This document shows positions 1 to 64,000 of a stretch of DNA of 64,000 nt, in pieces. The first letter of the stretch is position 1. Every line of letters starts with the position of its first letter. Source of the stretch: Flavobacteriia bacterium (lineage in GTDB: Bacteria; Bacteroidota; Bacteroidia; Flavobacteriales_D; Crocinitomicaceae). The position numbers were made by a program, and so were the translations under genes. The DNA lies in contig JAPLEV010000006.1 of assembly GCA_026391005.1 (NCBI GenBank), forward strand, positions 1 to 64,000, in the 5' to 3' direction. The notes beneath the pieces were generated by a model. The model ran no database searches, was not told the origin of the DNA, and was given only the letters and a program-made list of their open reading frames with translations.

Positions 1-999
1 TGCTTGCAAAGGAGAGTTCGCTACTTGAAGAGGGCTGTTTGTGCAACCAAGTTGGTCAATAAGGAAATCCCGAATGAAATTATCAGTAGTATCCATATAA
101 GCAATGGCATTTGCGCTAGTCCCAGCATATGGCACGTGAGGAGCTCCCGGAAAAGTATAAAAGTTGTTTTGAACATTAACGGCGCAGGCGCGATCAAAAA
201 GCAATCTACTTCCATCTAAATACATCAATGGCGTGCCTGGATTAACAATTCCACGGTTATATTTTACTGTTCCATCACTGGTTCCGTGAATAGATACGAA
301 AGGAACATCGCCTGATTCAAGCCAAGAATACCTTGCCAAAGCCCCACACAAATTAATAACCCCCTGTATTTTAGACGAATAACCTGGATTTCCGCTGGCA
401 CCTTCTAAACCACCGAGTTGATTAATAACTGTTTGATTCAAATATCCCGAAATTTCACAAACGTCATCCAAATAGGCGACATGCAAAGAGGTAATTGCGC
501 CAGCAGAACTTCCGCCAATATAAATTCGATTGGTATCAATGTTATATACATTTGTTCCAGTGGCCACATCTTTGTAGAAGAATCGAATGGCCCCTTTTAA
601 ATCTTGTACCGCACGAACTACAGCCTTAACGGCATTCGCTGAATCGATTGGAAAAAACCCTGTTCTATAATCAATAGAGGCACATGCATATCCTTTCTTA
701 GCAAAGCTTCTCGCTAATGCTTGAACATCCATGTCGGTCTTTGTTCCCCCAAGAAAACTGCCACCGTGCACCCAAATAATTAATGGGCGATTGACTTCCG
801 TATCACCTGTTCCTTCATAAAAGTCAAGCTTAAGGGAAGTGTTTCCCCCTGTAAATGATGTGTTTTGGCCATAAACAATATTACTTGTCACCGAAAAGGC
901 TGGAAATATCTCACTGGCATATCGCCCTCCGGTACACGGCTGAGCGCCAACAATAAAAAATAGAGCGATAAACGCACTTGTTAAAGTAAATTTTTTCAT
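1..999 (-). CDS. Secreted alpha/beta-hydrolase (carboxylesterase-like), C-terminus cut by window edge
   Basis: Translating the minus strand from the ATG at 999 gives 333 open codons with no stop before base 1, so the C-terminus is missing. Residues 1-19 form a Sec signal peptide (MKKFTLTSAF, then a hydrophobic stretch ending VGAQ). The motif WVHGG at about 76-80 is the oxyanion HGG motif. GGSSAG near 162-167 is the nucleophile elbow, with Ser165 as the likely nucleophile. HGTSDGTV and PHVPYAG further on fit the acid and histidine of a catalytic triad. It probably hydrolyses esters outside the cytoplasm; the substrate is unknown. It starts 9 bases after the stop of the SGNH-like lipoprotein gene and is probably the last gene of that run. 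A T9SS sorting domain could follow the cut but cannot be seen. The family is clear, the substrate is not. Confidence 0.85.
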   Translation of the reverse strand, partial: MKKFTLTSAFIALFFIVGAQPCTGGRYASEIFPAFSVTSNIVYGQNTSFTGGNTSLKLDFYEGTGDTEVNRPLIIWVHGGSFLGGTKTDMDVQALARSFAKKGYACASIDYRTGFFPIDSANAVKAVVRAVQDLKGAIRFFYKDVATGTNVYNIDTNRIYIGGSSAGAITSLHVAYLDDVCEISGYLNQTVINQLGGLEGASGNPGYSSKIQGVINLCGALARYSWLESGDVPFVSIHGTSDGTVKYNRGIVNPGTPLMYLDGSRLLFDRACAVNVQNNFYTFPGAPHVPYAGTSANAIAYMDTTDNFIRDFLIDQLGCTNSPLQVANSPLQA

Positions 1000-1008
1000 A
1001 AGATAAAT

Positions 1009-2388
1009 TTAAGGAAAATAGGTGGATGAATAAAATAAGGCATTCGCCAGAGGAATTGTTGATTTGTAGGTTTTGTTGATCGCGGTAATAAAAATATTTG
1101 CCAGCAAGGCATTACCTCTTGGATTTAAATGAATGCCATCGAGGGAATAAGCGCCGCCGGAAACAAATTTTGAAGACATCGTAACGCCATTGTATACAAA
1201 TCCATCGTATAGATTGGCGTAAAAATCCGCTGTTTCTGCAATGGCAAAACCATAAAAATTAGAATATTGCCGTATAACTTGATTGTAAGCTAAGAGTTGA
1301 TTTCTAATTTCTTGAAGTTCCGCTATTGTTAATACAAACTCATCTCTCAAAGGATAAACGCTACCGTATTGATGACATTTCATAGAATCAAGCGGAACAC
1401 TCAACAAAATTAATTCTCCTTCCACCATTGGGCGGACACCAAAAGCGCCTGCGGTAGGGTCCTCGATCATGAAGGAATTTGATCCAACGGTAAAACTAAA
1501 GCCAAGGGGACCGTATATTTGATTTAAAGATGCGGCCTTTTCAGCGTCTAAATTCAATCCATTGTAAGGTATGGTAGTAAAGTAAGGCATTTTAGTGATG
1601 TCGGGTATTGTCCCGACCACTGCTTTTATATTTTGGCTATACAGCTGACCACACAATTGGGTTAAGGATTCTTCGAAGCCAACGCCAGGAAAACCAGCAA
1701 GTGGAGACATCGGATTTTGTGTTGCGCCACTTCTTGCATACGGCAACACATCCTCGATTCCCAAATAAATGCTACAAAATGTAGGATACCCTCCATCAAA
1801 AATATTCTCTTGAACGGATAAATAGTTACCTGAACCAGGGAGGTTAAATTGATCCTTTGACATTCTTGCGAAAAATGCATTGTGTTGTGGAAGATTAATG
1901 TTGCCAAAAGCCGTTGAAACCATATCAATCATTCGTAAGCCTGGCACCCCGAAATTGGTAAATTTATTTTGGGGAGAATATGCCGAAGACGTCAAGGAAG
2001 CTACTTCTCCTTGTTGCGCAAATCGAACAGGAGAAAGTCCAATTCCTCCAAGACAATCGGTTTTCCATCCTAAAATTAGCTTGGACAAGAAACTGGAATT
2101 GGTCCCAATATTAGCGCTTCCCATTAAGGGTAAATATATTTCACCTGCGCCAACTAATTGCAATTGTGTTTGTAGAATTGCGCCTAATGAATTTTGTTGG
2201 CCATACAAATAAAGCGCATCATCCATATAACCAGCGGTATTTCCATCACCGATAGCAACGAATTGCTGAAGATTAATTTCTCCTAGAGTGTTCGGTAATA
2301 ATTTTTCCTTTGGTTTACATGAAATCAAGGTGATACCAAAAAGGCAAACGAATACTGTTTTCTTAAAAAATGATGTGTATTTTACCAT
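1009..2388 (-). CDS. SGNH/GDSL hydrolase-like lipoprotein with a substituted catalytic serine
   Basis: The 459-residue protein has a lipoprotein signal peptide with lipobox LISC (Cys24), so it should be lipid-anchored in the envelope. Block I of the SGNH family appears as AIGDGNTAGY (45-54), followed by a DDALYLYGQQNS segment typical of the Bacteroidota branch. The C-terminal block V is clear: DGIHLNPRG with Asp417 and His420. At the position of the catalytic serine (GDS or GNS in relatives) the sequence has Gly49, encoded GGA. The protein may therefore be inactive, a binding protein, or use another residue. The gene overlaps the stop of the upstream FadL-type gene by 7 bases, so the two are probably translated together; pairing of an SGNH lipoprotein with a FadL-like porin suggests lipid or hydrophobic substrate handling. 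Confidence 0.85.
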   Translation of the reverse strand: MVKYTSFFKKTVFVCLFGITLISCKPKEKLLPNTLGEINLQQFVAIGDGNTAGYMDDALYLYGQQNSLGAILQTQLQLVGAGEIYLPLMGSANIGTNSSFLSKLILGWKTDCLGGIGLSPVRFAQQGEVASLTSSAYSPQNKFTNFGVPGLRMIDMVSTAFGNINLPQHNAFFARMSKDQFNLPGSGNYLSVQENIFDGGYPTFCSIYLGIEDVLPYARSGATQNPMSPLAGFPGVGFEESLTQLCGQLYSQNIKAVVGTIPDITKMPYFTTIPYNGLNLDAEKAASLNQIYGPLGFSFTVGSNSFMIEDPTAGAFGVRPMVEGELILLSVPLDSMKCHQYGSVYPLRDEFVLTIAELQEIRNQLLAYNQVIRQYSNFYGFAIAETADFYANLYDGFVYNGVTMSSKFVSGGAYSLDGIHLNPRGNALLANIFITAINKTYKSTIPLANALFYSSTYFP

Positions 2389-3614
2389 TTGTATGAAATT
2401 GAAAGTCCAGTTGCCAAGGCAATCGTTGTATATGTTCCACTCATATTCGTTTCGAGATTCGTGTCAGAGCGTTTGATTTTAGTATAATAAACGGATGCAT
2501 CTACGCGTATTTTTTGTGATAATTCATAGCCAACACCAAATGTTCCATAAATCCTAATTCCGTCTGGGGTTTCGGGGGTGACATAGCCCGATTGAACAGG
2601 TGAAAATCCATATCCTCCGCCAATTCGTAGTGCTAAATTCTTTATTGGCTTTACCTCCATGCCTAAGCGGAAAGCAAGTATGTTTTTATACATTCGCGGC
2701 GATTTTGTGTCTAGTAAAGAACTTGTATTGGTGGCATAATCAAATGCCAATGTATCATAAACCTTCCAGCCAACTCGGTTAATATCTAAAACAACCGTAA
2801 ATGCACTACAAGGATGATACGAAAACCCCAAGGTCGTCACAGAGGGAAGTGGCAATCGACCGGTAAAAGATGTAGCGGGAAATTTATCTTCAAGAGACGA
2901 CGGAGCCGTAAACGTTGCTTCTCCATCGCGAAGATTCATTGCCACTTTGGAACGATACGTAAGGCCAATAGACAGCTGTTTACTTGGCGTAAAATGAATT
3001 CCGATGTTATAGCCAAAACCAATTGCTTTTCCTGCTAATTCGGCGTGTCCATAAACACCATTCGTGTCTTGAACAGGTATGTCTTTTTGGAGATTTACAT
3101 TTCCAGAACTTATCACAAAACCTCCTCCAATTCCAATGTGATCCGCGATCCGATAGGCAAAAGTCGGCTGTATGAAAATCGCTTTTAATTCTAATCGGGT
3201 TAAGGCAAAACGGCCGATCCAATTGTCTTCATATTGAACAGTACTGCCAAATGGCGTGTTTACAGAAAGTCCCACCTTTAATTTTCCGGCAGGTTTTAAT
3301 TGAAACATGGCATAAAAAGAAAAGGGAGTCCCAACAGGTGAATTAGATCGATAAGAGGCGTTTGTAGCAGAGTCTAGAAATAAAACATTCCCAAATACCG
3401 GAGTTACGCCACCTACAATACTATTTTGATTTAAAAATACAGACGATCCTGGATTAAAAAAAAGAGAGGAGCCATCAAAAGGAGCCGCTACACCTGCCAA
3501 ACCCATTCCTTGTTGGCGTTGCCCTTGAAAGTTCACTTGAAAACCCTGGGAAAAACCGTGATTATCGCAAACGAAGTGTAATAAAAATAAGGCTCCTAGG
3601 TAAATTCTTTTCAT
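2382..3614 (-). CDS. OmpP1/FadL/TodX family outer-membrane transporter
   Basis: The 410-residue protein starts with a Sec signal peptide (cleavage near HGFSQG). It then shows the FadL family N-terminus: a hatch-like segment with QGMGLAGVAAP, SSLFFNPG and later GIGGGF. Alternating hydrophobic strands run to a C-terminal ISYKW, an aromatic last residue as expected for a BAM-inserted beta barrel. FadL proteins move long-chain fatty acids or other hydrophobic compounds across the outer membrane. It is the first gene of a minus-strand run with the SGNH-like lipoprotein and the esterase, and its stop overlaps the next start. Family membership is strong; the transported compound is inferred only from the family. 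Confidence 0.9.
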   Translation of the reverse strand: MKRIYLGALFLLHFVCDNHGFSQGFQVNFQGQRQQGMGLAGVAAPFDGSSLFFNPGSSVFLNQNSIVGGVTPVFGNVLFLDSATNASYRSNSPVGTPFSFYAMFQLKPAGKLKVGLSVNTPFGSTVQYEDNWIGRFALTRLELKAIFIQPTFAYRIADHIGIGGGFVISSGNVNLQKDIPVQDTNGVYGHAELAGKAIGFGYNIGIHFTPSKQLSIGLTYRSKVAMNLRDGEATFTAPSSLEDKFPATSFTGRLPLPSVTTLGFSYHPCSAFTVVLDINRVGWKVYDTLAFDYATNTSSLLDTKSPRMYKNILAFRLGMEVKPIKNLALRIGGGYGFSPVQSGYVTPETPDGIRIYGTFGVGYELSQKIRVDASVYYTKIKRSDTNLETNMSGTYTTIALATGLSISYKW

Positions 3615-3690
3615 TTATACTAAATTGCGTATATTCAAATATATTAATAAATTATTAAATAAGTGGAAACAGTGAAAAGCGGCTATGCTT

Positions 3691-4068
3691 TTATTCATAA
3701 TTTTCCTTGAAATCATCAAGGGCACGCCGATCCTTTTTGGATGGTTTTCCGTCGCCATTTATTCTATATGATTTTTGAGAAAGTAAGTACTGTTCAAATT
3801 TGTCTATTTCTTCTTGTGGGGTGATGTTTTTAATAAAATCGTGCACGAGTTTTGCGCCAATGCGTTTGTCTGTTAATGCAATTACTTTATATGAAAACAC
3901 AGCGCTATTTCGATGAAGGGTGATAATGTCATTTTCTTGGGGTTGATAGGATGGCTTAACATCCTTAAAATTCATTTTTATCTTTCCCTTGGAAATTGCT
4001 TCATGCGCAAGTCCTCTTGTCTTGGAGATACGAATAGCCCAAATAAATTTATCTAGTCGTAATTTCAT
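3691..4068 (-). CDS. S4-domain RNA-binding protein (Hsp15/HslR-like)
   Basis: This 125-residue basic protein opens with the S4 RNA-binding fold: MKLRLDKFIWAIRISKTR, then A-x-E-A-I-S-K-G-K-I and an NDIITLHR segment. The C-terminal tail is rich in Lys, Arg and Asp (KPSKKDRRALDDF), as in Hsp15-type proteins, which bind stalled 50S subunits carrying nascent chains. Its start overlaps the last 20 bases of the MmcQ/YjbR gene, so the two are likely co-translated. The ribosome rescue role is inferred from the family, not shown by the sequence. Length and domain match bacterial Hsp15 homologues. Confidence 0.85.
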   Translation of the reverse strand: MKLRLDKFIWAIRISKTRGLAHEAISKGKIKMNFKDVKPSYQPQENDIITLHRNSAVFSYKVIALTDKRIGAKLVHDFIKNITPQEEIDKFEQYLLSQKSYRINGDGKPSKKDRRALDDFKENYE

Positions 4069-4402
4069 GCTGTAAGTTCTTAGACAAGGAATTAAAAACT
4101 AAATTATAGGAATGATCTATGAGCCCTAACAAATCTGGTTTTTGAATATCTTTATTCAACTGAATTGTATTCCAATGTTTTTTATTCATGTGGTAACCTG
4201 GTAATACGGCCTGATAATTCTCCCTTAATTCAATGGCTTTTTCTGGATCACATTTTAAATTAATGCTTTCGCAAGCAACAGTGTCAATTAAAGCGAATAT
4301 TTTATTGCCTATTGTAAAGACTAAGGTAACATCATCAAATGGAAATCGTTCTTCAGTTCCTCTTAACGAAAGGCAATAATTACGGATTTCGTCAAGGAAC
4401 AT
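4049..4402 (-). CDS. MmcQ/YjbR family protein
   Basis: The 117 residues match the small MmcQ/YjbR fold, which resembles a DNA-binding CyaY-like domain: MFLDEIRNYCLSLRGTEE, then PFDDVTLVFTIGNKIFALI, a NLKCDP segment and a PGYHMNKKHWNTI motif. These proteins are usually annotated as possible DNA-binding proteins and have no firmly known role. The gene overlaps the S4-domain gene by 20 bases at its 3' end and lies 10 bases downstream of the desaturase gene, so all three may form one transcript. Length and motifs are complete, with no sign of damage. Confidence 0.85.
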   Translation of the reverse strand: MFLDEIRNYCLSLRGTEERFPFDDVTLVFTIGNKIFALIDTVACESINLKCDPEKAIELRENYQAVLPGYHMNKKHWNTIQLNKDIQKPDLLGLIDHSYNLVFNSLSKNLQHEITTR

Positions 4403-4412
4403 GTCCTAGATT

Positions 4413-5522
4413 TTAGTGAATCGCTGGGGCGTTATCGTAATGGCCTAGATTATAAAGCATTTTAGAATGCTCTAATAAGGCACGTCCAAAGGTTTTATAC
4501 GAATGATAGGGCAAATTAAATTCCTCCGCTGTTTGCTTCACTATGTTCGCTAATTTACGATAGTGTACGTGACAAATGTTGGGGAATAAATGGTGCTCGA
4601 CTTGGTAGTTGAGGCCACCGACGTACCATGAAAACAAGCGTGCTTTTGGAGCAAAGTTGGCTGTATTGTATAATTGATTTACCGCCCAATCTGCGTCGAT
4701 GTTTCCTGAATCATCAGGAACAGGATAATTTGATGTTGGAACCACGTGGGCTGGTTGAAAAATTGCACCAAGAGTAAGCCCTGATATAAACAACATGATA
4801 GTAATCCCTAATATACTAATATACCAAGGTGTATCACAAAGCCATAAAGGAAGGACAATGAAAATAAAAGCAAAAATAACTTTACCCACTATTATCGTAA
4901 TCCAATGATTCCTATACGAGATACTTTGCGATTCAACTAATCCCATTTTATTGAATTGCATAGCCTGCTTATAATCTTTTGAAATAAACCAAAACATAGT
5001 CATTAAGCCATAAAAAAACCAAGCATAAATATGCTGAAACCTATGTAATCCATTTCGTTTTTTATTCGGAGAAAACCTTAATAATGCTTCTGGGGGTGCA
5101 ATATCCTCATCTAAGCCCGTGATATTGGTATAGGTGTGATGAAGAACGTTGTGCTGAATTTTCCAATTCACGTCATTGCCACCTAAAATCATAATTACAG
5201 ATCCGATAATCTTATTTACTTTTTCATTTTTTGAGTAGGCACCATGATTCGCATCGTGCATTACAGAAAGTCCTACTCCTGCCATACCAAAGCCCATAAT
5301 TGTCCACATTAGTAAGACCATCCATGTTGACATTTCTACCGTTAACAAAAAGCATAGGGGTGTAAGGTAAAAAGCAAGCATCGCAATAGTTTTAAAAACC
5401 ATAGCGGCATTTGCGTGGCGAGAAATGTTTTTGGTTTTGAAATAATCGCCAACCCTTTTTCGAAGAACCTTGTGAAATTCTTCGTTGTGAGTTTTAGCAA
5501 ATGTTACGTTAGAATTAAACAT
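4413..5522 (-). CDS. Fatty acid desaturase (front-end/linoleoyl-CoA desaturase-like)
   Basis: The 369-residue integral membrane protein has the three histidine boxes of membrane di-iron desaturases: H89-D-A-N-H93, H124-N-V-L-H128-H129 and Q307-V-E-H310-H311. The glutamine in the third box is typical of front-end (delta-5/delta-6) desaturases, but no cytochrome b5 domain is fused, as usual for bacterial versions. Hydrophobic segments lie at about 42-90 and 200-250. It should place a double bond in acyl chains of membrane lipids using oxygen and an external electron donor. No desaturase regulator or donor gene is adjacent. Positional specificity cannot be read from the sequence. Confidence 0.92.
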   Translation of the reverse strand: MFNSNVTFAKTHNEEFHKVLRKRVGDYFKTKNISRHANAAMVFKTIAMLAFYLTPLCFLLTVEMSTWMVLLMWTIMGFGMAGVGLSVMHDANHGAYSKNEKVNKIIGSVIMILGGNDVNWKIQHNVLHHTYTNITGLDEDIAPPEALLRFSPNKKRNGLHRFQHIYAWFFYGLMTMFWFISKDYKQAMQFNKMGLVESQSISYRNHWITIIVGKVIFAFIFIVLPLWLCDTPWYISILGITIMLFISGLTLGAIFQPAHVVPTSNYPVPDDSGNIDADWAVNQLYNTANFAPKARLFSWYVGGLNYQVEHHLFPNICHVHYRKLANIVKQTAEEFNLPYHSYKTFGRALLEHSKMLYNLGHYDNAPAIH

Positions 5523-5620
5523 ACAATATGATATTTTAATTGCAAAGTTAGTTTATTTACCAACCTTTCAAGTTTTAAACGCTTAAAATTAAATTTTGTT
5601 CGTAAAGTAAACTTAAAAAT

Positions 5621-6082
5621 CTATTCGTTTTCAGAAACTGTTTTCAATAGAAAGAGTGGCTTTAAAGTAAACCAAGCCAAAAGTGGAAAAAATAGAATGG
5701 GCATTAAAAACCCTTTATAAAAGTCAACAAAAAGCTGTGCGTCTGGGGTTTTGAAAACTGGGTCTTTCATTTTTAACACGTAAAAAACGAATGCTATAGT
5801 TGCTATACTAAAGAATAATCCGGATAAAAGATCCGCAAGGATTCCTTTTTTATGCAAAATCCATTTTAGCAAATAATGTATCATTGACATTATTCCCGCT
5901 GCAAAAAAACAATTTTTATAAAAAACTATAAAAATAATCCACTTGCTTAACCCTTCGCTAAAATCTACTATTAAACCAAAGTAAAAGGTCGCATAAAAAT
6001 AGCAGGCAAAGGCCGCTAAAAGAGCAGTAGAAAGACTGTGCATAACAATACGCGGGAAAATACTCTTAAGCCTCTTTTTCAT
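5621..6082 (-). CDS. Hypothetical membrane protein, about four transmembrane helices
   Basis: I do not recognise a family. The 153-residue protein begins with a basic stretch (MKKRLKSIFPR) and has four hydrophobic segments, at about 16-38, 46-72, 84-103 and 123-145. The loops are short, and one carries several acidic and basic residues (KMKDPVFKTPD). It sits between recO and the desaturase gene on the same strand, with 45 and 98 bases of spacing, so operon membership is possible but not certain. The start ATG follows an AT-rich stretch and no better start is seen. No function is proposed. Confidence 0.6.
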   Translation of the reverse strand: MKKRLKSIFPRIVMHSLSTALLAAFACYFYATFYFGLIVDFSEGLSKWIIFIVFYKNCFFAAGIMSMIHYLLKWILHKKGILADLLSGLFFSIATIAFVFYVLKMKDPVFKTPDAQLFVDFYKGFLMPILFFPLLAWFTLKPLFLLKTVSENE

Positions 6083-6127
6083 TTTTATTTGTTTTTCTTA
6101 TTACAAATTTAGAAAAAAATAGACCAC

Positions 6128-6814
6128 TTACGAATAAAGCACTTCCCGTATTATAGATAGGGACCTTGTGTTATCGAAAGATGGTAAATGAATTCGCATG
6201 TACAACAAAATATCACCCAAGGCCTGCTTTTGAATATCGCTTTCCGGAGCGACAAGTGTTGAAAAAAGAATGTTAAGGTACTTAGCAACAGGTCCATTGC
6301 GCACATATTCAGTTTCGAGCATCTCAAGAGAAAAACATCCCGTTTTTAAGTTGAAAGCCGTAGCATTCAAGGCCGTTTGTGGAGTAAATCCTAGGTGTAT
6401 TATTAATTTTGCGGCGAACTCAAGCGGGAATTCTTTTATGCGATTGGTGTCGTTTAATTCTTTTGCGGCCGTCAATAAAAAGAAAAACATTGCTTTGTCA
6501 GCTTGTTCCTCTTTTAATGTTTGTCGCAAAATATCACTCACAAAAAAACTAATAAGCATTTTTGCGGGGTGACTTGCAGAGGACAAATACGGGGTGGCTA
6601 TTTCTAACGAATTGATCATTCCTAAATCACTTTCTGGCCTTTTATATGATACAATTTCATAATGTCCGAAGACTAAAAACGGTGTTTTTTTCTTTTTCCC
6701 TCCCTTATAAATATACTTTGACAAGCCACTCGATTGGGTATAAAAAGTCAAGATTAGACTGCTTTCAGAATAATTTGTTTTAAATAATAGTAGGCCGTTA
6801 TCAGTGTTTTTCAT
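6128..6814 (-). CDS. recO: DNA repair protein RecO
   Basis: The 228 residues match RecO, which works with RecF and RecR to load RecA onto SSB-coated single-stranded DNA and anneals strands. The N-terminal OB fold is visible: GLLLFKTNYSESSLILTFYT, then SGLSKYIYKGGKKKK and PFLVFGHYEIVSYKR. The C-terminal helical part contains LEFAAKLIIHLGFTP and LKTGCFSLEM. The four-cysteine zinc finger of some RecO proteins is absent, as in many Bacteroidota. The gene is divergent from the T9SS cargo gene at 6891, with 76 bases between the starts. Confidence 0.9.
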   Translation of the reverse strand: MKNTDNGLLLFKTNYSESSLILTFYTQSSGLSKYIYKGGKKKKTPFLVFGHYEIVSYKRPESDLGMINSLEIATPYLSSASHPAKMLISFFVSDILRQTLKEEQADKAMFFFLLTAAKELNDTNRIKEFPLEFAAKLIIHLGFTPQTALNATAFNLKTGCFSLEMLETEYVRNGPVAKYLNILFSTLVAPESDIQKQALGDILLYMRIHLPSFDNTRSLSIIREVLYS

Positions 6815-6890
6815 CGGAAAAGTTCAACAAAGAAAAGAAAATACTTCGTCGCAAAAACATCCTGTAGAATTATTACCTTTATAACAAAAA

Positions 6891-8837
6891 ATGAAAAAGC
6901 AACTCCTTCTATTTGCCCTGTTCCTCTCGCCCTTCTATTTTTTTACGCAATCTTATTCATATGACAATGCTGTATTAAGCGAGGCTACGATTAATGAAAA
7001 TGACACTGTCATCACCATTAAATGGCAGAGTTCTTGGGGGGCTACCCAATATAATTTATATCGAAAACTCTATGGCGGTTTAAGTTGGGGTTCTCCAATT
7101 GCTAACCTTGGCCCTTTGGAATTATTCTATGGGGATAGTAATGTAGTCGCTAACCAATTATATGAATATCGTATTATGCGTGTTGGTTCAACCGGCACCG
7201 CTTATGGCTATTTGGTCTCTGGGATTAACACTCAAATTCCATATAACAAAGGAACAATGATTTTGATAATTGACGACTACTTTTTACCCGATTTACAAAA
7301 TGAGATTGCTGAATTAATTTTAGATATTGAAGCAGATGGTTGGTTTGTTCAACAACAACTGGTAAATCGTAATAACAGTGTTTCACAAGTAAAATCAATC
7401 ATTCAAGGGGTTTATAATAGCGATCCCGTTGCAACGAACGGCTTGTTTTTGTTAGGACATGTTCCTGTGCCCTATTCCGGCGATATTAACCCGGATGGTC
7501 ACCCAGACCATTTAGGCGCGTGGCCTGCAGATGTCTATTATGCGGATATTGATGGGACAAGGAACGATGTTAGTGTAAACGATGCTAGTGCTTCCGACCC
7601 AAGACAGCACAATATTCCTGGTGACGGAAAATTTGACGAGTCTATACTGCCCTCTGATGTAGAATTAGAGGTTGCGCGCGTTGATTTTTATAATCTTCCT
7701 GCATTTTCAAACACAGAAACAATGTTAATGCAAAGCTATCTTGGCAAACTACACGCGTTCAAGACTAGGCAATATATTCCGAGGGATATTGCGATCGTTG
7801 AGGATAATTTTTTAGGATTTGCAGAAGGATTTGCAGGCTCGGCCTACGCAAGTTTTTCTCCGAATGTTGGGATAGATTCTATTGTTAATGGAGATTATAC
7901 AAGTGAATTACTAAACAATAATTATTTATGGGCGTATGGAACAGGTGGTGGTTGGTATAGTGGCGCATCAGGAATCGTTACTACAAACGATTTTGCTGTA
8001 AATAATTATAAGAGCACTTTTTCGATGTTATTTGGCAGTTATTTCGGCGATTGGGACAGTGCGGATAATTTAATGCGCGCTAATTTAGCTAGCGGAAAAA
8101 CGCTAAGCTGTTCTTGGTCAGGAAGGCCTTATATTTATTACCATCCTTTAGCGATGGGCGAAGAATTAGGATATTGTATTCAAAAAGCACAGAATAACAA
8201 TTCGACTTATTTTTCCTCCACTTTAAACACCTTCAAAAGATGGATTCATATTACCCAATTAGGAGATCCAAGCTTAAGGTCAAGGTATATTTCGCCTCCG
8301 AGCAACCTGACTTGTTCCACCAATGCCAATGGCACGATTCAGTTGACATGGGTACCGTCTTCCGAAACTGTAATTGGTTATGCTATCTATCGTAGGGAAC
8401 CAAACATAAACTTTTGGACCTTAGTTGATCCTGCGATAATTAGTGGGACAACTTATAATGACAATAGCATCGTAAACGGAGGGGCATTTATTTATATGGT
8501 TAGAGCAGTAGACACCTTAAGAACTGCTAGTGGGAAATACTATAATCAAAGCCTAGGAACCATTGGAAGTGGAAATTCTAATGTGCAAACACCAATTATT
8601 TCAATGAATAAATACGTTCACATTTATCCTAATCCAACGAATGACTTTACCTCAATCTTAGTGCCTCAGCTATTGATTGGTAAGGAATATAAAATCTTAA
8701 ATTTAATGGGTAAAGAAATTGAAAGCAGCGCGATTGAATCGCTTGTCCATAAAATTAACTTGCGGCAGTATTCCCAGGGCATTTACCTCATCTATATTGA
8801 AGGACTGGAGTCCTCAATAAAGATTATTAAGAATTAG
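6891..8837 (+). CDS. T9SS-secreted protein with gingipain (C25)-like core, FN3-like domains and type A sorting domain
   Basis: The 648-residue protein has a Sec signal peptide (1 to about 20), an FN3-like domain (about 35-115), a large alpha/beta core (about 118-465), a second FN3-like domain (about 470-560, with IQLTWVPSSETVIGYAIYRR) and a T9SS type A tail (about 572-648, IYPNPTNDF). The core resembles peptidase C25 (gingipain-like) domains in its order of elements: ILIIDDYF, LLGHVPVPYSG, PADVYYADIDG, then the two segments that normally hold the catalytic His and Cys, and GDPSLR. By eye, the GHG segment reads YGTGG (Thr351) and the catalytic Cys position reads GSYFGDWD (Ser383), so it may be a non-catalytic relative. 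Its stop is directly followed by the stop of the convergent AsmA-like gene. The T9SS tail is certain; the C25 relationship is my inference. Confidence 0.8.
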   Translation: MKKQLLLFALFLSPFYFFTQSYSYDNAVLSEATINENDTVITIKWQSSWGATQYNLYRKLYGGLSWGSPIANLGPLELFYGDSNVVANQLYEYRIMRVGSTGTAYGYLVSGINTQIPYNKGTMILIIDDYFLPDLQNEIAELILDIEADGWFVQQQLVNRNNSVSQVKSIIQGVYNSDPVATNGLFLLGHVPVPYSGDINPDGHPDHLGAWPADVYYADIDGTRNDVSVNDASASDPRQHNIPGDGKFDESILPSDVELEVARVDFYNLPAFSNTETMLMQSYLGKLHAFKTRQYIPRDIAIVEDNFLGFAEGFAGSAYASFSPNVGIDSIVNGDYTSELLNNNYLWAYGTGGGWYSGASGIVTTNDFAVNNYKSTFSMLFGSYFGDWDSADNLMRANLASGKTLSCSWSGRPYIYYHPLAMGEELGYCIQKAQNNNSTYFSSTLNTFKRWIHITQLGDPSLRSRYISPPSNLTCSTNANGTIQLTWVPSSETVIGYAIYRREPNINFWTLVDPAIISGTTYNDNSIVNGGAFIYMVRAVDTLRTASGKYYNQSLGTIGSGNSNVQTPIISMNKYVHIYPNPTNDFTSILVPQLLIGKEYKILNLMGKEIESSAIESLVHKINLRQYSQGIYLIYIEGLESSIKIIKN

Positions 8838-11552
8838 TTACTTACCCTTCGATTTGCCGACAACAATTACATCCTCATTATCTTCATCCTGTTGCCCCTT
8901 CCATTTTTGAAGGTTTTTCTTAATCTTAGGGTCTTTGTTCGGTTTTTCATCTTTTATGGGATTGTTTTCGGGTGCTTTATCTCCCTTGATTTTAGGGTTA
9001 AAATTAATTTTGATTTCCTCTTTGGGGATTTCTTTAGGAGTATATCCTTGAACCGTCGAATCTTTTTTAAATAATCCAAACTCCGTTTTTAAAATCTCTT
9101 TTACTTCCTGTTTTTCCTCTTGAATGGTTATTTTAAACTGTTCATTTTTTGCTTTTTTATCCCATTCAATTGTGGGATCTTCGAGCGCCCCATACATCCT
9201 CATAAAAACACGAAATCCAGTTTCATCATCTATTATCTCACCAAATTCGGTGTGTTTCGCTTTTTGCTTTATATCCCTTAAACTGAATGCAAAACGATAA
9301 TCAATTATATTTTCAAATGAATGTATCCCAGAAATGTCCATTTCCATCGCCGAAGACACTATTTTCATCTTGGGAATCTTAATCGTGCCGTTACTAATCA
9401 CAATTGTATTTTCAAGTGTTTCAAATGATAAATCTTTTAATTTCTTTTCAAATTCATCTATATTGGTGTTCCCTAATAAAAGCTTTCCTGATTTACTTCT
9501 CATACTTGAAACAATATATTTAAAAGACTCCACGTTTTTTAAATGGCCGTTATTCACCTTTAATGCTAGGGTTGATTGAATTCCTTTCAGCACGACCCCT
9601 GACCTCAAATCAAAAGGAGCTTTAAAGTCGAGATTTCCTTCTGCGTTTCCCGTTATATTATGATCTGTTATTACTGATTGTTCGAAATTATTCCACTCTT
9701 TGAAAAGTGGCTTAATGTGAAGGTTTTTGGTAAATACCGCTGCGCTTAAATAGAACATTTCGGGGGTGTTTTCTGTGATAGCTAAAGACCCTGACAACTC
9801 TGAACCCGCGCTTGAGCAAGTTATTTGAGGGAAATTTAAGCGCCTACCGTTTATTTGTAAAAGGCCGGACAAATTACTAAATGTATGCTTTTCATATATT
9901 AACTGTCCGACTTTCAGGTCTATCGTTGCCTTAATATTTTCAGGTAAAGCATAAATCCTTTCTCCATTAATTTTTTGAGATTTAGTAGTTGAACCCAAAT
10001 CTCCTATATTGGTTGTATTACTATTTAAAATAATGTTCGCGTTCAAGACCCCCTTGCCACTTAAATAATTAAATATATTTCGAAATGATCCATTTATTTT
10101 TAAATCAGTATCATTTATTTTTAAAGTAGTAGACTCTATTCCTAATTCGCTCCCCATTAAGGATATTCTTCCATTAATCTGGTCAAATGTGCGCTTATCG
10201 TTCTCCATTTTTAGATGAATATTGGATAATTGAATTGCTCCTGAGCAGTCTTGAACACTAAATACTTCTTTTGATTGTTTTAATAAAAACGATGTATTGA
10301 TATTGACTCGTCCCAAAATTTTGTCAATTAACGGAAATCTAAATATTCCGTCGGCAATGCGAAGATCAACACTTCCGTTAGCCTTGCCTTGGAAAGTCGG
10401 GTTTTTAAAGTTTTTAATTATTAAGTCACCGCTAAATGGTCCCCCAGCAGTTTTAAAGTTCACCCGCTCTAATTTTAAATACTCTTCTTCTGCCCCTCCT
10501 TCGTTACTATAATTTCCAACTAAAGATATATCACTGGCCTTGAGGTTATTCGTTGGTTCGGTTAAACTTCCTTGCTTAATGCCGAAATTGCAATTAACTT
10601 TCATGGGGGCGCTTGAGGTAATAGATCCGTTTAAATTCAAATTAAAATAAACCTCACCATCGCCTTTAAATTTTTTAAGGTTGTTATCCTCATCTAGGGA
10701 AAGCTCATTTGCTAAGTCTGTCAGTAATATGTTTTTTGATTGTATAGAAAGTAATAAGCTATCTCTTGTTGCGCTTCCATCAATTAAAAACGGGAGCCCC
10801 TCAATATTAATTTGAGCTTTTGGTAGTTTTATTGTCCCTAGTTTATTGTTAACCGTAATGTCAATCTTAAAATTTGCTTTTTTATTTGCTAATAAAACCA
10901 CTTGGCTACTTTTTAAGTGATTTATAAACAAACTGCATTCAGCATTCAAGGTATAATTTTCATCGCTGAAATTCCCTGATAAATGTGACTGTTGAATTGT
11001 CGTTTTATAGTGTTGAAAGGTGGCCCCATTGTAATAGGAAAGTCTAAGATTATCGATTAAAATGTGTTTTAATTTTAAATTTAGGGTAGATTTCGCTTCT
11101 GATTTGGATGGCTTAACTATATCATAGTTTGAATCACCTGCTTCATTTGATTTAAGTTTTAATACGCCGCTTGAAATCTCAATGTTTTTAATGTCATATT
11201 TTTCATTCCAAAGATCCATCGGATTGAATTGCATTCTGATATTCTTGGCAAACAGCATCGTATCAGAAATGTTTCCTGTGGATAATTTGTCATGGATATA
11301 GACATCCTTCAAATCAACAGAAATAGTGGGGAAACTTCCCCAAAAAACCAAATCTACATCGGCAACATTAATGGGCTCAATTAATTGATTATTTACCTCA
11401 TCTAAAACTAATTTACAAATATGGTCTTGAAAAAAATAAAGTGTAGCCGAAATTGATAAAATAATTCCCATAACGATCCCACAAAACCATTTAAGAACTT
11501 TAATTGATTTGTGCTGCTTGTTTGCTTGCGGTTTTATATCCGTTTCCTCCAT
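8838..11552 (-). CDS. AsmA-like family membrane protein
   Basis: The 904-residue protein has a short cytoplasmic N-terminus, one transmembrane segment at about 21-43 (VLKWFCGIVMGIILSISAT) and a very long periplasmic beta-rich region. This begins with the AsmA-type segment LVLDEVNNQLIEPINVADVDL and continues with repeated strands and an AsmA_2-like C-terminal part (KLLLGNTNIDEFEKKL; IVSSAMEMDISGIHSF). Such proteins are bridge-like lipid carriers or outer-membrane assembly factors. The last 80 residues are unusual, rich in Lys, Pro, Glu and Asp, and end in VIVVGKSKGK. The gene stands alone and its stop abuts that of the convergent T9SS cargo gene. The role in envelope lipid traffic is inferred from the family. 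Confidence 0.85.
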   Translation of the reverse strand: MEETDIKPQANKQHKSIKVLKWFCGIVMGIILSISATLYFFQDHICKLVLDEVNNQLIEPINVADVDLVFWGSFPTISVDLKDVYIHDKLSTGNISDTMLFAKNIRMQFNPMDLWNEKYDIKNIEISSGVLKLKSNEAGDSNYDIVKPSKSEAKSTLNLKLKHILIDNLRLSYYNGATFQHYKTTIQQSHLSGNFSDENYTLNAECSLFINHLKSSQVVLLANKKANFKIDITVNNKLGTIKLPKAQINIEGLPFLIDGSATRDSLLLSIQSKNILLTDLANELSLDEDNNLKKFKGDGEVYFNLNLNGSITSSAPMKVNCNFGIKQGSLTEPTNNLKASDISLVGNYSNEGGAEEEYLKLERVNFKTAGGPFSGDLIIKNFKNPTFQGKANGSVDLRIADGIFRFPLIDKILGRVNINTSFLLKQSKEVFSVQDCSGAIQLSNIHLKMENDKRTFDQINGRISLMGSELGIESTTLKINDTDLKINGSFRNIFNYLSGKGVLNANIILNSNTTNIGDLGSTTKSQKINGERIYALPENIKATIDLKVGQLIYEKHTFSNLSGLLQINGRRLNFPQITCSSAGSELSGSLAITENTPEMFYLSAAVFTKNLHIKPLFKEWNNFEQSVITDHNITGNAEGNLDFKAPFDLRSGVVLKGIQSTLALKVNNGHLKNVESFKYIVSSMRSKSGKLLLGNTNIDEFEKKLKDLSFETLENTIVISNGTIKIPKMKIVSSAMEMDISGIHSFENIIDYRFAFSLRDIKQKAKHTEFGEIIDDETGFRVFMRMYGALEDPTIEWDKKAKNEQFKITIQEEKQEVKEILKTEFGLFKKDSTVQGYTPKEIPKEEIKINFNPKIKGDKAPENNPIKDEKPNKDPKIKKNLQKWKGQQDEDNEDVIVVGKSKGK

Positions 11553-11701
11553 AAAATTATTCCGATCTATTTATTCGGTTATAATTAACGACTCTAAGGA
11601 CGATAAGGTTACGTTGATTAAAAAGAAATACTATTACAATTGGAAATGACTATAAAAAGAATAAACAATACTAATGCAAACTGAAAAAACGACAGTTTCT
11701 T

Positions 11702-13744
11702 TTAACTTCGCTTTTTTACCATGGTTAAAATAGTGGCCATTGCAACTGTTTCGCCAGTTTCGTCATAAACATCAACCAAAAACTTCACTATTCCTTTGGG
11801 TATATCGTCTTCGGAACGCTTTTCTTGATCTATCTTTTCTTTTACAGTAAAACGAACGGCAATCGTTGCTCCGGGATAAACCGGCTTGGTAAATCTCGCT
11901 TCTTCAATGCCATAATTTAATAAGACAGGTCCTTTTTTAGGATCAACGAATAACCCTGCCGCTTTGGATAAAATAAAATAACCATGAGCTACTCTTTTTT
12001 CGAATATAGTTCCCTCTAATGCTGTGGCATCCATGTGGGCATAGAAATTATCTCCCGACACATTGGCAAAATTGACAATGTCTGCATCCGTAACCGTATG
12101 TTTATGGGTAAAAACCGTTTCGCCAATCACTAACTCCTCAAAATGTTTTCGAAAAACGTGCGGGTTGGCCTCTGGCATTTCGCTTCCCACTTGAAATTGC
12201 TGGGTAATTGCACTAATCGTGGTCGGGTGGCCTTGTATGGCAGTACGCTGCAAATAATGTAAAACGCCTCTTTTTCCACCCATTTCTTCACCACCTCCAG
12301 CCCTACCTGGTCCGCCATGCGTTAATAATGGCATTGGGGAACCGTGTCCGGTGCTTTCTTTAGCGCAATCAGCATTCAAAACTAATATCCTTCCGTGCAT
12401 ACTTGCCGCTCCAAGCACATAATCCACGGCCTCTTTATTGTTTGGGGTTACAATTGACGATACCAAAGATCCTTTACCCATATTCGCAATGGCAATTGCA
12501 TCATCTAAATTTTTATAGGGCATTAGGGTAGATACTGGTCCAAATGCCTCTATTTCATGGCAAGCGGTTTTATTGAATGGGTCAACATTTAAAAATAAAA
12601 TTGGCGAAAAAAATGCCCCGCTATTTTTGTCCGCACCAACTACATCAAATCGATCTAAATCACCATATACAATATCTTGAGACGCCATTAATTTCTCTAC
12701 ACTAGCGCGAACGCGCCCCACTTGTGTTTTCGTTGCTAAAGCGCCCATACGAACCCCTTCTGCGCTTGGATCACCGATAATTGTACTCGAAAGGCGTTCA
12801 GAAATTCCTTTTTGAACAGCCTCAATAAACTCCTCCGGCACAATTATTCTTCTAACGGCCGTACATTTTTGTCCCGCTTTAATCGTAATTTCTTTGACGG
12901 TTTCTTTAATAAATAAATCAAACTCCTTCGTTCCCGGAGAAGCGTGCTTTCCTAACACCGTAGCGTTCAAAGAATCTGCTTCGAGATTAAAAGGAATGCT
13001 TTTAGAAATAATTGTTTCATGGGCCTTTAGCAACCTTCCTGTTTCAGCGCTTCCCGTAAAGGTTACAACATCGCAGCTTTCTGCATGATCAATCAAACCC
13101 CTGCCCAAACCAACAAGCAATTGCAGGGCGCCTTCGGGAAGAATTCGTGATGAAATGATATCTCTAACCACCACTTCTGTTAAAAACGAAGTATATTCCG
13201 ACGGTTTTACAACTGCTGGGACACCGGCCATTAGATTAGTAGCGATTTTTTCTAACATTCCCCAAACCGGGAAGTTAAAGGCATTGATGTGAATGGCAAC
13301 GCCTTCTTTCGGAACCATAATGTGATGACCAATAAAACTTCCGTTTTTTGATAGCGGGGCTGCTGTTCCGTCAACGTAAAAAGGCAAATCAGGAAATTGT
13401 TTTCGTAATGAGGCATTGGCAAATAAGTTGCCTATTCCTCCCTCTATATCTATCCACGAGTCGATCTTTGTTGCACCTGTCCAAGCACTCACCTCATAAT
13501 ATCGCTCTTTTCGATCCATAAGGAACAGCGCTAAGGCTTTTAGCATTCTTCCCCTTTCTTGAAATGTCATTTTGCGCAAAGTAGGCCCGCCTATGTTTCT
13601 TCCATAGTTCAACACTTCAGAAAAATCAATCCCATCGCTGGATACTGATCCAATTTCCTTCCCTGTAATGGCGTGGTAGATAGTGGTTTCCACTCCTGTA
13701 CCATTTTCCCAATTCCCTAAGACATAATTTTGAAATTGCTGCAT
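11702..13744 (-). CDS. paaZ: Bifunctional PaaZ: oxepin-CoA hydrolase / semialdehyde dehydrogenase
   Basis: The 680 residues match PaaZ, which opens the oxepin-CoA ring and oxidises the resulting 3-oxo-5,6-dehydrosuberyl-CoA semialdehyde in aerobic phenylacetate breakdown. The N-terminal aldehyde dehydrogenase domain (about 1-520) has INAFNFPVWG, FTGSAETG, Glu255 in FNLEADSLN and Cys294 in GQKCTAVRR. The C-terminal MaoC-like hydratase domain (about 535-675) has GDNFYAHMD with Asp565 and His570, the spacing of the known catalytic pair. All expected active-site residues are present, so both activities are likely. No other paa gene lies in the window; the neighbours are rseP (12 bases upstream) and the AsmA-like gene. 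The rest of the pathway must be elsewhere, or the enzyme serves another CoA-thioester route. Confidence 0.93.
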   Translation of the reverse strand: MQQFQNYVLGNWENGTGVETTIYHAITGKEIGSVSSDGIDFSEVLNYGRNIGGPTLRKMTFQERGRMLKALALFLMDRKERYYEVSAWTGATKIDSWIDIEGGIGNLFANASLRKQFPDLPFYVDGTAAPLSKNGSFIGHHIMVPKEGVAIHINAFNFPVWGMLEKIATNLMAGVPAVVKPSEYTSFLTEVVVRDIISSRILPEGALQLLVGLGRGLIDHAESCDVVTFTGSAETGRLLKAHETIISKSIPFNLEADSLNATVLGKHASPGTKEFDLFIKETVKEITIKAGQKCTAVRRIIVPEEFIEAVQKGISERLSSTIIGDPSAEGVRMGALATKTQVGRVRASVEKLMASQDIVYGDLDRFDVVGADKNSGAFFSPILFLNVDPFNKTACHEIEAFGPVSTLMPYKNLDDAIAIANMGKGSLVSSIVTPNNKEAVDYVLGAASMHGRILVLNADCAKESTGHGSPMPLLTHGGPGRAGGGEEMGGKRGVLHYLQRTAIQGHPTTISAITQQFQVGSEMPEANPHVFRKHFEELVIGETVFTHKHTVTDADIVNFANVSGDNFYAHMDATALEGTIFEKRVAHGYFILSKAAGLFVDPKKGPVLLNYGIEEARFTKPVYPGATIAVRFTVKEKIDQEKRSEDDIPKGIVKFLVDVYDETGETVAMATILTMVKKRS

Positions 13745-13756
13745 GATATCAATTAT

Positions 13757-15160
13757 TTATGGAAACAACCACTTTACTAAATCATTTCCATTAGCGTAGA
13801 CCATGAGTCCAAGTAATAATACAATGCCAATATACTGAGCTACCTCTAATACTTTTTGTGGTGCCTCTTTTCCTGTTATAATTTCGTACAGAAGAAAAAC
13901 TACATGCCCACCATCTAAAGCCGGAATCGGCAATATATTCATAAATGCTAAAATTATAGAAAGTAATGCCGTGTTCATCCAAAATGTCTGCCAGTCCCAA
14001 ACGGGAGGAAACATGTTTCCTATTGCAGCAAAGCCACCTATAGAAGTAGCACCTTTTTTAGTGAATACAAACTTAAATTGAGCGATATAATCCTTCAAGG
14101 TATTTGTTCCAAAACGGCAACCGACAGAAATACTTTTAAAAAACCCGTAATAAACCGTTTTAATAGCCAACGAATCATGCAGGTTTACTTTCGTTTTAAA
14201 CCCAATTGTTCCGTCTACATTAACCTTTGGCGTCAAAATAATTGTATCATTGGTCTTGTTGCCTCGCTGTACTTTTATCTCCGCGGATTTTCCTTTTAGG
14301 TCGTAGAGAGCGGCCTGTATTTGGTCATAAAACTCTATTTCTCTTCCATTAATCGCTATAATCACATCGTTTTTTTTCAGTCCTGCTTTTTCAGCAGATG
14401 AATTTGGCACAAGTTCATCAACGCTATTTGTTTTGGACCGAAGACCAAAAGCGGGAAATGCTCCCTTTTCAAATATTTCAGTATCTACGTTTTCTGGCAA
14501 GGTAACAAGCGAAATACTTCCGTCGGCATGCTGAACTTTTAATTCTCTTGCATCCCGCAATAAAATTTCCTTGTTTATTTCTTCAAAGCTCAAAACGGGT
14601 TCTCCTTCCAAAGCAATTATATTGTCTCCAGAAACCAAATTATATTTTTTTAAATATGGGTGAACGCTCAACCCGTTTTTTAAATCCTGAGGTTTAACTT
14701 GGGTCTGCCCCCAAACGAATATTACACATATGTAAATTAAAAACCCCAATAAAAGATTAACAGTAACCCCTCCAACCATGATGATCAGGCGTTGCCACGG
14801 TTTTTTTGAACGAAACTCCCAAGGCTCAGCTGGTTTTTTTAACTGCTCTTTATCCATTGACTCGTCAATCATCCCAGAAATCTTTACGTAACCGCCCAGT
14901 GGCAGCCAACCAATTCCCCATTCCGTTGTTGACTCATCTTCTTTCCATTCTTTAGGAGAGTCCTTTTTAAACCAAGCGGTCTTTTTTTGCCCATTGACTT
15001 TTTTAAACCGAAAAAGTGAAAACCATGGATTAAAAAACAAATAGAATTTTTCAATTCTCGTCTTAAACAATCGAGCTGGAATAAAATGACCAAACTCATG
15101 TAAGGTAACAAGTATTGCTAATGATAAAAATAATTGAGCGGCTTTAATCCAGAAATCCAT
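13757..15160 (-). CDS. rseP: RIP zinc metalloprotease RseP (site-2 protease)
   Basis: The 467-residue protein has the site-2 protease layout. The first transmembrane helix carries the zinc motif H21-E-F-G-H25. A long insert follows (including a charged KKDSPKEWKEDEST loop), then the GYVKISGMIDES segment, a second helix near 128-150, PDZ domain(s) (about 200-330, with SAEKAGLKKNDVIIAINGREI) and the C-terminal NILPIPALDGGH motif supplying the third zinc ligand. RseP cuts transmembrane anti-sigma factors and leftover signal peptides inside the membrane. Only 12 bases separate it from paaZ downstream. An ECF sigma factor with a membrane partner lies at 37132-38496; whether RseP acts on it is unknown. 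Confidence 0.95.
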   Translation of the reverse strand: MDFWIKAAQLFLSLAILVTLHEFGHFIPARLFKTRIEKFYLFFNPWFSLFRFKKVNGQKKTAWFKKDSPKEWKEDESTTEWGIGWLPLGGYVKISGMIDESMDKEQLKKPAEPWEFRSKKPWQRLIIMVGGVTVNLLLGFLIYICVIFVWGQTQVKPQDLKNGLSVHPYLKKYNLVSGDNIIALEGEPVLSFEEINKEILLRDARELKVQHADGSISLVTLPENVDTEIFEKGAFPAFGLRSKTNSVDELVPNSSAEKAGLKKNDVIIAINGREIEFYDQIQAALYDLKGKSAEIKVQRGNKTNDTIILTPKVNVDGTIGFKTKVNLHDSLAIKTVYYGFFKSISVGCRFGTNTLKDYIAQFKFVFTKKGATSIGGFAAIGNMFPPVWDWQTFWMNTALLSIILAFMNILPIPALDGGHVVFLLYEIITGKEAPQKVLEVAQYIGIVLLLGLMVYANGNDLVKWLFP

Positions 15161-15314
15161 AAAATAAAATTGAGGTACAAATATACACTTTCTAGAAGAG
15201 AATTAATGTAAACATATAAGGATTCTGCGCCAAACCGTTTTGGATAAAAGAATTAATTTTTCTTGCGATTTTACGGACTGCACATTATTGTTTAATTTCG
15301 TCCAACTAGTCTAT

Positions 15315-16022
15315 ATGAAGAGCATCATAATTATACCCACTTATAACGAAAGAGAAAATGTTGTGAAAATGGCACATGCTATCATGAACCTTGGGCGTGA
15401 TTTTTCAATCTTGTTTGTAGATGATAATTCTCCGGATGGGACGTCAAAATTAATTGAGGGATTATTAGAATTATATCCTCAAAATATATTTTTAGAAAGC
15501 CGGGCAGAGAAGCAAGGACTGGGCACTGCGTACATCTTTGGTTTTAAATGGGCACTTGCAAGAAACTACACCTATGTTTTCGAAATGGACTGCGATTTTT
15601 CACACGATCCAAATGATATTGTGCGACTGCTTGATGCCTGCCAAAATGGCGCCGACGTTGCTATTGGCTCGCGCTATTGTAAAGGGGGCAGCGTGAAAAA
15701 CTGGCCATGGAAAAGAATTATGATGTCCTACTTTGCAAGTGTATATGTAAGGATGATTCTGTGGATTCCGATTAAAGACACAACGGCTGGGTTTAAATGT
15801 TACAAATCACTTGTCCTAGAAAAAATTCTGCTAGATAACATAACATTCAAAGGGTATGCTTTTCAAATTTGCATGAAATATGCCGCCTTCAAACATCGCT
15901 TTATATTGCAGGAAATACCCATCACATTTATAGATAGGGAATTGGGAGAATCTAAGATGAGTTCTGGGATTTTTAAAGAAGCTTTTTTTGGTGTTTGGAA
16001 AATGCGCAAGATGAAATTATGA
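15315..16022 (+). CDS. Polyprenol-phosphate mannosyltransferase-like GT2 family protein
   Basis: From the ATG at 15315 the protein has 235 residues and starts MKSIIIIPTYNERENV, the usual N-terminus of Dpm1-type GT2 enzymes. A longer reading from a TTG at 15240 is rejected. Motifs in order: FVDDNSPDGTSK (nucleotide-sugar aspartates), QGLGTAYIFGFKWAL, EMDCDFSHDP (metal-binding DxD-like), GSRYCKGGSVKNWP and GFKCYKS. There is no C-terminal membrane domain, so it resembles soluble dolichol/polyprenol-phosphate mannose synthase that makes lipid-linked sugar at the inner membrane. Its stop shares bases with the start of the dihydroorotase gene (ATGA), so the two are translationally coupled. The donor sugar (mannose or glucose) cannot be decided. 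Confidence 0.88.
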   Translation: MKSIIIIPTYNERENVVKMAHAIMNLGRDFSILFVDDNSPDGTSKLIEGLLELYPQNIFLESRAEKQGLGTAYIFGFKWALARNYTYVFEMDCDFSHDPNDIVRLLDACQNGADVAIGSRYCKGGSVKNWPWKRIMMSYFASVYVRMILWIPIKDTTAGFKCYKSLVLEKILLDNITFKGYAFQICMKYAAFKHRFILQEIPITFIDRELGESKMSSGIFKEAFFGVWKMRKMKL

Positions 16023-17356
16023 CAGACTATTTAATTAAGGGCGGAATCATTATAAATGAAGGAAAACGTTTTACAGGCGATTTATTGATTCGAAATGGGT
16101 GTATTGAGAAAATCGGCACTGATATAACTGTTGCCCATTCTGTTGTAGAAATCAATGCCATAGGCAAGTATGTTCTTCCTGGTTGCATTGACGATCAAGT
16201 TCATTTCCGCGAACCGGGCTTAACCCACAAAGGAACTATTTATTCAGAATCTCGTGCAGCGGTAGCGGGGGGCACAACCTCGTTTATGGAAATGCCTAAT
16301 ACGATTCCGAATGCGTTAACGCAAGATCTATTGCAGCAAAAATATGATGTGGCCTCAAAGACTTCTTTGGCAAACTACTCATTTTTTATGGGGGCGTCTA
16401 ATGAAAATATTGAAGAAGTACTAAAAACAGATGGTAAAAATATATGTGGAATCAAGGTGTTTATGGGGTCGTCAACAGGAAATATGCTTGTTGACAACGA
16501 GAAAACGTTGATTGATTTGTTTTCTAGGGTCCCCTTGCTTATTGCAACACATTGTGAAGACGAGGGGACAATAAAAGCTAATCTTGCTTATTTTAATTCG
16601 CGTTTTGGCGACGAAATTCCCATAGAAGCACACCCTCAAATTAGATCTGTTGATGCTTGCTACTTATCCTCCTCTCTTGCCGTTTCATTAGCAAAAAAAT
16701 ACCAGGCTAGGCTTCATGTCTTGCACATATCAACAGCAAAGGAAACAACTCTTTTCGACAACTCCATTGCCCTAGAGAAAAAATTAATTACCGCCGAAGC
16801 CTGCATTCATCATTTATGGTTTAGCGATGAGGATTACAGCACGAAAGGAAATTGGATAAAATGGAATCCCGCTATAAAAAGCAAAGAAGACCGTGAAGAA
16901 ATCTGGAAAGCCCTCTTAGATAACCGTATTGATGTAATCGCAAGTGATCACGCACCGCATACTATTTCAGAAAAGCAGAATAATTATTCAAGTGCCCCAT
17001 CTGGGGGGCCCTTAGTAGAACACACATTACTTGCGATGCTGGAAAAATCAATTGAGGGAAAGATCAGTATTGAACGAATCGTTGAAAAAATGGCGCATGC
17101 ACCCGCAATACTATTTAGAATAAATAATCGGGGTTTTTTAAGAGAGGGTTATGCCGCAGATATTGTGATAGTAGACCCCGATTCGAAAAGTATGGTGTCA
17201 AATGAAACAGTACACTACCATTGTGCTTGGAGCCCATTCGATGGGCAAGTTTTTTCGCATAGCGTTAGTTATACCTTCATAAATGGGTGCTTAGTATTTA
17301 AGCACGGAAAAATAATAGATGAGATGGTTGGACAGCGCCTATCTTTTAAAATTTAA
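16019..17356 (+). CDS. pyrC: Dihydroorotase
   Basis: Dihydroorotase closes carbamoyl-aspartate to dihydroorotate in pyrimidine synthesis. I place the start at the ATG at 16019, in an ATGA overlap with the glycosyltransferase stop; an upstream TTG would add eight residues that look like the other frame. The 445-residue protein has metal-binding and substrate motifs of the class I/long type: DDQVHFREPGLTHKG, the lysine segment GIKVFMGSSTG, ATHCEDE, HVLHISTAKE, and the catalytic aspartate in VIASDHAPH. All metal ligands expected for the amidohydrolase fold are present. The unusual neighbours (lipid-linked sugar synthase and DUF4296 lipoprotein) are a common Bacteroidota arrangement. Confidence 0.95.
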   Translation: MTDYLIKGGIIINEGKRFTGDLLIRNGCIEKIGTDITVAHSVVEINAIGKYVLPGCIDDQVHFREPGLTHKGTIYSESRAAVAGGTTSFMEMPNTIPNALTQDLLQQKYDVASKTSLANYSFFMGASNENIEEVLKTDGKNICGIKVFMGSSTGNMLVDNEKTLIDLFSRVPLLIATHCEDEGTIKANLAYFNSRFGDEIPIEAHPQIRSVDACYLSSSLAVSLAKKYQARLHVLHISTAKETTLFDNSIALEKKLITAEACIHHLWFSDEDYSTKGNWIKWNPAIKSKEDREEIWKALLDNRIDVIASDHAPHTISEKQNNYSSAPSGGPLVEHTLLAMLEKSIEGKISIERIVEKMAHAPAILFRINNRGFLREGYAADIVIVDPDSKSMVSNETVHYHCAWSPFDGQVFSHSVSYTFINGCLVFKHGKIIDEMVGQRLSFKI

Positions 17357-17359
17357 AGC

Positions 17360-17695
17360 ATGAAAATAATCCTTATTTGCTTTTTGCTATTTTTTGCTCG
17401 CTGCTCTTCTGACGATAAGCCTGTGGAACCCAAAAACCTGATAGAAAAAAATAAAATGACGGTTATAATGGGTGAAATCATCCTATTAGAAAGCTACTTT
17501 CAACACACATTTGGCGTTCCAAGCAATTATAAATCAGCGCTAACACTTTCCTCAGAAAAAGTGTTTAAGAAATTTGGGGTTACGGCGAAAAGCTATGAAG
17601 ACAGCTTTCGCTTTTATGCGCAACAATACGAGGTCTTCCACGAAATGAATAAGGTTATAATCGAACGTCAAAACAAGAAACTTCTTGACCTATAA
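17360..17695 (+). CDS. DUF4296 domain lipoprotein
   Basis: The 111-residue protein begins MKIILICFLLFFARCSSDD, a short lipoprotein signal with Cys15 as the lipid-attached residue. The remainder is helical, with MGEIILLESYFQHTF and SYEDSFRFYAQQYEVFHEM, matching the DUF4296 family found after dihydroorotase genes in this phylum. The function is unknown; it is probably a small periplasm-facing or surface lipoprotein. It starts 3 bases after the pyrC stop and is the last gene of the three-gene run. Nothing indicates truncation. Confidence 0.8.
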   Translation: MKIILICFLLFFARCSSDDKPVEPKNLIEKNKMTVIMGEIILLESYFQHTFGVPSNYKSALTLSSEKVFKKFGVTAKSYEDSFRFYAQQYEVFHEMNKVIIERQNKKLLDL

Positions 17696-17730
17696 AAATA
17701 TATGGGCGATTAATCCTTATACTTAGTTTA

Positions 17731-18297
17731 TTATTCGTCAAATAGCATGTCGGTGTCGTCTCTTTCATTTTGCTCTTTTACAAACAAGGCGATTTCACTA
17801 ATAATTGTTGTTTTTTGATCATCTTCCATCGTGCGATCAGAACTAATGTATTCTCTCAAATGTAACTGCGCTTCTAATAATTGATGCTCCTCAAAAGGTC
17901 CTTTTAAATTTTCTAATATTGTCAAACATTCTAATGCAATCATAAAATTACCCTCAATCGCTATTTCAACAAACTCTGCTATAAATCGTGAATAATCAAG
18001 TTTACTATTCCAGATTACCGTTAATAACTCTTGACGTATTACAGCAAATTTTTCTTCTTGAATAAAACGAATTAATAAAGCAGAAGAAAGAGGGTCAACA
18101 ACATTCGATAAAAACGCTAGAATTTCTTTTTTAATTTCGCGATTTTTGGAACTAGCAACGATGCTCACCAAGATCTCAATAACGCTGACATCGGCATTTT
18201 TTTCCAACTCTTTTAATCCACGAGAAACATTTACAATATTTTCTGTAATAATTAGCTCGAGAGCTATCTTAACTTGAAGTTTTGTTTGAGCATTCAT
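17731..18297 (-). CDS. Hypothetical helical (HEAT-like) protein
   Basis: The 188 residues are almost entirely predicted helix, with repeating hydrophobic heptad-like blocks (VIEILVSIVASSKNREIKKEIL; PLSSALLIRFIQEEKFAVIR), which suggests HEAT-like repeats. The tail is strongly acidic (ERDDTDMLFDE). There is no signal peptide or membrane segment, so it should be cytoplasmic. It lies 29 bases downstream of rsmA on the same strand and may be in that operon. I do not recognise a named family and propose no function beyond a possible protein-protein scaffold. Confidence 0.6.
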   Translation of the reverse strand: MNAQTKLQVKIALELIITENIVNVSRGLKELEKNADVSVIEILVSIVASSKNREIKKEILAFLSNVVDPLSSALLIRFIQEEKFAVIRQELLTVIWNSKLDYSRFIAEFVEIAIEGNFMIALECLTILENLKGPFEEHQLLEAQLHLREYISSDRTMEDDQKTTIISEIALFVKEQNERDDTDMLFDE

Positions 18298-18326
18298 AGA
18301 AATAAATTTGGCGCAAAGTTAGCTAT

Positions 18327-19109
18327 TCATCCTTTACATTCTGCTTCAATAAATTGAGTTAGCTGAATAAACTCATCCACTGATAATCTTTCGGGTCTTT
18401 CTCCTGAAAAAACGGCGGGAAGTTCGTGTCCGCTTGTTAAACTTTTCAGGGAGTTGCGCATGGTCTTTCTCCGTTGATTAAATGCCGTTTTAACAACTTG
18501 AATAAATAATTTCTCGCTACAAGGAAGGCTTAGTCGATCGTTTCGAGTGCATCTTATTACTCCAGACTTTACTTTTGGCGGTGGGTTAAATGCTGTTTCG
18601 TCAACAGTAAAACAATATTCAATGTTATAAAATGCTTGTAATAAAACACTTATAATCCCATATTCTTTAGAGCCCGGGGGTTTCGCAATTCGCACCGCAA
18701 CTTCCTTTTGGAACATTCCCATTATTTCAGGAATCTGATGTCTATACTCCAAGCATTTAAATAATATTTGTGTGGAAATGTTGTAGGGAAAATTTCCAAC
18801 GACTGAAAAAGGTTCGTTGCCCATTACGGCTGCTAAATCAGCATTTAAAAAATCAATGTGTAATATCTTTTCGTGATAATCGGGAAATTCTTTAACTAAA
18901 AATTCAATGGATTCGGTATCAACCTCCATCATAAATAAATCTAAATCGTTTCGATTCATAAGCGGCCGGGTTAATGCGCCCGTTCCTGGACCAACTTCAA
19001 TTACTTTCAAACAATCACGGTAACCAATAAACTGATCGGCTATTTTTTGACTTATATTTTTATCTATTAAAAAATGTTGGCCGAGGTGTTTTTTAGGTCT
19101 TACATTCAT
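18327..19109 (-). CDS. rsmA: 16S rRNA A1518/A1519 dimethyltransferase RsmA (KsgA)
   Basis: RsmA adds two methyl groups to each of two adjacent adenines near the 3' end of 16S rRNA, a late check in 30S maturation. The 260-residue protein begins RPKKHLGQHFLIDKNI, then has the SAM-binding motif VIEVGPGTGALTRPL, the acidic loop FMMEVDTES, and the catalytic NFPYNIS motif. The C-terminal helical domain contains FNQRRKTMRNSLKSL, as usual. The start overlaps the stop of the DUF4286 gene by 4 bases. Length and motifs are complete. Confidence 0.95.
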   Translation of the reverse strand: MNVRPKKHLGQHFLIDKNISQKIADQFIGYRDCLKVIEVGPGTGALTRPLMNRNDLDLFMMEVDTESIEFLVKEFPDYHEKILHIDFLNADLAAVMGNEPFSVVGNFPYNISTQILFKCLEYRHQIPEIMGMFQKEVAVRIAKPPGSKEYGIISVLLQAFYNIEYCFTVDETAFNPPPKVKSGVIRCTRNDRLSLPCSEKLFIQVVKTAFNQRRKTMRNSLKSLTSGHELPAVFSGERPERLSVDEFIQLTQFIEAECKG

Positions 19110-19423
19110 ACGTTTTGAAACTGTTCTATTACCTCTAGCGTAGTCCTAAACGCTGAAAATTTTCCTGCAAAAAGATCCGCATGCGATTTTTGCATGGCTT
19201 GCGCATAGGAAGAATTATAGGTGTCCAAATCATGTTGACCCTTCGCTAAATACATAACAGAATAGGTGTGTCCACCCTCTTCTTCGCCGTGGACCTTTGA
19301 AAGACGACATTCCATAAAGCAGCCCGTTTTCATGATTTCAACTATATGCGTTTGGCGCATCCAAGCTAACCATTCGCTAGATACTGATGTATCAATACTA
19401 AGTGTTACATTATAAATAACCAT
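19106..19423 (-). CDS. DUF4286 family protein
   Basis: The 105-residue protein starts MVIYNVTLSIDTSVSSEWLAWM and contains HIVEIMKTGCF and YSVMYLAKGQHDLDTYNSSYA, matching the small DUF4286 family (ferredoxin-like fold) found beside rsmA in Bacteroidota. There is no signal peptide, so it is cytoplasmic. Its last four bases overlap the rsmA start, implying coupled translation and perhaps a role linked to ribosome assembly, but this is only context. No catalytic residues are known. Confidence 0.8.
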   Translation of the reverse strand: MVIYNVTLSIDTSVSSEWLAWMRQTHIVEIMKTGCFMECRLSKVHGEEEGGHTYSVMYLAKGQHDLDTYNSSYAQAMQKSHADLFAGKFSAFRTTLEVIEQFQNV

Positions 19424-19508
19424 AGTGCAAAGTTATAGTTTTACTTGTCAATAACATGTCCGGTAGCTTGGAAATTCGGTACAACAAAAATATTTAATAT
19501 AATTGTTT

Positions 19509-19516
19509 TATATTTG
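19509..19516 (+). promoter_or_regulatory. Bacteroidota -7 box (TAnnTTTG) for the T9SS gene at 19544
   Basis: TATATTTG matches the Bacteroidota -7 consensus exactly and ends 27 bases before the ATG, a sensible leader length. I see no clear -33 TTG at the usual 17-23 base distance, so the call rests on the -7 box and position alone. Confidence 0.4.
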
Positions 19517-19543
19517 GCACTATAAACCTATAAAAATATTTTT

Positions 19544-20296
19544 ATGAAAAAAACTTTACTTTGTTTAATGCTTGTTGCATTTGGTACTTATAATGCATCA
19601 GCGCAATCTTGTACTCCTGGTGTGAATTTTCAAGATTCATCCTTTGGTGTTTGGCCAGACACCACACAAAATTTGCCTTGGGCGACTGCTAATGTTGCTT
19701 ATTCAACGGATTTAAACTTCAAGGTTCCTTCTACAGTAACAGTTGATTTAGATCCTTCTGGACAATTTGTTGGTTCTGCCATACAAAGCTTTACGGTAAC
19801 GAATGTTGCGGGTTTGCCTGCTGGATATAACTACGTTTGTAACAACAATTGCACCTACAATGGAGGCGCTAATGGATGTGCTAATGTATATGGAATTAGT
19901 GGTGTAAACGGAACGTATCCCATTACCATTGAAATTGACGCAACTGTTTTAATTGTTCTTTTTCCAGGTTTGCCTCCTACCCCTGTTACCCAACCGGCTT
20001 CCTTCGGTGGATATAAAATCATTATTGGTACAGCTGGGATAATTGAAGGAATTATTGCCCCATTAACAATTCATCCGAACCCATCTAATGGCATTATTAA
20101 TATCAAAGGGATTACTGAATCTATGAATGCTTCGGCTGTTTCTATTAGTAATCTTGAAGGAAAGGTTATTTCTCAGAAACAATTAAACGGTTCAACAACT
20201 TGTTCTTTTGATTTAACTGGAATAAACGCTGGTATTTACTTCGCTTCAGTAAGTTATGAAGGCGGTATTGAAAACATTAAATTTATTGTAGAATAA
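19544..20296 (+). CDS. Small T9SS-secreted protein with type A sorting domain
   Basis: The 250-residue protein has a Sec signal peptide ending near ASAQ (residue 21), a central beta-rich region of about 145 residues with a cysteine-rich loop (NYVCNNNCTYNGG, NGCANVYG) and a T9SS type A sorting domain from about 176 (LTIHPNPSNGIINIKG) to the end (GIYFASVSYEGG). It should be exported through the outer membrane and fixed to the cell surface or released. The central region has no domain I can name. A -7 box lies 27 bases upstream and a strong hairpin terminator follows, so it is a one-gene transcript. Confidence 0.85.
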   Translation: MKKTLLCLMLVAFGTYNASAQSCTPGVNFQDSSFGVWPDTTQNLPWATANVAYSTDLNFKVPSTVTVDLDPSGQFVGSAIQSFTVTNVAGLPAGYNYVCNNNCTYNGGANGCANVYGISGVNGTYPITIEIDATVLIVLFPGLPPTPVTQPASFGGYKIIIGTAGIIEGIIAPLTIHPNPSNGIINIKGITESMNASAVSISNLEGKVISQKQLNGSTTCSFDLTGINAGIYFASVSYEGGIENIKFIVE

Positions 20297-20320
20297 ATTT
20301 CTGTTTGTTATCATTTTAAG

Positions 20321-20344
20321 AAAAGGGGGCAACCCCTTTTTTTT
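20321..20344. terminator. Bidirectional hairpin terminator between convergent genes
   Basis: AAAAGGGG and CCCCTTTT arms with a five-base GGCAA loop are followed by a run of T on the plus strand. On the minus strand the 5' A-run gives a shorter U-run. It serves the T9SS gene (plus) and overlaps the stop region of the Omp28-like gene (minus). Confidence 0.85.
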
Positions 20345-21278
20345 ATGGCGCTATTTTTTGTTTAATTACTTGATAGATTTCCCAAGTGGTTCGATCATAA
20401 ACATAAGCAAGCACATGCATGTTGTCCGAATTAAAAGCTCCATCTAGCTGATTAGGAACCAAAAAACTATAGTTAACATAATACTTTCCATTTAATAGAT
20501 CTTGTGCATTCAAGACCCTTCCAAATGATTGATTATTTAAATTTCCCCGATGAATATCTCGATGGATGTAGGATGAATTATGTGAATTGTCGCTCATTTT
20601 TTGATCGCCGACCAACGAATCTTCGATGATGTAGACAACGACGCCTAATTCATTTGTTAAATTAAGGTCTGTCTTTTCAATCTCAAGGTGTAAAAAGGCG
20701 CCTTTTGTTGCTGGATAATAATTGAGGGCAGATTGCATAGAAACCTTAATGTTATTTTCAGATAACATCGTATTGGTCATACTTGTCCACTGAGTGGGGC
20801 TTTGGAAAATGGTTCCATTATTCCTGCGATTTACTGTTCCTCTTGGATTTCCGGAAAAACCACCATCATTCGTTCCAAAATAAGTAGCTATTCCCAAACC
20901 TTGTAAATTCGTGAAATCAATCGGATAATCTGGAGGGGAGACCGTTTGAAAGTCCCCCATCCCTTGCGGGCCAGCATGAATGGATGCCGTAAAAACACGC
21001 GTTGGGTTGGCTTCATGTAGCGCGTGAGCTAGGTCAGCAGCTGCAGGACAAAAAACACATTTATGACCGGTATAATCCTCAATTAATACGTTTCGATACA
21101 AGTTAGTGTTAGGAAGGAATACTGGCCATTCATTGGTAATATAATCGCTCCAATTCCCAGGATATAGTGTTGTGTCCAAGTCGAGGGTGGCGTTGGTAAC
21201 ATAGGGTCTTTCTATGTGGTCGCAAGAAGTCAAAAACATCATAGCGCATAGAACAGCTGAAAAGAAGTATCGAAGCAT
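20343..21278 (-). CDS. Omp28-related lipoprotein with a CxxC motif
   Basis: I choose the ATG at 21278, 2 bases after the stop of the upstream gene; it gives a lipoprotein signal MLRYFFSAVLCAMMFLTSC (lipobox LTSC). A GTG-initiated longer reading at 21353 would lie inside the previous gene. The 311-residue protein matches the Omp28 family of Bacteroidota surface proteins, with VLIEDYTGHKCVFCPAAA carrying a C-x-x-C that resembles a thioredoxin-like active site, then HAGPQG and FGTNDGGFSGNPRGTVNR. It is the last gene of a TlpA/DUF6029/Omp28 operon. The role is unknown, but two CxxC proteins in one operon suggest thiol chemistry in the envelope. Confidence 0.85.
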   Translation of the reverse strand: MLRYFFSAVLCAMMFLTSCDHIERPYVTNATLDLDTTLYPGNWSDYITNEWPVFLPNTNLYRNVLIEDYTGHKCVFCPAAADLAHALHEANPTRVFTASIHAGPQGMGDFQTVSPPDYPIDFTNLQGLGIATYFGTNDGGFSGNPRGTVNRRNNGTIFQSPTQWTSMTNTMLSENNIKVSMQSALNYYPATKGAFLHLEIEKTDLNLTNELGVVVYIIEDSLVGDQKMSDNSHNSSYIHRDIHRGNLNNQSFGRVLNAQDLLNGKYYVNYSFLVPNQLDGAFNSDNMHVLAYVYDRTTWEIYQVIKQKIAP

Positions 21279-21280
21279 AA

Positions 21281-22954
21281 TTAAAAACTTTGTGTAAAAC
21301 TGAGGGTTAAACCATTCGATGCAGGAACAAAACGACAAACACCGCCCACACAAAATAATCCTGCCCTTTGTCGGCCGTACGATGCCGTTAAACGCGTTGC
21401 ATCTTTAATAAAACCACAAGTAAAAATTGGATAATTTACCCTTTTCGTTGGTTCGGGATTGCCATAATTATATTGGTTCATAAAACTAAAAAACCAAGAT
21501 GGCGAAATCGTATACTCGATTAAACCAGTAAACCAATTGCCTTTATCTTTAATTTGTCCGTCTTCCTTTTCTACAATTAACCCTTGAACTTCTGCACGAA
21601 GGGCGTGTTTAGAATTTATTTTATAGGCTACCTCAAGTACGCCGATATTGGCATGAATAATTCCTTTAGAATCATTTGATATTTTAGCAACATCGTTATT
21701 TATCTTAATGTTATAGTAGCTCAAGATGAGACTAAACTTAGAAGAAAATTTTTTTGAGATATTAAAATTAATATCTTGCCAATACAAGCTATCACTCATA
21801 TCAAATAAACCGGATGTATAAGTCACACCTGTTGAATCCATTGGATTTATTGTACTTGTATGCTGCATTGGGCGGTAAGTATTGGAAAAATTTCCGCCTA
21901 TTGTTGTGCCGTATTTACCTCCGATTTTTGATTTTTTCTTAAAGGTATATAAAACATCTGCTTGAAACGCGACCTCTCCTAAAGGCTGAGTTGCATATGG
22001 ATATAATGTTGCCACTAAATTATACGTGTGGGTTTTGTTAAGAGAAGGAAGATAATTGATAAAAACATCTTGTAAGTCTTTATTTCGGTCAGAACGGTAG
22101 CTCATATTATCAACGGATTTACCAGAAATTAAAACACCCAATCCTTTTTTCGTGTAGCTTAAATTAAAGACCGCGGCATGGCCATAATTATAAATTTTAT
22201 TGTTGTCACTTGATGGGTCTTGCTCTTTAAGAATGTATTCTCCGTCCAAATAAAAGTTTTTATATCTTAGTTTTGCCCGTCCACCATATGCGCCAACATT
22301 TTCTGGCAATATTAGAGCATCATCGTCATCAGCTTGATATTTACTAACAAAAGAGCCGCCTAACACAACATCTAAGGGACAATTCTCTAATTTTTTAAAG
22401 GTCTCATTTAAGTGTATTTCTCCATCAAAACCTCTAACGATTCCTTCACCATGAACAATTGCTCCCTTTTGAAAAGACAAGCGTTGATAACCATATACTC
22501 CTTTCAAGACTACACCTTTTGCCGGGCGGATAATTACACGTGCTCCATCCATTAAATTATCATACCCCAAAGACCTGTCTTCATAAGCGCGAAATGAAAG
22601 GCCGCTTCCAAATTGCTCGTAGAAGGAACCTAGGGTAACATCAATAAAATCATTTGAATAGCCAATATACCTCATTCCTATTCCTGTTCCATCAAATCGA
22701 TTCGGGTATCCTTGAATTCTTGGCAAATAGGATTCTAAGCGCATACCTGCCTTAAAACCTTTGTTCGTATAAAACACATTCATATACGAATTTAATAATC
22801 CTTTGGATGGTGGTTGATTCGCGCCTATAATACTATCCGGATTTAAATATTGAAATGTTGTTTCAATGTTTCCAGTGAAATTACCTTGGCTAAACAGAAA
22901 ATTTGGGATAAGGAATAATGAGGATAAAATGACCGTTTTAAACATAAAGGACAT
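21281..22954 (-). CDS. DUF6029 family outer-membrane beta-barrel protein
   Basis: The 557-residue protein has a signal peptide (to about 23, LFSQGNFTG) followed by many amphipathic beta strands, with alternating Tyr, Phe and Gly, ending LTLSFTQSF with a terminal Phe, as expected for an outer-membrane barrel. The match to DUF6029 (found with Omp28 and TlpA genes in Bacteroidota) is from recognised segments such as ESYLPRIQGYPNRFDGTGIG and LGSFYEQFGSGL. It begins in a one-base overlap with the TlpA stop (TAATG), which implies coupled translation. Its cargo or role is unknown. Confidence 0.8.
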   Translation of the reverse strand: MSFMFKTVILSSLFLIPNFLFSQGNFTGNIETTFQYLNPDSIIGANQPPSKGLLNSYMNVFYTNKGFKAGMRLESYLPRIQGYPNRFDGTGIGMRYIGYSNDFIDVTLGSFYEQFGSGLSFRAYEDRSLGYDNLMDGARVIIRPAKGVVLKGVYGYQRLSFQKGAIVHGEGIVRGFDGEIHLNETFKKLENCPLDVVLGGSFVSKYQADDDDALILPENVGAYGGRAKLRYKNFYLDGEYILKEQDPSSDNNKIYNYGHAAVFNLSYTKKGLGVLISGKSVDNMSYRSDRNKDLQDVFINYLPSLNKTHTYNLVATLYPYATQPLGEVAFQADVLYTFKKKSKIGGKYGTTIGGNFSNTYRPMQHTSTINPMDSTGVTYTSGLFDMSDSLYWQDINFNISKKFSSKFSLILSYYNIKINNDVAKISNDSKGIIHANIGVLEVAYKINSKHALRAEVQGLIVEKEDGQIKDKGNWFTGLIEYTISPSWFFSFMNQYNYGNPEPTKRVNYPIFTCGFIKDATRLTASYGRQRAGLFCVGGVCRFVPASNGLTLSFTQSF

Positions 22955-23466
22955 TATTTATTTGTCAATTTTAATATTTCGGCATATAGTTTTTCTTCAT
23001 CGCCTGGAGCGTAATTATTATGAGAATAAACTATGTTTCCTGATTGATCAACTAAGAATGTATGAGGAACATTATTAACACCCATCGCACGTTTAAAGTC
23101 ACCGTTTGGATCCATTAACACTAAAAAATCCCATGCTTTTCCATTTACATATACCGGCACTTGACTTTTTGTTTTCTCATCATCAATAGAAACCGCGACT
23201 AAATTAACCCCTGTTTTTTCTTGCCATGTCTCATAAATATCATTAATAGCATTTAGTTCTTTCTTACATGGAGCGCACCACGTTGCCCAAAAACTAATAA
23301 TAACGGGTCCCGTAAATCCGAGACTTGAAGTGTTAACGGCCTTTCCCCCCATGTCTTTCAAATTTACAGATGGGAGCTGCTTCGTGTCAATGCCTTCTGT
23401 GGTTTGGAGGTGTGCAACCGCTGGTAATACTAGAAGGTTAATTATAAAAAATAGTTTCTTAATCAT
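22954..23466 (-). CDS. TlpA-type periplasmic thiol-disulfide oxidoreductase
   Basis: I choose the ATG at 23466 (MIKKLFFIINLLVLP, a signal peptide ending near AVAHLQ) over a TTG-initiated reading nine residues longer. The 170-residue protein has the thioredoxin fold: VIISFWATWCAPCKKEL with the C-x-x-C active site (W-C-A-P-C), FLVLMDPNGDF, the cis-proline region NVPHTFLVD and GNIVYSHNNY. TlpA-like proteins reduce disulfides in exported proteins. It leads an operon with DUF6029 and Omp28 genes. The electron donor is not encoded nearby. Confidence 0.92.
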   Translation of the reverse strand: MIKKLFFIINLLVLPAVAHLQTTEGIDTKQLPSVNLKDMGGKAVNTSSLGFTGPVIISFWATWCAPCKKELNAINDIYETWQEKTGVNLVAVSIDDEKTKSQVPVYVNGKAWDFLVLMDPNGDFKRAMGVNNVPHTFLVDQSGNIVYSHNNYAPGDEEKLYAEILKLTNK

Positions 23467-23568
23467 TTTAGTGGTTTTTGCCGTTATAGTCAATAATCTT
23501 GCCGATTCAAATATACACGAAGTAAATTAAATAATTGTCTTCCTGTTATCTTTTGCGCAAAATTGCTT

Positions 23569-23576
23569 TATATTTG
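23569..23576 (+). promoter_or_regulatory. Bacteroidota -7 box (TAnnTTTG) for the T9SS gene at 23598
   Basis: TATATTTG is identical to the box ahead of the T9SS gene at 19544 and ends 21 bases before the ATG. A TTTTG lies about 13 bases upstream, too close for a standard -33 element, so confidence is moderate. Confidence 0.4.
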
Positions 23577-23597
23577 TTTTTAACATATCTTTGAAAG

Positions 23598-24347
23598 ATG
23601 AAAAAATTAGTACTATTATTATTTCTTTCCTTATTCGGTGGGCTTACCGCTCAAGACGGAATAAGCATAATGATCGACGGCCAAACTACAGAGCTTTCTG
23701 GAGGAGTTTACACTGTGGTTGCAGCATCTAACCTAACCTTTGATGTTCCATTTGATGTATTCAACACCACTGGTCAATCTCATCAATGGCGAGTTACTAG
23801 AAAGAAAGTTTCAGTCGGTGCTGGATGGACAGATGGCTTATGTTGGGGTCATGGAACCGATCCTTTTGGAGGCACCTGTTTTTCTTCTGGTCAAATGAAC
23901 ACTAATCCTTGGACAACCCCGGGTAGCGTTGGCGTTTTATTTACAATAAACGATGGTGAATATGGAAAGATGAAGGCTTCTATAGATCCCGAAGACTTAA
24001 GCACATCAACTTCTCATTACAGGTATTATATTTCTGACGATGGGGTAAATTATACTGACTCTGTTGATTTAATCGTCGATTTTACGGCAGCTATAAAAGC
24101 CATTAAAGAGCCATTTTCGGTTACAATTGCGCCAAATCCCGCATCAGATTACCTAACAATAACGCCCAATAATACAGATCCTGTTACAATTAAAATGTCG
24201 GATATATTAGGTAACCTTATTTTAAAAGAAACGATATATTCAACAAAAAAAATAGATGTTTCTGATATTAAAAGCGGAGTCTATATCCTTAGCTTTGAAG
24301 GATCTGGGATGAAATCTTTTAGTAGAAAAGTAATTGTTCGACACTAA
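23598..24347 (+). CDS. Small T9SS-secreted protein with type A sorting domain
   Basis: The 249-residue protein has a Sec signal peptide (to about 18, GGLTAQDG), a beta-rich middle of about 145 residues (QWRVTRKKVSVGAGWTDGLCWG; SHYRYYISDDGVNYTDSV) and a T9SS type A tail from about 176 (VTIAPNPASDYLTITPN) to the end (SFSRKVIVRH). The middle resembles small immunoglobulin-like T9SS cargo, but I cannot name a domain. A -7 box 21 bases upstream and the separate neighbours suggest a single-gene transcript. It should be surface-exposed or released. Confidence 0.83.
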   Translation: MKKLVLLLFLSLFGGLTAQDGISIMIDGQTTELSGGVYTVVAASNLTFDVPFDVFNTTGQSHQWRVTRKKVSVGAGWTDGLCWGHGTDPFGGTCFSSGQMNTNPWTTPGSVGVLFTINDGEYGKMKASIDPEDLSTSTSHYRYYISDDGVNYTDSVDLIVDFTAAIKAIKEPFSVTIAPNPASDYLTITPNNTDPVTIKMSDILGNLILKETIYSTKKIDVSDIKSGVYILSFEGSGMKSFSRKVIVRH

Positions 24348-24387
24348 TCATCTTTTCTAATTAGGCAGCACCTCTTTAATTTACTAA

Positions 24388-26526
24388 ATGCCTAAAAAAT
24401 TCTTTAAAAAACCTAAAAACACTGGTGCTCCTAAGGGGCTAACCCCTTTGCTAATGAGAGTTTTTGAAAGAAACCTTGGTATTGAGTTCACGCACAAGGA
24501 TCTCTGTACTAGAATTGACGCGAATAACCCGGCTAACAGGCAACAGGTTTTTGACACGCTAATCCAACTAGCAAAAAAAAATGTAATTAAGCAAGTAAGC
24601 CACACTAGTTTTAAATTAGAAGAAAATAAAAATAGTATTGAGGGGCGTATTGAATTGACCCAAAGGGGCAGTGGCTTTGTGGTGATGCCCGGGGAGTCGA
24701 AAGATATTTTCATTTCCCCTAACAATATCGGACAAGCTATGCACAACGATAAAGTAATTGTGCGTCTTATTAATATTGGAAAGGGGCGTCCCGAAGGAGT
24801 TGTTATAAAAATTATTGAGCGTGATAAAACTCAATTTGTTGGAACTATTCTTCTTAAAGGTGGCAATGCCTTTTTGGTTCCAGATAACCCTCGCGCGGGA
24901 GTTCAAATAAAAATTATTGAAAATAAGCTAAGCGGCGCTACAAATGGTGTGAAGGCCCTTGTAAAAATAACCATTTGGCCTCAAAATACTGAAATACCTT
25001 TTGGGGAGGTTGTTGCAGTTCTTGGTTTTCCTGGTTCAAATGATGTGGAAATGCTTTCTATATTATACAACCAAGGGATTGACCCGATATTTCCTTCAGA
25101 AGTCTTAGACGAGGCCGAATATGTTTCTATACAACTTGATGAGACTGAAATTGCGAAGCGGAGAGACTTTAGGGATGTATTAACCTTTACGATAGACCCA
25201 TTTGATGCGAAAGACTTTGATGATGCTATTTCATATAAAAAATTAGAGAATGGGCGCTTTGAATTAGGCGTTCATATTGCCGATGTAAGTCATTACGTTA
25301 GAGCAGGAAGTAGTATGGACACTGAGGCACTAAAACGATCAAATTCGGTCTATTTGGTTGATCGAGTGATTCCCATGCTTCCCGAACAACTATCAAACAT
25401 TGCGTGTTCACTTCGTCCACACGAGGATAAATACAGCTTCTCTGCCGTATTTCAGCTCAATTCTTCCGGAGAGGTTGAGGCAGAGTGGTTTGGTAAAACG
25501 GTTATTCATTCAAATAGAAGATATAGCTATGAAGATGCACAAGAGATTATTGAAGGAAAAGAGGGCGAATATCAAGAGGAAATCAGAGAAATTGACCGTG
25601 TAGCAAAGATTTTGCGAAAAGCGCGCCTAGCAAATGGAGCCTTAAATATCGAGTCAGAAGAAATGCGTTTTAAATTAGACGATGGGGGGGCTCCGGTCGA
25701 AACGATAATTAAAACCTCCAAAGACGCACATAAATTAATAGAAGAATTTATGTTGTTGGCGAATAAACACGTCTCCCTGTTTTTGTCAAAACCGAAGGGA
25801 AACAAAGACCTTTTCCCAATGATCTATCGGGTTCACGACAAGCCAGACCCTGAAAAAATCGGTTTTTTAAAATTGTTTTTAGAAAAATTTGAACTTGAAC
25901 TTGCCTACGAAGACATAGATAAAATTGCTCTTAATATTAATGCCTTACTAAAAGAAATTCGTGAAGAAAATGAATTTCCTCTCGTTCAGTCAATGGTAAT
26001 TCGCTCCATGTCAAAAGCTACTTACGAAACACAAAACATTGGTCACTTCGGTCTAGCATTTACTCATTATTCCCATTTCACCTCTCCAATTAGACGATAT
26101 GCCGATCTTGTTGTACATCGCATACTTGAAACCGAATTAAGTAAAAGACCTCATCAATATGGCCATTCGCTTGACGATGTATGTAAACTTATTTCACGCA
26201 ATGAACGCAAAGCTGCAGAGGCAGAAAGAGAATCGGGCAAGTATTTTCAAACATTGTTTGTACAAGATAAGATCGGGGAGGAATTTGATGGGTTCATTTC
26301 GGGTATTGCCGAACATGGTCTCTACGTAAAAATGATAGAAAATAATTGCGAGGGCATGGTCTCAATGCAAGATATTCCAGGGGATCGCTACTATTTTGAT
26401 GCAGAAAAATTTCGTGTTGTCGGGGTAAAAAACAAGAAAGAATATAACTTTGGAGATCTAGTAAAAGTGCGTATTTATGAGGTAAACCCTAGAAAAAGAC
26501 AAATAGATTTAGAATTAGTTGTTTAA
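24388..26526 (+). CDS. rnr: Ribonuclease R (3'-5' exoribonuclease, RNB family)
   Basis: RNase R degrades structured RNA from the 3' end. The 712-residue protein has a basic N-terminus with a helix-turn-helix-like segment, two cold-shock-type OB domains (about 85-230), the RNB catalytic domain (about 255-585) with the metal-binding aspartates in TIDPFDAKDFDDAIS, and a C-terminal S1 domain (about 625-710, GEEFDGFISGIAEHGLYVKM). The S1 domain and overall length favour RNase R over RNase II. Its stop abuts the stop of the convergent MORN-repeat gene. Confidence 0.95.
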   Translation: MPKKFFKKPKNTGAPKGLTPLLMRVFERNLGIEFTHKDLCTRIDANNPANRQQVFDTLIQLAKKNVIKQVSHTSFKLEENKNSIEGRIELTQRGSGFVVMPGESKDIFISPNNIGQAMHNDKVIVRLINIGKGRPEGVVIKIIERDKTQFVGTILLKGGNAFLVPDNPRAGVQIKIIENKLSGATNGVKALVKITIWPQNTEIPFGEVVAVLGFPGSNDVEMLSILYNQGIDPIFPSEVLDEAEYVSIQLDETEIAKRRDFRDVLTFTIDPFDAKDFDDAISYKKLENGRFELGVHIADVSHYVRAGSSMDTEALKRSNSVYLVDRVIPMLPEQLSNIACSLRPHEDKYSFSAVFQLNSSGEVEAEWFGKTVIHSNRRYSYEDAQEIIEGKEGEYQEEIREIDRVAKILRKARLANGALNIESEEMRFKLDDGGAPVETIIKTSKDAHKLIEEFMLLANKHVSLFLSKPKGNKDLFPMIYRVHDKPDPEKIGFLKLFLEKFELELAYEDIDKIALNINALLKEIREENEFPLVQSMVIRSMSKATYETQNIGHFGLAFTHYSHFTSPIRRYADLVVHRILETELSKRPHQYGHSLDDVCKLISRNERKAAEAERESGKYFQTLFVQDKIGEEFDGFISGIAEHGLYVKMIENNCEGMVSMQDIPGDRYYFDAEKFRVVGVKNKKEYNFGDLVKVRIYEVNPRKRQIDLELVV

Positions 26527-28236
26527 TTAGGGCGTGAAAACATCACCCGTATTGATTTTTCGCATTTCCATTCCTTTTCGAAACATTTTTTTAACAAGCA
26601 CCTTATTATTTATGTCGTAAACCAATAATAAGCCGTCTTTAAGTCCATTTTTGTAATGAATTTCGTTCATCAAATCCCCTCCACGACCATATTGCTGAAA
26701 AACACCATGTAATTTTCCTTTTTTGTAATTGGAAATAACCGCAGGCATTACGCCGCCCGGATGGTAATTTATCCATTTCCCTGTTTTAACCCCATTTTTA
26801 AAGATTCCTTTTTCTTTTATTTCAAAGTCTAATTGAGAATACGCTCTAAACTTCCCATGTTGAACGCTCTGTTTTGTCTTCATGCCCATAATTACAACAT
26901 CATTCTTCCTGTTTTTAATGGCCTTTACTTTATAGCCAACCTGTTCTTTTAATCTTCCATTATTATAAAACTCATTCCAATGCCCTACTTTTTGGCCTTT
27001 CTTGTACTTACCTTCTAATGATTTAACACCTGTTGGTGTGTAAGAGAGCCAATCTCCATTTAATTTTCCATTAACAAAAAACGACTGGTTTTTTCTTCTG
27101 CCGTTCTCCCAAAAGGTTTGCCAAAGACCAATTTCTTTCCCATTAAGATATTCTCCCTCCATTAACAATGTTCCGTCCTCGTACCACGTTTTCCATTTGC
27201 CAACTTTTAAATCATTCAAAAAAGAACCCTCCTTATATGGTGTGCTATCTTTATAAAAATAAGACCACAATCCATTTTTAAAGCCCTGCTTGTAGTTTGC
27301 TAAATAGGAGAGTTCCCCACTAGAATAATAATATGCCCATTGACCTGATTGTAAATTATCCTCGAAGGAACCCTTCATTTCGGTCCCTTTATTTTGGGGC
27401 AAGTTCCAAGTCCAAATACCATTTTTCTTTCCATTAGTGTAATTACCAACAGTATTTATTTGTCCGTTTAAATAATAAACAACATACTCACCATCTAATG
27501 AGTCCCTATGATAACTTATTTTTTTTTCTAAATAACCCGCCTCGTCATAAAACATCCAGGCCCCTTCTTTTTTTCCCTTGTAAAATTCTCCCGCAATAGA
27601 AACCCTACCGTTCGCTAATCTTTCTTCGAATTCGCCGGTTTTTAATCCTTTTAAAAATTGGTACTTTTCTTTTATCGCACCTGTTGTATAAAAGGTTTGG
27701 ATGTAGCCACTTCCATTCGTGATTGTCTGTTTGTGCAGTTTGCTTTCGTCCCAATAAGAAATCGTATAGACCGTGTCAACAACCACACTATCTATTGACT
27801 TTTTATTTCCGTCTTCATAATAATATACCCATTTACCAATTGGGCTTCCCAGCTGGTAAGCCCCCTCTGTTTTAAGGTTTTTATTACTATACCATTCTTT
27901 AAAAGAGCTGTCCGGAACATTAAAAGAATAATATGTTTGTTGCTTTATTGATTTATCAGAAAAGTAAATCGTTTGTTTTCCGTGAATCCTATCTCTAAAA
28001 TAGTTTCGTTCTTCTTCTAATAAACCTTTAACAGAATAAAATAGCCATTTGCCATGTTTTTCAATCGTTATGTTTTCTCTATCATCGACATAATAAGAGC
28101 CCGTAGAATGGATAAATTTTTTATTAGCATCCCAGTAAACTTTGACCTTACCCGATAAATTTTCTGGCGCTATTTTTTGGGCTGAAATAGCCACGAAAAA
28201 GAAAAGAAAGGTTATTGAAAGCCAGGTTTTGATCAT
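26527..28236 (-). CDS. Secreted MORN-repeat protein (YwqK-like)
   Basis: The 569-residue protein has a signal peptide (about 1-19, FFFVAISAQ) and then more than a dozen degenerate repeats of about 23 residues of the MORN_2 type, with the pattern G-x-W-x-x-Y-x-x-x-G-x-L-x-x-x-G-x-Y-x-x-G (for example GKWKTWYEDGTLLMEGEY). Databases label relatives 'toxin-antitoxin YwqK antitoxin', but here there is no toxin partner and the protein is exported, so I do not call it an antitoxin. It probably sits in the periplasm or on the surface as a structural repeat protein. No function can be assigned. Confidence 0.82.
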   Translation of the reverse strand: MIKTWLSITFLFFFVAISAQKIAPENLSGKVKVYWDANKKFIHSTGSYYVDDRENITIEKHGKWLFYSVKGLLEEERNYFRDRIHGKQTIYFSDKSIKQQTYYSFNVPDSSFKEWYSNKNLKTEGAYQLGSPIGKWVYYYEDGNKKSIDSVVVDTVYTISYWDESKLHKQTITNGSGYIQTFYTTGAIKEKYQFLKGLKTGEFEERLANGRVSIAGEFYKGKKEGAWMFYDEAGYLEKKISYHRDSLDGEYVVYYLNGQINTVGNYTNGKKNGIWTWNLPQNKGTEMKGSFEDNLQSGQWAYYYSSGELSYLANYKQGFKNGLWSYFYKDSTPYKEGSFLNDLKVGKWKTWYEDGTLLMEGEYLNGKEIGLWQTFWENGRRKNQSFFVNGKLNGDWLSYTPTGVKSLEGKYKKGQKVGHWNEFYNNGRLKEQVGYKVKAIKNRKNDVVIMGMKTKQSVQHGKFRAYSQLDFEIKEKGIFKNGVKTGKWINYHPGGVMPAVISNYKKGKLHGVFQQYGRGGDLMNEIHYKNGLKDGLLLVYDINNKVLVKKMFRKGMEMRKINTGDVFTP

Positions 28237-28265
28237 ACAATATACAAATAATTCAAAATAAAATA

Positions 28266-28901
28266 TTACGGTTTGGCTACAATCTGTTTCAGCAATAGGA
28301 ATATCCCAAATGCTGTAAAAACAATTCCTATTAAACGATTTAATGAAAGAAGTAAGTTTTCTGTAACAAGTGGCCGTAATTTTTTTGCACCAATGATTTT
28401 TAAAACATCCATCCCAAAATACGTTAGTACAACAATTGTTACAAAAAGAACAAGTTGAATAGGGTGTTTTTTATCTGTGGCATCATTCCCCTGAGCAATG
28501 ATACCAATCCAGTAAAATAATACTGCCGGATTAGCAAAGTTTAACATAAAGCCTTTGATCCCCAAAACAACATAATCGGCTTTATTTGTATTCGCTTCTT
28601 TCTTATTTTGGCTAATATCGTACTTCGGCTTTGAAAATAATGTGTAAAGACCATAGCATATGAATAAGATCCCTCCAACTATTGCAAGTAATAAATTATC
28701 ATTTGTAAAGCTTTTAATTTTTGAGGCGAAAATAAAGGCAAAAAGAATATAAATAACATCACTTATAAAAACCCCTAAATCTAAGACTAAAGCCGCTCGA
28801 ATTCCCTTGGTAATGCTCGTTTCTAGAAGGATAAAAAATACTGGCCCAACCATTACGCTGAGCAAGAAGCCAATTCCTATTGCTTGAAAAATATATTCCA
28901 T
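28266..28901 (-). CDS. LysE family amino-acid exporter
   Basis: I choose the ATG at 28901 (MEYIFQAIGIGFLLS); a TTG nine bases upstream gives the longer reading. The 211-residue protein has six hydrophobic segments and the LysE/RhtB signature GIGFLLSVMVGPVFFILLE in the first helix, then GGILFICYGLYTLF and GFMLNFANPAVLFYW. LysE proteins export basic amino acids or related metabolites. The substrate here is unknown. It lies 29 bases upstream of the MORN-repeat gene on the same strand, so they could share a transcript. Confidence 0.88.
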   Translation of the reverse strand: MEYIFQAIGIGFLLSVMVGPVFFILLETSITKGIRAALVLDLGVFISDVIYILFAFIFASKIKSFTNDNLLLAIVGGILFICYGLYTLFSKPKYDISQNKKEANTNKADYVVLGIKGFMLNFANPAVLFYWIGIIAQGNDATDKKHPIQLVLFVTIVVLTYFGMDVLKIIGAKKLRPLVTENLLLSLNRLIGIVFTAFGIFLLLKQIVAKP

Positions 28902-28978
28902 CGAAGACAAAAATATAAATTCATTTCACGGATACGTCTTTTTTTTTCTAAGTCTTTTCGAAAATCTATTAAGTTCCT

Positions 28979-28986
28979 TACTTTTG
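28979..28986 (+). promoter_or_regulatory. Bacteroidota -7 box (TAnnTTTG) for the gene at 29005
   Basis: TACTTTTG matches the -7 consensus and ends 18 bases before the ATG. A TTTCG about 19 bases upstream is close to the -33 TTTG motif. The gene stands alone, so a promoter is expected here. Confidence 0.45.
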
Positions 28987-29004
28987 CATAGAAAACTATA
29001 ACAT

Positions 29005-29364
29005 ATGAAATCAATAATTGCTAACGATAAACTAAATAGCTTAATTTCTTTGGTAGAAAAGAAAGGTATTGATAGTGCTAAGATAATTACTGAATTAAAA
29101 TCGCTAAGAGAGCATGCACTTATTGAAAAAGATCCATTAGTGGTTAAGGTATTGCGCTTAAGCTATGAATTCTTAAATGAAAACGACTGTTTTAATGTAA
29201 AGGCACAGTATGAAGAAGACGAGGAGGGTAACGAATATCCTATCGAGCTGGATGACAAAGAAAACCTTTTGTACCTATTAAATCTTCTTAAGAATGCAGA
29301 GCATAAAGTAAACCGAGAAGAACTAAAAGATTACCGGAACAGTTTGAAAATGGAATTATATTAA
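29005..29364 (+). CDS. Small acidic hypothetical protein
   Basis: I do not recognise this 119-residue protein. It is helical and charged, with no signal peptide or membrane segment. The middle is very acidic (YEEDEEGNEYPIELDDKENL), and the C-terminus has a leucine-rich helix and a basic stretch (NREELKDYRNSLKMELY). A good -7 box precedes it and a strong hairpin terminator lies about 90 bases after the stop, so it appears to be an independent, expressed gene. It has normal codon use for the region. No function is proposed. Confidence 0.6.
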   Translation: MKSIIANDKLNSLISLVEKKGIDSAKIITELKSLREHALIEKDPLVVKVLRLSYEFLNENDCFNVKAQYEEDEEGNEYPIELDDKENLLYLLNLLKNAEHKVNREELKDYRNSLKMELY

Positions 29365-29386
29365 GCTTTAAAGCAACGCTCCTAGT

Positions 29387-29394
29387 TATTTTTG
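29387..29394 (+). promoter_or_regulatory. Possible -7 box inside the 3' region of the 29005 gene
   Basis: TATTTTTG fits TAnnTTTG and lies 23 bases after the stop of the small gene. It would start a transcript of about 95 bases that ends at the terminator at 29456. No -33 element is evident. It could be chance in AT-rich DNA. Confidence 0.2.
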
Positions 29395-29455
29395 CGTCAA
29401 AGAACTATAGACGGCGAAAACGTTTGCCGCTACTTAGTTTTAGTTAACTTGCAGT

Positions 29456-29497
29456 AGCCTATAAAAAATAAGTTATTTATTTTTTATAGGCTTTTTT
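29456..29497. terminator. Strong 16-bp hairpin terminator, bidirectional
   Basis: Two perfectly complementary 16-base arms (29456-29471 and 29477-29492) with a 5-base loop are followed by six T on the plus strand. The T-run overlaps the stop codon (29496-29498) of the convergent nuclease gene, so the same hairpin can end both transcripts. Confidence 0.9.
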
Positions 29498-32303
29498 ATG
29501 CACAATACGCACAATATTTAGCATCCGCATTATGAATAAATGAAACTTCAAAGTCGTAAATCTCTGAGATAAACTCTACAAGAAGCTCTTTAAATAAATC
29601 TTCTAATTCCTGACTATTTCCATTCTTGTTTTTCAAGGCTTGAATACTTCCATTGCTTGTTATCAATGAAAAAACAGCTGCTTCACTCGCTTCTAAATTA
29701 TACTTTTCTTTGAAAAGCATGCAATATAGCGTTAGCTGCAAAGTATGTTTGGCGGCAGCAAAAGAGTCCTTCAATCCCGATTCCTTAAGATTGAAAACGA
29801 CGTGTTTATCCTCAACCTTCCCTGTTTTATAATCTAAAATTCGATATCTGTCGCCTACCCTGTCTATTCTATCTATATATCCTTTTAGTTTAAGTTCTTT
29901 TTCCTCTCCATCAATTAATATGGGAAGTATTATTGACATAGCGGCCTCAATCTGTTCGATAAATAAAGGTTCTTTCAAGGTTTGTATATACTCTTTCTCA
30001 GCCAACAGTGTTTTCAAAACGATTTCATTGGCCATTTCGAAACTTAATAAATTTTTGCCACTAGCAAACAAACTTGAATCATTATGAAATCGCTCCATAA
30101 ACTCTGCTTTTAATATCGCTGGAAAATCCAATATCATTTTATCAACATGAGATATACTCAATGAGGGGGGAGGGGGACTTATAAAAATCCCTTCTTTGTC
30201 GCGTTGAGCAAAAGGAGTAAATAATTTTTCTAATGTGCTATGAATAAATGTGCCAAAATCGCTGCTTTCTACGTCCTCTGTTACTGATTGTTCTTCGCCA
30301 AATTCAACGACATAGCGATAATAAAAATCAAGAGGACAGGTAATGTATTTATTAATCGCTGAAGCAGATATTCCCTTCGAAAAATAAGCGTCTAGTTGGG
30401 CCTTTATCTCCGGTTTCTTTTGAACAACATTAACATTCGTATCGTTAAGTGATGAAAAAGGCGTAACATAATAACTTTTTGTAAGCTTTGCGTTAGGATT
30501 TTGGCGTGCCAGCTCCAACTCCAATTGCTTAAGATAACGACTTGGCTCTGTCGCATTTATTTGGTCTCCTATCGTGGTGTATGTCAGTGTTAAATCATCG
30601 CAATAATGAAGCAGACGATAAAAATGCTGTGCAAAAATGCCTTGTTTATGCCTTAATGTAGGAAGGCCGAGCCCTTTTCTTAAATCCATTGGTATAATGG
30701 TATTCATCGCATTTGTAGGAGGAAGATTTCCTTCATTCATCCCAAGTACTATTATCCTTTTGAAATCAAGCATCCTCGTTTCTAATAGGCCCATTATTTG
30801 TAAGCCATCAATTGGATTGCCGTGAAATGCGATACTTTTTGAATACCAATGTTGATTAATTAACATTCTGAATGTTCGCAAGCTTAATTCCGGGAGGCCC
30901 TCTGATACAATCAGTTGAAATTCTCTAAGCGAATGGTCAAAGACGGAAATAATATTTCGCTCGAAATCATTTTGTTGTGGTATTTTTTTGAGAAGAAAAT
31001 CATTTATAGTCCGAATACAAACAAGCGCTTTGTCCCAGTTGACACCCCAATCTTCCAATAAAAAAGATAAAAATAAACGAGCATCTTCTTCTATTTTAAG
31101 GGAAGAAATATTTTGAAATATTTTATTGTATCGAATCGTTTCCTGCTCAATTGTAATTACCTGTTTTTTAAGCTCATCACTCAGCCATGCATTAAAAAAC
31201 ACATGATTGATTACGCGTTGTAAATCTTTGTAATAAATTGCTGTTGTCTTAAACCTTTTCTTATTTTCTTGAATATCAAATATAATTTCCATCCAAGTTT
31301 TAATCGGTGTCTGATTTAAAGGCAGCCCAAGCGTAATGTTTGCCTTGTCAATTGACGCGGGAAGGTTTTTAATAAGTGCGCTTATTAATGATTCGTCTGC
31401 GAGGAGTACCAGGGTTTCCCTCAATTCACTTTGTGATAATTTCCCTAATTCTGTCGATGCTACCTTAACCTGCCCTGTTAATTGGGCACACTGAACAATC
31501 TCTATATTTATTTTTTTTGTTGAAATAGTATCCTCTACTCTTAATGGTTTTGCTAAAGTCAGCACCTCCATATTTCTACGTTGGAATGCTCCAGCCTCAT
31601 GCTGCTTATTTGCGAAATAATATTGGTCCGCATCTAAATAAAACACACCTTTTTTTGTGCTTAATACACTATTAACAATCCTTAATTCCGCCGAGGAAAG
31701 TGCATTAAACCCCGCAAATAGATAAAATGCTTCCGGATCTGCCAAAAAGAGCTGGCTAGGATCTTCTGCCAACTTTTTATATGCCATTCCGGGGCTAATT
31801 CTTTTTTTATCCTTCAGAATTAACTGCAGCTCATTATATAGTTCCGGCAGGACATCCCAAAAAACCATGAATTTTTTTTGTGCGTCAGTCAACTCCTTGC
31901 CTTCTAATGTCCAACTTTCTAATTCCTTAATCGATTTTAAATTCTTAAAAACCTGATTTGGATCCAATAAATAGCGGTCGATCTCTTCGAAATCATTCAA
32001 TAACATGGGGCCCCAAGACAAAAAGTCTTCAAAGGATTGATGCTCTGTAATTTCAACACTTTTATACGCCTGATAAAGGGATAAAAGTAAACGAGATGGG
32101 TCTAATAAATTAAACGGAGCATGTTTTGTTATTAATTCATTAATGGTAATCATGGCAGGAGAAAATATTGGCTTATTATATGCCCTTGCCAGTTCCGCCA
32201 TAATATATTTTGTTGCCCTTTGCGAAGGAACAACAATGACTAAATGCTCATTAAGCCAATTATTTTCTTTAATTTCATTTGCTATATAAGCGGTAAATTT
32301 CAT
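29496..32303 (-). CDS. AddB-like PD-(D/E)XK nuclease
   Basis: The 935-residue protein resembles the AddB/RexB-type subunit of double-strand-break repair nucleases. It has an inactive helicase-like N-terminal part (LVIVVPSQRATKYIMAEL; IIVLGMNEGNLPP) and a C-terminal nuclease domain starting at SAINKYITCPLDFYYRYV, with the catalytic segment YRILDYKTGKVED (D and K of PD-(D/E)XK). One cysteine (ITCPL) and a terminal Y-C-A-Y-C pair fit the iron-sulfur cluster of AddB, but the protein ends one residue after that pair, where a fourth cysteine is expected. It follows the AAA ATPase gene by 3 bases. An AddA helicase is not in the window. Family call is good; activity is uncertain. Confidence 0.85.
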   Translation of the reverse strand: MKFTAYIANEIKENNWLNEHLVIVVPSQRATKYIMAELARAYNKPIFSPAMITINELITKHAPFNLLDPSRLLLSLYQAYKSVEITEHQSFEDFLSWGPMLLNDFEEIDRYLLDPNQVFKNLKSIKELESWTLEGKELTDAQKKFMVFWDVLPELYNELQLILKDKKRISPGMAYKKLAEDPSQLFLADPEAFYLFAGFNALSSAELRIVNSVLSTKKGVFYLDADQYYFANKQHEAGAFQRRNMEVLTLAKPLRVEDTISTKKINIEIVQCAQLTGQVKVASTELGKLSQSELRETLVLLADESLISALIKNLPASIDKANITLGLPLNQTPIKTWMEIIFDIQENKKRFKTTAIYYKDLQRVINHVFFNAWLSDELKKQVITIEQETIRYNKIFQNISSLKIEEDARLFLSFLLEDWGVNWDKALVCIRTINDFLLKKIPQQNDFERNIISVFDHSLREFQLIVSEGLPELSLRTFRMLINQHWYSKSIAFHGNPIDGLQIMGLLETRMLDFKRIIVLGMNEGNLPPTNAMNTIIPMDLRKGLGLPTLRHKQGIFAQHFYRLLHYCDDLTLTYTTIGDQINATEPSRYLKQLELELARQNPNAKLTKSYYVTPFSSLNDTNVNVVQKKPEIKAQLDAYFSKGISASAINKYITCPLDFYYRYVVEFGEEQSVTEDVESSDFGTFIHSTLEKLFTPFAQRDKEGIFISPPPPSLSISHVDKMILDFPAILKAEFMERFHNDSSLFASGKNLLSFEMANEIVLKTLLAEKEYIQTLKEPLFIEQIEAAMSIILPILIDGEEKELKLKGYIDRIDRVGDRYRILDYKTGKVEDKHVVFNLKESGLKDSFAAAKHTLQLTLYCMLFKEKYNLEASEAAVFSLITSNGSIQALKNKNGNSQELEDLFKELLVEFISEIYDFEVSFIHNADAKYCAYCA

Positions 32304-32306
32304 CGA

Positions 32307-33434
32307 TTATTTTTTGGTTAGAAAAGAAAAATAAGTGGCAATATTTACAGTATGAATTGGAATGTTTGGATAGTATTTTTTAAAAAGCGGAGGTGTTTTA
32401 AGTAGTTTTTTCTTGCTGTATTTAAATTTATATCCCTCGATTATTTTTGCTTTAGATTCGATAAAATCTATTTGTTGACGTGTATGTGATCGCCAGAAGA
32501 AAAATTGTGAAGGAACATTATTAATCTTAGTCCATTTAATCCTTTCGGCAATAACCCAGTTCATCCATAAATTATCAATATCTGCTCGCATTAATAAAGA
32601 ATTATAATTATTAATGACTGCATTTCGGATACCGTTATCTAAAAATATGAAGATGTTTGTTTTTTTTAATTCGTATTTTTTATCGAAGCAATAGCATGGC
32701 AGTCTATATAAAATATGTGCCTCACAAAGTAGGAAGATATAGCGTTCAATCGTTTCGTTATCAACTCCAATTAAATTAGCAATTTGGTTAAAGGAAAGGG
32801 GCTGGCCAATATGATTGCCCAATACTTGCAATGTTCTTAATAAGACTTCTGATTTATTCACGCGATGAGCTACTGAAAATTGTTGTGCTAAAATTTTATT
32901 AAGAGTTTCGCTTAGTCGCTCTTGCTTAACATTAATTGGAGTGGACAATGGAAAATAATTTCCATAAATCAGGCGGTGTTCTATTCCCCTGTCCTCTGCT
33001 GGCAAACTTGTATTAGCAGCGTATTCATGGAACGTTGGGGCAGGGAAATAAAAATTCGCTCCTTGATAGCTTAGTGCTTCAATTAATTCTTCCTCTATTT
33101 TTGGTTTATGTACTGATGTTAGCACAACCGATACTAATACTTTAGCATTCAATACCTCATCAAGAAATTCTTTTAATAATAGTAAGTGTTCACACTCGCA
33201 AATTAAAATTGTTGGCTTTTCTTTGGCGAACCAACACAATTCCTCTACTGTTAATTTATTAAATTCCTTTCTAACCAATTCGTCTCCCAACTCTACTTTT
33301 TGAAAATCAATTTGGTTTTTTAAAAAACAATCCTCAACAAAAACAGATTTGCCAACATCTTTGGGACCTGAAATTAGCACTATTTTCTGCGATAATATTG
33401 TGTTACTAAAAGGAGATAAAATAGCCCTGTTCAT
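32307..33434 (-). CDS. AAA ATPase (AAA_14 with DUF4143-like C-terminus)
   Basis: The 375-residue protein has a P-loop LISGPKDVGKSVFVED (Walker A, G-x4-GKS) and a region of the AAA_14 type. A segment ILICECEH in the place of Walker B has unusual CEC residues. The C-terminal half resembles DUF4143: a winged-helix part (SFNQIANLIGVDNETIERYIFLL) and a nuclease-fold remnant (NLWMNWVIAERI; QQIDFIESKAKIIEGYKFK). Proteins of this type are common but poorly understood. It sits 3 bases upstream of the AddB-like nuclease, so the two are probably co-expressed, and 30 bases downstream of the TraB/GumN gene. Confidence 0.8.
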   Translation of the reverse strand: MNRAILSPFSNTILSQKIVLISGPKDVGKSVFVEDCFLKNQIDFQKVELGDELVRKEFNKLTVEELCWFAKEKPTILICECEHLLLLKEFLDEVLNAKVLVSVVLTSVHKPKIEEELIEALSYQGANFYFPAPTFHEYAANTSLPAEDRGIEHRLIYGNYFPLSTPINVKQERLSETLNKILAQQFSVAHRVNKSEVLLRTLQVLGNHIGQPLSFNQIANLIGVDNETIERYIFLLCEAHILYRLPCYCFDKKYELKKTNIFIFLDNGIRNAVINNYNSLLMRADIDNLWMNWVIAERIKWTKINNVPSQFFFWRSHTRQQIDFIESKAKIIEGYKFKYSKKKLLKTPPLFKKYYPNIPIHTVNIATYFSFLTKK

Positions 33435-33464
33435 GTTTATCGCTAAATTTAATTAATTATTGCG

Positions 33465-34673
33465 TTATTCAAAGATTATTTTATCAAAAAAGGCTTGGCT
33501 TCTTTTAGAGTTCATGAACTTATTTCCCCCATATGCTTTTGCAATTAATATACTATTCCCATTCGTTAAAACGCGAATCCAATGAATTCCCTCGGGATAA
33601 ACATCTGAAATCCCTTCATAGAATATTGTTCCATCTTCCAGTTCTCCATAGTTGTATTTTGTATTAGGGGGGCTAGCAATATAAATAGTTGCATATTGCT
33701 CAAGGGTTAATTCGTCATCAAAGGGAAAGCTTTCTATTGAATACGTATTTCCTTGCCCAAGCTCCTTATATACCGCCTGAATATGTCCCTCCTCTAAGGA
33801 GGCCACCTCTGGTTTTCCGGGAAACTTAACCAGTAGACCTGGTAATCGTAATTCAAATCCCCTTTTTGATTGTATTTCGACTTTTTCTTGAGTCGGTTCT
33901 TCAGAATAGACTGCTAAAACAGGCCTTAGCTGATACCCTTTATTTCTTAAAATTTGAATCATTCCGTTACTTCCAAATAGGTGGCCTGCACCCACTGCAC
34001 AGAATACGGGGTCTTTTTTCAAACAAGAATCCAATCTTAACGCCATTGATAAATTTCTTTCTACAATAAGCGACTCATATAACCCCGGTTCATTTAACAT
34101 ATTCCTCCTAATAAATCGATCCAATAAATAAAGGTCCCCTTTTAAATATAAGTCCATGAGGCCATCTAAGTCCCTTTTTCTTTTATATCCTAGCATATTG
34201 TTTTCGGACGTTGGTAAATCTTTAAGAAGATCTAGTTGATTATTGTTGCTTTCAAGTGGTAAAAACTTTTTATTAGAAAGGGCACCATATTCCTGAAAAT
34301 AAGCATCTAAGAACTGTGGCATTCCATTTTCATCACCATAATTTGTTACCGAAGCACTGCTTGAACCAGTATACGGATTCCCCTCATTATCATATAACAA
34401 TAGTGGTGATTCATCGCGAATAGACCGTTGGCTAAAAAAAGAAAAAATATCCGTTTCTAAAACAATCGTGCTTGAATTAAATAAAGCATAATAAACGGAA
34501 TCTCCTAGCTGAAAAACCCTTTTATCATTCGAGTGAAGAGTACCATATAAATAGGATTTGATTTTTGATCCCGGGCGTATTATTTCCCATAATAACTGAT
34601 TCTCCGGTTTTACTATTTGAGCTTCTCCGCAGAAGCAGAGCAAAATAAATAAGAACAAACCGCTTAGTTTCAT
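33465..34673 (-). CDS. TraB/GumN family protein
   Basis: I choose the ATG at 34673, which yields a signal peptide (MKLSGLFLFILLCFCGEAQ); a TTG 84 bases upstream would extend into the hutI gene. The 402-residue protein has the TraB/GumN motifs SYLYGTLHSNDKRVF, a middle acidic/Glu segment (IVLETDIFSFF) and FCAVGAGHLFGSNGMIQIL, including the conserved GxxH of the family. Members are putative metal-dependent peptidases or haem-binding proteins (Tiki/TraB fold). An extra C-terminal domain (about 285-402) is not recognised. It lies between hutI (31 bases upstream) and the AAA ATPase gene. Confidence 0.88.
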   Translation of the reverse strand: MKLSGLFLFILLCFCGEAQIVKPENQLLWEIIRPGSKIKSYLYGTLHSNDKRVFQLGDSVYYALFNSSTIVLETDIFSFFSQRSIRDESPLLLYDNEGNPYTGSSSASVTNYGDENGMPQFLDAYFQEYGALSNKKFLPLESNNNQLDLLKDLPTSENNMLGYKRKRDLDGLMDLYLKGDLYLLDRFIRRNMLNEPGLYESLIVERNLSMALRLDSCLKKDPVFCAVGAGHLFGSNGMIQILRNKGYQLRPVLAVYSEEPTQEKVEIQSKRGFELRLPGLLVKFPGKPEVASLEEGHIQAVYKELGQGNTYSIESFPFDDELTLEQYATIYIASPPNTKYNYGELEDGTIFYEGISDVYPEGIHWIRVLTNGNSILIAKAYGGNKFMNSKRSQAFFDKIIFE

Positions 34674-34704
34674 AATAGAAAACAAATATAAGGGTAAAGA
34701 TGAG

Positions 34705-35934
34705 TTAAAATATTCTGGAAATATTATTTTCACCAAAAGCGTAGGGCAAATATTCAAAGGAAGGAGCAGGCTTCGTTAGAATTAAATTTCCTTCATAACC
34801 TACTTTTATATTACCTTGAGTTTCAGATAGCCCCATTGCATAGGCCGCGTTGATTGTTAAGGCATTAAACGCCTCCTCTGGTGTCATTTTCATTTTTATA
34901 CAAGCCAATGACCAAACAAAGAATAAATTATAATTTGGAGCAGAACCCGGATTATAATCACTCGCCAAAGAAACCGGAAGCCCCGCTTCCATTAACCTTC
35001 TCGCATCGCCAAAAGGAATTCCTAAAAAAAATGAACAGGCTGGCAAAAGCGTCGCCACACAAGTGCTGGATTGCAAAGAAAGTATATCTTCCTCTCCTAA
35101 TTCTTCTAAATGATCAACGGAAAGTGCCCCTAATTCGACTGCTGCCTTCACGCCTCCTAAAACAGAAAATTGATTTACATGCACTTTTGGTGTCAATCCA
35201 GCTGCCTTTCCCGCAATTAACAAGCGTTGCATTTGATCGACAGAAAAATAATTCCGTTCACAAAAAACATCGATGAAATCGGCCAGTCCTTCAGTAGCAA
35301 TTTGGGGAATCATCTCATCAATTATCATTGAAACATAAGCCTCTTGATTCGATTTAAATTCCAATGGGAAAGCATGAGCACCCAAAAAGGTAGCTTTAAT
35401 CGGAATCGTAAAATGTGCCTTAAGCCGTTTAATAACCCGCAACATTTTTATTTCGGAACTTGTGTTTAATCCATATCCAGATTTAATTTCAAGAGCTCCC
35501 GTTCCCAATGCAATCATTTTTTCTATTCTACCGATTGCCTGATGAAATAATTCGTCTTCAGAAGTTTCTTGCAGCCTTTTAGCCGAATTGAGAATTCCAC
35601 CTCCCTTTTGCGCAATTTCTTCATACGTGAGGCCTTTTAAGCGATCAATAAATTCGGTCTCCCTGAAAGAAGAGAAAACAGCATGCGTATGAGAATCACA
35701 AAAAGAAGGTAACACATAACATCCTTCGGCATCCACAATTTCGACACCCCTCCAATCCGTGATGCCTTGCCAATCCTCCATTTTACCATAATCGATTACG
35801 CGGTGATCTTCCATCGCAATAAAAGCATTGCTAATTATCGGAAGGTGCGCCATTTCTTTTCCCTTTAACAAAGACGGCGTTTCCTCGCTTGCCTGCACTA
35901 AGCCCTTTATGTTTTTAATTATAATCTTTGACAT
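34705..35934 (-). CDS. hutI: Imidazolonepropionase
   Basis: HutI hydrolyses 4-imidazolone-5-propanoate to N-formimino-glutamate, the third step of histidine breakdown. The 409-residue amidohydrolase has the metal motif SHTHAVF, the GGGILNSAKRL segment, EIKSGYGL, GAHAFP, HVNQFS, VDHLEE and ASDYNPGSAP, all typical of HutI. No hutH, hutU or hutG lies in the window, so the gene is separate from the rest of the pathway. It is the first gene of a four-gene minus run with TraB/GumN, AAA ATPase and nuclease genes. Confidence 0.95.
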   Translation of the reverse strand: MSKIIIKNIKGLVQASEETPSLLKGKEMAHLPIISNAFIAMEDHRVIDYGKMEDWQGITDWRGVEIVDAEGCYVLPSFCDSHTHAVFSSFRETEFIDRLKGLTYEEIAQKGGGILNSAKRLQETSEDELFHQAIGRIEKMIALGTGALEIKSGYGLNTSSEIKMLRVIKRLKAHFTIPIKATFLGAHAFPLEFKSNQEAYVSMIIDEMIPQIATEGLADFIDVFCERNYFSVDQMQRLLIAGKAAGLTPKVHVNQFSVLGGVKAAVELGALSVDHLEELGEEDILSLQSSTCVATLLPACSFFLGIPFGDARRLMEAGLPVSLASDYNPGSAPNYNLFFVWSLACIKMKMTPEEAFNALTINAAYAMGLSETQGNIKVGYEGNLILTKPAPSFEYLPYAFGENNISRIF

Positions 35935-36009
35935 ACAAACGCTTAAGGTGGATTTACGATATCAAAAGTAAGGACTTTCCATCAATTTTACAGGAGAAAC
36001 AGAATGAAG

Positions 36010-36063
36010 AAAAAAAGCAGAGTATACAACATCGCTCGCGCTCTGCTTTTCACTCTGCTTTTT
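36010..36063. terminator. Hairpin terminator downstream of tRNA-Leu
   Basis: A GCAGAG arm at 36017-36022 can pair with CTCTGC at 36041-36046 or 36053-36058. On the minus strand the hairpin is followed by a run of seven T, ending the tRNA-Leu transcript. The repeated arm allows two alternative hairpins. Confidence 0.6.
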
Positions 36064-36065
36064 AG

Positions 36066-36147
36066 TACCCCGGGCCGGAATCGAACCGGCACTCCCGAAA
36101 GAACAGGATTTTGAATCCAGCGCGTCTACCAGTTCCGCCACCGGGGC
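36066..36147 (-). tRNA. tRNA-Leu (anticodon CAA)
   Basis: The 82-base minus-strand gene folds into a class II cloverleaf: acceptor GCCCCGG/CCGGGGT (G1-U72), anticodon loop TTCAAAA giving anticodon CAA, a long variable arm (TTCTTTCGGGAGT), and T arm GCCGG-TTCGATT-CCGGC. The discriminator is A, as for leucine. The anticodon stem has one U-U mismatch. CCA is not encoded. A TAnnTTTG box lies 19 bases upstream and a hairpin terminator downstream, so it has its own transcript. Confidence 0.95.
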
Positions 36148-36165
36148 GCTTTGTAAAAGCGTTGG

Positions 36166-36173
36166 CAAATATA
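36166..36173 (-). promoter_or_regulatory. Bacteroidota -7 box for tRNA-Leu (CAA)
   Basis: On the minus strand TATATTTG matches the -7 consensus and lies 18 bases before the tRNA 5' end. A TTTC 18 bases further upstream is near the -33 TTTG consensus. Confidence 0.55.
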
Positions 36174-36200
36174 CGGGTTTATTTAAAACTTGAAAGATAA

Positions 36201-37088
36201 TCAAGTTAAGAATTCTAGCATTTCATCATGAAATGACACGTGGAAGTTTTTTGAAGAAATGAATTCACCATCTGTTTCTGCGCTCACATCACCTAAAGAA
36301 GAGCAAATAGTTACCTCATCTGTAATTTCATACTTAATTTCTGGGTGCTTTATTCGTTTTCCATGCCATAAATTTGGCAAGTGGCGTAAATAATCGATCA
36401 TAGAGACGTCTCCAAGAATAACTAATCCGAATTGTTTATCTCTTGGATTGGTTCCCGGGGAGACAATGAGCCCATTTCCGAATACCGGTCCATTACAAAT
36501 CGCTAGCATAAAAAACATCTGTGTTCTTTCGATCCCATTATAGCTTAAAGTTAAAACGGGTTTTTTATACTTAAAAAAGGTGCGAATAATGGCGATGAAA
36601 TAAGAGAATCCGGAACCGAACTTATTTCTTAATTCATTTAATTCCCGAACGACACTCCCGCCGAAACCAACATCTGCTATGTTTAGAAAATAACGCGTTT
36701 CGGTATTTGTTTGAAGGCAAGCGATGTGCACCCGATCACCCATTTGACTAAAAAGATTTGTTGGGCTTTGTGCCGAAAGATCTGAAGCGGTGAAATTGCG
36801 GTGAAAATCATTTCCTGTGCCACCTGGGAGCAAGAAGATTTTTGGGTTTTTTCCTGGTATAACACATAAACCATTCACCACTTCATTTAAGGTGCCGTCG
36901 CCACCAATCACCAGAAGAACATCGCAATTCCCCTTTGCGCTTTCCGCTAATTCTTTGGCGTGATTCGCGTATTCTGTACTATAATGATGAAACTCGATCT
37001 CAGAATCGTCTATACAGGCTTTTAAGAACCTTGTTTGTTTACGATGTGGTTTTCGTGTTGAATTTTGAATACATATTACTTTCATCAT
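36201..37088 (-). CDS. Diacylglycerol/sphingosine kinase-like lipid kinase
   Basis: The start is one of two adjacent ATGs (37088 or 37085); a TTG just upstream is not preferred. The protein of about 295 residues has the catalytic-domain signature VLLVIGGDGTLNEVVNGL near 58-75 and a nucleotide-contact segment LLPGGTGNDFHRNF, then the beta-sandwich C-terminal domain (FMLAICNGPVFGNGLIVSPG; DGEFISSKNF). It is a soluble YegS/DgkB-type enzyme that phosphorylates a lipid with ATP, perhaps recycling diacylglycerol. The substrate cannot be fixed from sequence. Confidence 0.92.
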   Translation of the reverse strand: MMKVICIQNSTRKPHRKQTRFLKACIDDSEIEFHHYSTEYANHAKELAESAKGNCDVLLVIGGDGTLNEVVNGLCVIPGKNPKIFLLPGGTGNDFHRNFTASDLSAQSPTNLFSQMGDRVHIACLQTNTETRYFLNIADVGFGGSVVRELNELRNKFGSGFSYFIAIIRTFFKYKKPVLTLSYNGIERTQMFFMLAICNGPVFGNGLIVSPGTNPRDKQFGLVILGDVSMIDYLRHLPNLWHGKRIKHPEIKYEITDEVTICSSLGDVSAETDGEFISSKNFHVSFHDEMLEFLT

Positions 37089-37131
37089 CAATCAAATATA
37101 CCAATTGTCGATGAGAATTTATGTTCCTCCT

Positions 37132-37965
37132 TTAACGTTGAATAAACAAGGTGCTGGATTGTTGGATGAATTTTCCGTTACTGCTTTTTGCTGTAACAAA
37201 ATAAATATAGTTTCCTACGGGCGCATCATCACCACTTGCTAGTTTTCCATCCCAACTAAATTTAGCATCGGATGACTGATAAATAATTTGATTTTTTTGA
37301 TTTAAGACAACAACGCTAAAGTCTAGCAGCCCTTCCGATTGGATAGACAAGAAATCATTTGTCCCATCGCCATTTGGCGTAAATACATTCGATAAAACAA
37401 CCCCTAACTCTTTATCCTTCTCTGACGAAAGGGTTGGTTCATGTGTGTTCTCAACTTGTGGCATTACAATTAAATCATTGTTGGTTTTAACAGGGTTATT
37501 GGATAGATTCTCTCCCAAATCTTGCAAAGGGGCCGTATTTGGAAGTTGAACTGATTCAAAAGGAATTGTTTTTGGGTCATTCACATCATAAACGACGTCC
37601 TCACTGCTTAATAAATCGTTGTTTTCTAAAACGATAAGTGGAATGGTATTCTTTTTCGTTTCAATTGGAACAACCGCATTATTATTAGTTGGAATGGCTG
37701 GAACTTCTTTCGTTTTCTTGTTTTCCTGGCTTGGCTTATTCGTTTGTTTACTTTCAGAATCGTAAAATAAATAGGCAGATACAAGAACCGAAGCTGCAAT
37801 ACCTACTCCAATTATCGTTTTAGAAAGAATACTTAAACCAGTAGTTACCAAAACAGGAGTGGCTATCGCAGAAGAAACGGCGCTCCAGATTTCTGGCCTT
37901 ACGACTTCCTGATGATTAGAAAGTTGTTGCTGGAAAAATTCTTTAATTTGATCGTTTTGTTCCAT
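37132..37965 (-). CDS. Membrane protein with gliding/T9SS C-terminal (CHU_C-like) domain, probable sigma-factor partner
   Basis: The 277-residue protein starts with a cytoplasmic helical segment of about 45 residues (KEFFQQQLSNHQEVVRPEIWSA), then one transmembrane helix (about 46-68), a long low-complexity Lys/Asn/Pro linker, and a C-terminal beta domain (about 187-277) with SNVFTPNGDGTNDF and GNYIYFVTAKSSNGKF. That domain is the gliding-motility-associated C-terminal type used as a type B sorting domain in T9SS cargo. It has no signal peptide, so the C-terminal domain should face the periplasm. It begins 6 bases after the ECF sigma factor gene, so it may act as the anti-sigma factor. That role is inferred. 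Confidence 0.8.
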   Translation of the reverse strand: MEQNDQIKEFFQQQLSNHQEVVRPEIWSAVSSAIATPVLVTTGLSILSKTIIGVGIAASVLVSAYLFYDSESKQTNKPSQENKKTKEVPAIPTNNNAVVPIETKKNTIPLIVLENNDLLSSEDVVYDVNDPKTIPFESVQLPNTAPLQDLGENLSNNPVKTNNDLIVMPQVENTHEPTLSSEKDKELGVVLSNVFTPNGDGTNDFLSIQSEGLLDFSVVVLNQKNQIIYQSSDAKFSWDGKLASGDDAPVGNYIYFVTAKSSNGKFIQQSSTLFIQR

Positions 37966-37971
37966 TTAGTA

Positions 37972-38496
37972 TTATCGTTTTTCAATTCTATCTCTTAGGT
38001 ATGCCCTTGCCCTTAAATATTGCGACTTTGAAGTACTTTCACTTATCGCGAGAGTAGCCGCTATTTCTTGGTGGGAATATCCTTCTATAGCAAAAAGGTT
38101 AAAAACCACCTTATATCCTTGTGGCATTGCTTGAATGATCTTCATCAAGTCTTCCGCCATCATATTTTCAATTGTAAATTCTTTGTACTCTAATTTATAT
38201 TCTATATCACTTAAAGCAACATCTGTTTGAAATTTCAAATTCTTTCTAATTTGATCCAAACAAGTATTTACAATTATTCTCCTTATCCACCCTTCTAATA
38301 CACCTTCATTTTTAAACGACGCTATCTTAGAAAATACTTTAATCATGCCATCTTGAAGAGCATCTTCGGCTTGATCTGTCTGTTTAATATAACGCAAACA
38401 GACAACAAACATTTTGGGTGCAAACTTGTCAAACAACATTTTTTGAGCCTTTGGATTTCCCTTCACACATTCATTAACCAGCTCAAAATCATCCAT
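37972..38496 (-). CDS. ECF-type RNA polymerase sigma factor
   Basis: The 174-residue protein has region 2 (ELVNECVKGNPKAQKMLFDKFAPK; QAEDALQDGMIKVF) and region 4 (GYKVVFNLFAIEGYSHQEIAATL and SESTSKSQYLRARAYLRDR), the minimal layout of group 4 sigma factors. It should direct RNA polymerase to a small regulon. The gene is followed after 6 bases by the membrane protein with a gliding-type domain, probably its regulator. The divergent thiol-disulfide gene starts 100 bases away. Its targets cannot be read from this window. Confidence 0.93.
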   Translation of the reverse strand: MDDFELVNECVKGNPKAQKMLFDKFAPKMFVVCLRYIKQTDQAEDALQDGMIKVFSKIASFKNEGVLEGWIRRIIVNTCLDQIRKNLKFQTDVALSDIEYKLEYKEFTIENMMAEDLMKIIQAMPQGYKVVFNLFAIEGYSHQEIAATLAISESTSKSQYLRARAYLRDRIEKR

Positions 38497-38596
38497 GGAC
38501 TTCTCGATTAGACTTTTATTCCCTTACAAAGGTTGCACTTGAATTACTTATTTGGAATAAAAATAATTAGTTTCGCCTTGTAAAAAAAAGGTTTTT

Positions 38597-39820
38597 ATGC
38601 GAAAGGTCTGTTTATTTTTTCTAATCTGTATAAAAATTGCTTCGCAAAATGGCCATTCCCAAAGTAACCTCCTGCCAAAAAGTGGGCGCTGGCATGGTGA
38701 ATTAAGCTTAAACGATCGATTATATCTGCCTTTTGAAATTGACATTAGCATCCAGAAAAAAAAGCCGATATTGGTCATTAGAAATGGGGATGAAGAAATT
38801 AAGCTAATACTAAATAAAAAAAAGAACGACTTTTTTTACTATCAATTTCCTGAAATGGATAGTGAATTAATCCTCTGCTTTAATGAGAATGGGATACAAT
38901 TAAGTGGGGAATGGATTAATTATAATAAAGCTAAACCTGTTTCAATTCCATTCACCGCTTATTTAAATACAGAAACCCGTTTCTTGGTAAGCGGGCAACC
39001 AAGCAAGAATTATACCGGTCGATGGGATGTTTATTTTAAAGGTGGCGATGAACACGCTATAGGATTATTTAACCAAGATGGCAACATCGTAACGGGGACC
39101 TTTCTAACCGAAACGGGTGACTACCGTTATTTAGCGGGCAATGTAGACGAAAATAACGCGCTATATTTATCAAGTTTTGATGGAACGCATGCCTATCAGT
39201 TTGTTGGAAATCTTGATAAAAACGAACATATAACTGGGGTTTTTTATAGCGGGCAATCGTATCAGACCAATTGGCAAGGTAAAAGAAATGAGTCCGCAGC
39301 ATTAAGAGACCCTGATTCATTAAGTCAATTGATAAACACAAATCCTTTTTCCTTTGATGCAACAGCGTTAAATGGAAAGAAATATCATTTTAACCCACAA
39401 AAAAACAAAGGGACAATCATTCAGATAATGGGCTCTTGGTGTCCTAATTGTATAGATGAAACAAACTATTTCAAAGAAATTTATAGCCATTATAATGCCC
39501 TCGGATTTGAATTCATTGCTGTTGCTTTTGAACTTGGGAAAGACAAAAAAGAACAACTTACACGGTTAAAGGGGTTTGTTAAGCGATGTAAAGTACCATA
39601 TACCGTTTTGTTGGGAGGAAAAAAAAGTGCCGAGGACGCTTTAATGGTTTTTTCATCCTTGAATAAAATAATGAGTTTTCCCACCACCATAATTATTGAT
39701 AAAAAGGGCGTTGTGCGAAGAATTCACACCGGGTTTAGTGGGCCCGGAACAGGAATAGAATTTTTGAATTATAAAACATACACTGAAAAACTACTAAACG
39801 AAATCACTCAAGAAAATTAA
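38597..39820 (+). CDS. Secreted TlpA/thioredoxin-like disulfide oxidoreductase with long N-terminal domain
   Basis: The 407-residue protein has a signal peptide (1 to about 20), an N-terminal beta-rich domain (about 25-230, with YTGRWDVYFKGGDEHAIGLF), and a C-terminal thioredoxin fold (about 245-405) with IIQIMGSWCPNCIDETNY; C-P-N-C is the active site. The cis-proline region reads SFPTTIIIDKKGVVRRIH. The N-terminal domain is known from TlpA-like proteins of Bacteroidota and has no assigned role. It should reduce disulfides in the periplasm. The gene is divergent from the sigma factor gene. Confidence 0.88.
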   Translation: MRKVCLFFLICIKIASQNGHSQSNLLPKSGRWHGELSLNDRLYLPFEIDISIQKKKPILVIRNGDEEIKLILNKKKNDFFYYQFPEMDSELILCFNENGIQLSGEWINYNKAKPVSIPFTAYLNTETRFLVSGQPSKNYTGRWDVYFKGGDEHAIGLFNQDGNIVTGTFLTETGDYRYLAGNVDENNALYLSSFDGTHAYQFVGNLDKNEHITGVFYSGQSYQTNWQGKRNESAALRDPDSLSQLINTNPFSFDATALNGKKYHFNPQKNKGTIIQIMGSWCPNCIDETNYFKEIYSHYNALGFEFIAVAFELGKDKKEQLTRLKGFVKRCKVPYTVLLGGKKSAEDALMVFSSLNKIMSFPTTIIIDKKGVVRRIHTGFSGPGTGIEFLNYKTYTEKLLNEITQEN

Positions 39821-39882
39821 ACTATGCTATCGATGAGGCGGAGGAGTGACCAATTTTCATACTTTTACAAAAACATTACGCT

Positions 39883-40749
39883 ATGATTTCATCCATGACC
39901 GGCTTTGGGAAAAGCAACGGGGTTTTCCACTCAAAAAAAGTGTCTGTTGAAATCCGTTCTTTAAACAGCAAGGGTCTTGACCTAAACATTAAGCTAAACA
40001 GTTCCTACAAAGAACTTGAAACAGCAATAAGGGGATTTGTTTCCACGTCACTTGATCGCGGAAAAATCGACATTAGTGTTTATATAGAATCACAGGTAGA
40101 CCGTCCTGAAAACTTGGTAAATTATGCCTTGGCGACGACCTATTACAAAGCGTTAAAGAAACTCAATGAATCCTGGGGAGAACCTTCTCAAAACTATTTA
40201 GAAATCGTGATGCAAATGCCATCGGTTTTAAACCAAGCAGCAGAGGAATTAGAAGAAGAAGAAAAAACTTGGTTGATGAATTTGGTCGGTGATTGCTGTT
40301 TAAAACTTCAAGATTTCAGACAAAAGGAAGGAGAGGCGCTTCAAAGTGAATTTAAAAAGTTAATTGCTGGTATACGTACATTATTAAATGAAATTGGTGG
40401 CTTTGAAGCAGATCGATTGACGGCTATCCGCGAAAGGATGAATAAAGCGTTAAAGGAGTTGGACACTGCCTCAGTAGACGAGAACCGCCTTGAACAAGAA
40501 ATGATTTTTTACATCGAAAAGCTAGATGTTTCAGAAGAAAAAATGCGCTTAGAACATCATTTAGATTACTTTTTAGCAACCATGGAGACGCCTCTTTGCG
40601 GGAAAAAATTGGGTTTTATTGCACAAGAAATTGGGCGGGAAATAAATACCTTGGGAAGCAAATGTAATCAAGCACAGATGCAAAAAATAGTAGTCGAGAT
40701 GAAAGACTCGCTAGAAAAAATAAAAGAACAAGTACTTAACACCTTGTAA
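39883..40749 (+). CDS. yicC: YicC family protein (putative endoribonuclease)
   Basis: The 288 residues match YicC: N-terminal MISSMTGFGKSNGVFHSKKVSVEIRS, and a C-terminal part with EKLDVSEEKMRLEHHLDYF, CGKKLGFIAQEIGREINTLGSK and QIVVEMKDSLEKIKEQ. YicC proteins are reported to be RNA endonucleases, and the C-terminal domain (DUF1732) is complete here. The stop is 1 base before the gmk start, so yicC, gmk and nadD form one operon, a common arrangement for yicC and gmk. Confidence 0.93.
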   Translation: MISSMTGFGKSNGVFHSKKVSVEIRSLNSKGLDLNIKLNSSYKELETAIRGFVSTSLDRGKIDISVYIESQVDRPENLVNYALATTYYKALKKLNESWGEPSQNYLEIVMQMPSVLNQAAEELEEEEKTWLMNLVGDCCLKLQDFRQKEGEALQSEFKKLIAGIRTLLNEIGGFEADRLTAIRERMNKALKELDTASVDENRLEQEMIFYIEKLDVSEEKMRLEHHLDYFLATMETPLCGKKLGFIAQEIGREINTLGSKCNQAQMQKIVVEMKDSLEKIKEQVLNTL

Positions 40750-40750
40750 C

Positions 40751-41323
40751 ATGAACTTGCAAGAAGGAAAATGTATAATCATCTCTGCGCCTTCAGGAGC
40801 AGGAAAAACAACCATTGTTCATGCATTGCTTGAATCATTACCACAGCTAGCTTTTTCTGTTTCTGCCTGCAGTAGAGAGCCCCGAAGTAATGAAAGAAAT
40901 GGAATTGATTACTATTTCATCGGTGTAGAAAAATTTAAGCAGGAAATCTCGGATAATTCCTTCGTTGAATGGGAAGAAGTATACACCAATGCTTATTATG
41001 GTACGCTCAAAAGTGAAATAACGAAACTCTGGGCCGCAGGAAAGGTGGTGGTTTTTGATGTTGATGTGGTAGGGGGATTAAACCTAAAAACTTTTTTTGG
41101 GGCGGATGCTTTATCGCTTTTTATAGCGCCCCCGGGAATTGTGGAACTTGAAAAACGATTAAGGAAAAGAAAAACGGAAACAGAAGACAAAATAAATCAA
41201 CGCATAAATAAAGCAACCGTAGAACTTCAGCGAGCAGAAGAATTTGATGTAATCATTCTAAATGATGTGTTAAGCGATGCGATTGCAGAAGCGAAAACAA
41301 CAGTTCTAAACTTTATAAAATGA
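40751..41323 (+). CDS. gmk: Guanylate kinase
   Basis: Guanylate kinase phosphorylates GMP to GDP with ATP. The 190-residue protein has the P-loop IISAPSGAGKTTIVHALL, the GMP-binding segment FSVSACSREPRSNERNGIDYYF, EWEEVYTNAYYGT and the lid (LRKRKTETEDKINQRINKA). Its last bases overlap the nadD start by 4 (ATGA). All active-site elements are present. Confidence 0.96.
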   Translation: MNLQEGKCIIISAPSGAGKTTIVHALLESLPQLAFSVSACSREPRSNERNGIDYYFIGVEKFKQEISDNSFVEWEEVYTNAYYGTLKSEITKLWAAGKVVVFDVDVVGGLNLKTFFGADALSLFIAPPGIVELEKRLRKRKTETEDKINQRINKATVELQRAEEFDVIILNDVLSDAIAEAKTTVLNFIK

Positions 41324-41934
41324 GGATTGGCTTATATTTTGGCACCTTTAATCCAATTCATGTTGGTCATCTTGTGATTGCAAATTATATGGCTGAATTC
41401 ACCGATTTAGACAACGTTTGGTTTGTCGTTTCTCCCCATAATCCACTAAAAGATAAAAACACATTATTGGCGGATTTTCATCGCTTAGCATTAGTGAGAG
41501 AGGCTGTTTATGAAAACACGAAACTAAAGGCATGTGATGTTGAATTTCATTTATCAAAACCAAGCTACACTGTTACTACACTTGCCTATTTAATTGAGCA
41601 ATACTCCGAACATGACTTTTCATTAATAATGGGCGAAGATAATTTAAGAACGCTACACAAATGGTACAATCACGATGTGTTATTAAAAAATCATAAAATA
41701 TACGTGTATCCTCGGGCTCTTACAATTCAAGAAGAACAAGAGGTAATGACGCTTAGCGAACAATTAACTAATAATTATTCAGGACATCATAATATTATCT
41801 TTTGTAATGACGCGCCGGTGATGAAAGTCTCCGCAAGTTTTATCCGTCAGGCAATAAAAGAAGGAAAAGATGTGCGTTATCTACTGACCGAACCGGTTCA
41901 CAAGTATTTAGATGATATGCGTTTCTACAAATAA
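41320..41934 (+). CDS. nadD: Nicotinate-nucleotide adenylyltransferase
   Basis: NadD joins nicotinate mononucleotide and ATP to form deamido-NAD. The 204-residue protein has the nucleotidyltransferase motif LYFGTFNPIHVGHLVIANYM (G-x-F-x-P-x-H-x-G-H), FSLIMGEDNLRTLHKWY, and the C-terminal motif VSASFIRQAIKEGKDVRYLL (the ISSTxxR equivalent). The start overlaps the gmk stop. The stop codon is directly followed by the stop of the convergent choice-of-anchor B gene. Confidence 0.95.
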   Translation: MRIGLYFGTFNPIHVGHLVIANYMAEFTDLDNVWFVVSPHNPLKDKNTLLADFHRLALVREAVYENTKLKACDVEFHLSKPSYTVTTLAYLIEQYSEHDFSLIMGEDNLRTLHKWYNHDVLLKNHKIYVYPRALTIQEEQEVMTLSEQLTNNYSGHHNIIFCNDAPVMKVSASFIRQAIKEGKDVRYLLTEPVHKYLDDMRFYK

Positions 41935-43323
41935 CTAAATGATTTCAATTCGGATAACGGAACTTGACCAATCAAATAAATAATCCAAATACCTCAGCTC
42001 TATCAAGTAAATACCCGCGGCCATTCCCATTGTTAGTTCTACGAAGGTGTTGTTTCCTGATCTACCATTTTGAATTTCTTTTCCCTGAACATCGCAGACA
42101 GTATATTGAAAATCTTTTATAAAATCATTTGGTGAACGAATAACAACGCTTTGTCCGGATAATGTGGGGTTTGGATAGGCTGTGAAATTGTCCAAATCAC
42201 TTTGGTTTTCAAAGAATGGACGATCAAACTTAAATAAAAACAAGCCATTATTTCGATCAGAAACTAGTATTCTATCACTTTTATATAAAGCATAAACTCC
42301 CCACGCACCCCACATCGTGAAATTGGTGGCGTCTGGCAATAAATACGTATCATATGCCGCAATTTCCCCCGGCGGATTCATGCGTAAGTCATAAATGCGC
42401 AAACCAGCATTATAATAGGAAACAAAGGCTAAATTGTTCGTTATTTGAACATTGTGAGCTGTTAATTCCGCGTTAGAATTACTTGTTCCAAAAAATTGAG
42501 AAGGCGTTATGGTCCAATCATCGGCAACAGTGCATTTTTTTATTTTCAACCCTTGTGTTTCATCAGTGAATACATAAGTTTTCTTATTGGGAGAAAGCCA
42601 ACCTTGGTGATTATATCCTTGTTGATTGTAAAATGCGAGACTATTTAGGTACGTTGGTGATGACGGCTGGGTAAAGTCATACACACGGATGCCATCGTAG
42701 CCGCAGTTCATAATCGCTATATTATCGCGGACATAAATATCATGCACCTCCTGAATGTCATTTGGGCCTTGCCACAACAACGTTGGATTAATGGGATCTG
42801 TTAGCGAGAAAACACAAAGGGGAATCATGGATAAATTTATCCCTGCAACAATCGGCGTTACCATACACATATACAACAAAGCCTCCGTCGAGTCAATAAA
42901 TAAATTGTGAGTCCGCCCAAATAAATTGTTTTGTAAATCAGCGACAAGGACAACTGAATCGGGCATAAACGCCATGTCTATGATCTGCAAACTACTTGGG
43001 CCTTCATCACAAACAGCATAAATATAATGTTGATAGAACTTGTACTCTCTAGTGATAGCCATTGAGGAGCTGTACTTCCCTTTAATAAACCCTACCAGGT
43101 TTAGTTGGTTATCCGATGTTAATTCAAAAAAGTGGGAGCCCTCTGTTGATCCTATGACAGCATATTCTTTATTGTTAAATTCAAATCCCCAACAACTGCT
43201 GTATCGAACATTAGTGGAATTAGTTAAAAGGGTATCTTCACTCCACTGGTCCAATAACTGAATGTTTTTGATGTCCTGAGCCAATCCTGTAAAACCAATG
43301 AAAAACAGAAAGATAAATCGCAT
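41935..43323 (-). CDS. Choice-of-anchor B family protein with T9SS sorting domain
   Basis: The 462-residue protein has a short signal peptide (to about 15, GFTGLAQ), a beta-propeller-like body with LVIP-type repeats (HNLFIDSTEALLYMCM; HDIYVRDNIAIMNCGYDGIRVYDF; HNVQITNNLAFVSYYNAGLRIYDL) and a C-terminal T9SS-type tail from about 383 (FTAYPNPTLSGQSVV). Such proteins are secreted and surface-anchored, with unknown binding partners. It begins 7 bases downstream of the TrmH gene and its stop abuts nadD. Confidence 0.85.
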   Translation of the reverse strand: MRFIFLFFIGFTGLAQDIKNIQLLDQWSEDTLLTNSTNVRYSSCWGFEFNNKEYAVIGSTEGSHFFELTSDNQLNLVGFIKGKYSSSMAITREYKFYQHYIYAVCDEGPSSLQIIDMAFMPDSVVLVADLQNNLFGRTHNLFIDSTEALLYMCMVTPIVAGINLSMIPLCVFSLTDPINPTLLWQGPNDIQEVHDIYVRDNIAIMNCGYDGIRVYDFTQPSSPTYLNSLAFYNQQGYNHQGWLSPNKKTYVFTDETQGLKIKKCTVADDWTITPSQFFGTSNSNAELTAHNVQITNNLAFVSYYNAGLRIYDLRMNPPGEIAAYDTYLLPDATNFTMWGAWGVYALYKSDRILVSDRNNGLFLFKFDRPFFENQSDLDNFTAYPNPTLSGQSVVIRSPNDFIKDFQYTVCDVQGKEIQNGRSGNNTFVELTMGMAAGIYLIELRYLDYLFDWSSSVIRIEII

Positions 43324-43330
43324 GTCTTCT

Positions 43331-43891
43331 CTATTTATTCGTTTGTAATTGAGGATGGAGATTTTTACAAAACTCCCATAAAACTATGCCCGCGCAAACA
43401 CTAACATTTAAGCTGTGCTTAGTGCCAAACTGTGGAATCTCTATAACACCATTGGACAGCTCGATAATATCCTGCTGTACACCGTTTACCTCATTGCCAA
43501 AGACTAAAGCATATCGTTGGCTTTCCAAATCAGAGATCTTTTGTAGTTCTATCGTCTCTGTTGCTTGTTCAATAGCATAGACAGCATAACCCTGCAACTT
43601 CAGCCCGGTTACTAAATCGATAATCGAGGAGTGATATTCCCACGTAACAACCTCCGTTGCGCCGAGGGCCGTTTTATGAATATCCTTGTGGGGCGGGCAA
43701 GCCGTAATTCCGCAGAGGTATATTTTTTCAATACAAAAAGCATCTGCAGTTCTAAAAAATGAGCCTATATTGTTGAGGGAACGAATATCATCTAAAATAA
43801 TAATTACAGGAATTTTTGCCTGTAATCGATATTCTTCATCTGAAATACGATTAAGTTCCCACAATTTTAATTTTTTATTACTAATGTTCAT
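43331..43891 (-). CDS. TrmH/SpoU family RNA 2'-O-methyltransferase
   Basis: I choose the ATG at 43891 (MNISNKKLKLWELNR) over a TTG reading 19 residues longer. The 186-residue SPOUT protein has the three family motifs: NIGSFFRTADAF, ALVFGNEVNGV and the knot IPQFGTKHSLNVSVCAG. It methylates the 2'-OH of a nucleotide in tRNA or rRNA using SAM. The exact target is not clear. No N-terminal RNA-binding domain of the TrmH/RlmB type is fused, so it is the short form. Confidence 0.92.
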   Translation of the reverse strand: MNISNKKLKLWELNRISDEEYRLQAKIPVIIILDDIRSLNNIGSFFRTADAFCIEKIYLCGITACPPHKDIHKTALGATEVVTWEYHSSIIDLVTGLKLQGYAVYAIEQATETIELQKISDLESQRYALVFGNEVNGVQQDIIELSNGVIEIPQFGTKHSLNVSVCAGIVLWEFCKNLHPQLQTNK

Positions 43892-43976
43892 AAGAAGTGT
43901 TTCAAATCTTTTGAAATAAGAAGATATGCGCTTAATTTTAACGTACAAAAATCACAAAATCATTTGATTTTACGAA

Positions 43977-46610
43977 ATGAAAACCACAAAAGAAATTGCG
44001 GAAACGCCTTTAATGAAGCAATACAATCAAATAAAAGCTCGCCACCCCGACGCTTTATTGCTTTTTAGAGTTGGTGATTTTTATGAAGCTTTTGGGGAAG
44101 ACGCCATTAGAACGTCTCGAATACTGGGTATTATTTTAACAAAACGCAAAAATGGCAGCGGCACAGACATTGAACTTGCAGGATTTCCGCACCATTCGTT
44201 AGATGTATATCTCCCACGTTTGGTTCGGGCGGGTCTTCGCGTCGCTATTTGCGACCAATTGGAAGATCCAAAACTTACAAAAACAATTGTTAAGAGGGGT
44301 GTAACCGAATTGGTTACGCCAGGAGTAGCATATAATGACCAAGTTTTACATCAAAAGAAGAATAATTTTTTATGTGCGATTCACTTTGAAAAAGCGATTC
44401 ATGGAGTGGCTTTTTTAGATGTTTCCACTGGGGAATTTTTAGTGGGCCAAGGCGATAAAGAATATGTAGATAAACTAATTGCTGGTTTTGAACCGAGCGA
44501 ATTTTTATATGCAAGAAAAGATCAGGCCTTATTTAAAAATACATTTGGAGATAACAACTGTAGTTTTCGTATTGAGGATTGGGTCTTCAATTCAGAAAAT
44601 GCAAATGAAAGACTAAATAAGCATTTCAAAACAAATTCATTAAAAGGATTTGGTGTAGATCAAATGGGTGCGGCCATTATTGCTGCCGGAGCAGCATTAT
44701 ATTATCTTTCTGAGAATCAACACAAGGAATTTTCTCACATCAATAGTTTGTCAAGAATTGCGGCATCAAATCATGTCTGGTTGGATCGTTTTACCATCCG
44801 TAACCTTGAGTTGGTAAATACTCCACACGAAAATGCCAAAACGCTATTAGATATTTTAGATAAAACGGTGACTCCGATGGGGGGGCGCCTAATGAAGCGG
44901 TGGATCATAATGCCATTGAAAGACCTAACAGAAATCCGTGCGCGGCATGATGTGGTTTATTGGCTAATCAATGAGCCCGCCCATTGCGAAAAATTAGCTA
45001 TATTACTTAATGAAATCGGCGATTTAGAGCGCTTAATTTCAAAGGTTGCGGTTGGTAAAGTTACTCCTCGAGAACTTGCTCACTTGAAAAAAACAATGAT
45101 TAACGTCCCTAAAATCAGTGACCTACTAGAAAAAAACAAAAACATTCCTGCCCTTCAAAAGATAAACGCGCAACTCAATAATTGTCAAGAGATGGTTGCA
45201 AAAATAAACGATTATCTTGACCCTGAACCAGGGATCCATATAGGAAAGGGGCGAGTTATTCGTGAAGGACTAGATTCAAACCTTGATGAATTAAGGAACA
45301 TCTCATCTAATGGAAAAGATTACCTCGAAAAACTCCAAGAAAGAGAAGCGGTGAGGACCGGTATTACAAGCTTAAAGGTTTCTTTTAATAATGTCTTTGG
45401 TTATTACATAGAAGTAAGAAATACACACAAAGATAAAGTCCCGGAGGAGTGGATAAGACGACAAACACTTGTAAATGCAGAGCGCTACATAACAGAAGAG
45501 CTAAAGGAGTATGAAACAAAAATAATGGGCGCAGAAGAGAAAATATATGAAATCGAGGTTCGCCTTTTCACAGAGCTTGTTGCCTGGCTCAGTGCATTTA
45601 TTCTTCCGATACAACAAAATGCGGCTGTTATTGCAAAATTAGATTGTCTTCATTCTTTTGCTTCTGTGGCAAAAAAAAATAATTACATAAAGGCGGAGAT
45701 AAATGAGGGACTCGCAATTAATATCCACAATGGTCGACATCCCGTAATTGAACAGCAACTTGCGCATGGGGATGATTTTATTGCTAACGATGTTTTTTTG
45801 GAAAATTCAACACAACAAATCATTATGATTACCGGCCCCAATATGAGTGGTAAAAGCGCTTTGTTAAGGCAAACGGCCCTTATCGTTCTAATGGCGCAAA
45901 TGGGCTCGTTTGTTCCCGCAGAAAAAGCAGAGATTGGTTGGGTAGATAAAGTTTTTACCCGTGTTGGCGCATCAGATAATATTTCTTCTGGGGAGTCGAC
46001 ATTTATGGTAGAAATGAATGAAACAGCGAGTATTTTAAATAACATCTCGCCCCGTAGTTTAATTTTATTAGATGAAATAGGAAGGGGTACAAGTACCTAC
46101 GATGGCGTTTCTATTGCATGGGCAATTGCCGAATTTTTACACGAAAATAAACTTGCTGCTTGTAAAACTCTTTTTGCAACACACTACCATGAACTAAATG
46201 AAATGGCGGGCCATTTTAAACGCATAAAGAATTATACCATCGCTGTAAAAGAACTAGGTAATCGTATTTTATTTCTAAGGAAATTAATTGAGGGTGGCAG
46301 CGAGCATTCCTTCGGTATACACGTCGCTAGAATGGCAGGTATGCCCGGAATTGTTGTTAAACGAGCAGAGCAAGTGCTCAAAGAACTAGAGCTGTCTCAT
46401 TCCACGGTAGGGTCAAATAAATCAAGGAAACAAAAATTAATTGGGGGTGAAAAGCAGAAAGCGGATAATCTTCAACTTAGCTTTTTTCAATTAAATGACC
46501 CTGTACTAGAGAGTATTCATGAAGAATTAATGGGTATAGATATTAACGTTCTGACCCCTGTTGAAGCATTAATTAAGCTCCATGATATTAAAAAACTTAT
46601 TGGCGGCTAA
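43977..46610 (+). CDS. mutS: DNA mismatch repair protein MutS
   Basis: MutS recognises mismatches and starts repair with MutL. The 877-residue protein has the N-terminal mismatch domain with TPLMKQYNQIKARHPDALLLFRVGDFYEAFGEDA (the F-x-E motif is in GDFYEAFG), connector and lever domains, and the ATPase domain with Walker A TGPNMSGKS at 619-627, SSGESTFMVEMNE and Walker B LILLDEIGRGTSTYDG. It ends with the usual short tail. The gene is divergent from the TrmH gene with 85 bases between the starts. Confidence 0.97.
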   Translation: MKTTKEIAETPLMKQYNQIKARHPDALLLFRVGDFYEAFGEDAIRTSRILGIILTKRKNGSGTDIELAGFPHHSLDVYLPRLVRAGLRVAICDQLEDPKLTKTIVKRGVTELVTPGVAYNDQVLHQKKNNFLCAIHFEKAIHGVAFLDVSTGEFLVGQGDKEYVDKLIAGFEPSEFLYARKDQALFKNTFGDNNCSFRIEDWVFNSENANERLNKHFKTNSLKGFGVDQMGAAIIAAGAALYYLSENQHKEFSHINSLSRIAASNHVWLDRFTIRNLELVNTPHENAKTLLDILDKTVTPMGGRLMKRWIIMPLKDLTEIRARHDVVYWLINEPAHCEKLAILLNEIGDLERLISKVAVGKVTPRELAHLKKTMINVPKISDLLEKNKNIPALQKINAQLNNCQEMVAKINDYLDPEPGIHIGKGRVIREGLDSNLDELRNISSNGKDYLEKLQEREAVRTGITSLKVSFNNVFGYYIEVRNTHKDKVPEEWIRRQTLVNAERYITEELKEYETKIMGAEEKIYEIEVRLFTELVAWLSAFILPIQQNAAVIAKLDCLHSFASVAKKNNYIKAEINEGLAINIHNGRHPVIEQQLAHGDDFIANDVFLENSTQQIIMITGPNMSGKSALLRQTALIVLMAQMGSFVPAEKAEIGWVDKVFTRVGASDNISSGESTFMVEMNETASILNNISPRSLILLDEIGRGTSTYDGVSIAWAIAEFLHENKLAACKTLFATHYHELNEMAGHFKRIKNYTIAVKELGNRILFLRKLIEGGSEHSFGIHVARMAGMPGIVVKRAEQVLKELELSHSTVGSNKSRKQKLIGGEKQKADNLQLSFFQLNDPVLESIHEELMGIDINVLTPVEALIKLHDIKKLIGG

Positions 46611-46650
46611 TTTTTTTCAATAAACACTAAAAAATTATTGTTTTTTTTCA

Positions 46651-46658
46651 TAAATTTG
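46651..46658 (+). promoter_or_regulatory. Bacteroidota -7 box for the tRNA-Gly/tRNA-Leu unit
   Basis: TAAATTTG matches the -7 consensus and lies 75 bases upstream of the tRNA-Gly 5' end, after the mutS stop. No clear -33 TTG is present at the usual distance; a TTG ends 10 bases upstream. Confidence 0.5.
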
Positions 46659-46733
46659 CCCTCCTTAATATTTGGTAGTCATCAAAATTTAGGGCTTCTC
46701 ACTAAACGAAGAGAGAATGATTTTTAAATATAA

Positions 46734-46809
<76 letters not shown>

Positions 46810-46842
46810 TTATTTTGCCGGCAATCTTTCTGATTGTATTTC

Positions 46843-46926
46843 GCTCGAGTGGTGGAATCGGTAGACACGCCGGACTTAAAATCCTGTGCCTGTATGGGCG
46901 TGCGGGTTCAAGTCCCGCCTCGAGTA
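46843..46926 (+). tRNA. tRNA-Leu (anticodon UAA)
   Basis: The 84-base class II tRNA has acceptor GCTCGAG/CTCGAGT (G1-U72), anticodon loop CTTAAAA giving UAA, long variable arm (TGTGCCTGTATGGGCGT), T arm GCGGG-TTCAAGT-CCCGC and discriminator A. CCA is not encoded. It ends 1 base before the hairpin terminator region and shares a transcript with tRNA-Gly. Confidence 0.95.
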
Positions 46927-46927
46927 C

Positions 46928-46957
46928 AAAAACCCCAACTTAATGTTGGGGTTTTTT
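46928..46957 (+). terminator. Hairpin terminator of the tRNA unit
   Basis: AAAAACCCCAAC and GTTGGGGTTTTTT arms with a five-base TTAAT loop and a T-run directly follow tRNA-Leu(UAA). Confidence 0.9.
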
Positions 46958-47003
46958 ATTATTAAAACCTTGTGAATTGGCTTCCACCTTTCACGAGAAT
47001 GTT

Positions 47004-47035
47004 AAGCCCCGGAGAATTTATTCTTTGGGGTTTTT
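47004..47035 (+). terminator. Second, weaker hairpin terminator
   Basis: AAGCCCC pairs with GGGGTTT around an inner AGAA/TTCT stem, followed by a short T-run. It lies about 45 bases after the first terminator. The remaining bases to kup (47036-47181) are AT-rich and show no other clear element. Confidence 0.5.
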
Positions 47036-47181
47036 CGTTTATAATAATCTTCGAAACTTCTGTTTTACACAACTATTTATTGGTTAAGGTATTTACTGCG
47101 AATTAACCGAAGATAAAATACAATATCGAACGTAGAATGCCAAGTTTGCTTTCGTAAAAATCACCGTTAATATAGAAAATC

Positions 47182-49179
47182 TTATTTTTTATTATTCGGG
47201 GGGAGGGCAATTTTCGTTATATCGTCAGAATAATCCTCCCAATCTTCTATTAACTCTTGACTATATTGTTTCGAGACGGTGATTGGAATGTGCTCTACCA
47301 GAACATTTGTCTTGTCTAAACCGTAATCTTCTGCAGGCTTAAGGCCAGTTGTTTTTATGAAACGATAAACTTTAACGGCTAAAATCTGAAAGGGGGTTAA
47401 TAAATTATTTGTTGCTACACGAGAATTAAGCACAATAAATTTAAAATCAGTTTCGTCAAATTGACCTTTTACAGAATCAAAAACACTGAGTCCACTCAAC
47501 TCGCCCTTTTCAACCATTTTTCGTTGAATTTGGCGCATTGCATATTCTGTTCTTAGCTCTTCCTTAAACCCTAGGTGAATACCAACGTAATAGCAGGACT
47601 TATCTATTACTTGATGAACAGAATAATGTACGCCCCATGGTTCATTAAGGATGTCAAAATGGATAAACCATACCACTCCGGCTTTCCGCGGACGCTTTTT
47701 AAACAAAGAGTAGAATATGGTAGCGTCTAGTTTATTTGGGTTGTCACTGCGGGTTGGGTATACAATGTTTGTGGCTTCATAAGGAATTTTATCGTCCTTA
47801 TTAATCGCCGTTAACAATGGCACAATTTTAGACATTGGCACATATTCCGTTATTCTTTTTCGTAATAAACGCGCCTTGAAATACATATACAATAAAATGA
47901 AAAAGGTTGTGGCAAGCACCAAAGTAAACCAACCTCCGTGGGCAATTTTACCTAAATTCGACAGAAGGAATGCCCCTTCTAAAAAAAAGAATACCGTAAA
48001 AATTGTTAAATAAAGCAACTTTTTCTTTGGTGATTTTATTAGCAGTAAAAAGCAAAGAAGTATGGATGTCATTATCATATCAATTGTAATAGCTAATCCA
48101 TAGGTGGCCTCCATAGCAGACGATTTTTGAAACTTCCAAATAACCAATAAACAGCCGCACATTAAAAACCAATTTATAAATGGAATATAAATTTGGCCCT
48201 TGTGTTCCGCTGGATATTTAACCTTCAAATTGGTCCACAAATTTAGTTTGATGGCCTCGTTCATAAGCGTAAAAACCCCCGTTATTAATGCTTGTGATGC
48301 AATTATCGCAGCTGTGGTGGCTATGACAATAGCAAAGGGCAACATGCCGCTTGGCACCATTGCATAAAATACAGTTTGTTTGGGTTGAAGGGAGAAACCT
48401 TCCGAAAGACATAATGCGGATTGTCCTAAATAATTTAATAATAATAAAACACTAATAAAAGTCCAGCTGATCCGAATATTGTTTTTTCCACAGTGACCTA
48501 AATCTGAATAAAGCGCTTCTGCTCCTGTCGTACAAAGAAAGACAGCTCCCAAAACCCAGAACCCACCTTTTACGTTCACTACTAAGTTATACGCATAATA
48601 CGGATTGAAGGCATTTAACACCTCGGGGTTTTTTGATATATTTATTAATCCTAAGTAACCTAAAAACCCAAACCAAACAATCATTACTGGACCAAAGGCC
48701 TTACCAATTGCTGATGTTCCAAACTGTTGAATAGTAAAAAGCAGTATTATTATTGTAACAACAACAGGAATAACAGGAAAGTCGGGATAGATATTCTGAA
48801 TTCCTTCAACCGCGGATGAAATCGAAATAGCAGGTGTAATAAATCCATCCGCTAACAAAGTTGAACAACCAATTAGTGCCGGAATTATAATCCATTTTAT
48901 TCGTTTCGATTTGAGTAGCGCAAATAGCGCAAAAATCCCCCCCTCTCCATTATTGTCAGCATTTAAAGCAAAGTAAATGTATTTAGTCGTTGCGAGTAAA
49001 GTAAGCGTCCATATTACCGCAGACAGTCCTCCCATAATCAGGTCACGGTTAAAGTTTGTTCCGTTTCCTGTAATGGTTTGAAAAACATAAAGCGGAGACG
49101 TTCCAATATCGCCAAAAACAATCCCTATAGCAACCAAAAGGGTGGCTGCGCTTACTTTTTTCTTAGTATTACTGTCCAT
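47182..49179 (-). CDS. kup: Kup-type potassium transporter
   Basis: The 665-residue protein has twelve hydrophobic segments and the Kup N-terminal signature LLVAIGIVFGDIGTSPLYVFQ, then NADNNGEGGIFALFALL, LLADGFITPAISISSAVEG and TTGAEALYSDLGHCG. A hydrophilic C-terminal domain (about 455-665) faces the cytoplasm, as in the family. Kup proteins bring K+ into the cell with protons. It is the last gene of a six-gene minus run and follows the TPR gene by 48 bases. Confidence 0.93.
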   Translation of the reverse strand: MDSNTKKKVSAATLLVAIGIVFGDIGTSPLYVFQTITGNGTNFNRDLIMGGLSAVIWTLTLLATTKYIYFALNADNNGEGGIFALFALLKSKRIKWIIIPALIGCSTLLADGFITPAISISSAVEGIQNIYPDFPVIPVVVTIIILLFTIQQFGTSAIGKAFGPVMIVWFGFLGYLGLINISKNPEVLNAFNPYYAYNLVVNVKGGFWVLGAVFLCTTGAEALYSDLGHCGKNNIRISWTFISVLLLLNYLGQSALCLSEGFSLQPKQTVFYAMVPSGMLPFAIVIATTAAIIASQALITGVFTLMNEAIKLNLWTNLKVKYPAEHKGQIYIPFINWFLMCGCLLVIWKFQKSSAMEATYGLAITIDMIMTSILLCFLLLIKSPKKKLLYLTIFTVFFFLEGAFLLSNLGKIAHGGWFTLVLATTFFILLYMYFKARLLRKRITEYVPMSKIVPLLTAINKDDKIPYEATNIVYPTRSDNPNKLDATIFYSLFKKRPRKAGVVWFIHFDILNEPWGVHYSVHQVIDKSCYYVGIHLGFKEELRTEYAMRQIQRKMVEKGELSGLSVFDSVKGQFDETDFKFIVLNSRVATNNLLTPFQILAVKVYRFIKTTGLKPAEDYGLDKTNVLVEHIPITVSKQYSQELIEDWEDYSDDITKIALPPNNKK

Positions 49180-49227
49180 GAGTTATTATTTATACATTTC
49201 TTTTCAAGGTATAAAATTAAACAAACT

Positions 49228-51219
49228 TTATAGTTTTGTTTGCTTTAATGAACTAATATATTGCTCTGTAACAGGATATCCTTGGATTTTTGCTTTTTCA
49301 GCGTAAAAAAGAGCCTTGGCGCGGTCGCTAATAAGACTATAAGCCACCGATAAATTATAATTCGTAAAGGAATAATTAGGGTTGATGGATTCAGATTTCA
49401 AAAGATCTTTAATGCCCTCTTGATATTTCTTTTGGTTTATCAATGCTGTTCCACGGTAAAAATACCCTTCGAATCCCGTAAGGGAAAGTTTCATTAACTT
49501 TTGTGATAGGTTAATTACCTCGTCAAATTGCTTGTTATTTAGCAGTTCAGACGCTAAATTACTCATGATTTGATAATTGTTTGGTAATAATTGGGCCGCT
49601 TTACGAAAGTCGGCAATGGAAGCGCTTCGATTGCCCATTTTAGAATAGGTAATCCCTCTATTTAAATAGGTTTCATAATTGGAGTCGTTTCTCTCAATTG
49701 CCATTCCATACATCTCCATCGCTTTATCAAAATTCGCTTCTAAAGCATACATGTTGGCCATATTGCTGTAAATTAATGGTTCTTTAACCCTTGCCATCAC
49801 CAAGGTATTATAGTCATTGAACGCTAATTTCATTTGATTGTGTTCTCGGTAATAGTTGCCTCTATTTTTATAAGCAACTTCAACACCATATTTGATGATT
49901 TTAACTTGATTTCCCTTCTGTTCAATTTCAAATGGATACTTTGAAATAACATCTGACCAAAGCGTTTCGGAGTTTGTCCAAACCGGCACCCTATCGAAGC
50001 ATGTTTTAGCTAAAACACAAGTATATGTGCCTAGAAAAATGTACGTAATGAGTTTATATTTGGCTTCAAGTTTGAAATGAGTAATTACTTTTAAAAGTAA
50101 AAAGAAAGATCCAATATATGGGATATATGTGTATCGATCTGCCATAATTGCCGAGCCAACAGAAATGAATTGTAAAACGAGAGCAACCATAATTGTAAAA
50201 AAAGCCATCCCAAAAACATATGGTTTAAGAAGTTCATTTTTTTTCCTCCATAATAAAAATGGTATGATGAAAATTAAGGTGAAAACAAAAAACGGAGCCA
50301 GATAAAAAAGGATCGGTAAATTATCTTCGGGGCCAAGATTAGGATAAGGGTAAAAAGCGGAAAGATCGCTTGGAATAAACAATTTAAACCAATACATAAC
50401 AAATCCATAACAGGCAAACATGCCTTCCTGAAAAACTGTGAAAACCCCATCCTTTGCCACGGCGCCTTGGTTTTGTATCCTCCAGGCCAAAATTCCTATT
50501 AAGAATGAGATGACAAAGAATGGAATTTTTTCAATGATACTTCTAAGATTAAACTTTCTACCATGATAATAATCCAATAGAATTAAAACGATTGGCAAAG
50601 GAACGGCCATTGCTTTACTAAGACACGATGCTATAAATAAAACAAATACTACAATAATGCCCCACCATTTTTTAGTTGTTAAATAATACTGATACGATAA
50701 CAAAGACAGTAGAAAAAAGAAGGTATACAATACGTCTTTTCTTTCCGATATCCACGCCACACTTTCAACATGCATGGGGTGTATTCCGAACCAAATGGCC
50801 GTAAAAAAGGAAATTAGCATGTTTTTATTCGATAAATAATAAATAAAGAGAAAAACAAGAAGCACATTTAAAATATGAATGAATAAATTCCAATGCATAT
50901 AACTGGAAATCTCGAGCCCCGATTGCGAATAATTATAGGCTAGCGTCAACATCGTTAGCGGATGATAATTTAACATGACGTGGCTTGATGTGGAAAAAAG
51001 GGAGTCCACTTTTTCCGATTCAGAAGAACGAATAAGCGATTGATTGGTGACGTAGCCCGTATCATCCCAATTTGTAAACTCTTTTTCGACAGAGAGAGAG
51101 GGTGAATAGCAATAAAGGACAATAATAATAATCGTTAAAATAGCGATCCACATTCCTGTTTTGGACGAAGAATTGATTTTAACTTCGGGATTACTTTTTT
51201 TACCTGCCGACTTTTTCAT
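49228..51219 (-). CDS. TMTC-like membrane glycosyltransferase with TPR domain
   Basis: The 663-residue protein has about 10 transmembrane helices in the first 400 residues and TPR repeats in the C-terminal 220 (EPLIYSNMANMYALEANFDKAMEMYGMAI; NYETYLNRGITYSKMGN). Loop motifs fit the GT-C/TMTC group: NWDDTGYVTNQSL (DD in the first loop), HPMHVESVAWISERKDVLYT and ADRYTYIPYIG. TMTC proteins are O-mannosyltransferases that use lipid-linked mannose. The TPR side should face the periplasm. Acceptor proteins are unknown, and the sugar is inferred from the family. Confidence 0.82.
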   Translation of the reverse strand: MKKSAGKKSNPEVKINSSSKTGMWIAILTIIIIVLYCYSPSLSVEKEFTNWDDTGYVTNQSLIRSSESEKVDSLFSTSSHVMLNYHPLTMLTLAYNYSQSGLEISSYMHWNLFIHILNVLLVFLFIYYLSNKNMLISFFTAIWFGIHPMHVESVAWISERKDVLYTFFFLLSLLSYQYYLTTKKWWGIIVVFVLFIASCLSKAMAVPLPIVLILLDYYHGRKFNLRSIIEKIPFFVISFLIGILAWRIQNQGAVAKDGVFTVFQEGMFACYGFVMYWFKLFIPSDLSAFYPYPNLGPEDNLPILFYLAPFFVFTLIFIIPFLLWRKKNELLKPYVFGMAFFTIMVALVLQFISVGSAIMADRYTYIPYIGSFFLLLKVITHFKLEAKYKLITYIFLGTYTCVLAKTCFDRVPVWTNSETLWSDVISKYPFEIEQKGNQVKIIKYGVEVAYKNRGNYYREHNQMKLAFNDYNTLVMARVKEPLIYSNMANMYALEANFDKAMEMYGMAIERNDSNYETYLNRGITYSKMGNRSASIADFRKAAQLLPNNYQIMSNLASELLNNKQFDEVINLSQKLMKLSLTGFEGYFYRGTALINQKKYQEGIKDLLKSESINPNYSFTNYNLSVAYSLISDRAKALFYAEKAKIQGYPVTEQYISSLKQTKL

Positions 51220-51246
51220 CTGTCTTGCTCATTCAAAAAGTGAAAC

Positions 51247-52848
51247 TTATTTCATTTTAATTAGTTGCCGCAAAGCGCTCGATATTTCATTATCTTGCTT
51301 GTTTATAACACGATAATACCCTTCCTCAGACCACAATTGCCTTGCTATCTCTGCTTTTAAATTATTAATTATATATCTTTTACTACGTTTTAATTCAATT
51401 TTATTGGGAATAACATTATACGTTTTTTCTGCATAAACAATAAAAGATTGGAGGTTTAAGTCACTGACTACGAAGCGCTGACAAAAATCCTGTGGACTTT
51501 TATAAACCGTTCTTTTATTGGCAACGAAGTCGAATGAAAAAGACTGGAAGGCGCCGCTAAAAAGCAGTTGAGATAAATAAAAACTGCTTTCTGTTGTATC
51601 GTATGGAACAAAAACATCTGGTGTTATTCCCCCTCCGCCATATACGGTTCTTCCCCCTCGCGTTTTAAATTTTAACGAATCAACATATAATGAACTATCC
51701 AAATGAAATAGCTCTCCATTTTGGTTTCTAGATTCATCCTTTAAGTAATCTTCGTATTTTCCATTATATGGTTTTTGTATACACCTCCCAGATGGAGTGT
51801 AATATCGTGCTATGGTAATTCGTACGTTGCTACCATCACGCAGCGGACTGTCCTCTTGAACCAACCCTTTACCATAAGTTCTTCTCCCCATAATTATTGC
51901 TCTGTCATTGTCTTGTAGGGCACCTGCTAAAATTTCACTGGCAGATGCTGAAGCTGCATTTACCAAAATCACTGCGGAAATATTTTCTAATATCCCTCCT
52001 GAAGTTGCATAATATATTTTTTCTTCTTCCTTTCGACCCTTCGTTTTTAAAATCACGGAACCTTTTAATAAAAACTCGTCAGCAATCATTGTGGAGGATT
52101 GAAGAACACCTCCGCCATTATTGCGTAAATCTAGAACCAACTTTTTCATGCCCATTTCTTTTAATTTCAGGGCAGCAGCATGAAATTCATCTGCCGTTGG
52201 AATAGAAAATTGTTCAATTGCAATATAACCCGTCTCTTTATCCAACATGTATATTCCTGAAACTGTTTTTAAAGGTATTTCACCGCGAGTAATCGTAAAA
52301 GAGACTAGTTTTTTATTTCGGACAATCGTTACCTCAACAGTTGTTCCTGCTTCGCCTTTTAGGTTGGACAGTACCATTTCGTTGGTTATTTTCTTGCCGC
52401 AAAATTGTTTTTTATTAATCTTAATTATTTTGTCTCCGGCCTTTACACCAACTTCTTGAGACGGAGAGCCATCAATAATATTGGTTATACAAACCGTGTC
52501 TCGGATGATTTGGAAACGTATTCCAACACCACCAAATTTACCGTCAATAGACTCAGAAACCGCTTGCATTTCTTTTGCTGATATATAATTACTGTGGGGG
52601 TCGAGCTTATGAAGCATTTCCGATATTGTCTCTTCAAAAATCTTGTCTTTATCAATTTTATCGACGTATCGAGCATCAAGAAGTTGGAGTATATCGCTTA
52701 TTTTTTGGACCTGTTCATTATCGATTGAGTTATTGCCGACACCTATTTTAGCGCTTTGCATTCTGCTCCCTAAAACGAACCCAAAAATGAGGGTAAGAGC
52801 AAACAATACGGGCAGGAAATAACGTTGCGTTTCTTGATTAAATTTCAT
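51247..52848 (-). CDS. S41 family carboxy-terminal processing protease
   Basis: The 533-residue protein has an N-terminal membrane anchor or signal (about 9-27), a helical domain, a PDZ domain (about 90-180, GKFGGVGIRFQI; PSQEVGVKAGDKIIKIN) and the S41 catalytic region with KLVLDLRNNGGG, AASASASEILAGALQDN (Ser) and RTYGKGLVQ (Lys). The Ser/Lys dyad of CtpA/Prc proteases is present. It cleaves C-terminal tails of envelope proteins. Its start overlaps the dCMP deaminase stop by 11 bases. Confidence 0.93.
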   Translation of the reverse strand: MKFNQETQRYFLPVLFALTLIFGFVLGSRMQSAKIGVGNNSIDNEQVQKISDILQLLDARYVDKIDKDKIFEETISEMLHKLDPHSNYISAKEMQAVSESIDGKFGGVGIRFQIIRDTVCITNIIDGSPSQEVGVKAGDKIIKINKKQFCGKKITNEMVLSNLKGEAGTTVEVTIVRNKKLVSFTITRGEIPLKTVSGIYMLDKETGYIAIEQFSIPTADEFHAAALKLKEMGMKKLVLDLRNNGGGVLQSSTMIADEFLLKGSVILKTKGRKEEEKIYYATSGGILENISAVILVNAASASASEILAGALQDNDRAIIMGRRTYGKGLVQEDSPLRDGSNVRITIARYYTPSGRCIQKPYNGKYEDYLKDESRNQNGELFHLDSSLYVDSLKFKTRGGRTVYGGGGITPDVFVPYDTTESSFYLSQLLFSGAFQSFSFDFVANKRTVYKSPQDFCQRFVVSDLNLQSFIVYAEKTYNVIPNKIELKRSKRYIINNLKAEIARQLWSEEGYYRVINKQDNEISSALRQLIKMK

Positions 52849-53278
52849 CTGTATCTTCTATTTGTAATGTTTCTACCCCTGCGGTATTTAAAAAATCTAG
52901 ACCCGCAGGATCTTTGTATTTTTCATTAAAAACAACTCTAATTATTCCAGCCTGCAAAATCATCTTGCTACATTCCCTGCAAGGCGAGTGGGTTAAATAT
53001 AGCGTAGATCCGTTGGCATTATTGGTTGATTTTGCAACTTTTAATATGGCGTTTGCTTCTGCGTGTAGCACATACCAATGGGTTTCTCCGTTATCGGATT
53101 CACAAAAATTATCAAACCCACTAGGCGTGCCATTGTAGCCATCAGAAATTATCACACCATCCTTTACTATAATTGCGCCTACTTTTTTCCTTTCGCAATA
53201 AGACAATAAAGCCCAATTTTTAGCTAAACGCAAATACGCTCTATCATAGCGCAGTCTTTTTCTTTCATCTTTAATCAT
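52838..53278 (-). CDS. dCMP/cytidine deaminase family protein
   Basis: The 146-residue protein has the zinc-deaminase motifs HAEANAI (catalytic glutamate) and SPCRECSKMI (two cysteine ligands), with VGAIIVKDGVIISDGYNGTP before them. This is the ComEB/dCMP deaminase layout, which makes dUMP for thymidylate synthesis. It overlaps the S41 protease gene by 11 bases. dCMP preference is the family default, not proven by residues. Confidence 0.9.
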   Translation of the reverse strand: MIKDERKRLRYDRAYLRLAKNWALLSYCERKKVGAIIVKDGVIISDGYNGTPSGFDNFCESDNGETHWYVLHAEANAILKVAKSTNNANGSTLYLTHSPCRECSKMILQAGIIRVVFNEKYKDPAGLDFLNTAGVETLQIEDTDEI

Positions 53279-53315
53279 TGGGCAAAGGTATAGTATTTTG
53301 TTATTTATTATATGC

Positions 53316-54350
53316 TTACTTACTTTGATATCTTGTTAGGCAATATTCCGCTGGTATTTTTACATTGTCCAACAAATATGCTGTCATTTCTTCTGCCATT
53401 TTGGGGGCTAATAGATATCCTTTTGCGCCCAAGCCATTAAAAATATGAATCGTTTTATAAGTCGGGTGACTGCCTAATACGGGTCGTCTATCCATCGTTG
53501 TTGGCCGAATGCCAGCGATTTGAGACACTATTTCAGGGGGCGTTATTGTGATGTGGCGTAGGTGGTCTAATAAGGTGACTCTTGCCTCTTTTGTGGGGTG
53601 TAAGGTCTGGTCATCCCATTCGTATGTTGCTCCGATCCTAAAGTTTTTATCACCCAAAGGAAACACGAAACACTTTAAGTGCAAGGATGCTGTTTCCGGC
53701 AGTTCATTGTGTTTTATTACCAAGGTTTGCCCCTTGGTTGGTTTTACTTGACAATTCTGAAAAAAAGGAGTTTCAGACACCCTGTATCCACAACAAAAGA
53801 CAACGTGATCATACTTTGTTCCCCGATAACTTTGTTCTAAGGCAGAAAATAAGGTGTCATCAAACGTTTCTTTTTGTAAGACACCTGTTTTTTCAAAATA
53901 CACTTGATTTTCAATGTAAAACTTTTCAGCATGAACAACATAACCGCTTCGGACAATTCCGAAGTTCTGTTCCGTGTTTGCCGATTCAATATTTACCAGG
54001 TGATTTTGATATGCCGGGAGCAGCTGTTTTTTTTGCCACTCTTCTTTTTCATTTACAGAGGGAAAAATTCTTTTTATGACTAAGGGTTCAGCGAACGAGG
54101 TGTTTAATTGTTTTTCTAAAGCTTTGTAAAAGTCCCAACTGTAGGTTAGAAATTCGGTCGCCCTCCATGATAAGGTCGTACGCCTAAAAACAATAGGATT
54201 AACCATTCCTGCAGCAATTTTTGTGGAAGCGTTCATGCCATCATCAATAAGGGTTACCTGCTGATTTCTATGAAGCAAACGATGGCTAAGCGTAATCCCC
54301 GCTAAACCGCCACCAATAATCAAGAACTTCTTTTTTTCTTCTGCCTTCAT
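53316..54350 (-). CDS. FAD-dependent oxidoreductase (DAO family)
   Basis: The 344-residue protein starts with the dinucleotide-binding motif LIIGGGLAGITLSHRL (GxGxxG) and the acidic end of strand 2 (VTLIDDG), and has the DAO-like KIAAGMVNP and TKGQTLVIKH motifs and a C-terminal GLGAKGYLLAPKMAEEM FAD segment. It resembles D-amino acid/glycine oxidases. The true substrate is unknown. It overlaps the ComF gene start region by 4 bases, so the two are coupled. Confidence 0.88.
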   Translation of the reverse strand: MKAEEKKKFLIIGGGLAGITLSHRLLHRNQQVTLIDDGMNASTKIAAGMVNPIVFRRTTLSWRATEFLTYSWDFYKALEKQLNTSFAEPLVIKRIFPSVNEKEEWQKKQLLPAYQNHLVNIESANTEQNFGIVRSGYVVHAEKFYIENQVYFEKTGVLQKETFDDTLFSALEQSYRGTKYDHVVFCCGYRVSETPFFQNCQVKPTKGQTLVIKHNELPETASLHLKCFVFPLGDKNFRIGATYEWDDQTLHPTKEARVTLLDHLRHITITPPEIVSQIAGIRPTTMDRRPVLGSHPTYKTIHIFNGLGAKGYLLAPKMAEEMTAYLLDNVKIPAEYCLTRYQSK

Positions 54351-55087
54351 TTCTTTGCCATTGCCAAAGCAAAAATACTTATTTCAATGGTGGGGTTGTG
54401 CTTCTTTATTTCTTTTATTAATGCCTCCAAGGTGGCTCCCGTTGTAATTACATCGTCAACAATCGCAATGTGTTGATACCCTTTATTTGATGAAATATGC
54501 CCAAATCCACCAATAACATTCAACCATCGCTCCGCATTTGATTTTTTTGTTTGACTTTCCGTATGATTCTTTTTAGAAATGTACTGAGTGTCAATTGGGA
54601 TATTAGTCACTTCTGAAATACCCAAAGCAAGTTTTTCACTTTGATTATACCCCCTATTAAATTTCTTCCTATGATGGGTCGGTACAGGAATAAGAGCATC
54701 AATTGTTTTGGTTGAATAATTCCCCATAATGACCCGCGCCATCCTTCTTCCCATTTCGACACCAAGCCCTCCTTTATGGCCGTATTTTATTTCATGCAGA
54801 ATTGTTTGGGAGACGCACCCCTTTTTAAAATAAAACAGCGCAAAAGTTTGATTAATTTTCACCCTCCCCCAGAACAACTTGTCGAGAGCGGATGGGTTAC
54901 TTTGTATTTCGAAAAAAGTGGCTTGTATTTCTAAGTCGCAGCACCAACAGATGTACTTTTCGTTGCTTAATAATTCTTTTTTACAATGGCTGCAAAAAGG
55001 CGGGAAAATCAGGTGGAATAATGCATTGAAATAATTTAATATACGCTTATTCCTTTTACTGTCATTGGTTTTGTAGAATACGAACAT
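54347..55087 (-). CDS. ComF family phosphoribosyltransferase-like protein
   Basis: I choose the ATG at 55087, which gives 246 residues, the usual size; a TTG reading 57 residues longer gives an N-terminus without a recognisable domain. The protein has an N-terminal zinc-binding cluster (CSHCKKELLSNEKYICWCC) and the phosphoribosyltransferase PRPP loop HIAIVDDVITTGATLEAL. ComF is needed for DNA uptake in naturally competent bacteria, but many homologues have no known role. Its stop overlaps the DAO gene start by 4 bases. Confidence 0.9.
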   Translation of the reverse strand: MFVFYKTNDSKRNKRILNYFNALFHLIFPPFCSHCKKELLSNEKYICWCCDLEIQATFFEIQSNPSALDKLFWGRVKINQTFALFYFKKGCVSQTILHEIKYGHKGGLGVEMGRRMARVIMGNYSTKTIDALIPVPTHHRKKFNRGYNQSEKLALGISEVTNIPIDTQYISKKNHTESQTKKSNAERWLNVIGGFGHISSNKGYQHIAIVDDVITTGATLEALIKEIKKHNPTIEISIFALAMAKK

Positions 55088-55498
55088 CGCCTTGTTCAAA
55101 ACCGGCGAGAAAAACACTGGGGGAAAAATCAATTTCTTTATACTTTTATAGCATAATGATTCTTCATAAGAATTATTATTATTTAAGGCAGAAAAAGTTA
55201 TTAAAAAAACCAAATTAAAAGTGTGAATATCTTTATTTCGTTGTTTAAAAATTCGCAATGTTAATGTACCAAAGGGTGTCGTGTTAACTTGTTAATAATA
55301 CAACGGAAATGTTCATTTCTTTAATTGGTTTTAATAATAAAAATAATAAAATTTGTAGGCCTCAAAGTTTAAAGGACATTTACAAGGTCAAGCGTAAATG
55401 AAATCAAAAACGAGAGGATACAAAACCCTTTTGAGAATTATACATCCACAATGTGCTAAGCATGTTGGTAAATTATTTTAGTTTTTTTAAATATCATT
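55088..55498. other. Intergenic region, divergent promoters expected
   Basis: This 411-base AT-rich stretch separates comF (minus) from nrdB (plus), so both promoters should lie here. I see no full TAnnTTTG box in a good position for either gene. An ACAATGTG sequence near 55449 is too short to call an NrdR box. No RNA gene or repeat is evident. Confidence 0.5.
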
Positions 55499-56473
55499 AT
55501 GAATAACATTGAACCTATCCTGCAAGAAAATACAAGTCGTTTTGTATTATTTCCTATTCAACATAACGATATTTGGTCTTTCTATAAAAAAGCAGAGGCT
55601 AGTTTTTGGACGGCTGAAGAAATTGATTTATCTTCTGATCTTATTGACTGGGACAGTAAATTAAATGACGATGAGCGACATTTTATAAAGCATGTCTTGG
55701 CTTTTTTTGCGGCTTCTGATGGGATTGTGAACGAGAATTTAGCTCAAAACTTCCTTTCGGAAGTGCAATATACGGAAGCGAAGTTTTTCTACGGCTTTCA
55801 ATTGGCAGCAGAGAATATTCATTCAGAAACCTACTCTTTGTTAATTGACACCTATATCAAAGGCACCGCAGAAAAAGCCCATTTGTTTAATGCAATTGAA
55901 ACGTTGGATTGCGTGAAGAAAAAAGCTGATTGGGCTTTAAGATGGATTGATAAGGGTTCTTTTGCTGAAAGACTTGTTGCATTTGCAGCGGTAGAGGGTA
56001 TTTTCTTTTCCGGTTCTTTTTGCTCTATCTTTTGGTTGAAGAAAAGAGGTTTAATGCCTGGATTATCCTTTTCAAATGAATTGATTTCACGCGACGAAGG
56101 CTTGCATTGTGATTTTGCTTGCTTACTTTATACAAAACACCTTGTCGAAAAGCTTCCAAAGGAAAAAGTAATGGAAATAATAATAGATGCCGTTGCTATT
56201 GAAAAAGAATTTGTAACAGATTCATTGCCCGTAAAACTTATTGGTATGAACAGTGATTTGATGGGGCAATATATTGAATTCGTTGCGGATCGCTTGTTAG
56301 TTGAACTTGGGAACCCACGCGTATTTAATACTGCAAATCCTTTTGATTTCATGGAAATGATTTCCCTTCAAGGAAAAGCTAACTTCTTTGAAAAGCGCGT
56401 TGGTGAATATCAAAAAGCAGGGGTTTTAAACAATAACGGAGAGCAGGCATTTAGCTTAAATGAAGATTTTTAA
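55499..56473 (+). CDS. nrdB: Ribonucleoside-diphosphate reductase, beta subunit
   Basis: The beta subunit carries the di-iron site and tyrosyl radical for class I ribonucleotide reductase. The 324-residue protein has the ligand set: Asp74 ([12 protein letters not shown]), Glu105 and His108 with radical Tyr112 in ENIHSETY, and later [14 protein letters not shown]. So the radical-type enzyme is intact rather than Mn/Fe class Ic. It precedes nrdA by 21 bases; the two form an operon making dNTPs aerobically. Confidence 0.95.
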
Positions 56474-56494
56474 ATATATTTAGTAAGAATAATT

Positions 56495-58861
56495 ATGTAC
56501 GTAATAAAAAGAGACACAAAAAAAGAGACGGTAAAGTTTGATAAAATTACCGCAAGAATTGTTAAAATGTGTTACGGGCTTGACCCATTAGTTTCACCTG
56601 AAGCCGTAGCAATGAAAGTTATTGAAGGCATTTACGATGGTGTTACGACAATAGATTTAGATAATTTAGCAGCAGAAGTTGCTGCCGGTAAATCAATAGA
56701 CCATCCTGATTACGCCTTGTTGGCTTCTAGAATAGCAGTGTCGAATCTTCATAAAGAAACAAAAAAGACTTTTTCAGAGGTAATGCACGATTTATATACT
56801 TATATAGATCCTAAAACCAACTTGCCTGCTGCACTATTAGCTGATGACGTTTATCAAATCGTCATGGATAATAAAGAATTGCTTGATTCTAGTATTATTT
56901 ATGACAGAGATTTCCGATACGATTATTTTGGGTTTAAAACACTGACTCGGTCTTACTTAATGAAATTAAATGGTAGAATAGCTGAGCGCCCTCAACAAAT
57001 GCTAATGCGTGTTGCATTAGGTATTCATAAGAGAGATGTCGCGGCAGCTTTAGTAACTTATAATCTAATGTCAGAAGGTTGGTTTACCCATGCAACTCCA
57101 ACCTTGTTTAATGCTGGTACTCCAAAGCCACAAATGTCTTCTTGTTTTTTATTAACTATGAAAGAAGATAGCATTGAAGGAATTTACGACACCTTAAAAT
57201 CTTGTGCGCAAATTTCACAATCGGCTGGAGGAATAGGCTTAGCTATTCACAACATTCGTGCAACCGGATCATACATTAAAGGAACAAATGGTACTTCAAA
57301 TGGTATTGTGCCAATGTTGCGGGTCTTCAACGACACCGCTCGCTATGTTGATCAGGGCGGAGGAAAAAGAAAAGGGTCTTTTGCCATGTATATTGAACCT
57401 TGGCATGCTGACGTATTTGACTTTCTTGATTTAAAGAAAAACCATGGTAAAGAAGAAAATAGAACGCGAGATTTGTTTTTAGCGCTTTGGATTCCAGATC
57501 TTTTCATGAAAAGAGTAAAAGACAATGGCGACTGGACCTTAATGTGCCCTCACGAATGTCCTGGACTTTCTGATGTACACAGCGAAGCTTTTGAGAAGTT
57601 ATACCTGCAATACGAAAAAGAAGGAAAGGGTAGAAAAACAATTAAGGCACAGGACCTTTGGTTTAAAATTCTAGAATCACAGATCGAAACTGGAACTCCT
57701 TATATGTTATATAAAGACGCGGCGAATGCTAAGTCTAATCAACAAAACTTGGGAACCATTAAGTCGTCTAATTTGTGCACGGAAATTATTGAATACACTG
57801 CACCAGACGAAATCGCCGTATGTAATCTTGCATCACTTGCCTTGCCTAAATATGTAAATGAAGATAAGTCATTTGACCACAATAAATTGTTTGAGGTAAC
57901 CTATCAAGCGACAGTGAATTTAAATCGTATTATTGATGAAAATTTTTATCCTGTTGAGGACGCGAGAAGGTCTAACATGCGCCACCGCCCGATTGGTTTA
58001 GGTGTGCAAGGACTTGCTGACACGTTCATTCTTATGGGCTTTCCTTTCGAATCAGTCGAAGCTAGAAATTTAAACAGAGAAATTTTTGAAACGATCTACT
58101 TTGCTGCAATGACCGCGTCTAAAGATCAAGCAATTGAGTTTGGAACCTATGAAACATATGCTGGATCACCCGTTTCACAAGGGGTTTTTCAATATGACAT
58201 GTGGGGAGTAACACCCTCTAACAGATGGGAATGGAGCCTGCTTAAAGAGGAAGTTAAAAAACATGGCGTAAGAAACTCTTTACTTTTAGCGCCAATGCCA
58301 ACGGCTTCTACTGCTCAAATACTAGGTAACAATGAGTGTTTTGAACCTTATACATCTAACATTTATACAAGACGTGTTTTGTCAGGGGAGTTTATTATTG
58401 TGAATCGTCATTTATTAAAAGATTTAGTTCGTTCTGGTCTTTGGAATAGAGATATGCGACACAAAATAATGGCTGCAAATGGGTCTATTCAAAACATTAC
58501 TGAAATACCACAAGACATAAAAGATTTATATAAAACAGCTTGGGAGATTTCTCAAAAAGCAATTATTGAGCTTGCAGCAGATAGAGGTGCTTATATTTGT
58601 CAAAGCCAATCACTCAATATATTTATGGAGAATGCAAACTTCGGTAAGCTAACATCTATGCATTTTTATGGTTGGGAAAAGGGATTGAAAACTGGTATGT
58701 ACTACCTTCGAACGAAAGCAGCGACAGACGCTATTAAGTTTACAGTAGACCAGGTTATTTCTGAGGAAACTACAGAAGAAGAAAGTCTTAGCCTCGAAGA
58801 ACAAGCTGCTATTGCTTGTTCAATCGAAAACCCAGACTCGTGTGAAATGTGTTCTGGATAG
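56495..58861 (+). CDS. nrdA: Ribonucleoside-diphosphate reductase, alpha subunit
   Basis: The 788-residue protein has an N-terminal ATP-cone (about 1-95, [16 protein letters not shown]), which binds ATP/dATP for overall activity control, then the catalytic barrel with [36 protein letters not shown] and [20 protein letters not shown]. The C-terminal CEMCSG ends with the two thiols reduced by thioredoxin or glutaredoxin. It ends 2 bases before the convergent LTA-synthase-like gene. It uses NDPs to make dNDPs. Confidence 0.96.
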
Positions 58862-58863
58862 AA

Positions 58864-60759
58864 CTAGTTGCTATCTAAGTTTTGGAAGTGTTCGAAAAAT
58901 TGGTAAAAACAAGCCTCGCTTTCTTTTTTTGCGATTGAAAAAGCGTTTTGATCGATTAGGTCTTTCGTTAGTACGCTCTTCGAGTCAAAGTTATATCTTA
59001 AACTTCCGAATGGAGTAATGAAGCCATACCCTCGAATAGTTGAGAAAAACGTAAATTCCTTTACTGTTGGGCTCATCAAGTCTTTACTAAAAATGAACTC
59101 CTCGCTCGATAATCCTAATTGATGTAACAATGTGGCGGCTAAATCTGCTTGTGAGCCTACTTTTTCAATTTTTTTGCCGCGATATGCCTGAGAAATTGGT
59201 TCACCATAGATCAATAAGGGGATATTAAAAAATGCCGTTTCAAAGGGTGAATTAATCCCCGGGGTGGCGTGACCATGGTCTGACAAAATCACAAAAACGG
59301 TGTTTTTATACCATTCACACGTTTTACTTTTCGCGATAAATTCATCTAAACATTTATCAGCATAAATCATCGAGTTTAAATAATTACATTCCTCCCCTGA
59401 AAACTTAGGTTTACCAGCTTTTGGGTGGTCATATGGAGAATGCGTACTGCCTGTAAAGGCGCATTGAAGAAATGGTTGTTTTGCTGTCTTGATTTCCGCA
59501 AGCAAAAAGGCATATAAGTCTTTGTCGTAATAATTTAACTTTCCCTTTTTTAGCCCACTAGGGAAATCATTTTCGTCTTTCAATTTATCAAATCCGTGTT
59601 CCATTAAAAACCCTTTTATGTTTCCATATTTTAAGTCCCCACTAAATAAATACTGCGTTGAGTAGCCTTGTTTTTTCAGCTTCTCATTAATCGTGGGGAG
59701 ATTTCTATGTTTTTCCGGGTAAAGAGAAATGGCCGTTTCTGGAATACTAGGATAACCAGCGAATATTGATGTATTCCCAATTTCAGACGTTGTATTTGTT
59801 GCGAAAACATTCGTGAATAAAACTCCCTCTTTTGCTAATTGATCAAAATAAGGTGTGGCCGTTTTTCCGGGGTGAATACAGCCCATTGCATTGGCAGACC
59901 AACCCTCTAAAATAATAAGAACGACGTTTGGTTTTGGGCTGCTTATAAAATTATTTTGGTGGGCGCGATCGAAAGAATAAAGGTCCTTTGTAATCTTTTC
60001 TGCTTCGCTAGGTTTCAGTTTCGGCAAGTGATCCTCTGCATCACTTTTATTAAATAGTACATAGCTGTTCCCAAAGAAATAGGCGGAATTAACCGAAATG
60101 TCATTCATGATTTGATGCTCCGAAAAATACGCGGAATCTATATTAATTGGGATTTGCTGCAGGCCTCCTCGTGCCATTATAAGGCTTAAACTTAGACCTA
60201 TAAAGATGGTTAAAACGGAAGGTGCAGTAAAGACCCATCTCCTTTTTGCGGGTCCTTGGGGAATATTAATAAATAATGCTGCTTTTTTTACTAAATAAAA
60301 TCCCGCGCATAATTCGATAATTAGTAATAACAGAAAATACAAGATTGAAGCGGCGTCTGCCGTTCTAAGGACCTCACCTGGCATGGAGAGATGCATAAAT
60401 ACGCGAGAAGTAAGTTTGTGCCCCCATTCAAAGTAAGAAATAACTTCGCCACTATGAATTGCTGACACCACAACTATTTCCATGTATACAATCGATTTCA
60501 ATAGGTAAACTATCCATCGTCTTTCGAAATTATTATAGATCGACTTTAATAGAATATAAGGAGCAACTAGAAAGGCAATTGTCGCCATATCTAAGCGGAG
60601 GGAATATATAAACGCGCAACAGCTATTTATTATACCAACAGAATCAGGAATTTCTTTATAATGAGTGATGAAGAAAATAAGGCGCTGTAGGGCAAAAATA
60701 AGCAACCAAAACAAACAAAATCGGACAATCGGTTTGCCAAAAGAATAAAGCGTTTTCAT
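58864..60759 (-). CDS. LTA synthase-like membrane sulfatase-fold protein
   Basis: The 631-residue protein has about five transmembrane helices (residues 10-200) and an extracellular alkaline-phosphatase-fold domain with NVVLIILEGWSANAMG (metal-binding Glu), FATNTTSEIGNTSIFAGYPS (Thr nucleophile) and VILSDHGHATPG (metal ligands). In Gram-positive bacteria LtaS polymerises glycerol phosphate. In Bacteroidota homologues the likely role is phosphoglycerol or phosphoethanolamine transfer to an envelope glycan or lipid; the product is unknown. It faces the outside of the inner membrane. Confidence 0.88.
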   Translation of the reverse strand: MKTLYSFGKPIVRFCLFWLLIFALQRLIFFITHYKEIPDSVGIINSCCAFIYSLRLDMATIAFLVAPYILLKSIYNNFERRWIVYLLKSIVYMEIVVVSAIHSGEVISYFEWGHKLTSRVFMHLSMPGEVLRTADAASILYFLLLLIIELCAGFYLVKKAALFINIPQGPAKRRWVFTAPSVLTIFIGLSLSLIMARGGLQQIPINIDSAYFSEHQIMNDISVNSAYFFGNSYVLFNKSDAEDHLPKLKPSEAEKITKDLYSFDRAHQNNFISSPKPNVVLIILEGWSANAMGCIHPGKTATPYFDQLAKEGVLFTNVFATNTTSEIGNTSIFAGYPSIPETAISLYPEKHRNLPTINEKLKKQGYSTQYLFSGDLKYGNIKGFLMEHGFDKLKDENDFPSGLKKGKLNYYDKDLYAFLLAEIKTAKQPFLQCAFTGSTHSPYDHPKAGKPKFSGEECNYLNSMIYADKCLDEFIAKSKTCEWYKNTVFVILSDHGHATPGINSPFETAFFNIPLLIYGEPISQAYRGKKIEKVGSQADLAATLLHQLGLSSEEFIFSKDLMSPTVKEFTFFSTIRGYGFITPFGSLRYNFDSKSVLTKDLIDQNAFSIAKKESEACFYQFFEHFQNLDSN

Positions 60760-60845
60760 GGGGTAAAATTACCAAAAGATTAACTTATTATTACGCAGCG
60801 TTGTTTTTACAAAATTATAAGACATAACATCCCATAAATATGGCG

Positions 60846-60853
60846 TAAATTTG
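60846..60853 (+). promoter_or_regulatory. Bacteroidota -7 box (TAnnTTTG) for purH
   Basis: TAAATTTG matches the consensus and ends 19 bases before the purH ATG. No -33 TTG lies at the usual spacing. Confidence 0.4.
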
Positions 60854-60872
60854 TGGCTTAATTTTATTAAGA

Positions 60873-62402
60873 ATGAATAACTACAAGAAAATTGAGAACG
60901 CATTAATATCTGTTTTCTACAAAGATGGCCTGGCCGAACTCGTGCGGGAATTAAATCATCAAAACGTTCGCATTTATTCAACCGGTGGGACATTAACATT
61001 TATTCGTGATTTGGGGGTTGAAGCTATTTCTATAGAAGAAATTACCCATTTTCCAGAAATATTAGGTGGTAGAGTTAAAACCTTACATCCTGGGATATTT
61101 GGAGGAATCCTCCATAGGCGAAATAACGAACAGGACGTAGCAACAATTAAAGAGCATGGAATTAGCGCAATAGACTTAGTCGTTGTTGATTTATACCCTT
61201 TCGAAGAAACTGTTTTGTTACAATCAGACGAACAAGAAATAATAGAAAAAATTGACGTTGGCGGCGTATCTTTAATTCGTGCCGCGGCAAAAAACTTTGA
61301 AGACGTAACAATAATTTCTTCAAGAAACCAATACCATCAATTCGAAACGATTTTTCGCGAGCAAGAAGGCCTATTGAGTCTTGAACAGCGCAGGTACTTT
61401 GCTGCTGAAGCATTTAATGTGACATCGCATTATGACAGCATGATTCATCGTTATTTTACGGAAAGTCCCTTTGATTACTTTAAGCAAAGTATACAGCAAA
61501 AAACAGTGCTGCGATACGGTGAAAACCCACATCAAAAAGGAGTCTTTTTTGGAGATTTAGAGCTGTTTTTTGATAAGTTGCATGGAAAAGAGCTTTCCTT
61601 TAACAATATACTAGATATTGACGCCGCGGTTAATTTAATGTCAGAATTTAAGGGTGGTGAAGCCACTTTTGCCATACTAAAACACAATAATGCTTGTGGA
61701 GTGGCAACCGCCGAAACAGCAGAAATTGCTTTTTCAACAGCGCTTGCCACAGATCCGTTGAGCGCTTTTGGCGGTGTTTTAATCTGCAACCAAGAAATTG
61801 ATCCTCGGACCGCACTCAAAATTAATGAGTTGTTTTTCGAGGTTTTGATCGCGCCGGCATTTCAAGAGGAGGCACTGCTTACCTTGAAATCAAAAAAAAA
61901 TCGTGTTTTACTCGTGCAAAAATTGGTGCAACTTCCCAAGGTACAATTTAGAACGGCTTTAAATGGCGTTTTGCAACAAGAGCGCGACGAACTCTCTGCT
62001 GATGAAAGTCAACTGATGGTAAAGACAATAATCTCACCAACGGAACAGGAGTTAAAAGACTTGGTTTTCGCAAACAAAATTGTGAAGCATACGAAATCTA
62101 ATACAATTGTCTTAGCTAAAAACAATGTGCTGATCGCAAGTGGGACAGGACAAACATCAAGAGTTGACGCCCTGACGCAAGCAATACAAAAGGCAAAGCA
62201 TTTTGGGTTTGATTTAGACGGCGCTGCAATGGCAAGTGATGCTTTTTTTCCATTTCCTGACTGTGTTGAAATTGCCTATAAGGAAGGAATCCGGGCCGTA
62301 ATTCAACCTGGAGGATCTCTAAAAGATAACTTCTCAATAGAATTTTGTGATAATAATAAAATGACGATGGTTTTTTCGGGAATTAGGCATTTTAAACATT
62401 AA
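60873..62402 (+). CDS. purH: Bifunctional AICAR formyltransferase / IMP cyclohydrolase
   Basis: PurH carries out the last two steps of IMP synthesis. The 509-residue protein has the N-terminal cyclohydrolase domain (about 1-190, with IYSTGGT, GGRVKTLHPGIFGG and VVDLYPFEETV) and the C-terminal transformylase domain (about 200-509, with LRYGENPHQKG, KHNNACGVA, DPLSAFGG and DGAAMASDAFFPFPD). All expected catalytic motifs are present. A PurH start at 60873 gives the usual length. Confidence 0.96.
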   Translation: MNNYKKIENALISVFYKDGLAELVRELNHQNVRIYSTGGTLTFIRDLGVEAISIEEITHFPEILGGRVKTLHPGIFGGILHRRNNEQDVATIKEHGISAIDLVVVDLYPFEETVLLQSDEQEIIEKIDVGGVSLIRAAAKNFEDVTIISSRNQYHQFETIFREQEGLLSLEQRRYFAAEAFNVTSHYDSMIHRYFTESPFDYFKQSIQQKTVLRYGENPHQKGVFFGDLELFFDKLHGKELSFNNILDIDAAVNLMSEFKGGEATFAILKHNNACGVATAETAEIAFSTALATDPLSAFGGVLICNQEIDPRTALKINELFFEVLIAPAFQEEALLTLKSKKNRVLLVQKLVQLPKVQFRTALNGVLQQERDELSADESQLMVKTIISPTEQELKDLVFANKIVKHTKSNTIVLAKNNVLIASGTGQTSRVDALTQAIQKAKHFGFDLDGAAMASDAFFPFPDCVEIAYKEGIRAVIQPGGSLKDNFSIEFCDNNKMTMVFSGIRHFKH

Positions 62403-62407
62403 CTTTG
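62400..62407 (+). promoter_or_regulatory. Possible -7 box for mreB, overlapping the purH stop
   Basis: TAACTTTG fits TAnnTTTG and includes the purH stop codon TAA; the mreB start is 73 bases further. A second candidate (TTTG at 62441, then TAATTTAT 19 bases later) lies nearer to the ATG. I cannot choose between them. Confidence 0.3.
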
Positions 62408-62480
62408 TTTTATTAGAAAAATCCTTTTTTTTGTTTTTTCTTTGTAAAAGATATTTAATCTTATAATTTATTATAGTATA

Positions 62481-63506
62481 ATGGGGCTATTTAGTTTTTT
62501 AACGCAAGAAATTGCCATTGACTTAGGAACGGCTAATACACTAATTATTTGGAATGATAAGGTAGTCGTTGACGAGCCTTCCATTGTTGCTAGAGATATT
62601 CAAACAGGGAAAATTGTTGCTATTGGTAAAAAAGCGCAACAAATGCATGGTAAAACCCACAAGTTAATAGAAACGGTGCGGCCATTAAAGGATGGCGTAA
62701 TAGCCGACTTCCAAAGTGCAGAACAAATGATCCGGGGTATGATTAAGATGATTAACCCAGGAAGAAGTTTGTTTAATCCTAGTTTGCGTATGGTTATTTG
62801 TATTCCTTCGGGAATAACAGAGGTAGAGAAAAGAGCTGTAAGAGATTCGGCCGAACATGCTGGAGCAAAAGAAGTATACCTTATTCATGAGCCCATGGCA
62901 GCTGCCATTGGAATAGGTATCGATGTGGAAGAACCAATGGGAAATATGATTATTGATATTGGGGGCGGAACATCTGAAATCGCTGTTATTGCGCTTGGGG
63001 GTATTGTTTGCGATAAATCCATTCGTATTGCAGGAGATGATTTCACAAATGATATTGAAGAATATATGCGTCGCCAGCATAATATTTTAGTTGGAGAGCG
63101 AACGGCAGAGCAAATTAAAATTGAGGTTGGTTCTGCTCTAATGGAACTGGAAAACCCTCCAAATCCTTATGCTGTTAGGGGAAGGGATTTAATGACGGGG
63201 ATTCCTAAAGAAATCATTGTTACCTATGACGAGGTGGCTGGCGCTTTAGATAAAACCATATCCAAAATTGAAGAGGCAATCTTAAGTGCATTAGAAATGA
63301 CTCCGCCAGAATTATCCGCAGATATCTACAAAACAGGGATTTATTTAGCGGGAGGGGGATCAATGCTTAGGGGCTTAGACAAGCGTATCTCTGCCAGGAC
63401 AAAGCTACCCGTTCATATTGCAGAAGATCCGCTAAGGGCCGTTGCAAGAGGTACAAGTATTGCGCTCAAAAATATCGGTAGGTATCAATTCTTAATTAGA
63501 GATTAA
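62481..63506 (+). CDS. mreB: Rod shape-determining protein MreB
   Basis: MreB is a bacterial actin that guides lateral cell-wall synthesis under the inner membrane. The 341-residue protein has the phosphate-1 motif EIAIDLGTANTLI, connect and phosphate-2 motifs (NMIIDIGGGTSEIAVI) and the adenosine motif IYLAGGGSMLRGL. MGLFSFL at the N-terminus is a short amphipathic membrane-binding segment. It precedes mreC by 59 bases. So the cell is likely rod-shaped. Confidence 0.97.
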   Translation: MGLFSFLTQEIAIDLGTANTLIIWNDKVVVDEPSIVARDIQTGKIVAIGKKAQQMHGKTHKLIETVRPLKDGVIADFQSAEQMIRGMIKMINPGRSLFNPSLRMVICIPSGITEVEKRAVRDSAEHAGAKEVYLIHEPMAAAIGIGIDVEEPMGNMIIDIGGGTSEIAVIALGGIVCDKSIRIAGDDFTNDIEEYMRRQHNILVGERTAEQIKIEVGSALMELENPPNPYAVRGRDLMTGIPKEIIVTYDEVAGALDKTISKIEEAILSALEMTPPELSADIYKTGIYLAGGGSMLRGLDKRISARTKLPVHIAEDPLRAVARGTSIALKNIGRYQFLIRD

Positions 63507-63565
63507 AGACGTAAGATTTCTGCTCTTAACCTCTTTATATTGCTCGGACTTTTCTATTTTTGTAC

Positions 63566-64000
63566 ATGCAGCAACTTATTTCCTTCTTTAGGCGGTTTAG
63601 GGTTACTTTAATTTTTATCTGCCTACAGATTTTGGCTATTTCTACCTATGTGAAATATTTAAACTTTCCAGAAAGCCAATATCTCACGAGTGCTTCTTAT
63701 CTGGGGGGAAAGGGGTTCGCTCTTAGATATTCCATAATGAAACACTTTGAATTAGAAAACTCCAACAAAAATTTACAAGACGAAAACATTCAACTTCGTA
63801 AGCAGATGCTTAAAAATTTATATCAGATTAATCGAAATACATTTAGAATCGCTGATACTTTATTTGAACAACAATATGATTTTATCCCTTGCTTAATAAC
63901 AAACTCAAACAGTAATAAACTAAATAATTATTTCACCTTAAATGGTGGTAAATTGCAGGGAATAGAAAGGGGAATGGGCGTTTTTTCAAACAAAGGCGTT
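63566..64000 (+). CDS. mreC: Rod shape-determining protein MreC, N-terminal part (cut by window edge)
   Basis: From the ATG at 63566, 145 codons are open to the window end. The protein has a basic start (MQQLISFFRRFRVTL), one transmembrane helix (about 12-30), a coiled coil (about 58-90, ELENSNKNLQDENIQLRKQ) and the start of the beta domain with NNYFTLNGGKLQGIERGMGVFSNKGV, a typical MreC motif. MreC is a periplasmic scaffold of the elongasome. A TATTTTTG box immediately before the ATG could be chance. It follows mreB by 59 bases, as expected for the mre operon. Confidence 0.93.
   Translation, partial: MQQLISFFRRFRVTLIFICLQILAISTYVKYLNFPESQYLTSASYLGGKGFALRYSIMKHFELENSNKNLQDENIQLRKQMLKNLYQINRNTFRIADTLFEQQYDFIPCLITNSNSNKLNNYFTLNGGKLQGIERGMGVFSNKGV

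Follow-up and report, generated by a model that had tools for sequence, protein, structure and literature searches.

A gingipain-fold protein family with an apparently replaced His/Cys dyad and newly conserved residues

The gene and its predicted fold

The forward strand of the window, which is the whole stretch of 64,000 nucleotides analysed from a Flavobacteriia bacterium (contig JAPLEV010000006.1), carries an open reading frame that a first-pass annotation had read as a secreted, gingipain-like protein with both catalytic residues apparently replaced. The question raised by this locus is whether the product is a C25 relative at all and, if so, what has become of its active site. The features referred to below are the following, with positions in the window:

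6891-8837, + strand: open reading frame, 648 aa, ATG start
6891..6950, + strand: probable signal peptide, residues 1-20 (by eye: two Lys, then a hydrophobic stretch)
6951..7241, + strand: N-terminal beta-rich, FN3-like stretch, residues ~21-117 (by eye)
7242..8285, + strand: predicted gingipain (C25)-fold core, residues 118-465 (AlphaFold2, Foldseek, VIA-align)
7494..7511, + strand: PDGHPDH motif, Asp202 to His207 (conservation in the A2 alignment)
7941..7943, + strand: Thr351, at the C25 catalytic His position in the joint alignment; register uncertain (351-353)
8037..8039, + strand: Ser383, at the C25 catalytic Cys position (alignments)
8142..8144, + strand: His418, gained conserved residue (36/40 family rows)
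8289..8513, + strand: FN3-like domain after the core, residues 467-541 (phmmer; PF00041 below cut-off)
8622..8834, + strand: T9SS type A C-terminal sorting domain, residues 578-648 (TIGR04183)

The translation agrees with the reading frame and residues first given for it, with Thr351 in LWAYG-T-GGGW and Ser383 in MLFG-S-YFGDWD, and the segments W-Y-S-G-A-S-G and D-S-A-D-N-L-M are present as written there. The assignment to the T9SS proteins was likewise borne out, since the type A sorting domain at 578-648 scored 33.6 bits with TIGR04183 (cut-off 23) and 34.4 bits with PF18962 (cut-off 27). FN3-like domains had been proposed on both flanks of the core. This was weakly backed for the C-terminal flank, where residues 467-541 matched the titin FN3 chain 4o00_A (phmmer, E 5.4e-5) and PF00041 scored 19.7 bits at 468-510, below its cut-off of 25; the N-terminal stretch (~21-117) is FN3-like by eye and gave no match in any library, Pfam included. 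Asp82 and Tyr93 in this stretch are invariant among 40 full-length relatives. The G+C content at positions 7000-8999 of the window is 0.37-0.40, compared with 0.33-0.36 in the flanks, which together with the patchy presence of the gene would fit horizontal transfer.

No Pfam or NCBIfam model matched the core, PF01364 (Peptidase_C25) included, so that the profile search proposed earlier as a check gave no C25 match in the window protein itself. Among its relatives, PF01364 matched 15/32 at E values up to 1 and exceeded the cut-off in four of ten picked ones (L089, L016, L094, L013). A sequence search of the PDB with the profile of the A1 alignment (which omits the fragment L035) returned nothing relevant, the best hit being a lipoprotein at E 0.13, and a fold search was therefore needed. 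An AlphaFold2 model of the core was built on 83 sequences (pLDDT 94.9, pTM 0.94), and its best PDB match in Foldseek was RgpB 1cvr (E 1.1e-7). VIA-align superposed the model on RgpB 4ief_D (Z 25.3, rmsd 2.9, 284 residues), Kgp 4rbm (Z 25.3, rmsd 3.0, 292 residues), Kgp 6i9a (Z 25.0, rmsd 3.1, 294 residues) and RgpB 1cvr (Z 24.9, rmsd 3.1, 290 residues), spanning model residues 2 or 6 to 351; PorU 6za2 (Z 12.3) and separases (Z ~10) were much weaker matches. According to the model, the core has the gingipain (C25) fold with an N- and a C-terminal subdomain, and the C25-like core proposed for residues ~118-465 is upheld at Z ~25 to both RgpB and Kgp.

Catalytic positions and conserved residues

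The catalytic positions were located in a joint alignment of 94 sequences, comprising 40 of the available family rows, 51 C25 rows and three intermediates (L213, L214 and L217); the last are C25-like proteins from three genomes of a sample that represents the phylum of a Planctomycetota locus. Conservation within the family was counted in the A2 alignment of 83 rows, which omits L034, L035, L040 and L041 and includes 55 of the 80 loci kept from a scan of species genomes with the pattern FGSY[FLC]GD. For profile-profile comparison with C25, a local hhalign run covered just 126 columns of the N-terminal part, and full-length pairings were taken from runs with -mact 0 and -glob, the global run forcing an end-to-end alignment.

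In the joint alignment, residue 383 is Cys in 49/51 C25 rows (the other two being gaps) and in 3/3 intermediates, and Ser in 40/40 family rows. The C25 Cys was also paired with Ser383 by hhalign, as was the catalytic Cys of L213 in its alignment to the family HMM. In the model of a catalytic C25 protein (L152), the His is the first residue past its strand and the Cys the second past its own, and these offsets, carried over to the window model, give 352 as the His and 383 as the Cys position. As all four lines of evidence agree, the Cys position is firmly placed at Ser383, where the first-pass annotation had put it; the catalytic Cys that C25 members have at the end of strand H-beta-4 is thus absent, and the window protein has no Cys in residues 1-406. 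Ser383 is found in 83/83 A2 rows. Because the scan pattern itself selects this residue, the conservation of Ser383, Gly386 and Asp387 in scan-derived rows is circular, and the rows from other searches were therefore counted separately; Ser383 is present in 27/27 of those not found by the FGSY pattern. The Ser383 count of a larger set (58/62) was not used, as at least one of its Ser, that of L214, is a misalignment.

The His position is less sharply defined. Residue 351 is aligned with His in 49/51 C25 rows and 3/3 intermediates of the joint alignment, the family having mostly Cys there (27/40); in hhalign the C25 His falls on Gly352, and in the alignment of L213 to the family HMM its His falls on Gly353. 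The C25 His position in the window protein would thus be 351-353, differing by method, and the earlier placement of Thr351 at this site is kept by the joint alignment and shifted by one or two residues in the others. None of the three is His, so that the catalytic His at the end of strand H-beta-3 is absent in every register, and His does not occur anywhere in the window protein between residues 288 and 418. Among the A2 rows, His occurs at 350-354 in 0/83 and at 349 in 3/83; in a divergent member from Roseobacter, a pair of His lies a few residues beyond the catalytic position.

Thr351 is exceptional within the family. Cys is usual there (108/135 family rows), and Thr or Ala is found in the nearest relatives of the window protein in A2. 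Cys351 was considered as a displaced nucleophile and rejected as an essential residue of the window protein, given the Thr or Ala found there in this protein and its nearest relatives. In 26/108 rows having it, Cys351 is the sole Cys of the core, so no obvious disulfide partner is at hand. The flanking glycines are retained (Gly350 in 81/83 and Gly352 in 82/83 A2 rows). The catalytic His of RgpB is residue 211. PMC4357240 prints it as 221, beside Gly210 and Gly212, and describes the glycines next to it as touching the P1 residue.

Columns were scored as lost when a residue found in at least 90% of the 51 C25 rows was present in no more than 10% of the 40 family rows. Four columns (W, G, H and C) were obtained; of these, H and C alone are retained in 3/3 intermediates as well. 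Gained columns, fixed to at least 90% in the family, with that residue in no more than 10% of C25 rows and in no intermediate, numbered fifteen. They include His204 (family 40/40, C25 0/51, intermediates 0/3), Asp265 (family 40/40), Arg396 (36/40, with Glu in 42/51 C25 rows) and His418 (family 36/40, C25 0/51, intermediates 0/3), the last being replaced by Gln in 5/83 A2 rows. Asp202, His204 and His207 are found in 83/83 A2 rows, as are Asp226, Asp245 and Asp249, and Asp214 in 82/83. Asp202 and His207 are not clean gains, since one of the three intermediates also has both, and His207 is absent in the Roseobacter and Methylomagnum members. Other positions also vary in distant members (Lys or Glu for Asp387, Asn for Arg412 in some). 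Asp214, Arg263 and the GDP motif are common to the family and C25. A test for clustering of the conserved polar residues just past the core strands, at their C-terminal ends, gave no significant result (best P 0.11), and no clustering is therefore claimed. Judged from the alignments, the replacement of the dyad is family-wide and accompanied by new invariant residues, which goes beyond what was first noted for the single protein.

Ancestry, range and export

A tree was built without the catalytic columns (quick search, no bootstrap, midpoint root). In it, the family members make up a single clade (SH-aLRT 99); L213, then L214 with L217, branch just outside this clade, the branch joining L214 and L217 to the family having a support of 86. 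All three have His and Cys, and L213 and L214 both match the family HMM and exceed the PF01364 cut-off. With catalytic C25 sequences as its closest outer branches, the family probably lost the dyad once, in its common ancestor. Against six close relatives, dN/dS of the core is 0.054-0.089, with the most distant of them saturated at silent sites, and these ratios indicate that the family core is under strong purifying selection. Two further C25-type proteins, L155 (G070:C8:356-1351), lacking both catalytic residues, and L156 (G053:C45:292814-293812), lacking the Cys, are placed elsewhere in the tree, so catalytic residues have been lost in other parts of C25 too.

In the pattern scan, 577/578 matched stretches encode relatives. 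The best 80 of the 578 are mostly from Bacteroidota, with members from Planctomycetota (L111, L120), Kiritimatiellae (L103) and Verrucomicrobiales (L105). The family core occurs once in the genome of the window protein, the other matches there being to the C-terminal third. Members are present in 8/61 genomes of the genus (own included), and none was found in 15 other genomes of the order. The phylum sample has the family in 26/296 genomes, the own genome among them; in several there are two to four matches, and the ORFs of the matches listed are intact, without internal stops. In another sample, taken as the phylum of the Planctomycetota locus L111, 13/149 genomes match the family profile; two of the matches are catalytic relatives (L213, L214) and one is a divergent member (L212). 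Divergent members, annotated as hypothetical, are also encoded on plasmids of Methylomagnum, Roseobacter and Salipiger (plasmid search: 5 records, identity <60%). Two scans of viral contigs gave 3 and 5 pattern matches with no relative among them, and phage records gave no match. Among the papers listed in literature searches, none described the family in its title or displayed abstract. Most full-length relatives have ~115-150 residues ahead of the core and are extended past it by another domain; several carry large Ig or PKD-like additions, and L074, L079, L088, L090 and L113 are very long, with ~1,070-1,430 extra residues past the core.

The host genome encodes PorU (L144, NF033707 461.5 bits, cut-off 420) and has 108 matches to the T9SS sorting-domain model, 104 of them above cut-off; this genome-wide scan also recovered the sorting domain of the window protein at its place. 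PF01364 was matched there in two other places, namely PorU and the PorU2-like L152, and not in the window gene. Three further sorting-domain matches lie in the window (20069-20290, 24126-24341 and 41992-42180). A T9SS tail was detected in 26/40 scanned full-length relatives. In the Planctomycetota sample, the C-termini of L111, L120, L204, L207, L209, L219 and L225 consist of a Gly-rich part, Cys, a hydrophobic stretch and Arg; they resemble MYXO-CTERM and are mostly missed by the NCBIfam models, the MYXO-CTERM cut-off being passed by L111 alone (17 vs 15.85 bits) of four scanned. Judging by these tails, surface display seems to have been kept, with the sorting route differing among members. 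At L041 (Roseobacter denitrificans pTB2), a rhomboid protease gene (5620-6309, - strand) adjoins the family member; its product resembles rhombosortase at 27.1 bits with TIGR03902, far below the cut-off of 84, and no corresponding tag was seen at the C-terminus of the L041 family member.

The window gene is flanked by opposite-strand ORFs, which by eye encode RecO and an AsmA-like protein. Among 77 loci with flanks of up to 5 kb, no conserved functional neighbour was found in the 14 largest clusters, and the most widely shared neighbour cluster consists of opposite-strand ORFs inside the family gene. Neighbours resembling rpoN, polA and tyrS (by eye) were rejected as a functional link; they occur at 8-9 loci and were read as local synteny.

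Possible functions of a probably re-made cleft

On this evidence, the family core is quite likely a C25 domain that lost its dyad in the common ancestor and had its cleft re-tooled. That the window protein is not a working gingipain-type cysteine peptidase may be regarded as close to settled, and the earlier view of a C25 relative lacking the cysteine-peptidase dyad holds, with Ser383 for Cys and no His in any alignment register. With RgpB and Kgp (MEROPS C25, PF01364) the protein shares the two-part core fold (Z 24.9-25.3, rmsd 2.9-3.1, 284-294 residues), Asp214, Arg263, the GDP motif near the C-terminus of that fold, a putative Ig-like domain following the core and predicted T9SS export; it differs from both in having Ser383 for the catalytic Cys, Thr351 for the His (mostly Cys in relatives) and the new family invariants His204, Asp265, Arg396 and His418, and from RgpB in that no RgpB-type prodomain was found in it by any library match. 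PorU and the PorU2-like sortases (NF033707, NF052324) are also C25-like and present in the host genome, but L144 and L152 keep His and Cys, and PorU 6za2 reached a Z of just 12.3. The nearest catalytic relatives in the tree, L213, L214 and L217, likewise keep the dyad and, unlike the family, are without His204 and His418. Clan CD pseudo-peptidases and SERA5-type Ser-for-Cys proteins are similar in that the catalytic Cys was lost and the fold retained, but belong to other families and other lineages.

The window protein would be exported by the T9SS and left on the cell surface once PorU had cut off its tail. Its flanking beta domains would serve as spacers. Ser383 and the gained His, Asp and Arg would equip the old cleft for a different ligand or substrate. 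As to what the cleft does, we lean tentatively towards a new catalytic use, at close to an even chance, because the conserved set is charged or polar and holds across phyla. A doubtful but possible specific form of this is that a new active site arose in one ancestral step, from Ser383 with the gained His204/His418 and Asp/Arg or from a metal held by PDGHPDH, so that the family would be surface hydrolases or transferases of several phyla with host-specific sorting. Pure binding is a serious contender that still falls somewhat short of even: the cleft of a pseudo-peptidase would bind a peptide or glycan, or the protein would serve as an adhesin or scaffold on the surface, catalysis being absent in either case. 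The replacement of both dyad positions speaks for it, as does the lack of any visible canonical serine-hydrolase arrangement; several members carry the large Ig or PKD-like additions, and a precedent is given by SERA5, a papain-like protein whose Cys is replaced by Ser and for which PMC4671257 reports a non-enzymatic role. Yet His204, Asp265, Asp214, Arg263 and Ser383 are kept with enzyme-like strictness in distant members, which is suggestive only.

It is unlikely that Ser383 still acts as a peptidase nucleophile with a relocated His418, His204 or His207 as base. Ser383 is invariant (83/83 A2 rows), and the loss of the old His was accompanied by the gain of His418 and His204, but the old position has no His and we know of no serine peptidase on the gingipain fold. 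Improbable to a like degree is a metal-dependent hydrolase or metal binder using the PDGHPDH loop and nearby Asp; it draws on Asp202, His204, His207, Asp226, Asp245 and Asp249 (83/83) and Asp214 (82/83), and is weakened by the loss of His207 in the Roseobacter and Methylomagnum members. Since gingipains bind Ca2+ at three sites (PMC4357240), the role of some of these Asp may be confined to ligating Ca2+. That the protein is no C25 relative, or has its dyad elsewhere, would explain the missing PF01364 match and a local hhalign confined to the N-terminal half. This is nevertheless very improbable in view of Z ~25 against RgpB and Kgp across almost the entire core, the PF01364 matches of 15/32 relatives (E up to 1; above cut-off in 4/10 picked), the shared Asp214, Arg263 and GDP motif, and the lack of Cys in 1-406 and of His between 288 and 418. 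Least credible of all is a decaying gene that merely lost its active site: the patchy presence (8/61 genus genomes, own included) would suit it, but it is in effect refuted by residues invariant across phyla and a dN/dS of 0.054-0.089, and the matches listed are intact ORFs with no internal stops.

Members above the PF01364 cut-off (4/10 picked) would be automatically annotated as gingipain-type cysteine peptidases, although the dyad is missing from the aligned members. The family offers a clear example of a single change of active site on an enzyme fold, with the catalytic relatives, the swap and the gained residues all traceable in sequence, and Ser383, His204 and His418 make the question of catalysis or binding directly testable. 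If the new site is catalytic, its chemistry would, to our knowledge, be new to the caspase/gingipain fold; if it is not, the proteins would constitute a broad family of surface pseudo-proteases.
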